Below are positions 1-64,000 of a DNA stretch of 64,000 bases, one piece after another. The notes below the pieces were generated by a model, which was not told where the DNA came from, made no database searches, and saw only the letters and a program-made list of their open reading frames with translations. This stretch comes from Strigops habroptila (Eukaryota > Chordata > Aves > Psittaciformes > Psittacidae): NCBI RefSeq assembly GCF_004027225.2, contig NC_046358.1:5918720-5982719 (forward strand), in the 5' to 3' direction. Every line of letters begins with the position of its first letter. Position 1 is the first letter of the stretch. The position numbers and the translations under genes were made by a program.

Positions 1-257
1 GTGTGTTTGTTGAATGGAGAAGTTTTTGTTAGTCATTCTGTAGGCAGAGAATGATGCCCAGAATAGTTCAGCTGGTTAATGAAGAGTTATCACTAATAGT
101 CGGTGGTGATCAGAATATGACTGCACAATCTGCACGGCTGGAGTCAGACTAAATGAACCAGCTTACAATGATTCTATATGTTCTGTAATTCAGCAGACTG
201 CCCCTTTAACTCGTGTAACATGCTAGAAAGATAGAGCTGTTTCGCACCATGACATAA

Positions 258-6014
<5,757 letters not shown>

Positions 6015-6495
6015 AGATGCAAGAGACACGGCATCACTGTTGCTTGGGCTGTCTTCAGCTTTAGTTTACTAAACTAGAAGTCTTCATAGTTAAATGGCCT
6101 CATTTAGGCCTAATGTATACAAACTGGTTTATGTATAATACCGTGGATTTTGGGGGTTGAGTCATTGTGGCACAAGTATTTGTACATACTCTGCTTCTCA
6201 GTGAGCATCTCTTTGACAATAGAAGGCTGTCTATGTATTAGTTTTAGTGTACAGACCTGTAAACAACCATATTCTTGCTCAGACTAGTTTCTCATAACTT
6301 GTTTTTTTTAATTTGTAAAATTGTCGTTAAGATCTTTTCCTAGTTCTTAACTCTTAGAAGATCTTTAGTGATTTCACTTTTAATTTTGTGAATTCTTCTC
6401 CATGTAATCTTTGAACTGTTGGTTCTGTATGGACACACGGCATGAAGTAACTAATTTAAGTGTCTTTTGTAAATAAAGTTTGCATTAACTATACC
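6015..6495 (+). other. CKAP5: CKAP5 3' UTR with poly(A) signal at 6472-6477
   Basis: About 480 bases of AT-rich sequence follow the stop codon and contain a canonical AATAAA at 6472-6477. Cleavage is expected within some 10-30 bases. The exact end is inferred, not seen. Confidence 0.8.
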
Positions 6496-9400
6496 AGCCT
6501 CTGTAGGAACAGCAGTGACTGCTGGTTAGAGAAGTCACTCTCTATTCCTGAATGTTGTGACCGGGCATCAAGAAACTGAACTAAACTATTCGTGATATGA
6601 ACCTTGGGGTTTGGATATATTATAAGGAAAATGAGTGAATATATACTATCAGTAGGTGCAATCCTGAAACTTTGCACTCTTTCTTCTATAAGCAGTAGTG
6701 CATTTTTCATATAGTTGTTTTTTGTTTGGAATATGTTTCTGTAACTTGAGAGTAAGTTGAGAATATTTACTTTGCTTAAATTGCTTATTTTGAATTACCT
6801 AGTCCGTGTGATGCCTTTACCCAGGTTAAGCATAGCCCCTCTGTACAAAAGCTTTCCTTGAGGGAGCCTGCTGCTGTTGATATGGAATAGATTAGCAGGG
6901 ATGTACAGCCAGTGGACTCATGTATCCTGAACTCACTTGGTTAAGCAGTCCTCCTCATGCGGGTACACCTCACCACCACATCCTTTTTGCTCTTAAACAT
7001 CTGATGTAAGCAGACTCTACTGTTTGGTGTAACTAACACCCAGTAGTGCTAGTCTGCAAAAGCTATAACCACTGCTGCTTTTGTAGTCTTCTGATTAGCC
7101 TTTTTCAGAAGCTACAAGTGTGAAGACATATCCTGTGTAGCCTTTCTAGTCCTTTCATTCATTTTTTCACCTTATTACTGCACTTCCATGAGAGAGCTGG
7201 CTGTGAAGCATAAATTACACATCTGTTCCATAGTTAGAACAAAGTTATTGATGAATTGGACAGGCAGGCTTAAAATAGCACACTTCTCTAGATTTTAATC
7301 TGTTCCATGCAACTGCTGCTTTTGTTGTTTGCTCTGTGGACCAGCAGTCTCTGCATCAGGGCTGTTACTCAAGCTATCTTGCCTGATTACAGTGAAAATG
7401 TGGCTTTAAAGTAGTACCTGTACAACAGATCTATGCCAGAGCTTCTGCAAACGGCTGAAGTCTTCCTCTTACAGGACCCCTTGGCTGGGGTTGCAGTTGC
7501 TGTAATACTGCTTGGTGCTTGTGGTGAGTTTGTACACTGCGGTAGCAGGTGACTTGCAAGTGTTCTCCATCCTGTGTTAATTGATGTGATGCCATTCATT
7601 GCTCCACCACCTCGGTTTAGTAGTCCCAGTCTCCTTTCCTAACCTGAAGTGGGCATGCACTTTTCTTGTGGAACTGTATGACAAGTGGAGGTTTGGCCCT
7701 TCGTGGTAAGTGCTGAGGTTTTGTGCACTTAACTTGGGGCTGTTTGTGAATAGTTTGTGTTGGCTGACACTAGAGTTACTGCCACTACCTCTCAATTACT
7801 AGCTGCTTTTTGAAACTTACTGAGATTTAATCCATATGTTCCTTTACCATGTCCAATAGACATTCTGAAGAGCTGTTTGTTAATTAGCTCAGGATGTTAA
7901 AACAGCAATGCCTGCAAACCTGCATACAACTACTTTAAATTTGAAGCTGAATTGGAAGGGAAATACAGGAATAATTGAGAAGCGGAAGATACAGTTGCTT
8001 ACTATGAATGAGTTTTTGCCCTGTTGTCTCTGTAGTGTTTGGTTGGACTCAATATCCTGGGAGTTCTGAACTAAAACTTGTGCACATCAATTAATAAAGC
8101 CTAATCTTTAGCCCAGACAATATTTAAATAACATTAAACTGAATTTTAAAAATGATTCCTCTGTATTGTTTGTAACAAGTCAGCATTACAGTGACTTACT
8201 CCAGAAGCTGTATGGTCCTGCTTGCCCTTTTAGATATGCAGTTTCTCACAGATGATCAGGTAGCAGTGAAAGGGTGAGGCTAAACATTTAAATGTTAGAA
8301 AGGATAAACATTTTCAGTGCCTGACGCCTGTGGTTGTCAATGATTTAAACAGTTGTGGAACTGGAGCTCTTGAGGTTTCTTTCTTCAGATGTCTTTGAGA
8401 GGTTGTTTTTATGCTTGCTTTGGGCAATCAAATTGGGTTGTGTTCAGGTTGATTCCCAAGTGAGCCATCTTCAGAGAGGTGGCCAGATAATAACTGATCA
8501 ATAACTTCATTTATATGAAACTGATTTCAGATAGTTACCTCTCACTCCTTAAACACAGTCACTCTGTTGCTTAATACATTTTAATATGAAGCACAACTAA
8601 GTTGTGCTGTTGCCTGTTTCTGTGACTTTATGGCACTGTGAATGAGTTCAGGAATATGGTCATAGGGAGCAAGGGCAGTTTCCACATCTCATCATTACTT
8701 TAAGGGAAAATCAGGCTGAACAAGTTGGCTAGTCAAAAATATGTATTTACTGCTGGGTCCTCAGTGCCACAAATTGCTGCTAAAGAGAAGTTAATGAAAG
8801 AGCTAAAGCTTTTGGGAGAGTGATCCCTCAACAGGCTTTATAAGGCAACCAAATGGGTATAGTGCAGCTGCTTCCATTGGAGGTCCTTGGACAATGTGCA
8901 TGAATTGTTTCCTTCTGCATCTTGCATTGCAGGTGGAAACTGCACTTTGAGGACCCAGCACCACCTACCATGTAGAAAGTTACTGCCATACAGTACGGAA
9001 GTAATGGAAGTGCCGCTTAGTGTATTCAAGCCCATGTTCCTCTGTAGGATGAGCTGCATACAGCTGGCATCTGTAAGTTCCGAAGATGCTAGCCTTGGGA
9101 GCAGGGGTGCTGGTAATGTCTGCTGCTGTAGTTGAGAACAAGGTCTGTCCTCAAAATGGGTTCTGGTAGCTTTACTTCTGGCACTGGTATTGGTGGTTTG
9201 TGTAATGCCACAGTTACTGTAGGGTGATTATCACCGGTGCATTCCTGGCTCTACTTCTAGAACAGAAAGGGGGGAAATGGACAGTGCCTGTGGGCACAAT
9301 TGTGCTTACTGGGACTGGCTTAAGGCCATTTGAGGTCTAAAATCTGTTGATAACAATAGCTGATGGGAGGGAGGAGGATTTGTTTGAAGTACAACTGGTA

Positions 9401-9504
9401 ATCAGCGGTGCAATCAGTGCCATTCTCTTATTCTGTTGGTACTCGTGGCTACTGTAGTGGCTTATATTCAAGTGCAACTAAAATCAGCATAAACAAATGT
9501 AAGA
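6496..9504. other. Intergenic spacer between convergent CKAP5 and F2
   Basis: About 3 kb between the 3' ends of two converging genes. No CR1 element, conserved exon, tRNA or long open frame with protein-like composition was recognised; the short open frames look random. Unlike most other long stretches of the window, it carries no obvious repeat. Confidence 0.6.
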
Positions 9505-9653
9505 AGATGGTTTTGAGAACTTTTATTTTCAAGAAAGAATACTTTCCTTTAAGCTGTAAGGATGTTACTGTTTTACTTCAGGATCTTCTATGCTTCTGTT
9601 GTAGGAAGTGGAGCATTGTAGGAAAACCAAGAGCAAGTAAGGTAATGCTTATT
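9505..9653 (-). other. F2: F2 3' UTR with poly(A) signal at 9522-9527
   Basis: The minus strand has AATAAA at 9527-9522, about 130 bases after the F2 stop codon at 9656-9654. This gives a short 3' UTR, as in mammalian prothrombin mRNA. The cleavage position is inferred. Confidence 0.8.
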
Positions 9654-18059
<8,406 letters not shown>

Positions 18060-18123
18060 GCTGCACAGCCCGGCTGTGGGGGAATGCAAAGGGAGCAGGA
18101 TAAGCAGAGTCACAGCCCCGCTG

Positions 18124-18138
18124 GGTTAATATTGAACC
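18124..18138. promoter_or_regulatory. HNF1-like palindromic site upstream of F2
   Basis: The near-palindrome GGTTAATATTGAACC lies 65-80 bases upstream of the F2 start codon. Its core matches 11 of 13 positions of the HNF1 consensus GTTAATNATTAAC. HNF1 factors drive liver genes, and prothrombin is a liver protein, so a role in the F2 promoter is plausible. This is inferred from motif and position only. Confidence 0.4.
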
Positions 18139-19689
18139 AGAATGAAGAAACAGGACTCCAGAGGTCGTCGTGTGTCAGGGACAGTGGGACTGAGGCTCCT
18201 CTTATCCCTCCTCTCTTGGCATCTCTCCCTCCTTTCAGGGCATCTTCATTTTCTTACTTAATTGGTGGGAGCCAAGTGAAATGTCCCTGGATCCCCATAG
18301 GAGCAAAATTAGCATCCCATTTCGTAACTGGGAAGATGGCACGAGGAGTGAGGGGACGGGTTGTCCCAGGGCACAGGGAGAACTCGGGCTGCCATGGAGA
18401 TGTCTCTGCCCCATCCAGAGCAGCTTCCCTTGGTGACATTCTGCTCCATGGAGCAGTTGGCACCATTACAGACTCAAGTCCCTGCTGCTGCCTCTTCTCA
18501 GAGCTGTACTCTAGTGTCATCACACGCAGCAAGACTTGGAGAGCTCCTGAGCCATTCCCAATCCTTCTGGTTTCAGCTGCAAGCCCCACCTCACTTCCTC
18601 CCCCCGCTGTCTTTTCTCCCTGCAGTGATCAGCAAGCTCAGCGCCAGCTATTGTGGCACCAGAACACACAGTTTAAGTCTTGCCCTTCTCCATTGCCCAT
18701 GCCAAGGAGCAGAACTGGGGTGCCTGAGACAGCTCATGTGGAATTTTCCTCCCATTAGGTCAGCACTGCCACTGGCAGTGCAAACTACCCACTGCGTTAC
18801 AATTCCCAGCAGAGTGGAGGAGGGTGAAGCAGCACGAAGTTTGTGCTCCCACCCCAGTGGAACATACAGAAGCACATCCAAAATGAAACAGAAGCTCTGA
18901 GAGCACACCCAAAGCCAGCCAGGAACACAAGGGCTTCCAGAAACAGGGAGGTAGGAATAGTTTGGATGTCATGACATCAGCTAGTGAGCAGAAAGTTGGC
19001 AGAGCGAGAAGCCACCAGGGTGGGGGGAGTCTCAGGGGCTGCCACATGGCACCAAAGTGCTTTCTGCCAGCAGGGAGCATGTTTTGTGCTCTGCCTCTGT
19101 GCAGCAGATCCAGCTGTAATGTTTATCTCCATTGAAGGAGCGCAAATATTAGCATTAGGATGGCTGAGGAATGACTCTGTGGCCACTGGTACAAAGAGCA
19201 GTTGCAGAGGCTTCCTCCCTCCCTCACCTGAGAGTGTCTCCTCATGCACATGCACCCCTGGGTTTTGGAGAGACACCGTTAGGAATGGCCCTGAATGGAG
19301 ATGACCTGGATGGAGGAGTGTGGGATTAAGCACAACCCCAGAAACACCCCGTGCTGTTTAGCAGGGAGAGGCCATGTTTAGGCAGAGGGTGCAGACAGGG
19401 ACAGGCAAGAGGCATCAGGGCATAAACAGGTTTTGGAGGAGTGGGGAAATCAGAGCTGCTGCCATCATCTCACACAGCAGCCACCACCGCTGCTGCTCGC
19501 TGTGAGAGGAGGCACAAAGGGCCCCACGTTTGTATGAGCCCAGGAGGCAACAGAGGGTCTTGCTCAGCTCTCGGGGAGGATAGCGGCAAGGACAGATTCT
19601 TTACTCTCTATGTGATAATTTGGGTTTGGTCTCACATTGCAAGTGAGACAAGTGACCTCAGGGCTGCTTTCAGCAGGCATAAGCACTTC

Positions 19690-20075
19690 TATGGAGGCAG
19701 GCTGAGAGAGCTGCGCTTGTTCAGCCTGGAGAAGAGAAGGCTCTGAGAGTCTTCAGCACAGCTTCCAGTGCCTGAAGGGGGCCAGCAAGAAACCTGGAGA
19801 GTGACAGGACAAGGGGGAAGGGCTTTAACCTGACAGAGGGGAGATTTAGATTAGACATTAGGAAGAAATTCTTCCCTGTGAGGGTGCGGAGGCGCTGGCA
19901 CAGGGTGCCCAGAGAAGCTGTGGCTGCCCCATCCCTGGCAGTGTTCAAGGCCAGGTTGGACACAGGGGCTTGGAGCAACCTGCTCTAGTGGAAGGTGTCC
20001 CTGCCCATGGCAGGGGGTTGGAACTGGATGAGCTTTAAGGACCCTTCCAACCCAAACCAGTCTGGGATTCTGTAA
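19690..20075 (+). mobile_element. CR1 LINE 3' fragment between F2 and ZNF408 remnant
   Basis: Plus-oriented CR1 3' end of about 385 bases. It contains TTCAGCCTGGAGAAGAGAAG, the AGGAAGAAATTCTTCCCTGT segment, CAGGGTGCCCAGAGAAGCTG and the terminal TTCCAACCCAAACCAGTCTG. The tail is degenerate. Confidence 0.94.
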
Positions 20076-20519
20076 TTGAGCAATGGATGTGAATGCAGGG
20101 AAGAGATACCACTGCAGGAAGACTGCTGCCCACTCCCCAGTTGTAGTGATGAGAGAGAGAGATGTTGCTGTGTTTTATGGAGATGTAATGTACCTGTGCA
20201 TCCCCATAAGAAAGGCTCCCAGACTCTGCAAAATATTGATTAAAATACAGTTTGTTGAGGATAATATTAGAAGGCAAAATGGGATACGGGATACCATGAG
20301 ATAATGTTAAGCCCGCCAGATGCTGGGAACACCAAGCAGTACAGCATCATCCCATGCCATGCAGAACAGATAGTGTTTGTGCTGAAGTTCACCAATGTCA
20401 TGGTCTTAAAGGTTTTTATAGGACTTTCTTGGAAGTAAACAACTTTATTTGTCATTTCTGCTGTCAATCAAAAGGATGTTCACATACGAATATGCAGCTT
20501 CACTCTAAGATAAAGGATA

Positions 20520-20766
20520 TAGGTTCCCCAGTTAGGCTTAACTGCTAAGTTTATCCTGTGGCCAAGTGGCGTGTGCAGCACCAGCCTGCACCTTCTCATC
20601 TCAACTTGTTACATAGATCACTGGAATATTTCCCTTCATAAGAACTTCCAATATCCTCCGTCACTTCTTTTTTTATTCATTCCTTCTTGTCTTTCCTTTA
20701 AAGAAAAGGTGTCAGCACCTTCCATGGTATCATGTATTATGTAAGGTTAACTTTAAGCAACAGTGG
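20520..20766 (+). repeat. Unidentified dispersed repeat, copy 1
   Basis: Shares CTAAGTTTATCCTGTGGCCA and GCACCTTCTCATCTC with the copy at 51007-51125. Its later part, CCTTTAAAG...AGGTGT...GGTTAACTTTAAGCAACA, is shared with the copy at 52765-52845. Copies 1, 3 and 4 together therefore outline one longer element. The class is unknown; a fossil LTR is one possibility, but no terminal repeat or coding part was identified. Confidence 0.6.
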
Positions 20767-20828
20767 AACACAGCAGTTAAGCTTGGTTATCTAAGATAAA
20801 GACAAAGACACAATGGTGGCATCAGCAC

Positions 20829-20960
20829 CAGGTGCCCAGTGAGAGCCACCTATAGGCTCCTCAGTCAGGATGAGTTGGCCAAGTTTATCCTGCAGCCAAG
20901 TGATACGTGCAGCGCAGCACAGCCCAGCCCCTACCTACTCAGATCAACTGTTAGAGAAGA
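20829..20960 (+). repeat. Unidentified dispersed repeat, copy 2
   Basis: Resembles the copy at 51007-51125 over its length: a GGTGCC-AGTG-GAGCCACCT block, then AAGTTTATCCTG, then a GTGCAGC-rich stretch. It lies just after copy 1 in the same orientation, so the two may be parts of one rearranged element or a local duplication. Confidence 0.55.
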
Positions 20961-22765
20961 ACATTCTGTGAAGACCTTCTAATTCATAATTGCTCCTCCT
21001 CTTTCTCTCCTTTTCTCTCCGACTAAAGCAGGTAGTCACAGGCCAGCGGATGAGGCTTTAGAGGCCTGGATTCTCCCTTTCTGTTCCCCCAATTGCCTTC
21101 CCTTCTCTCCTGGTTCCTGTGTGACCGAGGGCACACGTTTCAAACGCGCCCTCGAGCCCAGCTCCAGCGAGAATGCTTTGCAGCTGTGTCAATATTTGAA
21201 AACTCAGCTTCAAATACAAGCCCCCCCATAGGCCTGTGCTCCCACTGGTGTGTCCCAGCAGCCAGGGCACAGACTGAGCTTGTCTGCCCCCCCACTTTAA
21301 AGAAAAGAGCTGAAAATAAGGACACATGAAGGTTTATTAGCTGAATTCACCTTCCATCTTCATATCAAAGTGTCCTGGATCTGACTCCAGCTCCTTGTCT
21401 GCAAACCAGTTGTAAAAGTTTATAGAAAAAGTTGAATGTAGAAACTGCAAAGAGCAGCTTTTCAGATTGTTACCGTGTTCATAGCACCCCAAAAGGGAAC
21501 TGTACTGCTGATGATTCCCCAGTGGGCATTAAAAGTCCAAAGAATTTAAGCCCCTAAACAAAACTTTGTTTGGGAACTGCCGATGTTAGAAAAGTGCAAG
21601 ACAGAGAGCAAGAACAGCTAAAAATGAGGATGCAGCAGATGGAAGCAGTGTTTGTGTAACAGGGAGCGCAGAGTGGGCAAGTCTGAAAGACCTCCATCAG
21701 GTTTGGTATTGACTGTCTCTTCTATGAGGCCAAGTTCATGTGGCACTGGGAACTGTGTGCTTCCTTGCTGAAATGGGACCTAGTTGGCAAATGAGCACTG
21801 AAGAGGATGGAGCAGTGGGAATAATGTGGTGTAGTTGTGATGGTGCTGCCTTTTAGCTTTTTGGTGCAGGAGCAGGAAAGATGTGGAAGAGAGGAAGTAA
21901 GAATGGGAGAAAAAGAAGAAGGGGAACAGGTTAATGAACCCAACTTGAATGCAGAGGGGAAAGGCAAAATCTCCCGAGCATACCAAGATGAAGTGTTGAA
22001 CCCTTACCCGGGGAGGTGAGGAACCTCTCAGCTGGGGACAGTGAAAATTGCACTGTACAGCAAGACATGAAGCTATTCTTTCATGCCCTCAGACAGACCT
22101 TCCAGTCACTGTACAGCCTGAAGCTGACAGCAAGCAAACCAGGTGACAGTGGACAAGGAACACTCAGCACTATCTCCAAGGCAGGACTTTGCTTCTGCTT
22201 ATTGTGAGAAATGCTCTTCAAAAATGCACAACAGAGACACCTTGTTAACACTTAGGAAGCTGCTTCCCAGCAATGGTTGCAATCAGCATCCCCTTCAAAT
22301 GATCAGCAGTGCTGCTGAGCTCCAAGAGTAAGTGCTTGAAGAGCAACAATTAATTAAAGGAAAGATTTGAACAGAAGGCGTTGTTCAAGCTGCTGCTTTG
22401 AGACTCCTCCTGCCTTCCCCATGATGCAGTCACCCACTGGCAGCCTAACGGAGGCAGAGCACAAGCACTGCTCATTAACACTATGGGCATCTTCTCCAGG
22501 AAGTTATTCCCATCAACAGCCAGTGCTCTCCCTGCACCAGGCCCAGCATGTGGCATGTGTAGGCTCATAGCTCCAAGGAGCAGCTACCAAAAAGACCCAC
22601 GTCTACATAGCCAGTTACCTTGAAGACTGCTTAATTCTGCCTGGGGCTGAGCCACAGCCCTTGCTGCCACAGAGACAAGAGAGCTAGGGGTTTTGTTGGT
22701 TTTTCTTTTACCCCATTTTAATTAGCACAGAAGAAGATCAGGGCAGGTGGAGACAATAAGATCCT

Positions 22766-23405
22766 AATCTCAACCTCCACCACTTCTGCAAGTGCTCCGA
22801 AGCCCACCCCTTCCCGGATGATGCCCACAGGTCTTGTTTGGTGCAGTAAGCCTTGTCACACTGGGTGAACTGGAAGGGTCACACATATGGGCTTTGAAGC
22901 TCTCCTCTGAACTATAGTGCTTGCCACACTCTGTGCACAGGAAGGGCTTGTGGCCAGCATGGACAAAGTGATGCTTCTTGAGGTGGCAGAGCTGCAAGAA
23001 GGCTTTCCCACACTGCCCGCAGCGGCACCTGCGCTTGATCACCTCCTTCTGGGACAGGGCTTTTGGTGGGGGACCTAGGCTGTCAGAATGACCCTCACTT
23101 GAAGGTGACAACAGACCCAGGTCTCCTGAACATGGCTCTTTATGCCCCATCTCTGCTTCTTTTTCTGCTGCAGGTCTGTGATTCACACCCTTGTCAATTC
23201 TTCCTTGCACCTGCCATTGGCCTTAATGGTTGAGATGGTCTTGAGGTGCTTATTCTCAGCCCTCAGCACCTTGGCTTGCCACGGCTCATGTTTGGAAGCT
23301 GTGCTTTCCTCTTCTTGCAGCCTGTGGAAACGCTTGGTGGGCAGCCTCCTAACCTCAGTAGGACTGTGGTTTCATCACCTATTACCTTGGAGACATCGGG
23401 ATCCC
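22766..23405 (-). pseudogene. ZNF408: ZNF408 last-exon remnant, collapsed zinc-finger gene
   Basis: The minus-strand frame starting at 23210 encodes [18 protein letters not shown], one complete C2H2 finger (ligands at residues 64, 67, 80 and 84 of that frame). A second finger, [17 protein letters not shown], lacks its last histidine. This matches the first fingers of vertebrate ZNF408. The similarity then changes frame: 22869-22828 reads [13 protein letters not shown], like the next ZNF408 finger, and 22822-22766 in a third frame reads [11 protein letters not shown], like the extreme C terminus. The fingers between (human has about ten) are missing. Upstream, 23332-23183 holds another open frame that ends before the finger frame, and a possible acceptor lies at 23406-23407. 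Position and orientation match human ZNF408, head-to-head with ARHGAP1. Upstream exons, including the PR-like region, were not found. The likely reading is a dead or dying gene; a short spliced product with one finger is less likely. In mammals ZNF408 is a nuclear zinc-finger protein linked to retinal vascular disease. Confidence 0.75.
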
Positions 23406-23669
23406 CTGCACAAACACGGAAACATGGTGGGTGAGTTAACGCTGGCTGTTAAATGACACAATTGCTGCTGGATCAGAGGCACATTAACGTCTGAGACAGA
23501 TAACTCTGCTCTGCAGTAATCCTGGTGCTCTGGCATGAACCCCATTACTTTTATGACCTTTTTGTCTTTAAAACTGGAGAATAGGGGGGGAATCTCTGTT
23601 CTGTCAGGACAGACAGTGCCCGTGCTGCATTTCTAGTGTTTGACAGGCAGTGTATCTGGGAGGCATCAT

Positions 23670-23766
23670 CACAGAATCAACCGGGTTGGGAAAGACCTTT
23701 AAGATCATCAAGTCCAACCTTTACCCCAGCACTGCCAAGGCCACCACTAACCCATGTCACTGAGGA
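23670..23766 (-). mobile_element. CR1-type LINE 3' fragment near CpG island
   Basis: Reverse-oriented CR1 3' end of a divergent subfamily: TCACAGAATCAACCGGGTTG, then AAGATCATCAAGTCCAACC, then GCACTGCCAAGGCCACCACT. It sits between the ZNF408 remnant and the CpG island, where upstream exons of ZNF408 would be expected. Confidence 0.85.
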
Positions 23767-24141
23767 ATCGGTGATAAAGCAGGGCACCACGCTCCCTTCC
23801 CGGCCGGTGGCTCTCAGAAGCAGCACAAGCCCACAGACGCCGGCACCGCTGAAGGCGCGGGGCCGCTCCCTGCACCGGGGCTGGGACGCGCATCCCCGGC
23901 GCGGCTCGTACCTGCGAGGGGCTCCTCGCCGGGCGAGGCCGCGGCCCCTGCACCGCCTCCCGCCGCGCCTCCCCGCGCCGCTCCAGCAGCTCCGCGCCCG
24001 CCGCCGTGTGCCTCCCCGGCGGAACGGTGCGAGCGGGCGACGGGCGCGCCCGGACGCTGAGCGGCGGCGGGCGGGGCGGTGCAGCGCAGCGCGGCGCGGC
24101 GCTCCCCGCTTCCGGGGGCTGGCGGGCGGGCCGGGCGGCGG

Positions 24142-24162
24142 CAGCAGCAGCAGCAGCAGCAG
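24142..24162 (+). repeat. (CAG)7 at the end of ARHGAP1 noncoding exon 1
   Basis: Seven perfect CAG units run directly into the putative donor GTAATG at 24163. If exon 1 ends here, the repeat forms the 3' end of the 5' UTR exon. The exon end is inferred from the donor motif and from the next acceptor at 29567-29568. Confidence 0.65.
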
Positions 24163-24339
24163 GTAATGGCAGCGGTTGGTGCCCGGGGAGCGCACCCGGC
24201 CCTTCCCGCAGCAGGGGGGCCCGGCGTGGGCCGCAGCGGCCTCTCCTTGGTGTTGCCGGGGCGGGGAGGGGGCCCGGCGGCGGGGCTGGGTCTGGGCCCG
24301 GAGCCCCAGCGCCCGACCCCCTGCCCAGGTGATTGCTGC

Positions 24340-24368
24340 GGGTCCGGGTCCGGGTCCGGGTCCGGGTC
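24340..24368 (+). repeat. GGGTCC hexamer tandem repeat in CpG island
   Basis: Nearly five perfect GGGTCC units in the first part of ARHGAP1 intron 1. It is GC-rich and may vary in copy number. Confidence 0.85.
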
Positions 24369-24611
24369 GTCATTTCGGGGTCGGCGGGAAGAGCTTGTCC
24401 TGTGAAGCGCTGCGGGCGCCCGGGCGCGGGGACCGGAGGTTTAGTCCCTCCTTTGGTGGTGGTGGCGGCGGGGCCGGGCTGTAGCCCTGCTGCTGGCGTG
24501 CCCCGTCCCAGCGGCGGGCACCGGCCTGCGGAACACGGGGTGACAGTGCTGGGGGCGAGCAGAGCTTTGCCATCCCTTCTGGGACCCTAAATGTCCCTCC
24601 ATTATGCATGT

Positions 24612-24678
24612 GCAGGGCCAGGGGGTTGGAACTAGATGATCTTAAGGTCCTTTCCAATCCTAACTATTCTATGATGCT
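24612..24678 (+). mobile_element. CR1 LINE extreme 3' end, ARHGAP1 intron 1
   Basis: Only the last 60-70 bases of a plus-oriented CR1 remain: GGGGGTTGGAACTAGATGAT, then GGTCCTTTCCAATCCTAAC and ATTCTATGATG. Confidence 0.9.
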
Positions 24679-25097
24679 GTGTGCTGTGGGAAGCTGGGGT
24701 TTAACAGTGTAAATAGCGAATCTTTGAGACTCTTTGTTCGGATGTTGGAGTTGGCGCTGGGTTGCCGCAGGAGCTCGGTCTAAGGGAATGGGAGAGAAGC
24801 AGATGTGTGGTGGAGAGGAGGAGGAGGGGTGCAGCCCCTGTAGGGCTGTGCATACCCCGTTTCCTCACATGCTCCACATGTGATCCTGCACTGCACTGAG
24901 AGCAGCCTCAGTACTTTGTGCTGCTGCTCCAGGGAAGAAGCAGAGCTCAGCGCTTTTGCTGTCAGACCCTGCAGAGCATCACTAGGAGGAGGCTGATTGC
25001 TGGCTGGGATGGGTTTCCAGCAGGCGTGGAGGTGTTTTCAGCAAAGGGTTTGAGATGACTGGGGAAGGAAGGCTGCTCATTTAAAAATCTGTTACAA

Positions 25098-25560
25098 TAA
25101 TCAGAGAATCACAGGCTGGTTTGCGTTGGAAGGGACCTTAAAGCTCATCCAGTCCCAACCCCCTGCCACGGGCAGGGACACCTTCCACTAGAGCAGGTTG
25201 CTCCAAGCCCCTGTGTCCAACCTGGCTTTGAACACTGCCAGGGATGGGGCAGCCACAGCTTCTCTGGGCACCCTGTGCCAGCGCCTCAGCATCCTCACAG
25301 GGAAGAACTTCTTCCTATCATACAATCTAAATCTCTCCTCTGTCAGGTTAAAACCATTCCCCTGTGTCCTGTCCCTACAGGCCCTTGTCCAAAGCCTCTC
25401 TCCAGGTTTCTTGTAGCCTCTTTAGGCACTGGGAGCTGCTCTAAGGTTTCCCCTGAGCCTTCCCTTCTCCAGGCTAAATACGCCCAACTCTTTCAGCCTG
25501 TTTTCTCATAGGAGAGGTGCTCCAGCCCTCTGATCATCATCGTGGCCTACTCTGGACTTG
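25098..25560 (-). mobile_element. CR1 LINE 3' fragment, ARHGAP1 intron 1
   Basis: Reverse-oriented CR1 3' end of about 460 bases, starting with the reversed tail TCAGAGAATCACAGGCTGG and continuing through CCTGCCACGGGCAGGGACAC to GAGAGGTGCTCCAGCCCTCT. It is opposite in orientation to ARHGAP1. Confidence 0.94.
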
Positions 25561-28500
25561 CTGTAACAGCTTTATGTTGGAGAATGATAATGAGAGACCA
25601 GAGAGTTTCCCCAAGCAATAGTGTGTATGTTGTGAGTTAGTTGGTCACCGTGACCCAGACAAAGCTGGTCTGGATCTTGACCTTTTGACTCTTTCAGAGT
25701 AGTACCAGGCTAGCGATGCCCTCTGTGGTATCATCAGTCTAGATGTGAGGAAAGACTTGGGCTGGACTTCCTCAGTGAGTCTTGGTCCTGGAGCTCATTC
25801 GTGTGAGTGAGTACTTTCAAGATCTGCTGAGTAACTGCTTCCTTTTGTTGCAATGTGCGTGATATTAAGACTATTTTAAAGTGCAGGGACTTGATGGATG
25901 TGTACAGGAAAAGACATTTGTCCAAATAAAACAAAACTGGGAGGAGGTGCAGATACCAGCAGAGTCAGAAAAATAATAGAGCCACCCAGAACTGGGATTC
26001 CCTTGGGTCCGAGCCTTGCTTGTTAATCAAGCAGGGAATGGCTTTTGTAATTCTTCCTTGTGTGTAAGTACAGATCCAGGGTGTGGTAATACATGCATGG
26101 ACAGATTTTTATGTGTAGGTTTATTATTGAATTAATAGTACATCTGGAAGGAAAACAGGAAAAGGAAACTGCCAAACAGGTGCAGCTTAGAAATAAACGA
26201 TGGGAAAGTAGTGAAACTGGAACTGCAGAAAAACACAGTCTGCATGAACAGCAGCTACCAGAACTTCATAGATACAAGTGAACTGTTTTCCCTGGGTAAA
26301 TGCTGGTGGGATCTTGTGTAAGGAATCTCCTGCTCAGAAGAGCAAGCTGTTCTGCAGCACATCTCTCTATTATCCAGAGAGTCAGTTTTTATTAGGCAGC
26401 AAGTGTTCAATTCAACCAGTGTAGGTTGAATGGTGCAGAACACATACTGGAAACAGTTGGTTCCTTAGATCCTGGCAGTAAGTAAATGCTTCTGATGTCA
26501 AAAGTGTGACTCTTTAGTTTTTAAATGTTTGGGCTTTTTACTTTTTAAATCTAGGTATGTAATTTTTCTTTCCTTATGACTGGCTATACAGGGTGTATCA
26601 CTTGCATCTTGTCATGACATTTATCTAAAACAAGTGGGCTTCTTAAACTGTGTTACATCTGGTGGGATGCTGCTTTTTGACAACTGTTTCACTCATACTG
26701 GTACAGATGGACTTTCTGTTCAATGACAGGTCCTGCTTAAGGATAAGTTTTGAGTACACAGGGAAAAATCTCATGCAGGAAGTGAAATGTATCCCATTAT
26801 ACTAAGATCCCCAAGTAGTTTCTTACGTCCAAACTCCAGGTCTCTTCTCCTCAGTGCCTGCTAGTTCCCAGACATTTAGAGGATTATATTTAAACTGTTC
26901 CAGGGTTACCTGATGTGAGACCCTGTGCTTTTGTCTTTTGCATTGTTGGGAAATGGCTGGGGAAAATTCTGCTGTCTGGGAGCTACAGTCTGGTTCACAA
27001 GGACCTGATATCTAAGAAGTCTTCTGCTCTGGATCCTCCTTCCATTAACATTTCTGCCATGGAGCACTAACCTAGAGCCAAGGAATGGAGCTGCCTGCCT
27101 GGCTGTGAAAAGCACTTTGGAGATATATAGGGAGTCTGGTCTCCTTTCCAAGGAGTAAGGAGGGTTTTGGCAAGAGCACCGTCCACTGGGCTCTTTTTCC
27201 AGTGTGGAACTGTAAGGATCCTACTAACAGCTTCCTTCTTCCACATGGTGCCACACTAGGATTACTTTTATGCCTAAGGGGAAACCCCCTGGTGCTGTTT
27301 AATAACCAGCTCTTCCACCTCTGATTAAGTGCTTCAAGTTGGCTGCGAAGCCAAGTTGTGGTCAGTGTAGGGACAAAGTGAGGACACTTGGTGTCTTGCT
27401 GGCCCTGTGGCAGTACTATCACTGCTCTGTGGGAAGATTTGGCTTTGGTCCCCAAGTGCTTCAGGACCTTGCTTTGGGGACACTGTTGCTACTGGGCATC
27501 TCCACGAATCTCACATGAAAGGCATCTCTGGATGGCAGCAGTTGGATATAGGTCCTCACCAGGGCCAGGAAGCCCCTGTGAGCTGGGAGTGCTGAGTGGC
27601 TGCCCTTGTGGGGAGCTTCCTCAGCATGGGGTGCTGGGTTATGGGGCTGCTGAGCTGAATGGGGAATGCTTTTGAGCTCACTGAGTCATAAGAGTTGGTG
27701 CCTGGTGTTACCATAGAAATCAGATCAGCTGCTAGGGGTGGGGAGTCCTTGTCCCTTGGCTCCGCCACTGCTGCATGGTTCCAGCATGAGCTCACTGTGT
27801 AAAGGGACCTGATTTCTTGCTCCTTCTCTCCAGGATCAGAGGGGGTCAGATGGCTCTCACAGCCCTCACCGGAGGGTAGGGAATAGTTTTCCTTGGGTCT
27901 CTGCTTGGCTGCAGTGGTCAGATGCTGTGTGTTTGCCCTGCTGTGTTGGTGATCCGCTGCCCTTCTATGTTTTGCTCGTTCATATTTCATGGAACTTACT
28001 TTATTTGCTTAGCAACAGCTCCCAGCCCTTTGGGAGCCCCAGAGAGGTGAAAACTGCTTGTAAACTGATGAGTAGCAGATAAGGGAGGACAGGAAGTACT
28101 GAGTGTGGAGTGATCTAGGGAGAGGGCACAAACACTGAATATCCAGTTTCCTGTGCTCTCAAAATGCATTCCGAAGATAGGTCACGGGTGTTGCCCTGAG
28201 CATGGATGTGATGCCTTCCGGTGCTCTGTTTCTCACAGGTTTTGTCGTCTGGGCGTACATCTGAGTAACTGTTTCATCATCTTCTCTGGGTAAATATACA
28301 CGTTCAAGCTCTAGGGATGAAAGATGTAAAACATCGTTGCCCCCCTCCCATTCAGCTAAAGGAAATAGCTTCACTGTGAACACGATCTTTCCACACAAAG
28401 GCATTGTGCCTTCTCAGATCATCTTTGAACCCTTTGCTCTCCTCGTAATGCAAAACAAGCACAAGCCTGTCTGAGAAACAACACTACTACAAGAGAATCT

Positions 28501-29568
28501 TGCTTGTGCAAGGTGCCACTTTGTTTTGCTACAGTTCCTCTTGGCTTGCTGCCTGTTGGCTGCTGGGTTACGGCCCGTGTGGTCCGTGTGAGCAATCCAG
28601 ATCTAGGAACTTGTCCTTTCCAGTGTTTCCTTGCTTACTTCCAAGACACTGAGGATAACTAACAGCTGCTTCCTAGGGGTTGTCCCTAAGAATCGGTACC
28701 CCTAGGAGGTGCTGTGTGCTGTGCTACTCAGTCTTGGGGCTGACACATCATCTGTTCCAGGTGAGAGTGAGAAATGATTGCAAGCAGCAGCAAATGCACT
28801 GAAGTGTCTGTTTCTTGGACCTCTTAATTCCTTGGTCTCCTCAGTATTATGGCATGCTTGATGAAAAATACTCATTCTAGCTGTATGGCTTTAGATTAAA
28901 GAGATGATTCCTTGCTGCTTGCTGTCATATAGGAGAAAGGATTTGCTGGGTGATGCTGAAAGGAGATGAGTGTTGTGTGTGTATTGTTCTCTCTGTCTTA
29001 TTAGCTCAGCCTGCAAAATCCTGTTTTAAGAAGCTGTTCACTTTTGTGTTCAGATCCCAGCACGCTGAAGCACCCACTTCAGTGCTGTTGAGAGCTCCGG
29101 CCCTCCCTTATGGGGAGAAGGGAGGGTGATTCCTGGGAATGCTTCCAGCACTGGGCCAACTGTGGAAACAACTGGGCTTGGTGCCAGCCCTTCGGAAGGA
29201 GGGGGAGCTCAGAGCTGGTACAGTGAGCGTATCAGGCAGGGGCTGGTGTAGCCTGTCGCCTTCCTCAGCATCTTGTTGCTGCTCACATTTCAGGAGAGAA
29301 ACTACTCTGTACAGAGCTTTGGCCAAGCAGGGACTCTGAGAGGGTTGGTACATGCTCCTGATGGTCTTTTGATAGCAAATGGCATGAAAGAATCTGACAT
29401 ATGTCGGTGCTTCTGGCTTGGAGGAGTAGGAGGAGCTCCTGCCTGGAGCTCCCCCTTAAGGGGGAGGGGAAGTATGATCTCTGGATACGTAAAGGGAGGA
29501 TTTGGGGGAAATCAGAGAGAAGAGGAAGAGCCTCTATGTCTCTGTGTCTCACCCAGCAATCTCTGCAG
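25561..29568 (+). other. Rest of ARHGAP1 intron 1
   Basis: About 4 kb of intron with no further CR1 copy, conserved exon or RNA gene recognised. The acceptor is at 29567-29568. A short palindrome lies at 29449-29466. Confidence 0.6.
29449..29466. repeat. 18-base perfect palindrome
   Basis: CTCCCCCTTAAGGGGGAG is a perfect inverted repeat without spacer, about 100 bases before the acceptor of the first coding exon of ARHGAP1. A function is not known. Confidence 0.8.
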
Positions 29569-29613
29569 TCCTTGTTCTAGACACTGCAAAACAAACCACG
29601 GTGTCTGGGGACC

Positions 29614-32600
29614 ATGGCTACGGACCCACTCTCGGAGCTTCAGGATGACCTGAACTTGGATGATACTAACCAGTCCCTCAGCCAGCTCAAACTGGCTTCC
29701 ATAGATGATAAGAGCTGGCCAGCAGATGAAGCTCCTGCTTTTCCTAAGTCGGGTAAGTATCCTGCTTGTTTGGGGTCTGGGTTTTGGCCAAAAAGGATTG
29801 TTTGTCCTGCAGGCATTGTGGTCATATCTACATCTACAGAGAGGCCCAGGTCCATTTGAAAGCTTTATAGACACATTAATCTTGTACCACACCCAAGTGA
29901 ATTAGCCCTGCCACTGAAACAGCACTAAAAAGCTCTGAGCAAGCTGGTGTAAATATACTTTCCTCCATCCTGTGGCTGACTGCACTTTGGTGCTGACAGT
30001 ACAGACATGCTCCAAGTCCTTGAGTGTCCTCTATTACGGTCTCTTACAGGATAGGTTGGCCTTCCTGAGTTGAAGGGTCTTGAACTTCCATGTAAGAGGT
30101 GGGGTTGGAGATTGAGTTGTTGCTCTGGAATCCTGTCCTATGGACTGCTGCCCAAAGAGGTCAGGGAAATTAGCTTAAGGGCTTATAGGATGAGACCATG
30201 CATCCAGGGATGATGTTAAGATCCTCCTGCTCTGAAAAGCCATGATGTTGCCTTTGGCACTTGGATTTTGGTCTTTGTGAATGTTTCTGACCTATCTGAA
30301 CAGTTGTTTTTGAGAGAGTGTACAGTCTGAGGGACACACTGGGCCCCCATAGGATTGACAGGTCTCTTCTGAAGCCATTGCTGCTCTTGTCCTCTCAGAA
30401 TTTCAAAGGAGGGTTTCCAAGGTGGACAGGTACATACATTAGTCCCTCCTGTGTTGAAGAACCATGTTTTCCCATCCCTGTACCCCTGGCCAAGGTGATG
30501 CAAATCCCGTCTTCTAATTGCTTGTTCCTTGTGTTTTGTGCAGAGGACTCCAAAGGCTCCCCTGAGCCCGTCACTCACCTCCAGTGGGATGATCCCTACT
30601 ATGATATCGCCAGGCACCACATTGTGGAAGTAGCAGGTAGTGGTCTTTCTGTTTTCTCCTTTGATGACTTTGCAGCTGGGCTGAGGAAGGGTCTTTCTAA
30701 TGGGGTTATGGGGGCACCTGCTATATGCCAGGCCCAAGTGACAATGACACTTGGCATCCTAAAGAGGAGGAGCACCAAACTTCTTGAATGCTTGCCACGT
30801 GTGTAATGTTCCACTGACCTTGGTTAATCTTGCGTTGCTTCTTGGCTCCTACTGTCTTGATTATATTATTAGCAGGACTTGGTTGCTTTTGCTGAATAGA
30901 TGTGGCCTTTGACTATATCCTGAGCACAAGATGTGGTTTTTGTGTGATAATGCCACGGAAATTATCTAGTTACGCAGTACACAGCTGACTGTCCTCAGCT
31001 GACTAAGGAATTCACAGTAGGTCTGTAAGCTCTCTTGTATCTGAGTGGCCAGAGCTTGCCATCCTGTCCAGAAACAGCATATACAGAAATCTGAAATAGG
31101 GGGAATGGGCACATGTCCCACTGCAAGGAAAGACCTCATCATTCAGTGTCAGAAGCATTGGGATTTTCTCTGTGTGGTTACCTTATCCTTATTATTGTAA
31201 TGACGCTAACTCATGGCAATTTACTGCTGAGACCTGCATAAGAAAGAGTTTTGGGGATATTCTTTATGTTGCTGTGGTAAGCCTGAGGGAGGGGTAATCC
31301 CAGATTGTCTTGTGTTCCATGTTTAAAAGACAAACTGTCTCTTCAACCTGTTGCGACTCGATTCACACTTCCTCCTCCTCGATTATCTATAGCCACTTCC
31401 TACCTCCCCTATTGCCATTCCTCTACTGTGCTCCCTGCCCCACATGTGAAACTGCAGTGAAGCAGAGCACAGGCTGGAGTCCTTTGGATTCAGGGTCGTT
31501 CTGCAGCAGGGTTTTACCGCAGAGGGAAGATTATCAGGCACGTACCTTGGTAAGAGTTGTCCTGACATCATTCTTTTCTGGGCTGTTTTCTAGAATGAGC
31601 TTGCTTTCTCCTAACCTTTCATGTTACATCATTTGGGGAGCAAAACAATAATGGTAAACTTTGTTGTCCTTTGTGCCTCTGGCTGCTCAGGTTCACAAGC
31701 CCAGGTATTTAGCATTTGGGCCACTAGGTCTTGTAGATTTGCCACAAGTGCTTTCATTTGCAAACATGTTACTGACCTTCTTTTCCATGGGGCTGGAGTT
31801 TCAGGACTGGGGTTTATAGAGGTCTGCAGCCCAGTGTCCCTACAGCTGGAAATGGAGTCCACACAAATGTGTGGACTCATCATTTCAGTGATGATAGCTA
31901 GACTATTTGGATGCAGATGGCAGAGGTAACTGGTGTTTCAGGACTGGGAGCTGATGAGTTAACTGGTTCTGTTGTTCACTTCAGACAAAGTTTCAGACAA
32001 AGTGCTTAGCAGAGAGTTTAGATCAGAGACATTGATAAGTCTGGAATGTCAGCCCAAACCAAGGATATACTTTGTGTGCTGCCTCCTGATGTAAGCGCCA
32101 GTCTCTCTGTGGGATTTCTGTTCCAAGGTAACACCATTTAGGTTTTTTTCCCAAGCTCTCTGAATGGAGTATCACTCCAGTGGAGGTGTGTCTCAGCGGC
32201 TGTTGGAATGTTTGACACGTTGTTTAGGATAGCGAATGAATTATCTAACTTCCTGAAAGGATCTGGAAGTGGTTTGATGGCTGACTGGGAGCTGTGCCTG
32301 CATTCTGAAAGAGATCTCTTCCCTGACAGTGGTTTAAAGTGGTATTTCTAGTGAGGTGTCTATCCCTGTTGTATCTCTGCATAGTGCAGAAGCAGCTCAG
32401 AGATGTTTCTGTTGTTGGTTGCCCCTGGCCAGTTTTCACCAGTAGCTGGTTTATCTGAAAGCATGTGATGGTCCCACACACATAGCATGGTGTGATGCCT
32501 TTCTTGGCATTGGAATAGTAGCATAGCTCCAAAAAGTGGATTTACTGCCACATAGTTTTGAGACTTGCTGGTGTCTCCTCTCCTGGAAGCAGGATTTATT

Positions 32601-35600
32601 AAGTCGATCTGCGGGGCCTGAGTTGTAACCTGGCCTCTGGGATGAAGTTGTTTGTTCAGGTTTTTTGGTCAAAAATTAGTAACGTTAACTGTTTGGAGAA
32701 TGGGTGATATTCTCTGGGATGTTGTTGGAGCCAGTCTGAGAAAATCTGGGAAAATGCTATTAAGAAATAGCCTGGAGAATCAGAATTGCACTGGAGGGTT
32801 AATATGAAACTGTTTGCATCTGGCTCTCCTGACAAGTTGTGCTTGTCAGCACCTTCATGTGCAATGAACACTCCTCATGCTGAGCCTGAAACAAGTAGCT
32901 CCAACCCGGTTCTTGTAAATATTAGGAAATGGCAGCAGAACAAGGGTTGTTTTACCCATTCTTCTGCTTTATGAGCTTTCTCTTCTGTGTCCTTCCCTGT
33001 TGTGCACTTGAGAGCAGAAAGCATATGGCTAACTCTGTTCCTGCCTTCCCTGAAATACGTTCTGAGATGCTGATGCTATTTTGAGACAAAACCAGAAGGC
33101 TGGTTCCCATCCTCGGGCTGAACTCCATGATCCCAGGGTTATCCTGTGTGGTCAGAAGAGTAATTGCTTCTCGCAGGAAGGAGGGGCGTGTGGTGTTAAT
33201 TTAAACTTACTAAAAGCCCAGTTTTGACGACAAAAACTTAACACACTCATTTTCTAGCTGACCTTAATTCCTGATGGAGTTCAAGGCACGCTGGATTTGA
33301 ATATCCTGGATATCTGGCCTAAAGAGGGGGAAAATAACATTGCAAATATTTTGCTAGAAATTTGCCAGCAAAATAAGGGGTTTGCTCTTGTTTTTCATTT
33401 AAAAATAGTACAGCAGCTTCAAAGAGACTCTCCTTTTATGCCCTGTGCTCCGGTCTCTTCTGGAGACTGGGACCTTCCTGGAAGAGGCTGTCCGTGGGAA
33501 GGAGCAGGAATGTCATTGCTATCCCGTGCGGTGCTGTGTCACAGGAAGATGGCAACAAAAGGCATCCAGGCCACAGTTTTGAGGGAGTACAACAGAATAT
33601 TTCAGTTTTGGGAAACTTTCCTTTAGTTCTGTGGTTCAGTGCTTTTCTGAAGGGAAGAGAGGATACCATGCTGTTCCTTTCAGACCTGCCTCATGGTGTG
33701 AATTTCTGCAGTGTTTTACACAGGCTCTGGAGAGGTTTCTGTGTGGTTGTGCTCTTCTTGACTCTTGAGTTCCATTTTTGTGAGCATTGTAGCAGGGAAG
33801 TTTGTCTTCACACATGGCTAGAAGTTGGAGCAGAGGCGGCTCAGTTTCACTGCACAAACCACTTCTGCAAAGTGTGGTTTTTCCTCCTTGCTCACATCAC
33901 ACAGCATTCAGAGGAAACACAGGCTTCTGGTTAAAGACTATTGAGGAACTATCCCAAATTTCTGTTATGTCTGAGAGTTTCTATATCCTTCTGCTAATTC
34001 TATGGCAAAGGTGCTGCTTGCATCTCCTTGAGGGTTGAGGCAGACTAGTGTGACATAATCTTGTCCTTGAATGTCAGCAGAGGATGAATTGCAAATAGTT
34101 AATAACAGTCTGAAGGAGGTCTCTGGAGATGGTAGTTCCTACTGGGAACCTGGGGCTGTGGGAAGAGCAGGGCTCTTGACAGCTCTAGCAATGTGTTGTT
34201 CCTTGTTCTTCTGCACAGTCTGAAATACTGGTCTCACCTTTGTGATCCATATGCAAACCTACAGCAATGAGGTGCATCAGCATTCCCATTTTTACACAAT
34301 AACTGGTTTTCTTCCTTTTGGGATAGGAAAACTGGGGCTTAGCATAAAACCGGTGAATGAATTTTCCATTCTGTAGAGGCTAGAAGTTGGTGTAGGAGTA
34401 GTCACCAGAGTGGCTGTTACTATTTGCTTCAGCTCTGTAGTCCCTGCCCAGTGACTTCAGAGCTTTGCTGAAGCTCAGAGCATGTTTCTGCTGGTTTATG
34501 TGGGAAAACTGCTGCCTCACACCATTAACTGGCAGTGTGCGAGGCTGCCCTCACAGAGCAGGCATGATGCTAGTGTGTGTAAGACTTGTGATTGAAGAGG
34601 GAAAGCAGGGTGGAGAGCGGGGGGTGTATCTTCTTGTGTGTTACTAAAAGCTGTAGTTTCAACAGTGAGTATTTCAGTGGTGAATCTGGTACGAAACCGA
34701 CCCGGAAAGCATTGTGGCTGGCTGTTGGCTGCAGGTGCCAAAGCTGTAACTAGTGCTGATGGTTTGTTGTTGCTGTCTATGATTGACATGAGGAGGTAAA
34801 ATCAATCTTTCTTTCACTTAGAAGACAAAACTTGTGCTAAAATTATGTTGCCGTGTGTCTTTGGTGGCTAATGGGCTCAGCAAAGGCCTCTGATTAACAA
34901 AGGTTCTTTTCCCTTCCAGTATGGTGCATTATTATTGGCCCTATTAATACAGGGTGCATCCATTTCTGTTGCTTTTGGGTGTAGTTTCTGGCTTTGACTT
35001 TTTTTAAGAGTATTTGTATGATACAGAATGATGAGTTGTATCTGCAGAATTGGGCCCAGCCAAAGCCCAGCTTTCAAAACCATGTTTTGACATGCGAGAC
35101 CAAGGGAATGGAGAGTGTTGGAGGGATTCTAAGTTCCTAAGAGAGACCAAGGGAATGGAGAGTTTCTTTCTAGAGCCCTGCTCTAGAACTCTCCATCCTG
35201 TCTTGACAGGCCCATGTGGGTCTGTTGAGTACGCAGCTGTAAGAGTGATGGAGAGGGGCTGGGCACAGCAATAACCACTTGTAACCACTCTCCGGCCATT
35301 CTAATTGGCAGTTTATATTCAATTCAGAATCTACCAAACATTTTCTTTTAAGCTGTGAGTGTAATGAAGATCTAAATTGTTCCCATCTTCAGCTTATTAG
35401 TGAAGCTAATTTAGTTCAGCTTATTTAGCTTCTTGCAAACCAATCTGTTGGATGTGTTATTCAAACAGTATGATGCCATTCTCTATACACTTTTGAAGTT
35501 GTTCAAAGGACCTTGACATTCAGATTTAATTGTGTTAACCCTTTTAAAAGAGGCACTATGGTGATGACCATTTTGGTGGTAGGGGAAGAGTACCAGTAAG

Positions 35601-38600
35601 GGCCAGAAGTTTGACTGTGGTTATACAGAACTAGTTGCAAATTCAAGACAGAGATTTGGGAATCGTGGGTTGCTGTTACCACCTCTAATTGTTAGATAGG
35701 ATTGCTTTGGAGAGGAGCATGGGTGACAGATGAAATAGAAGGAGCTTGACTGCTGCAAGACAGCAACTCAATGCATCCCAGTGGCAACCCAGCTAGACTC
35801 TGAGACTTTCTAATCAAGATTACTTTCTGGGGAAGGGTACAAAGCTTGGCTTGCTATAACCTTGTTTCTGTTCCTCCAGACCAGGGTGCACTTGATGGGG
35901 CCCAACCAGGTAGGTAGACTTTTTGTGGCGCTAACATTTGGTACTGTAGATCATGGTATTCCTTTAGCATGACCGTGGCCTGTAGCTGGACTGTCTCAGG
36001 GGAGCCCAAACTTTGCTCAGCTTTAGGCTGCACTGGCAACTCTTCAGGAGTCCAAAACCTGCACCAAATTGTTATCTGAGGGCTGCACCTCTGCCTCCGG
36101 CACAGCAGAACCATCTGAGCCAAACTGGGCATGTGGGCTTCACTTTTGGCACTTTGGGGCAATTGGGTCTCAGTGTAAATCCTGCTCCTCCTCTGTCATG
36201 GTGGTGGCCTGCTTGGACCAGTTCAGTTTGAACTGGGATTTACCTTGTTCTCGTATGTGCTTTGGTAGTTCATCCTAGGACTGTTTCCTATTCCTTCATA
36301 TGATCTGCTGCTGTGCTCACATGCCAAGCAGCTGGTGCTTAAACTGGATTCTCCAGCTGAAAGCAACTGTTATCTGTTTCTTCTCCCTTTGGCTGCAGAG
36401 ATGTATTTTGGTAACTTATTCCTCAGTCTAGCCTGAAGCTGTGCTAGACTGCTCTGTGCTTGCTGAGCATTTGTTAATACTCTCTGGACTCCAGTCCCAG
36501 TCTGGCTGCCAGCGCTTTCACACTTCTCAATGTAGGTGAAAACTTCTGGTGTGAAATTCTTGCTTCTGTTTCTGAACAGCAGGCCAAGACCTTCACACAG
36601 TCCATGGAAATGCTGATCTTCACTGCCTCATTACTTGGGCATCTGCCACGCTCTCAGGCATCCTCCCATTTTGCATTCTTTAATCTGACCCTTCAGTAAT
36701 ATCTTGTATCAGTTAGAGCTGCAGTCACTTGTTAAGGCTTTATGATTTGGATATTGGGAATATCTAGGTAGATGCCATGTATTAAAATACTTCTACTTTG
36801 AGCTCCTTACCTTCTTTTCCTGAGGGGCTAAACCCACGCTGGAATTGCAACAGGCAACTCTACTATATTCACACACTGCCCAGCGGTGTCATAAGCTTGG
36901 CAAGAGTCTGAAATTACATTAGAGAAATTTTTTACTAACAGTGGCTCTGATAAACATCCAGATCTCTGTGAAACTGGTGTAGTAATGTTCCAGAATTATG
37001 CAGTGGTGTTCTCTCCTTGGCACTGCACTCCGTTAACTTTGCTGTTTCACCAGTAACACTAGTTTTTGGTGGTAAGTTTTATCCATCTGCATTCTCTCAG
37101 TATCAGAGTACCAGGATATTTCAAAGTACCCATTTGGATCTTTCATCGAGGTGGGCCCTCAGCTGGGGGTACCTGATGAAGGTAGAAATGAGCAGGGTCC
37201 CTGGACTACAGTTATGTGAGTAGTATGACAGCTTCCAATCACGGCATAAAGGCTAACGGGTATATTTCAGGAGAAATACCTAGACATACAAAGCGGGATT
37301 TGCAAGTCACGCATGTCTTTTCTGTGTTGACACAGATTCATTTAACAGAGTCCCGTCTCAGGACAGTACTTGGTAGGAATTTCTGCACTGATATGTTTGT
37401 ATTGCTGCAGGTTTCAATCTGAAACATTAGCCTCAGTATTTAAACTTGAGCCCTTTCGAAAGCGTGGTCTTGCACCGATGGCTTGCAACAATGATGTTCC
37501 ATGCCCCTTGTCTCAGAAGTGCTGCTCTTCAGGTGAGAAGAAAAACTGAGTTTGGGCCTTAAAAGCACCATAACAATGTTTAGGAGAATTAGCATGCCCA
37601 TCAGTGCTGCGAGTTAATATCTCTTTAGATGGGCATCTGTCTTGACTGGAGAGGCTTTGCATATTGGCTACCATCTTGCTCTTTGCTGTTAAAAAAGAGA
37701 TATCTGAATTACTATGGGGAGGTAGTTTTATTTCCAGTGTCATGTATGACCTTACTCACAAAGGTTTGCACATTGTTGGGGTGCTCTGTGAGTGCTGATG
37801 GTAATTGCTTCTCTGTTGGTTTGTTGTTAACTACTGAGCATTCCTCATCTGGGAGAGGTAGGAGGCAGGCTGAGAAGCTGAGTGATTACTTCATGGTCTA
37901 TAGTTGTGTTTAATGGAAACTTTAGCTATTTGCAATTACAAACAAGGGGTGAAAACCTAGATACATAAGATTAATATTGCAAACAGGAAAGCAAACAGTG
38001 CAAGGGATGGAGCATCTGGGAAAGATCAAACACGATAAGAATCTGGTTGGTTGGAGGCAGACAGGCCACCTTCAGGCAGTTTTCTCCAGCAGCCAGGAAC
38101 GCATGGAATGGGCTTTAGGTTCTTGCTTATGAATTGGAACAACTGATGGTTCAGCTTGAATGCTGAACGTTGCACTTTGTCGTGTCTGGAGGATGCAGAC
38201 TGATCTGATCTGTGTCAGGTGGAAACAAGATTGGCAGTTGGTTGTTTTTACAGTGTCTGTGCTGACAGGCTGAGCTCAGTGTGATGAAACCGGAGTGAAA
38301 CGCAGAACCCAGTGATGGGCATGCTGGTTCCTGTGTAGGTGTTGCGCATAAATTCATTCTGTTTTGGAAGGCAAAATGGGCCACTCCTTTCTCAGTCATC
38401 CAGGGGGCTATAGATTAGCTTTTGGAGTACTTGGCCCTGGAAATACTTGGCCAGGGGAAACACGCCGTCTCCCTTTTGGCAGAATCATGGATTGTCCATT
38501 TTCTCTTTATCAGCAATCCCAGACCTTTTCTCCAAGGCTATATAAGGAACAAAATTCCAGACTTTGCATAGGCCCAGCCGTAGGCTTTCATATCATTCCA

Positions 38601-41600
38601 GAGGAAGGTCTTTAAGGTATGTGGTTCCTGATTTGTGACTTGTCAGGAATGGAAATCACTGCCCAGGAGCCCGAGCTGAGTGTGTGGCCACCCACAACAC
38701 TGCTTGAACACGCAGTTCTTCACGGCCAAGGCCTGCCTTGATCAAGCTTGCAGCCTACTTCTGGCTCTCAGACCATCCACTCTGGTGTAATGCAGCCTCT
38801 CAGTTAACTGAAGATAGCACCTATTCTGACTTTAGCACAGAGCTATGATCTGCAAAGATCTGTAGTCTTTCTGACTATTCTCTTTCATCACTATAAAACT
38901 CAACAGATTCTCAGATGCTGCTATCTTCTTGCTGCTCTGTGCAGGCAAGACCCTTTATCTTCCAGATGGAGACATACGAGTGGCTCAAGATCACTGGGAA
39001 GAGTTACAAGATGCCATATTCCTTGCCCAGGACTTTGTAACATGCACTTTTGTTTTATAGACAGCTTATGTGCATTAGACCCAGCCCTAAAACTCATAGC
39101 AAGCTACTAAGAAACTCTGGGCTAGGCAGAGAGTGGGCTACTGTGGGATATGCAATGTGATGTTGGTCTTGTGGCCTGGCTGTGACTGTATCTGGGTGTT
39201 CCCAGATGAGCCTTGCATCACTCTCTCCTAGTCCTGCATTCTGGGTCATGCATCCTCCCTAATTGCCCCTTACCTCCGCATGTGTATGTCAATGTCATGG
39301 CCTATGCCAACCCTTTCCTGGTCTGTAGCTAGTGCTGCTTCAGTGTCCCAAGCTTTTGTAGAGGTTCTGGCTTGTGTGCATCAGTAACTTCTGTCTCTTG
39401 TGTTGTCTGGTAAGTGACTTGGAAATAGGACTTCCGAGGGAAAATTATACGTGAACAAGCAACAAGAGAATCTGTTCTTGTAGCCAGCACGGGGCTAAAA
39501 GAGGGTTAGTGGCATCTTAATGTCATGGCTGGTATATGTAAGTTCTGTGGCTGCCATTCGCAGCACAAGGTGGTCATCTGTTACCAACAGGCAGTGTTCC
39601 CAGGAACCTCAGGTTTGCTGTCCAGGGTTCAGTCTGAGATCTCAGTTGCTGCACAGTAAGTGTAACCAAGCAGTAGTTGAGGGTCAGAGCCCCTGCAAAG
39701 GTGAGAAAATCACTGCATGCTCTGAACAGTGTAAATCAGTGTAGGGACAAGGATACAATGCAAGGCTGTCATGCATAAGTAGTGATCATTGCTGCTTTTC
39801 TGTGCTGTGGTCTGTATGAGATGGTTATGCCATAGGGGAGCAAGGTGAGTAGCAAGAAAGATGGGAAGACTTTAACCCTTCACACTAAAGGAACCATTTC
39901 ATCTCCACTGGTGCTAAAAAGCAAGTCATCCTCATGGAGATGGATCGGGTGTTATGTCTGAGAGAGAACCAGACTTTCCTTCGAACTCCAAATGTCCAAA
40001 AGATTTGTGACCTGGTTCTCCCTTAGCTAAATCTCTTGGTTCCTCTAGCATTGTCTGCTGAGCTTGTCCATGCCCATCTGCTTGGATTTTGTTCATGGGG
40101 CTGAGATCTCTGCTGGCTTAAGTCCACTGATGTATGAAGTATTGCTTGGGGAAAACTCGGCTTGTTTCTGAAGCCTCAAGTGGTGTTTGGGTTTTCCCTG
40201 AGATGAGGGTGCTGTATGGGTTGTTTGGCTCCAGTGAGATGGGGATTGTTTTCTGCTGGGTTTGTACTTAAAATGCTTTGTTGTGCTGCATTTTGCAGCT
40301 CCTTCCAGCTCAGGTTGGAAAAATATCTTTGTGGATGGAAAATCTAGGAAACAGTGAACAGCTTGTTCTGCAATCCCCCTGGAGAATCCAGCAGCCCTAC
40401 TTGGTCCATGTGTAGAAGAGGCTTATGATGATGCTTGCTTCTCATTTCTGGGATGTGGCTGGCTGGGACTGCCCTGTTCCTAAGAATTTCTTGGTTTCCA
40501 GGATATGAAATGGCTTTGTCCTTTGTGCAGGACTAAGCTTCAGGTGAAGCAAGAAACAAATGCACCAGGCCATGGGCAGTTAGTCTAGGACTGTGTGCAG
40601 GATGGAAGGAGCTGTTGTTACACCTGTGAGGGCAGTTTTCTCTGTGCCTCCCTGGGCACATACATCAGGAGCAATGCCCAGGGGCAGTGTTACAGGATTT
40701 ATGCTCTGAGCACTCTGTACTTGAGGCCTCCATCCCTACGTGCCCCAGAGCATCCTGGATTCCAATCCTTCCTTTTCTTTCAGGGCTGGAGCATGGACTC
40801 TGTTCTCTCTTCACATTGTTGACTTGCCAGGCCCTTGGTTCAGGTTTCTGCTTCCATACTAGGCCCATGGTAACTGCTGAAAACGAGGTTTAGCTTTGCT
40901 GGCAACTGTGGCAATCCAGACTTCTGCCTTGTTATGGTGGTTTCCCATTTTCTGTTTGTCCCTTGCCTCCAGGGCCACAATGTAGTCCTTAAACTCCCTG
41001 TAATCCCTGGCATTTCATCTGCAGGTGATGACAAATATGGAAGGAAAGTCATTTTGTTCAGTGCCTGCCGGATGCCCCCAAGTCATCAACTTGATCACGT
41101 GAAACTGCTGGGGTGAGTAGTGTCTTAGGAGGCTGCTGTTAACTTCTGAAGCCTGATGTAATTCCCAGGTGCTGGATTTCTGAGGCCAAATCTATCTGCA
41201 CTAGCTCTGTTAGCTGGATGTGTCCTCCCAAAGTACTTGCCTGCATTGCTGGGGATGCAACTCCTCTGTTTAGACACACAAAAATGAGTCCCCAAGAGAG
41301 GAAGAGCCTCTCTGTGGCAGAGCTTGAAGTGAGTTCAGCAGTTGTCTCTTCTCAGGTACCTGAAATTCACACTGGACCAGTATGTGGAGAGTGATTACAC
41401 ACTGGTGTACCTGCACCATGGCCTGACCAGTGAGAACAAGCCATCCCTGAGCTGGCTGCGGGATGCCTACAGGGAATTTGATCGGAAGTGAGTAAGGCTG
41501 CAGCAAGCAAGGCTGTAACATGCTGTTCTCTAGCCTAATGTAGATTCTTCCACGTAGCTTGGGGATCATAATTTACTATCACTTGTTTCTGCTGTTTATA

Positions 41601-44600
41601 GAGGTGGCTTGTTGTTTAATGCAGGCTGAATCATGGGATAAACGGCTCCTTCTGTAGTTACATCCTTTAGGACAACAGGCAAGCAGCAAAGCCAGGACCC
41701 ACTGCAAGTGTGTCACCCCATGGTATAGTTGTTGCTTCCTGATGAGGCTGCTCACTGCTTCTGGGTGAATCTTGGAATTAGAGTGTGCCCTTAGGCTGCT
41801 GAGTGGCCTGACACAGCTACAAAGCATGGGAGAGCAGAGGCTGTGGGTGCTGGGGAGTTGTGAGGCTCAGTGCAAAAGGAATGGAGCACCAGGGTGCCTT
41901 CATCTGGAAAGATTGGATCCTCTCCCGAAAGCACAGCTCATCCTTACGTAGCTTCTTTTGGCAGGTACAAGAAGAACATCAAAGCCTTGTATATTGTGCA
42001 CCCAACAATGTTCATCAAGACCCTGCTGATTCTCTTCAAGCCTCTGATCAGGTAGGAAGCACTATAGGAGGCTCACTCACATCCTTACACTGCAGGGGAA
42101 TAATGGGGCATTCTCAGTGGGGCACAAGGTAAACCCAGGCTGCCAAGCCTACCCTGGGGACTCTCACCCTATACTATCTCCTCCTGTTTCTGAGCTCAGA
42201 AATACTCAAACCCAAGAAGTACTGCTTTGAGAACCCGCAGAGTCTGCAGCTCTGTGCTGCTGCTCCCTTTCTGTCCAGCCAAGTGGAAGGAAAGTGTTGC
42301 AGGTCCTGCTAATAATGAAAAAGGAAGTGAAAGCATCAGTCCAAATTGTATTTAATTCATTGTGAAATCCTAACTTTGTAAAAATAATTGAAAGCAAAAC
42401 TTTCTTCAGCCTATTGCTGGAAGGAGAAATCCAGTGTTTTAGGGAGCCTGCTGCTGCTGGAGCTTCTGATGTGACTTGGAAAGTCTTGGCATCAAATACA
42501 TGGAGTTGGAGAGCTCTGGGGGTGTTATCTCTGCTGCTCTGTACCTGCCCCTTTGCCCCACTGATGTCTCTTGTGGAGCCCTGCTCTCCTTGTCTGTAGG
42601 CAGTCAGTTCTGATACTGGTTTTCCCCATTCCTCACATAATCTACTTTTCTCTTGTTTTTCAGCTTTAAGTTTGGACGAAAGATTTTTTATGTGAACTTC
42701 CTTAGCGAGCTGGAGGAGTACGTGAAGCTGGAACAGTTGGGGATCCCAAGCCAAGTGCTGAAGTGAGAATGCTGCCTGTCTCCCTTTGCTTAGGACTCCG
42801 TGAGAGGGGACTTTTCTGGAGGAATGGCAAGGGGAGGAAGAGATTGTTCCACTCAGGCAGTGGTTTTGGAGGGAGTGGAGACAAATTGCCTTAAGGACTA
42901 TCGCTTCCTTCCATGCTCCTCCCTGTGTGTCCTTGGCCACGGTGCCCAGTTCTGTCCCAGTGGAGCACCAATCTTGCCTTTCCCACTCACCCCTCTGGGG
43001 CTTTCTGCAGGCTGCTGACCTGGAGCTCATGGTTCATCTGTTGTGTTTGGGCACCTGCTCTGCTCCCTCTGCATGGTTCACCTTGGTTTTGGGGCTTCCC
43101 AACATTGCCACAATCCCAGTCCTATCAGATTGATTTCCCGTCCCTCACACACACATGCAACTGTCTCATCACAAGCAGTGCTGCCCTGGCCTCCTGCCCA
43201 GGCTGTCATCCACAGCTACTCCAGCTCCTGATTCCAGATAGATATTCCTTTCTCCCTGCTTTTTTCTGGCAACCAGACATTTGATCTTGTTGCCCCTGTG
43301 CTCCAGAGCTGCCTGTACTTTGTTTGCATAGGTGGAATCAACCACGCTAGGCTGGAGATGTTACCAGGGGGTGTGCAGCACTGGGTTCATGCTCTTTCTG
43401 GGAGGTGGGGTGGCTTCTTACTAGTCCGTGTTTTGCCACAGATATGATGAATATCTGAGATCCCTGCAGAAACCTTCACAAGTGCCCCTGAAGCCAACCC
43501 CTCCGCGTCCACCGCTGCCAAACCAGCAGTTTGGAGTCTCGCTCCAGCTGTGAGTATCCCTGGATTGTGTTGCTTTTGCCCTGTCTTGCTTGATACGAGC
43601 TCACTGTATTTGTAACTGAACAGCAGCAAAAGTGGCTGTAACCTTTCGGGCAGTTCAGATTTCCTGCGGAGCCTTCATCATTCTTCTGAGGAACTCTGCG
43701 CTCGTGACCAGATCCTGACTCGGTTCAGTTCCACCCTCTTGATTCCCCAGCTAGATTGTATCTAAATTAGGATGGGATTGCTTCTGCAGCTACGCATCAC
43801 TAAGGGATGAACAAAATAAGGGCCATGTGGGACAGCTTTATGCCACTACAAACTTCCTTTAAGCAAAGGAAGTCTGTCCGAGGCTGAGGGTGATGTCTTT
43901 AGGGCTGTTTTGATTGAGCAGTGCTGCAGATCTTAGGTTTTTCCATATCATAAATTCTATTTTAAAAGCACTTCTATTCACCCTTGTACTGATCCCACCC
44001 CCCATTCCTGCAGGGTGACACAGGCAAGCACAGACACTGGCAAGGGCTAGTGATACTGGCTAAGTGGTGAAGGTATTTTTAACTTGGAGTGTGATTTTGC
44101 TTCCTCGGGGAATGAGGAGGAGCCAGTACCCTGTGGCCAGACAGATCCTCTGAAGCAATCTGGCAACACGTGCCCCAGCTGCAGCACGTTTCCAAATGGT
44201 GTTTCCTGTGGTGCTGTGTGCCTGAGTTTGAGTAGCCTGAGAGGGTTGAACAGCTCCAAGCCATTAAGTGGTACAGACAGCTGAATGTGAGGGTGGCAGC
44301 ACACACTTTGGCATCACTAGGTCTTCCCAGACAGCCACTGGGTTGATGCATCTTCTGCTACAGGAGTGGGGTGGGTAAACTTATCCCATACATATTTCTC
44401 TCATGTGTCAGCTTCTTTGTGCCCTTGCTCCTATGGGGAAGTAAACAGGAAGCTTAACCCTTTTCATCTGATTCTGCCTCATTGCCTTCTTGGAAACCCT
44501 TTGCCCTGGCATCTACAGGCTGTGGGTTTTACAGAAGAGAGAGGATTATTCCTCTGGTGTAGTAATGAGCTCGTACTTGCTCCAGTGAATGATGCAGCAT

Positions 44601-47091
44601 GATGGGTGAATGGGGGAGAAGGCTGGAATAATGGCTGAGCCAGGGACTAGGATAGCAAGATCCTATGTGGCAGGGCTTGTGTGGGCAACTTCCAGACTCA
44701 GGGCTGCATGCAGGGTAGGGAGGACCAGTCATTTGTAACCTTTTGTCTCTTTCACAGTCTCAGGGAGAAGAGCCCTGATCAGTCTCCTGTTCCCCTGGTG
44801 GTCAGAGACACCATTGGTCACTTGCAGGACCATGGTAAGTGTTCAGGGGGAACTGCAGCCCCTCTTAAGTTCACATCAGTGGCCTCTCCTCCACCCAAGT
44901 TCCCATCCAGAGTGTGGTGAGATCAAGAACAACAGTCTACAATGAGGTGTAAAGGCATGAACTAGGTGAGTTAGCCTTCAAGAGAGATTGTGCAGGGCTT
45001 AGGAGATTTCTTTCTTCCAGTCGTCCATACTCCCATTTGTATAAGAGTAGCAAAATGCTCCTTGTGTCCTTTGCCTGGTAGTGGAAGCAGAAAGAATTGC
45101 TATAAAGGGACTTGCTGACATCTGTCTGAATGCCCACAGCACGGATTTATGACTGTTAAGACCAGCATTTTTAGAGGCTCTCACGTGGCTGATCTTTCTT
45201 CTCCATCTGGTCTCACTTCACAGCTCTTACTACAGAGGGGATTTTCCGGAGATCAGCAAATACACAGGTTGTCAGGGAGGTCCAGCAAAAATACAACATG
45301 GGTAAGTGCCCAAACTCAGCAGAGCTCCACTCATTCCCAGCTGGAGCTGTGTTGGAACTAATCCATCATGGCTCCTCTCCTCCTTTGATAGGCCTCTAGG
45401 TGAGGTATGACCTAAGTTGCAAAGGAGAAGCATCTGATACTTCTGCTGTGTAGAAAGCATATTCCTTCCCACTCACATTCCCCTTGCTGCCTTTTTCATT
45501 CCTGAGTTTCCCTGTTTCTTGGGGTGGGATATACCACCTTAGTCAGGTTATACTGTATGCACTGAAGATGACCAGGAAGAAACTTGTTCATCTGTTACAT
45601 CGAATGACTTCTAAAGACGTAGTGCTAGATTCAGCAGCGCTTTGCATATGCTTTTGGGATGCATTTTTCCACTCTTCTAGAAGATGTGGTGCTTCAGTAC
45701 CCTCTCTGTGTTCTTCTTTAAACTCCTGCTTCCCTAGTTCTGAGCTCTGATCACCGTGTCCCTTTCTGTGTCTGGAGGAGGTCCTGCTTTGGCCACTGAG
45801 CACTGAGGCTCTGCTCTACTTTCTCAGGTGTGCCTGTAGATTTCCAGCAGTATGAAGATGTCCACCTCCCTGCTGTGATTCTCAAGACCTTCTTGAGGGA
45901 GCTGCCTGAACCCCTCCTCACTTTTGGGCTCTACAGCCACGTTGTCAGCTTCCAGAGTGAGTTGTAACAACAATGTCCTACTCCCTGAAGGTTACACTGG
46001 CCAAAGGCAAAGATATCTTGGGAGGGGGGCATGCATGGGATACCCTGTGACTGCAAACTTGGCTTTCATCAGGGTGGGTGCTGAGGATTCTTCATGGACC
46101 TGCTTGTCTTTTCCCTCTTTTTAGATGTGGAGGAGGAGAATCGTGTGGATGTTGTTCGCAAAACACTCCAGACTCTGCCAGAAGAGAACTACCAAGTGCT
46201 CCGTTTACTGACAGCCTTCCTGGTGCAGGTGAGCTGCTCCAAAGGTGGGCAGGCTTGTGCTAGTTCAGTTGCCAGTGCCTTGCAGCAGCTTTCTAACTGC
46301 CTGCTCCCTCTTTTCCTTTGAGAGGAAATGAGTCTCAAGCTAGAAAATTGCCTTTCTTTACCTTACTGTTAAACAGAGATCAAGAGTGATCATGATGAAT
46401 TAGCCTAAGCAGTTGCTTCTCATAATGGCGGGAGGTGCAGGTGGGCATTAAGCCTGTGTGGTCTATGCCAGGGAGGCTGAGAGCTCCGCAGGGTGAAGGT
46501 ACAACTACAAGATATCTGAGTAGAAGATTAGACTAGAAGAGGGGTCTCAGATCTGCCCTACAGCACTTTGTGTGCTGCCAGGGAAGCCACTGCAAGGCTG
46601 TTCTAGCAAGAGGGAAGGTAATTCTGTTTTGAGTGGTGACCTGGACTGTAGAGATACTGGCTGACAGTGCTTTTGGTTCTGTTGTTATGATATGGCCTGG
46701 TGGTTAAGCCATGGTGGCAAATGGCAAGATTCTGCTCCTCACCTCCTGAATGCTGGGTGTCACGTGTGTTTCTGTCTTCTGGCATTGGGCCTTCGCTTTC
46801 TTTCCTCCCATTTTCCCTTGGGAGTCTGTCAGCTCTGGCTTTGGGGAGTGTAGAGGGCACCTACTCTGTTGTTCTGTAGGATTCATAATGGTCTCTTTCC
46901 TTCCCGCATAGGTCTCTGCTCACAGTGACAGAAACAAGATGACAAACACCAACCTGGCAGTTGTGTTTGGCCCAAATCTGCTGTGGGCCAAAGATGTAGC
47001 CATCACCCTCAAAGCCATCAACCCCATCAATACCTTTACCAAGTTCCTGCTGGACCACCAGAAGGAGCTCTTCGAGGATGTGGAGGCCTGA
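29614..47091 (+). CDS. ARHGAP1: ARHGAP1 (p50RhoGAP/Cdc42GAP), complete coding region
   Basis: Twelve coding exons: 29614-29752, 30544-30636, 41025-41112, 41356-41487, 41965-42051, 42664-42762, 43442-43549, 44758-44834, 45224-45301, 45828-45956, 46125-46228 and 46912-47091. They give 437 codons plus stop in continuous phase; human has 439. The ATG at 29614 has a good context (GGGGACCATGG) and opens [17 protein letters not shown], close to the human start; 5' UTR of exon 2 is 29569-29613. Domains: Sec14/BCH lipid-binding domain about 75-215; proline-rich SH3-binding motif [14 protein letters not shown] about 231-244; RhoGAP domain about 250-432, with arginine finger Arg283 in GIFRRSANT and the conserved [17 protein letters not shown] segment. 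The protein speeds GTP hydrolysis by Cdc42 and RhoA in cytosol and on endosomes and so restrains actin-based protrusion. No defect was seen. The CpG-island promoter fits broad expression. Confidence 0.98.
30637..41024 (+). other. Long ARHGAP1 intron (10.4 kb), no element recognised
   Basis: This is the largest intron in the window, between the coding exons ending at 30636 and starting at 41025. I saw no CR1 copy, conserved exon or RNA gene. It contains many short random open frames and a small local duplication at 35096-35163. The downstream introns of the gene are all about 2.2 kb or less. Confidence 0.6.
35096..35163 (+). repeat. Local duplication of a 21-base unit
   Basis: GAGACCAAGGGAATGGAGAG followed by T occurs at 35096-35116 and again at 35143-35163, 47 bases apart. 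The intervening bases are unrelated. Confidence 0.85.
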
Positions 47092-50000
47092 ATCCAGGCC
47101 AGCCCACGCCAGCACACTGTGCTCACCTTCCCACCTTCTTTCCCACCTTGTCTTGGAGCTGTGACCAAGCTGTCTCCAGTGCAAAGGGACTATTGATCCT
47201 CTGGGTGATGAGCAGAGCGAGGGCTGTGGAGATGGTGGAGAAAGTGTGTAAGTAAGCGTGCAGAGACTTGCTGCTCTGGATGGGGAAGGGGAGCTGGTCT
47301 CCCTGCTGCTCCGAGTGGAGTCCTGGCCCCCCTGCCAGTCTGTGCAGCTCCTCCAGGGCTCATCACCAGCCTGCTGCCCTATCAGGTGCCCTGCCTCCCT
47401 TTCCTCCTTCCCTTTCTGCCCTCCTGGTCCCTTCCTCAGCAAAGACCTTTATTGTTTCAGCTCCCAGTAGCCCCAGCTCACCCCCTCGCCTCCACTGGGC
47501 TGTCTGGGTGAGGGCAGCTCGCTGGGTTTGTGGCAGAGATGTTCTTGCTGCCAGTGCCATCCCTCAGCAGCAAGCGTGCATCTGCCTTTCCCCAGCAGCA
47601 CCTGAGGCAAGGAGGGAGCTGGGCAGCCCTTGTGCTTCGGGTGCAGCATGTCCTGCACTTGCAAACACTACTCCAGACCCCATGGTTTTGGCAGGCAAGT
47701 GAAGGACAGGCTCAACAGCACATGGGCTGTGTTACCGGTCAGACTCCAATACAAGGAAGCTGAATTTAGCCCAAACCCCTCTGGAGTCACCACTCCAGAT
47801 ACTATTCAGTGTTTGCTGGGGTGTAGTGGGTGAGGTGCCTCCCATAGTTACCCAGCTCAGGCATTGTTTGTCCCTCCAGCATTATTTCCAGCCTGGCTGG
47901 GACGGTTCATGCATCCTGGCTGTGTGGTGGGGCTCTGATGGCTGGTGAGACTGAAGGGCAGGGAGCAAGTGCCCTGGTGGCACTGAACCTGCTGCACACT
48001 ACGAGCATCACTGCCTCTCCCTGGGGCAGCCGCACAAAGCCCCTTTCCTCTGTCAGACATGTACATCTGTGCTGATGGCACAGAGCACCTTGGCTTGTTG
48101 TCTTCTTGAGCAGGACTCTCCCCAGCACAGGGTAACAGAGAGCACGGCCTTGAGGGAAGGTGTAGGGGCTGGGGCTGACCCTCACCCTGGAGTGCACCAG
48201 GCTGGGATTACGTTTCTGCCCAGGTGCTGAGCACTCATGTGCCAAAGCTGTGAGGGAACAGCTATTCCATGCCAAGGGCCTTTGCCTTGTCTCGTCCTCA
48301 GTTCTGAGCTACCTTCCTTCTGTCCTACCATGGAAGCCTGGTCAGATGCACCCTGTATGCCCTGGACACAGCAGGAGAGGTTGGGTTGTCTGCAGGGCAG
48401 GCTCAGAGCGGGGTCGACCTGGTACCTTCCCAAAGCAGCTGCAACCTGTGAGGGCATCACTTTTGGGTTTGGGTTGCAGCATTCCCATTCCCTGAGCTAA
48501 AAGAAATCCCTCTCCTTAGCCCGGGCCCAGCAGGGTGTTAGCAGGGAGCGTCTAGCCTTACTTCACTGCTGTGTTATATCTTTGTGTCTTGTGTCTGGGC
48601 CAGGCCTCTGTTGCTGTATCTGGCTACAGGAACAAATCTTTTGGACCAAGCAGAACTATTTTAAATAGCTCCTGGATGCAAAATAGCATTTGCTTTTTCA
48701 TAGTATTTTAGCCTGCCTTTAAACACTGACCAACGATCAGTGCCTCAGCTGTAAGCAAAGTAAGTGTCATCTGCTGCAGGCGTTATGGAAATTGCTCTTA
48801 CTGCTGAGCTCTGGAATGGGGATGGGTGAGGACACAGGCAGCTCTGTGGGCAGCACAGGTCCATGGAGGAGGAGAAGCAACATATGCATGGGAATAGTGA
48901 GCAAGAAACTGAGCATCACTAAGGCTGGAGCAGGAGGTGTTTGAGGAGAGGGCTGGCGTCTGATCCCATCTAGATAGTGGGGGATTTTGCCCTATGGAAG
49001 CTACAAGGTTGCTTAGTCTCCGTGTTCCAAGAGTCCCATTTGTCCAGGGTATGAATTGTTTCAGCCTGAACAATTCACAGCAGCAACCACATGTATGTTT
49101 TGGAGGTAGAGGCACTCAGCTCCCAATTCACCTGTGCTCTGTGCTAGAGCAAGTTAGCAGGGCTGGTGTGCTGCAGAGAGTTAATCTGTGATGGATGGTG
49201 TGAAGAGAGGCGTACTTGCTCCAGTGCTTGCTTTAAGAGGCCCCAGTGTTTGCTTTAAGAGGCAGGACTTTCTGGCCAGCCGGGGAGGACTGTGGAGGCT
49301 GAGGGAGCCCAGTGCAGCCCCTCTTCCCCTGCAGGCACCCTGTGCTGTGGCTTCAGTTTGGGGGTAGACTTGATGCTCTGACTAGATCTGAGCTGACACT
49401 GGCCTCGCTTACATCCCCCTAGAGGAAACGCAATCCCAGCTCGCTTTCCCTTGGACAAGCAAGCTCAAAGTTGGCACCGTGGATCGGGAAGTGCCTGTGT
49501 GCCAAGGCAGGAGGCCTTGGCCCTGTGTGTAGCCCCAGCTCCCAGGGGAGGCTGGCACGTTCCAGGCGTGCAGAGCAGCAAGGACCATTCCCTTCAGTAG
49601 TGAAGGGACCAATGCTGGTGTAGTTTAGCTCCTCTCCAGGGGCAGAGCAAGGATTGCTGCAAGTATCCATGTTCTGGCTGGAATTTGTTTGGTGGGTGCT
49701 TATTTTTAATTTTTTAAATTTTTTTTTTTAAGTGAATTCTTGAAATAATCTTTCCTTTTTTAGCAAAATGGAGACTGGTGCATCCCCTGCAGGCAGGGAT
49801 AAAAGCCTGCTCCAGTTCAGTGCCTGCAGGGAGCAGATTTGGAGGGCATTCAGGAAGCTGCTACTGCTCACGGTGGGAAAGTGCTTGCAAATCCTGGAAG
49901 GGACCCAGTGTAAATATCCCTTTTTGTCTGCTGCTCCTCATGCCGGAGCTGCCGGGGGCCCTGGAGCAGGCACAGGAACCAGGGTTGCTTCTGCTTCTGC

Positions 50001-50715
50001 AGTCTGCTCTCCTGAAGGCCTTGTATTGAAATACCCCTCGTGTGACTTGAGCAGGGAGCTGGCCTGGGGCTGCCTCAGCCTGTGCTGGGTGTGTGCCCAC
50101 CAGAGCCTGCATCTGCCCAGACCAGGGGCTGAAATTCCCTCTTTTCCTGGTCATAGGCAGGCGCTAGCAGGGCTGGGTGTCTATAGGTGCAGGCAGTATC
50201 TGATTAGGGTGCTGGTCTTTGTTCTCCTTGCTGTAGAGCTGCCCAAGGGTCTCTTCCCTGTCTTTCAGGTTAGCTATTAGCCATTTCTCCCCGTGGGGGT
50301 ACTTGTTACACTTCAACCCTCTGCTCTTTAGCACCTCGACCATTCCCCTCTGCTTAAGCCTCCTGCTGTCTTATCGGCCCCTGCTCCCTGGCCCATGCTG
50401 TGTCCTGACACCAGAGCTGTTGGGGGGCACAGGGGTGCTGGGGCCAGCTGGATGCCTTGTGGCAATGTTTGCTATTTGAGAGCTGAGGACCACTTTGGTC
50501 CTTGTTACCTTTCATGCACGGGGGCTCCTGTGCAAAACTGTTGGCTTTTGCTTTTGTTGCTGGTGTTCCTTGCTGCCTTTTCTGTTCATGTTCATGAGGT
50601 GCAGCCCTGGGGTTTTCACGGTTCACACTGTTTGTTTTCTTCTAATCTGCACCAATCTTGTATTTCACAGTTTGCACTTTTTGTATTTCAATAAAATTCG
50701 AATTGTAATCCCAGA
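47092..50715 (+). other. ARHGAP1: ARHGAP1 3' UTR with poly(A) signal at 50690-50695
   Basis: The interval from the stop codon to AATAAA at 50690-50695 is about 3.6 kb. It is free of CR1 and more GC-rich than the spacers, consistent with one long terminal exon. A T-rich stretch lies at 49702-49731 and a small tandem duplication at 49221-49263. The 170-codon open frame at 49768-50280 has no recognisable domain and is not called. Earlier poly(A) sites cannot be excluded. Confidence 0.7.
49221..49263 (+). repeat. 22-base tandem duplication in ARHGAP1 3' UTR
   Basis: Two units, CCAGTGCTTGCTTTAAGAGG and CCAGTGTTTGCTTTAAGAGG, lie next to each other and differ by a single base. This doubles any protein or microRNA site contained in the unit. 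Confidence 0.85.
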
Positions 50716-51006
50716 TCCAGGTGTGTCTGTCAAGTGGTGGTAGCTGTGGCACATCTACAAGGAGCAGAAGTAAAGCTGGCTACGCTGCCAGCCGTAATAA
50801 CCGTGCAGAGGAGTGTGAAATTCCTCCTATGGGAGTAACTGGGAAGAAATACTGGTTTGCAGGAGCCCCGGGCTGGGAACAGAATTCAAAGCAAAGTGAA
50901 GCAGGGCTGAGCTCCCATGTTACCATCTCACTGCCATGACGAGCAGTCTGCCTGGGATTGCCCTTTCCCAGAGGAGGAGCCAGGAGCTGCACGGGTTGTG
51001 GGATCA

Positions 51007-51125
51007 CCGGGTGCCAAGTGGGAGCCACCTCCAGGTTCTCCAGTTGGGATTAGCGGGCTAAGTTTATCCTGTGGCCAAAAGTGCAGCAGAGACCTGCACC
51101 TTCTCATCTCCACTTCGGTGGACTG
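51007..51125 (+). repeat. Unidentified dispersed repeat, copy 3
   Basis: GGTGCCAAGTGGGAGCCACC, CTAAGTTTATCCTGTGGCCA and GCACCTTCTCATCTC link this copy to both copies near 20.5-21.0 kb. A CR1 fragment follows about 95 bases later. Confidence 0.6.
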
Positions 51126-51218
51126 CTAACCCCTCGATGTCTTCTGCTACACTCCACCCCTTGATCCACATACATCTAACTACCTTCTCCTACAGACATG
51201 GTGATTTCCTGCTTACAT

Positions 51219-51375
51219 AGAGTCATAGACTGGTTTGGGTTGGAAAGGACCTTAAGATCATCTAGTTCCAACCCCCCTGCTATGGGCAGGGACACCTTCC
51301 CCACTAGACCATGTCGCCCAAGGCTCTGTCCAACCTGGCCTTGAACACTGCCAGGGATGGAGAATTTACCACTTC
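51219..51375 (-). mobile_element. CR1 LINE 3' fragment in ARHGAP1-ATG13 spacer
   Basis: Reverse-oriented CR1 3' end: CATAGAGTCATAGACTGG, then GGTTGGAAAGGACCTTAAG, then CCTTGAACACTGCCAGGGAT. It closely resembles the copy at 17466-17915 over this part. It may split the unidentified repeat whose parts lie on either side. Confidence 0.93.
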
Positions 51376-52764
51376 ATGAGTAAGCTTTTTGGCTAGCAGA
51401 AAGGTTCTTAAATGCAAAGTGATTACTGTGATTAGTAATACAAGTGTAGGTAGCAACAAGTGAACCTAATAGTGGATGTGACAAGTAGAGCAGGGAGCAC
51501 TGGAGCTAAAAGCATCACTGTGGGGCAGGCAGTAGCCTGAGTCCTGACCACTGGCCTTGTCACCTGGATGATGTGTTGATGCTGATGTTAATACCTTCTG
51601 AAACTGCTGTGCTGCTTCTCAGTTTTTATTACTGATCAGCCACCCAACTGAGGGCTTCCCTGTGCTGCCAGTTCTGCTTCCACACACTGCCATTATTCAG
51701 CGTGACTCGTGCCAAGCTGTCAGCCGTACACCAGAAGGCAGAGGTGTTTTTGGCATCTGTTCACAGGTAACTCTTTGCATATGGTTCTTGTAGACTGATT
51801 TATTAATTTCTTTGCCTGCTGCAATTTAGTGGACAGGACTTTATGTTCTAGAGTTGAGGGGTTTAATGCTATTTCTCTGGGCCTTTTTCATTCAGATGGT
51901 GCTTCTGGCTACAGTCTTTTCCACCCCTTTGGACTGTGGTGGCCCCTGTAATGGGGCTGGGGCAGTCTCAGGGCTTGGTCACAGTGACATGAGGTTGCTG
52001 CAGCAACATCAGCTCTGGCCTCAGAGGAGCTCAGGAGCTGCTGGGTCGTGCCATGACAGGGTGTTGTAGTTGGCAGGATCTACCCTATGTGCAGCCACGT
52101 GGGTAGTACTTAACACAGTGTAAACACCATTGCTGGATGTGTTTTCACGTCTAGCTGCCCTGTGGCCTTAAGGACATTATGTTGAGAACACCTCTCCTTT
52201 TATAAATGCATGCACTAGGCTCACATGGATGGTATTTGATTGTTCAGGACCTTGGTGATTAACCACCCTTCTACAGCTGGTTATTGCTGATGGTTTTTCC
52301 AGTGCCTTGTCTTACTGGTGACATGGTGATGAAGGTAGAGACTGGAGGCCCTGTAGTAAGCCCAGATCCCACAGGATGGTTTATGTGAGTTTGCCAGCAA
52401 TTCATCTTTCCCCACAGTGTGCAGTGTCTTTTGCAAGTGGCTGAAATGACACTCATAAATACACACACATATATACTCATGTAATGGAGATAGATCAGTA
52501 GCTATAATGATGCAATGGGATACTTACTTTGTGTTACCTCCTGAAAATAAGATTAAGATTGCTTTTAAGAGTTAGCCTTGATCCTCAAGCTGGAGTATTT
52601 CCTTTCATGGAAGCTTCCACTATACACAGTCATTTTTCTTGTCTTTTTTCCTCCATTCCTGCCATTTCATCCTCTGTCTCTTCTTTATATTAACCAGACA
52701 CTCTTTACACTGCAGCTTAAATCAGCAGTTGTTATATATACACACAGATTTTTACCATCTCACC

Positions 52765-52845
52765 CTTCCTTTAAAGGGAAGGTGTTATCATCTTACACTG
52801 CATTGTGTGTTATAGAGGGTTAACTTTAAGCAACACTAGACTATA
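52765..52845 (+). repeat. Unidentified dispersed repeat, copy 4 (distal part)
   Basis: CCTTTAAAG, AGGTGTTATCATCTTACA and GGTTAACTTTAAGCAACA match the distal part of copy 1 at 20693-20766. With copy 3 it may be the two ends of a single element interrupted by other sequence, including a CR1. Confidence 0.55.
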
Positions 52846-53404
52846 GCTGCTCAGTCTGGTGATCAGACAGGCAAGCAGCATGCTCTTCCACCAGCATTTC
52901 TTGCTGCTGGGATACCCACACTAGTTCTTCCCACAACTTAATTCATCTCTTCTAACCCTTCTATCAGATCAAAACGTTCCCACGCTCCCTTTAAGCACGT
53001 AGTAGCAACCATGTACAATGCAAATACTGCTGGTGGGTTGGGTTTTTTCCCTTTTCCCACCCCTTTCTTTTGGCAACAAGTTAATGTATTTCAGCTGGGG
53101 CAAGACATCCAGGTAATTCCACTTCCCAGCTCACTGGGGAGGTCACCAGAGCCAACACTGCATGTCTGTTCCCCATGCCTGCTTTTGGGACCAGCCAGGC
53201 ACCTGCTTTGCCCCTTCCTCACTCCCCTTTCAGTAGGGTGATCTCACCTGGATCCTGCTCCCTACTCCAACTGTAGCACATCAGTGCCTTTTACCTTCTC
53301 TGTTGGAAGCAGCAACCTGATCCAGCCTGCACTCTCTGACCATCCCATTTCCTGGAGTTCCTTGGGATTCTCTCAGACCTGTCAGTATACATGAAGAAAA
53401 GCAC

Positions 53405-56355
53405 AGAGCATTGCTTACGTAAAAGTTTTATTGGAAATTCTTTGAATACTTGAAGTACATTGGAGACTGTTTCCAAAACAAGACAATTTAGGAGCCTTCC
53501 CCTTCACCCAAAGTTATCTGTAAATCAGCAGCTACATACATACTGTCCTTAATATAGAATCGAGCAGACAGCTGCTAAAATAAACAGCCTTCATAACACA
53601 GTCTGTGGCAGGCTACAGCAGCAGCTAGATCTTTCCTGAAGCAGAGCATCTGTGCAGTGGTCAGGGAGCCTAGATGTAGCAACCATGTGTTGAAACTGAG
53701 GAATGTCCAGAAAAAGAGGCACATAACTCAGCCCTAGAGAATCTCTTTATTGCTGTGGCCATCCAGCTCAACACTAGCAGCTTATATAGGCAAATTTCCA
53801 GCCTTCTGAAGTAGAAAAACCCCAAGCACCACACTGATGTTCTGCCTTCTGAGATGTGGGAGCTGTAGCCATCGGCATCAACAAATGAGCAGAAGTATTT
53901 AGCTCTGGGGACCTTCTGGACAGGAATAGCAAGAATGGCATGCCTTCTGCCAACTCCACAGTGTGCCCCTTGGAGAAGGAAACAGCAGCAGCACTGGTTA
54001 GATGAAGTTCAACCTAGTCTATTCTTCTTCATGAATAGTGTGAACCAGCATTTCACCCCAGCTCTGCTGCTTTGCAGCCCAGACTGTATCAAGCACAACC
54101 TGTACATTGAGAGGAAGGTGACGGCAACCACGTCACTGAGCTAGACGGTGGCAGCGACCAGCTTCCTGAGCAGAGGTGAGAGCCAGCTGATCTATTCATT
54201 CCTTGTGCTCCTGCACCCTTCTGCAACCCTTTCCACCTGTAAAACAAGCTGGCTCTGGCTGTGTGGATCAAGTATTTGTTAAAGCCCACGTAACTTAAAC
54301 CCTCTTGTGCACTGTTTGTCTTGGAAGCTTTCTTTAAATGTTTGTGCATCTTATTTTGCAAGGACTAAGCAATTTCTGTGTGAGGTTGCTGAAAAGTTGA
54401 TTTGGTTGAGTAAGCTGAAGAAGTTCTGGTCAGTAGCTTTCCTTCAGTAAAGCTCTCACCTAGAGTTCTACAGCTCACAGGGCCTCCCACTGAACACAGC
54501 ACTCAACAAAAAAAGCTGCAGTTCAAAGCATTGTGTTGCTCTGACCTTACAGCAAGCTCCATTCTGAACTTGGTTCCTTGCTTTACCAGTGGCACAGGAA
54601 TAGTGTTGTAGAGAGGAGGTGGGGTTCCCCTGTCAGCTGCTAGTGATCTCTTTCAGTTAACTTGAAGAAGCTGCCACGTTGCACTAACTAGAAGGCTGGT
54701 TACTCAGCCACTCTAAGGAAATTAAGATGTCTCCTCAGGCCTGAGGCAACACAACTCCACTTCCAGAAAAAGAAAGAAAGGAAAAGTGTTTTAGGACAGT
54801 AAGGAGTCTTGCAGTTGCTCACTGTAGTTACACATGGGAGGAGGAGAGAGAACCACAAGGCGACCTACCTTATCTAAGTTTCTGTTTAGTGTCACTGTTT
54901 CTCCTCCCCTCCTTACATCAGGCAAAAGACACGCACCAGCCGAATCAACCCTCGAGCACTGCCACTCACACTGCTGATAACCAGATCATTACAAAAATAA
55001 CATTTCAGCTAATCAAAAGCCAGCTGATTAAAAAGTACCATAAGCTCCCCCCCCCAAATGTGCTTCTTTAAAGAAGCTGCCTTCTGAATGGCTGAAAACA
55101 CTGCAAATTCATCCATGCCTCTCAGAACACAGCTTTTTACCAAATCCCTGTCACTCCACTCCACTCCTGTGTGCATTTCATTCTATCAATGGGCCCTGAC
55201 TGGATGTAATGGACACAAAGTCCCCAAAACAGAGTATTATATTAGAATAATCAAGTCTGTCTTAGAAAATAAATATCTTGGATACTTTCCTGCAAGGAGA
55301 GACCAGTCTCACTGGCCAGGGTTCCATGGCACACTTGCTGTCTGCAGTGATCCAGAGCAGAATGACCCGCACTACTACATGAAAACAGAACATCTTTTAA
55401 ATATAGGTTTCTTTAAAAGCAATAAATATTTCTTGACTCTTAAGATCATCTATTAACCATAAAGCAGGAAGGTTTGCAAGGGTTAGAGGAAAGAATCTTG
55501 GACTAAAGACTCCTAGTAACATAACCCTAAAGAAATAGGATTCCTAGTATTTACAGTTGTATTTCAGAAGCAGAGACTGTGAATTCAGCACTATCACAGC
55601 TGCTATGTGCAGGCTTGCCAACAGTCAACACTGGTCAACTCAGCACGGCCGAGCGTCAGTATGCTCAGGAAGGAAATGTGGAAAGCTCTTCTGTAGTTCC
55701 ATTCCTGCTTATCAGCCAGCCTAACAAAAGGCCTCACACAAAACGACTGTGGAGACCCAGTTCCTTAGAAGCAGGAAAACAAAGGTAACTTGTATTACAC
55801 AGGTCCCAAAGCTGACGTCTCTCCCTGGCTCCAGGCACTCACACTGAAGTCAGGATGAAATGCCCCATTCTGCGGAATGGATGTCCTGGAGTTAAAACTG
55901 TTAAATCTGCTGAACTCACAGCCCCTGGAAAAGAGCCAAAGCTTTCTATGCTCTAACAGGGTTGGAGACTGTAGGAAAGAGTCTGTTAGCGAGAAGCTAC
56001 ACCGAGGGAACTTACACCATAGGACCTTTGGAGGAAGCATATGGCAACTTTTCACAAAGCCCCTCCACAGAGAACAGAGATTGAAGAGAGAATAAATTTC
56101 ATACATTGGAGTTTGACTTCCTGTGTCTCTACTGAAGTCTTAAATTCAAAACTGTGAGCAGGAAAAGCAGTCCAGAACTATGCGGTGGTGTAGTTGAGGA
56201 AAATCAGATCTGCTGTTGAAGAGAGCAATCCAAGAAAGCTCACTTGATGGAAGGAACTAATATCAAAGTGAGACAAAAGGCAGAGCAGGGGCAACAGAGA
56301 TATTTCTTGACGTCGTTTTCCAGAATGCCTTGAGGAGGAAGAACTGGAAACAGCT
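53405..56355 (-). other. ATG13: ATG13 3' UTR with candidate poly(A) signals
   Basis: Minus-strand AATAAA hexamers lie at 53751-53746 and 53432-53427, downstream of the ATG13 stop codon. The distal one would give a UTR of about 2.9 kb. No repeat element was recognised between. Which signal is used cannot be read from sequence. Confidence 0.6.
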
Positions 56356-59300
56356 TCACTGCAAGGTTTCTACAAAGGCATCAAACTCCTTGACATTTTT
56401 CTCATGGACTGCCAGCTTCTCTGGTAACGAGTCCTGGAGGGGTAAGAAAAGGTGCAGGTCAGGGCTCATTCACAGCAGATAAAAGGAAGCTTTTAAACAC
56501 ACACGCAATCCCTCTCCGCTGCTCTGGGCTCCCCTTCCCACGTGCACAAAACCAGGAGTCCTCTGGCAGCATCCAGCAAGTGACCCTGAGAAGGGCACCC
56601 TGCCCAGAGTGTGTTTGTTCTGTAAGAACAGTAGGTACACTGGGGCCTCGCCTTGTGCAATTCTTGCCACCATCTGCAGCACAATAACCTGTTCATGGCA
56701 TTGCCTCCACCAAGCCACTTGCAGCCATCAGCCTCTGGTATGTTACAATGCCTGTGAGCCCAACACAGCACGCACCCAGACATGACTTTCACCAGCCACA
56801 CCAGGGTTTCACCTCTGCTCAGGCTGCAAGATCAGGCCTAGTTTGCCGCTAAGTTTGACACACCAAAGGCAGAATTAGTTTTGGGGGTTTCAATGACAGC
56901 CACAGCAATGCGGTGGCAACTTTCAGCTTGAAGATAAACACACCAGTTTCAGAGGCTCAGGTGTGCCACAAACAAATTTACATTTGTCTGGAAAACATTA
57001 GTGAGGGATCCCCTTTGGGCAAGGTCTCTCTTCTGAGAAGTACAGGAAAGACATGGATCTGCTGGAGTGGGTCTGGAGGAGGGCCACAAAAATGCTCAGA
57101 GGGCTGGAGCACTTCTATAAGGAAAGGCTGAGAGATGTGGGCTTGTTAAGCCTGGAGAAGACAAGACTTGGGGGATACCGTGTTGTGGCCTTTCAGTAAC
57201 TAAAGGGCGCCTATAAGAAAGACGGGGACAGACTTTTTAGCTGTTGCAAGAGGAGAAAGAGTGATGGTTTTAAGCTAAAAGAGGGTAGGCTCACAGCAGA
57301 TATAAGGAAGAAATCTCTTAAGGTGAGGTGGTGAAACACTGGACCAGGTTGACCAGAGAGGTGGTAGATGCCACATCCCTGGAAACATTCAAGGCCAGGT
57401 TGGATGGGGCTCTGAGCAGCCTGATCTAGTTGAAGATAACCCTGCTTATTGCAGGGGGGGTTGGACCTTTAAAGGTCCCTCTCAACACAAACTATTCTAT
57501 AATTCCATGAAGATACAAATCTTTTCAAACTAGGAATAGAGAGAGCATTATAAGGTATATGTAATTCCCACCAAAAGAAATGTCAGGGTTCCATACCAAA
57601 TCCTCTGCCATGGACTGCGCTCCAATGTCAATGGAGAGGCTGCTGAGTTGAGGGGGGTTCTGGAACTCACGGTAAAACGTCCCCAGGTCCATTGGAAGAA
57701 TGTCATCCTTTGAAAATGCTGGTTTCTAGAATCAAAGATACTGCTGTTAATTTGCATTCAGAGACGTTGGCTTCACTTTCACTATGATCTCAGGTAATGC
57801 CATTACCTGCTAGCAGTGAACATCTTGGCACTACAACTGTTGCTGCAATAATGCAGATTAAATAACTGAAGAACAGCCAAGATCTGTGCTTGCCTGAGAA
57901 CTAGGAAGAGAGCATTTCCTTGGAGTCTTTTAGGCATTAGACAGAGGGTGCCAAGCCCAGGTGTTGGCAGGGAACTGAAAGAGAATTTAATTTGTACCTA
58001 TTGGTGCCAAGTTATCGGTGTCTCTGCAGTTTGGGGGCTGCCAAGCTCTAGTTTGGAATGGAGACTTATGGGTCCTTTGCACCCCCACTGAAAACTACTC
58101 TTACACCATTTGCCATTGTAGCAGCACCTGAAGCCCATCTAAGATGCAGGTGTTATGTGAGAGCACTGAGGAGGGCACTTACAAAGTCAATCATAACAAA
58201 GTCATCATGGGTGTTCCCTGTGCTGCTGCCACTGGAGCCCTCCGAGTGTAAGCTGCCTTGTAGAGGAGATTCAGTTTCTGGGGAGTCAGGAGGATTGACC
58301 TGCCCAAGAGATCAAAGATGGTGAGTAGTGATTTTATGAGCATGTCTGTCTGTGTATTCTGACAGTGTGGGGGCAGTGAGGAGGTTGAACAATAAACACA
58401 TGCTACAGCAGGGGCAGCAAACACACACTGCTATTTGTGTGTCTAAAGAGCCCAAGATTCAACATGGGAGACTTCTTGAAACCGAACAAATCTGAATAAC
58501 TAGTTCTTTGCTCAAAAACCAAAGTGTATTCAAGGTACAGAATAGCATGGATATTGCATAAGGGATGCTGAGGAAGCACACATTATACCTCTGGAAGAGG
58601 CTTACCATGGGGTCGTTATCTTCCAGCTCAACATTCTTGGGAGCAAACATGGCAAAAGGAATGTCTAAGTTGGCCATGGTCACCTGGGGAGATTCAGCAA
58701 ACAGAATTTCACTAAGATCCTCTGCTTACCCGGCACAGGAAAGCATATACTGAAAGTCTTTGCCCAAGACCACATCAGGCAGGCGGCTGACAACCTCGTT
58801 TAAAAAAGGCATTCAATAGGGAAATTGTACTCAGCTGACCTAATGCAGACACATACCCTGAGGTGGGATTGCTGGTATACATCTTGTGTAATACAGGCAA
58901 AGATTAACAAACTGCTACACATTCAACCAGTTCTCCTTCATCCATCAAAAGGCCTAGAAGAGCAGTCTTAGGAACTGGGCAGATCTCTAAGCTGCCCTAG
59001 CTGAGCTTAAATGCTTGCTTACTAGTGATCAACTGGTCTACTGCATGGCAGGCTTCCTACCAGCTTCCCCAGTTTATGAACTTTGGTAGTGGCAGTTCTT
59101 TGTGAGACCTGAGTATCAGCTGTTCCATACCCAAAGAGGGTGCTGGCAAAGTGGGGCTCACACATCCCAAAAGGATTTTATGAAAAACAAGCCTGTGACA
59201 AGACCTTGTAGCTGGCAGGAGAATACACTCTCCAGTCTCGTCCTGGCATTGGGTGCTTTTTGTTCCTCTGTTAGGAACAGATGTGAGAAGCAGGGTATTG

Positions 59301-62300
59301 TGGTGCCCTCTGAGAAGATCTGTTTTTAGTTACCTGGTTAATGGGTTTGTTGACAAAAGCTCCCACCTTCCGGATAAAGATGGTCTCCAAAAGGTCATGT
59401 GGGGAGCCACATTTCCCCTCACTGCTGTTTGATACTGTTTCTGTGTCCTCGCTGGGGGAAGAAAATAGACCAATTACTGACTCATGGCACAAAGAACATA
59501 GACAAATCCCATGCTTGACAAGATTCCTTCACTCTTCTTGGTTTACTCCTAGTACTGGAAGGACAACAGAAATCTGTCCTTGTACCACACGTTCCTCCTC
59601 AGTCATAAGCACAAAAGGGGAGTGGGACACTGACAGAATCAGATTTTTGTTTAAACCTGGATGAAAACTATTTAGCTGAAAAGTTGCTGCCAACTGAAAT
59701 AGGCTTTTCTTTTTGGAGATGGACTTTTAACTTCAGAATATGCATTTCATTCAGCAATTCCTGTTCATCACGATTATTTCTTCAGTAATACAGTAGTCAC
59801 AGATCTGAAGGGAGGTGCTAGTGCAACTATGATTTTTGGTTTCCTCATAACAAAATTGCTGCTTAAGATATTTGACTCAGAACTGTGTGACCCAGAGAGA
59901 CTGTACAAGAAATAAACAGAGTGACCAAAAGAGAATAGGGGGATTTCATTAGCTGAGAGGAAGGTGATTTAGGACAGTCTGAGTTTGCATTGTTTTCTTT
60001 TAAGTAACTTTGTGCTTAAATAGTGAACAGATTTGCAGTAACTATAGCTGTTTTGGTAACAAGTCTCTGGACAATTTAAGACTCACTTGAGAACTTGCTT
60101 CACTTTGTTGTTTTACAATGAGCAAAAACAGTAATGAGATTTAAAAAAGATAAAATTGATAATAAAGTTGACATAATCGAAGTTGTAAGAATGTCACAGT
60201 GACACCAGGTGTAAAGAGGTGGGTGAGATCATTGTTTGGAGAAAGGCTTGAAAAAGGCTGATGGGGGGGAAAAAGCCCCATCAGAGAAAGCTGCTTGTTA
60301 TTTTGGGGGATGGAAAGACAGTAGTTATGCTACAAACAAAGAGGGGAAACCAAAAAGTTTTACCTTAACAGGATTATAACTGGGCTAGTACAAGCGGTAG
60401 ATCATCTAAACCCAACCTACCTACTAGAAGGAGTAGCTGCTGAGTAGTGGCCTCCATCCAGTGGTGTGCACATCCTCTCTTGGTCAGCTTGAGTGCCATG
60501 TGCTGGCTGGCTGGGGATTGGGGGAACTCCCCCCTCTTTGCCTGGGCCGATCAACTGGGATGGAGAGAGCAGACAAGTTGGAGACCTCATAATCAGGCAA
60601 ACACCACAGTGCAATACAGAGCAGATTCCGTCATTTTGGGACTAAGGTGTGGGATTTTGGTGTATGACTGGGCTCTAGCCTCCATGAGGCTGAGAGAGGT
60701 GTCAAATAGAAGGTGATCACCACAATACAAACTCGTTCTTACTCCCTTTCTAATCCACTTCAGGCCTGTTACACACTGCAGAGCTCTCTGGCCTTAGGTC
60801 CTCTGCTTCAAGCAGAAGCAGGAGAAAAATAATCATATTCTCTTGCTATGACCTCATGGCTCTCTACAGCTTCCTGAGGATGAGAAGTGGAGAGGGAGGT
60901 GCTGATCTCTTCTCCCTCGTAACACGTGGAAATGGTTCAAAGCTGTGCCAGGGGAGGTTTAGACTGGACATTAGGAAGCATTTCTTTACTGAGAGGGTGG
61001 TCAAACACTGGAACAGGCTTCCTAGAGAGGTGGTCAATGCTACAAGCCTGTCATACTCCTCCCACATGACCCTACCTCAGTAAAGTCAGAATGCTGAGGA
61101 GCCAATTCCCAGCCTCTGTGCAAGCTGGGCTTTCTCTATATTTACCTTACAATCTTTTCATTCCTGACAGACAAGATACCAATGCATGCCCTAGTGTCAA
61201 GGCCTCTCTGAGATGTACAAGTGACACAAATGGTTGCAATACCAGCCACACTTGTTTTACCCTCTACAAGTACCTGGTGAGGCTGTGCAGCATTCAAGCC
61301 ACCAGCAAAGAGTACAGGATACCCCATGTCAGCTGATCCAACTCCCAGGGCAGCAGGCTGATAGGAAAGACGAGAGCTGGAAAGCTAAGAAAGAAGAGAA
61401 AAAACAAAAGGGCAAAGGGAGAGGAGAGAGGAAGGGGAAGGAGAATGCCCCACAGTCTGAATAATCATCAGTCACTGAAGAAGGAACAGGAAAAGTCAGA
61501 GGCATAGCACAGCATTTCAGGCTGGCAGAAGGATGCTAGGTTTTCATTGGAATCAATAATGAAGGCTATTACTATAAAACTTCTTATTGCAGGGGGCTAA
61601 GTCTGAGCCTTGACAAGAAAGGCTCGTTTCCTATATAAACAGGAGGAAGCTGTGCAGGGTACAACTGACATCCACTCACAGGGAAGCTCTGCTCTGCAGC
61701 TCTGTTGTTCAGACTGAAAGAAGCATGAATGCCATCATCAACTCACTGAAGAGCTAATATTTAATATTTTTCCCCCCAAAACAACTGCATTATCAACTGT
61801 TTGAACCCATTCCCATTGCACATTGAACAGGCCTTGAAAATCAGCTACTTTAAATAGCCCCGGCCAAAGAATAGAGAGTCCCATAAAGGCCCTAGAATCA
61901 GGACACCAACCCTTGTGAGATTGCTTTAGGAATGAAGTGCTGGAAGCAGTGAAACCCAGGGGTCCTTACATACCCCAGGCAGAAATCTAGCTGGTTGGAT
62001 TAAATAAAAACTTTCCCATTTTAGCTTACTTGACCTCAAGAGAAACACTTTCTTCAGAACTCTGTGTGTGATACTCCAGCAACACCAATGCTGACATCAT
62101 TCAGAGGGGTCTGAATGATGATCAGCAGGTTATTCACATGGGGCTAGTTAAGCTGAATGGAGCACTACTGACTATGTAGGTTCTAGGGACACTGGCTCTT
62201 AAAGAGAAAACACTCAGCACTGTACCTTACTACTTAGGTCCTTCACTAAGAATCCTTGGAACTGCTGCTGTTTATTTAGGGGTGCTTGTCCTGTTTTTGG

Positions 62301-62548
62301 GAGACCTTCATCTGCAAAGGCATTTAAGCAGCCAGTCTCAACAATGTGCCTGGCCCATTTCGGGGTCACCAGCCTTTCTCATGCACAACATTCCACATAG
62401 TTAAATTTCTACTTTCCTGTATTTGTTCTGGCATAATAGAACTGTATCTGGCCACATATAACATATTCTATTGACAACTCACTTGGTGTGAAAAGGCCAG
62501 TCCCATCACTGGGACCTTCAGGGTGTCCGTCACCACAGGAGGAGGGGT
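56356..62548 (-). CDS. ATG13: ATG13, C-terminal coding exons, 5' part outside window
   Basis: Eight exons, in transcript order: 62483-62548, 61274-61384, 60421-60554, 59334-59451, 58606-58683, 58183-58299, 57597-57725 and 56356-56433, stop at 56358-56356. They encode 276 residues in continuous phase and match the C-terminal, largely disordered part of vertebrate ATG13, including [32 protein letters not shown], and the end [18 protein letters not shown]. The motif DDFVMIDF in exon 58183-58299 is the known LC3/GABARAP-interacting region, and the final segment corresponds to the ULK1-binding C terminus. ATG13 is a subunit of the ULK1-FIP200-ATG101 complex that starts autophagosome formation. The N-terminal HORMA domain must lie beyond 64,000. 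The 66-base exon 62483-62548 ([20 protein letters not shown]...) is phase-neutral and could be skipped. No defect was seen. Confidence 0.95.
57005..57515 (+). mobile_element. CR1 LINE 3' fragment in ATG13 intron
   Basis: Plus-oriented CR1 of about 500 bases, from a segment like GGATCTGCTGGAGTGGGTCT through CCTGGAGAAGACAAGACTTG to the tail ATTCTATAATTCCATGA. More diverged than the other copies, hence probably older. It lies between ATG13 exons 56356-56433 and 57597-57725, antisense to the gene. Confidence 0.9.
60862..61060 (+). mobile_element. CR1 LINE internal fragment in ATG13 intron
   Basis: A short piece of CR1 ORF2 tail in plus orientation. Translated, it reads [20 protein letters not shown] followed by [13 protein letters not shown]. 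It stops before the CR1 3' terminus, which is unusual for this LINE. It lies between ATG13 exons 60421-60554 and 61274-61384. Confidence 0.88.
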
Positions 62549-64000
62549 CTGAAAATGTGCCTTTGTGACAGTAAAAACACACTGTGCACAGAGACAGACA
62601 CACAGAGGAAACAAGGAAAAGAGAGAGTGAGAGAGGGGGAGAGAGAAAGAGAGAAGGACTTCAGAGAAGAACTATGAAGAGTTGGATGAACTGAATGCTA
62701 GTGAAGAGGTTTGGGCTGCAGCAGCCACACCTACACATAGAGCAGAAGTCTCAGTATTGCCAGAAGCACATTCATTTTGTAAAGAATTGACTGTTTTCCA
62801 ATCTCAGTGAACCACTCGACACAGGTAATATTGGAGACTCCAGTGAACACTGAAAGTAACTGCCAGAGACTCTGCTCCACAGCTCATTAGAAATGAGCCA
62901 GACAATCAGCAAGGAGAAGGCTGAGCAGATGCCACAAAAAGCCAAGAGTGTTCTCTTCCCCAAATGTACAAGTTACATGTATTTCAATACTCTCCATCCA
63001 TATATACTCCTTATCTTCCAGCATTCTGAGGCATCATATCTTGGCAGGTCTGTGCTGCACCCTTAGAATAAAGGGGACCCAGACTGAGGTGCAATTCAAA
63101 CACACTGAGGTAAGGAGAGAACTCCATCAACAGGATACTCCAGAACTAAAGGCTGTCACAGAGGGTACTAAGGCAAAAATGGCAATCCTAACCTGGCTCA
63201 GTCCCATGCCTTCTCCCAGTCACTTTCCTACCAACAGTTTTCAGTTTAGGACAGCTTTGTTTCTGTGTATTGCTCATGGCCAGACCTTCTCCTGAATTCT
63301 GGGCTACTCAACAACATCCAGACATGCTATGCAAGCTCACAGGGAGAAGGTAACACCTATGCCCTTCTATCATGCAGGTTATGCCTCATTTCTCCTGGGA
63401 AGGCAGGCAGAGATTTGGACAATTTGCCTACAGAACCACCCAGTTCCCAGTATTTTCCAACACATTAAGTTGTATACAGAAAGCTAGAGAAAGAAATTAA
63501 CTTTTTTTTCCCCCTTCTAATTTACTTTAGAGATCACTCTGCCAAGACAACCTTACAATTCTAACTGTGGTAACAAAGACTGGCAGTTGCTTTATAAATA
63601 AGCGCACAGCATATGGCAACTCTGAGCCACAGGAAAGCAAGAATATAGGCTCATACTTAATGTGAATCCTCAAGGTTTGTCTGGTTTCATAAAGCTTTTC
63701 CCCTCAGTGACAGTTAAGCTTCATGTGCCCTGGGGAGATGTCAACCTCAATGTATTTACATACAGTATTAATGTTAAGTAACACTGGCACGAGCCACTGG
63801 AAATTTCCTTATGAAACCTTTTGCATTTAACCCATTTTGTGAAAAGGCAGGACACAACTCGGCCACAAACTCAGCTCCTGAGCTGTGTATCACAGAATAA
63901 GAAAAGCTTTATTCCATCAGACTTAGTGTGAGTGCTGATTAGTTCAACATTGCCTGACACCCTGTCATCCAAAAGCCACTTAGCACAAAAATGCTTCCTA
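62549..64000 (-). other. ATG13 intron running to the window edge
   Basis: Upstream intron of ATG13. A purine-rich (GA)n-like stretch lies at 62603-62658. The next upstream ATG13 exons were searched for by eye and not found, so they should lie beyond 64,000. Confidence 0.6.
62603..62658 (+). repeat. GA-rich low-complexity stretch
   Basis: About 55 bases consisting almost only of A and G, mainly GAGA units, some 55 bases upstream (in ATG13 sense) of the 62483-62548 exon. On the transcribed strand it is a long pyrimidine tract and may strengthen that exon's acceptor. Confidence 0.75.

Follow-up and report, generated by a model that had tools for sequence, protein, structure and literature searches.

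ZNF408, also known as PRDM17, is a member of the PRDM family, and the human protein combines a PR-SET domain with ten C2H2 zinc fingers (PMC10647367). Changes in the gene have been linked in people to exudative vitreoretinopathy (FEVR) and retinitis pigmentosa, and zebrafish ZNF408 mutants have abnormal eye vessels (PMC10605292, PMC10647367); the accessible part of a further paper mentions ZNF408 for zebrafish only (PMC5405983). One substitution from a FEVR patient, p.Glu715Asp, falls in the AEVVEVE motif of the human protein (PMC4912735). In birds, the PRDM17 alignment of Fumasoni et al. 2007 lacks a complete PR domain for chicken as well as for fugu, the chicken sequence coming from the early and possibly gapped assembly galGal3; the accessible text of that study puts the number of putative PRDM orthologues in birds at 16 and states no loss of PRDM17 (PMC2082429). 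Goose ZNF408 is an annotated gene with exonic non-synonymous variants, known from the annotation alone, and its scaffold also carries ARHGAP1, ATG13, CKAP5 and HARBI1 (PMC10464066). Loss of ZNF408 in birds was not stated in the titles and abstract openings of the literature that we found, a coverage that lies outside subscription papers. In other unitary pseudogenes of eye genes, too, a single-copy gene decays at its ancestral place.

Here we analysed a stretch of 64,000 nt, referred to below as the window, from the kakapo, a bird with 26 chromosomes (PMC8081667); the stretch occupies C4:5,918,720-5,982,719 in the bird's own assembly (1,148,577,936 bases in 89 contigs). All comparisons with human ZNF408, including the spacings given below, are based on a reconstructed protein sequence, 720 residues long and with ten C2H2 fingers, in agreement with the accessible part of PMC4912735. 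In a check that was not blind, the window translation and the published numbers being known beforehand, 14 of 14 residues of the reconstructed sequence stood at their expected positions. Twelve of these have numbers published in the texts accessible to us (Pro44, Leu67, Val194, Val197, Glu230, Met232, Arg337, Ala372, His455, Thr617, Pro647 and Glu715), and the other two are Ser126 and Arg541.

Three-frame translation of the minus strand revealed pieces of ZNF408 between 23,021 and 22,766 that are colinear with the human protein and spread over three successive frames. Finger 1 (22959..23021, minus strand) is complete, with four of four zinc ligands present, and is followed in the same frame by finger 2 (22884..22937, minus strand), which ends past its first zinc-binding His, the second His and the linker being deleted. 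Between the first Cys of finger 1 and the Met past the first His of finger 2, both included, 42 of the 46 residues are identical to human in the tblastn alignment, and this single-frame stretch (23021-22884) was recovered with an E value of 7e-26 in the whole window and of 2e-30 in a 1.7-kb local search. A second frame holds an N-terminal scrap of finger 3 (22828..22878, minus strand; 11 of 17 residues identical to human, E 0.001 in the local tblastn search), in which Phe stands in place of the first zinc-binding Cys. The third frame holds the extreme C terminus (22766..22798, minus strand), the counterpart of human GAWAEVVEVEM, with the conserved AEVVEVE retained. Human ZNF408 (NP_079017.1) shares with the remnant not only fingers 1-2 but also the start of finger 3 and the last residues AEVVEVE, as well as its neighbours ARHGAP1 and F2.

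As the C-terminal scrap appeared in tblastn only as the tail of an extended alignment of low quality (E 0.12 in the whole window, 0.002 locally), its evidence is a shuffle test, in which the 184 nt behind finger 2 were dinucleotide-shuffled 2000 times. The finger-3 scrap scored 59 and the C terminus 53, with shuffled means of about 20, and 0 of 2000 shuffles reached either score, which rules out chance similarity as the source of the two scraps. Human residues 425-690, which comprise fingers 4-10, scored 38 on the same 184 nt, a score matched by 26 of 2000 shuffles, and we attribute it to the finger-3 scrap matching other fingers.

The preliminary description of this DNA had proposed that ZNF408 is reduced to a one-finger remnant at its conserved locus, with a full finger and a partial second finger in one frame and the fingers in between absent. 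Our translation and alignment to human bear this out, and confirm the scraps in their order. The scraps of finger 3 and of the C terminus that had been placed in the two other frames are indeed there, but they start at 22878 and 22798, respectively, and not at 22869 and 22822.

The frame is broken twice, at 22883 and at 22827. At the first lesion (22879..22883, minus strand) the five nucleotides TGTGA replace the seven codons (21 nt) that lie in human between KAHM and PFPC, a net change of -16 nt, and at the second (22799..22827, minus strand) 29 nt replace the 849 nt that lie in human between DL424 and GAWAE708, a net change of -820 nt; each produces a frameshift, with the human spacing taken from the reconstructed sequence. 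The second lesion takes away what is left of finger 3, all of fingers 4-10 and the greater part of the C-terminal region. Repeats of at least 12 nt in 22600-24200 all lie within the CpG island, none of them at the breakpoints. Whereas human ZNF408 has ten fingers and a PR-SET domain (PMC10647367), the bird locus retains a single complete finger, shows no recognisable PR domain and has a reading frame split in three. It thus lacks the ten in-frame C2H2 fingers of a functional ZNF408, and carries disabling lesions at the ancestral place of the gene, as a unitary pseudogene does.

What is left open is a stop-to-stop reading frame of 150 codons (22770..23222, minus strand), which joins fingers 1-2 to a novel tail that is out of frame; C2H2 pairs from the PDB can be aligned with it. 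In Pfam it reached 20.4 bits for zf-C2H2, short of the gathering score (25.2), and the best-matching stretch was finger 2; no separate match was listed for finger 1, despite its full C2H2 spacing. The 64,000 nt contain no N bases, which rules out a gap artefact of that kind.

In human, ZNF408 lies beside ARHGAP1 and F2. In the window, the coding exons of ARHGAP1 (29623..47073, plus strand) were traced by 12 tblastn pieces with 45-100% identity to a reconstructed human sequence, and F2 (prothrombin) is represented by a kringle-containing stretch (13857..14231, minus strand), for which plasminogen and hepatocyte growth factor came out on top by summed kringles while prothrombin gave the longest match (residues 8-109). 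A Gla-domain-like open reading frame was recognised by eye at 16431-16688, and a search of the window for the N terminus of CKAP5 gave no match at E 0.05. The remnant is located between F2 and ARHGAP1 and head-to-head with the latter, which is the position of the orthologue in human; ARHGAP1 also accompanies the gene on the goose scaffold (PMC10464066).

We then searched the whole assembly for ZNF408. With the 640-bp DNA of the remnant as a query, only the self-match was returned. The 150-residue reading frame gave 124 matches from the best 150 of 522 candidates: itself at 100% identity, and 123 that were 28-55% identical and are generic C2H2 background. With human fingers 1-3 the remnant ranked first (98.5 bits, 85% identity over 53 residues), ahead of a runner-up at 70.7 bits and 44% and of short stretches elsewhere with at most 58% identity, among the best 150 of 619 candidates. 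The remnant was thus far ahead in what serves as a positive control, showing that a genuine orthologue can be told from the background even at the distance between human and bird. The human sequence from finger 3 to the C terminus instead returned three different arrays at 156.1, 154.8 and 154.4 bits (40-41% identity), and no array closer to fingers 4-10 than generic C2H2 arrays was seen among the best 126 of 600 candidates. A search with the PF00096 family (best 150 of 1626 candidates) has no bearing on the remnant. Together, its position and its rank as the assembly's best match to human fingers 1-3 support the remnant as the ZNF408 orthologue, in keeping with the earlier view that the locus proves its identity.

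Upstream of the fingers we recognised no ZNF408 exon, the same result as in the preliminary description: four pieces compared with human gave scores reached by 289, 162, 68 and 357 of 500 shuffles, a comparison that has perhaps no power, since outside the fingers the human protein has possibly diverged too far. The PR-SET domain gave no Pfam match in three upstream open reading frames and no human similarity above shuffles, again with little power if human is too divergent. A likely pre-finger coding remnant of the last exon may be preserved in another frame (23201..23365, minus strand; SPTEVRRLPTKRFHRLQEEE...), marked by a weak signal in codon composition: its score is near that of the stretch of fingers 1-2. 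Of 704 non-coding windows, all open and in part overlapping, 31 scored as high, compared with 23 of 704 for the stretch of fingers 1-2. Codon composition, as the sole basis, hints at a possible further frameshift near 23186-23222.

On the side of the CpG island, a minus-strand stretch (23912..24160) ends in a splice-donor-like site at 23912 (CGCAG/GTACGAG), one of nine donor-like sites in the scan, and is a candidate for the old exon 1 of ZNF408. Its score against human was reached by 357 of 500 shuffles, and its minus strand has no ATG. An ACG stands at a possible former start-codon position, in line with a possible loss of that codon. The splice scan picked no acceptor near 23405. At the other end, ATTAAA (22717..22722, minus strand), 43 nt beyond the C-terminal scrap, may be the old poly(A) signal, although hexamers of this type number 33 in the window with 28.6 expected and the candidate is not significant alone; a promoter and terminator scan of the 3' end, built for bacteria, found nothing.

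We conclude, with a probability of about 0.86, that the ZNF408 locus of this bird is a unitary pseudogene, and that the normal ZNF408 protein has very probably been lost. The loss that had been proposed beforehand is supported by two frame-breaking net deletions, by the mutated zinc ligand of finger 3, and by the absence of fingers 4-10 from the locus together with the failure to find them elsewhere in the assembly. In such a history ZNF408 would have been intact in an ancestor, its function would have turned dispensable, the gene would then have been inactivated, and its wreck would now be decaying at the original place, where the CpG island common to ARHGAP1 and the remnant may still drive transcription of the latter. 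As to the age of the loss, we simulated neutral decay of fingers 1-2 from the present sequence, and a stretch with no stop and at most four amino-acid changes resulted in 3% of cases at 0.1, in 18% at 0.07 and in 41% at 0.05 substitutions per site. The good state of fingers 1-2 therefore suggests that decay began not long ago, since under neutrality a divergence above about 0.1 substitutions per site is improbable. Under this model, either the loss probably goes back less than about 0.1 substitutions per site or the short frame is still selected, and the best reading is a unitary pseudogene that is moderately old at most. Given the annotated goose gene, the loss is not common to all annotated birds, in so far as the accessible part of that report describes it (PMC10464066).

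Selection on the short frame would mean that the frameshifts had turned ZNF408 into a truncated living gene, transcribed and selected, that encodes one and a half fingers followed by a novel tail. Such a gene accounts for a 150-codon frame without a stop, for a first finger with all of its ligands and for the close agreement with human in this stretch, and the CpG-island donor-like site and the ATTAAA hexamer are still there. The scraps behind the frameshift are also less well kept: 9 of 30 residues differ from human there, compared with 4 of 46 in fingers 1-2 (Fisher p 0.027), or 6 of 17 in finger 3 alone (p 0.018), both contrasts being post hoc and the former confounded, as constraint was not equal ahead of the loss. 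For this reason we keep a retained mini-protein only as a rival. Recent loss predicts good preservation equally well; finger 2 without its second His leaves only one complete finger, the Pfam gathering score is reached by neither finger, and the codon composition hints at another frame upstream of about 23200, so that the present reading frame would begin inside the old exon. We therefore regard a truncated living gene as unlikely. We would give equally little weight to its product, a minimal form of ZNF408. This would be a short protein of the nucleus that retains one intact finger and is selected for a function without the sequence-specific DNA binding of a long array, the sequence behind the frameshift being decaying 3' untranslated sequence.

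Two further accounts would leave the gene unharmed, and both are considerably less probable than a living short frame. If the true allele were intact, the deletions would be a product of collapse or base errors, and the lesions are indeed known from the assembly sequence only. An error of this sort is very improbable, given a window without N or gap, an assembly whose 89 contigs for 1.149 Gb suggest chromosome scale, and lesions as unlike as 16 nt, 820 nt and a Cys-to-Phe change in one exon; to judge from the reconstructed sequence, the human fingers are also not the near-identical repeats that are prone to collapse. Alternatively, the remnant could be a broken duplicate, with the intact ZNF408 in another part of the genome; the assembly is perhaps not complete, and in the protein searches only the top candidates were scored. 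The remnant, however, occupies the ancestral place between F2 and ARHGAP1, and searches of the whole assembly with DNA, bird protein and human protein found no intact ZNF408 within the scored candidates, which was also the outcome of the check proposed in the preliminary description; we accordingly rejected a second intact copy, and hold it to be the least probable account of all.

A unitary pseudogene is a known kind of event, and the loss of the canonical ZNF408 from this genome is well supported. Gene loss being common, the interest lies in ZNF408 itself, a gene of medical importance, rather than in a new mechanism. A bird that lives without the ZNF408 protein would be a natural knock-out, which could separate a vascular from a photoreceptor role of the protein. 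Bird retinas are not known to have inner retinal vessels. The pattern of loss across birds would show whether it is linked to the avascular retina, to life in dim light or to neither. A reduced visual pathway is documented for the kakapo in the accessible part of PMC3157909, and we make no causal claim that ties it to the loss of ZNF408.

Several minor features accompany the locus. Fragments resembling CR1 LINEs, identified by eye from the CR1 consensus, occur at 23655-23785, 25101-25560 and 19720-19990; one of them separates the donor-like site of the CpG island from the remnant of the ZNF408 exon, and the two others have a common translated end. Within the CpG island, on the ARHGAP1 side, CGGGTC is repeated in five perfect copies at 24339-24368. 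On a larger scale, the alpha-globin genes are found at 75.28 Mb of C4, the contig that also carries F2-ARHGAP1. Among single-length PDB chains, the alpha-A globin of the assembly matches 2zfb, a parakeet haemoglobin, best (276.0 bits, next 271.7), behind six haemoglobin chains of double length, a weak sign of a parrot. In chicken the alpha-globin genes and F2-ARHGAP1 are located on chromosomes 14 and 5, respectively, and C4 therefore looks like a fusion chromosome.
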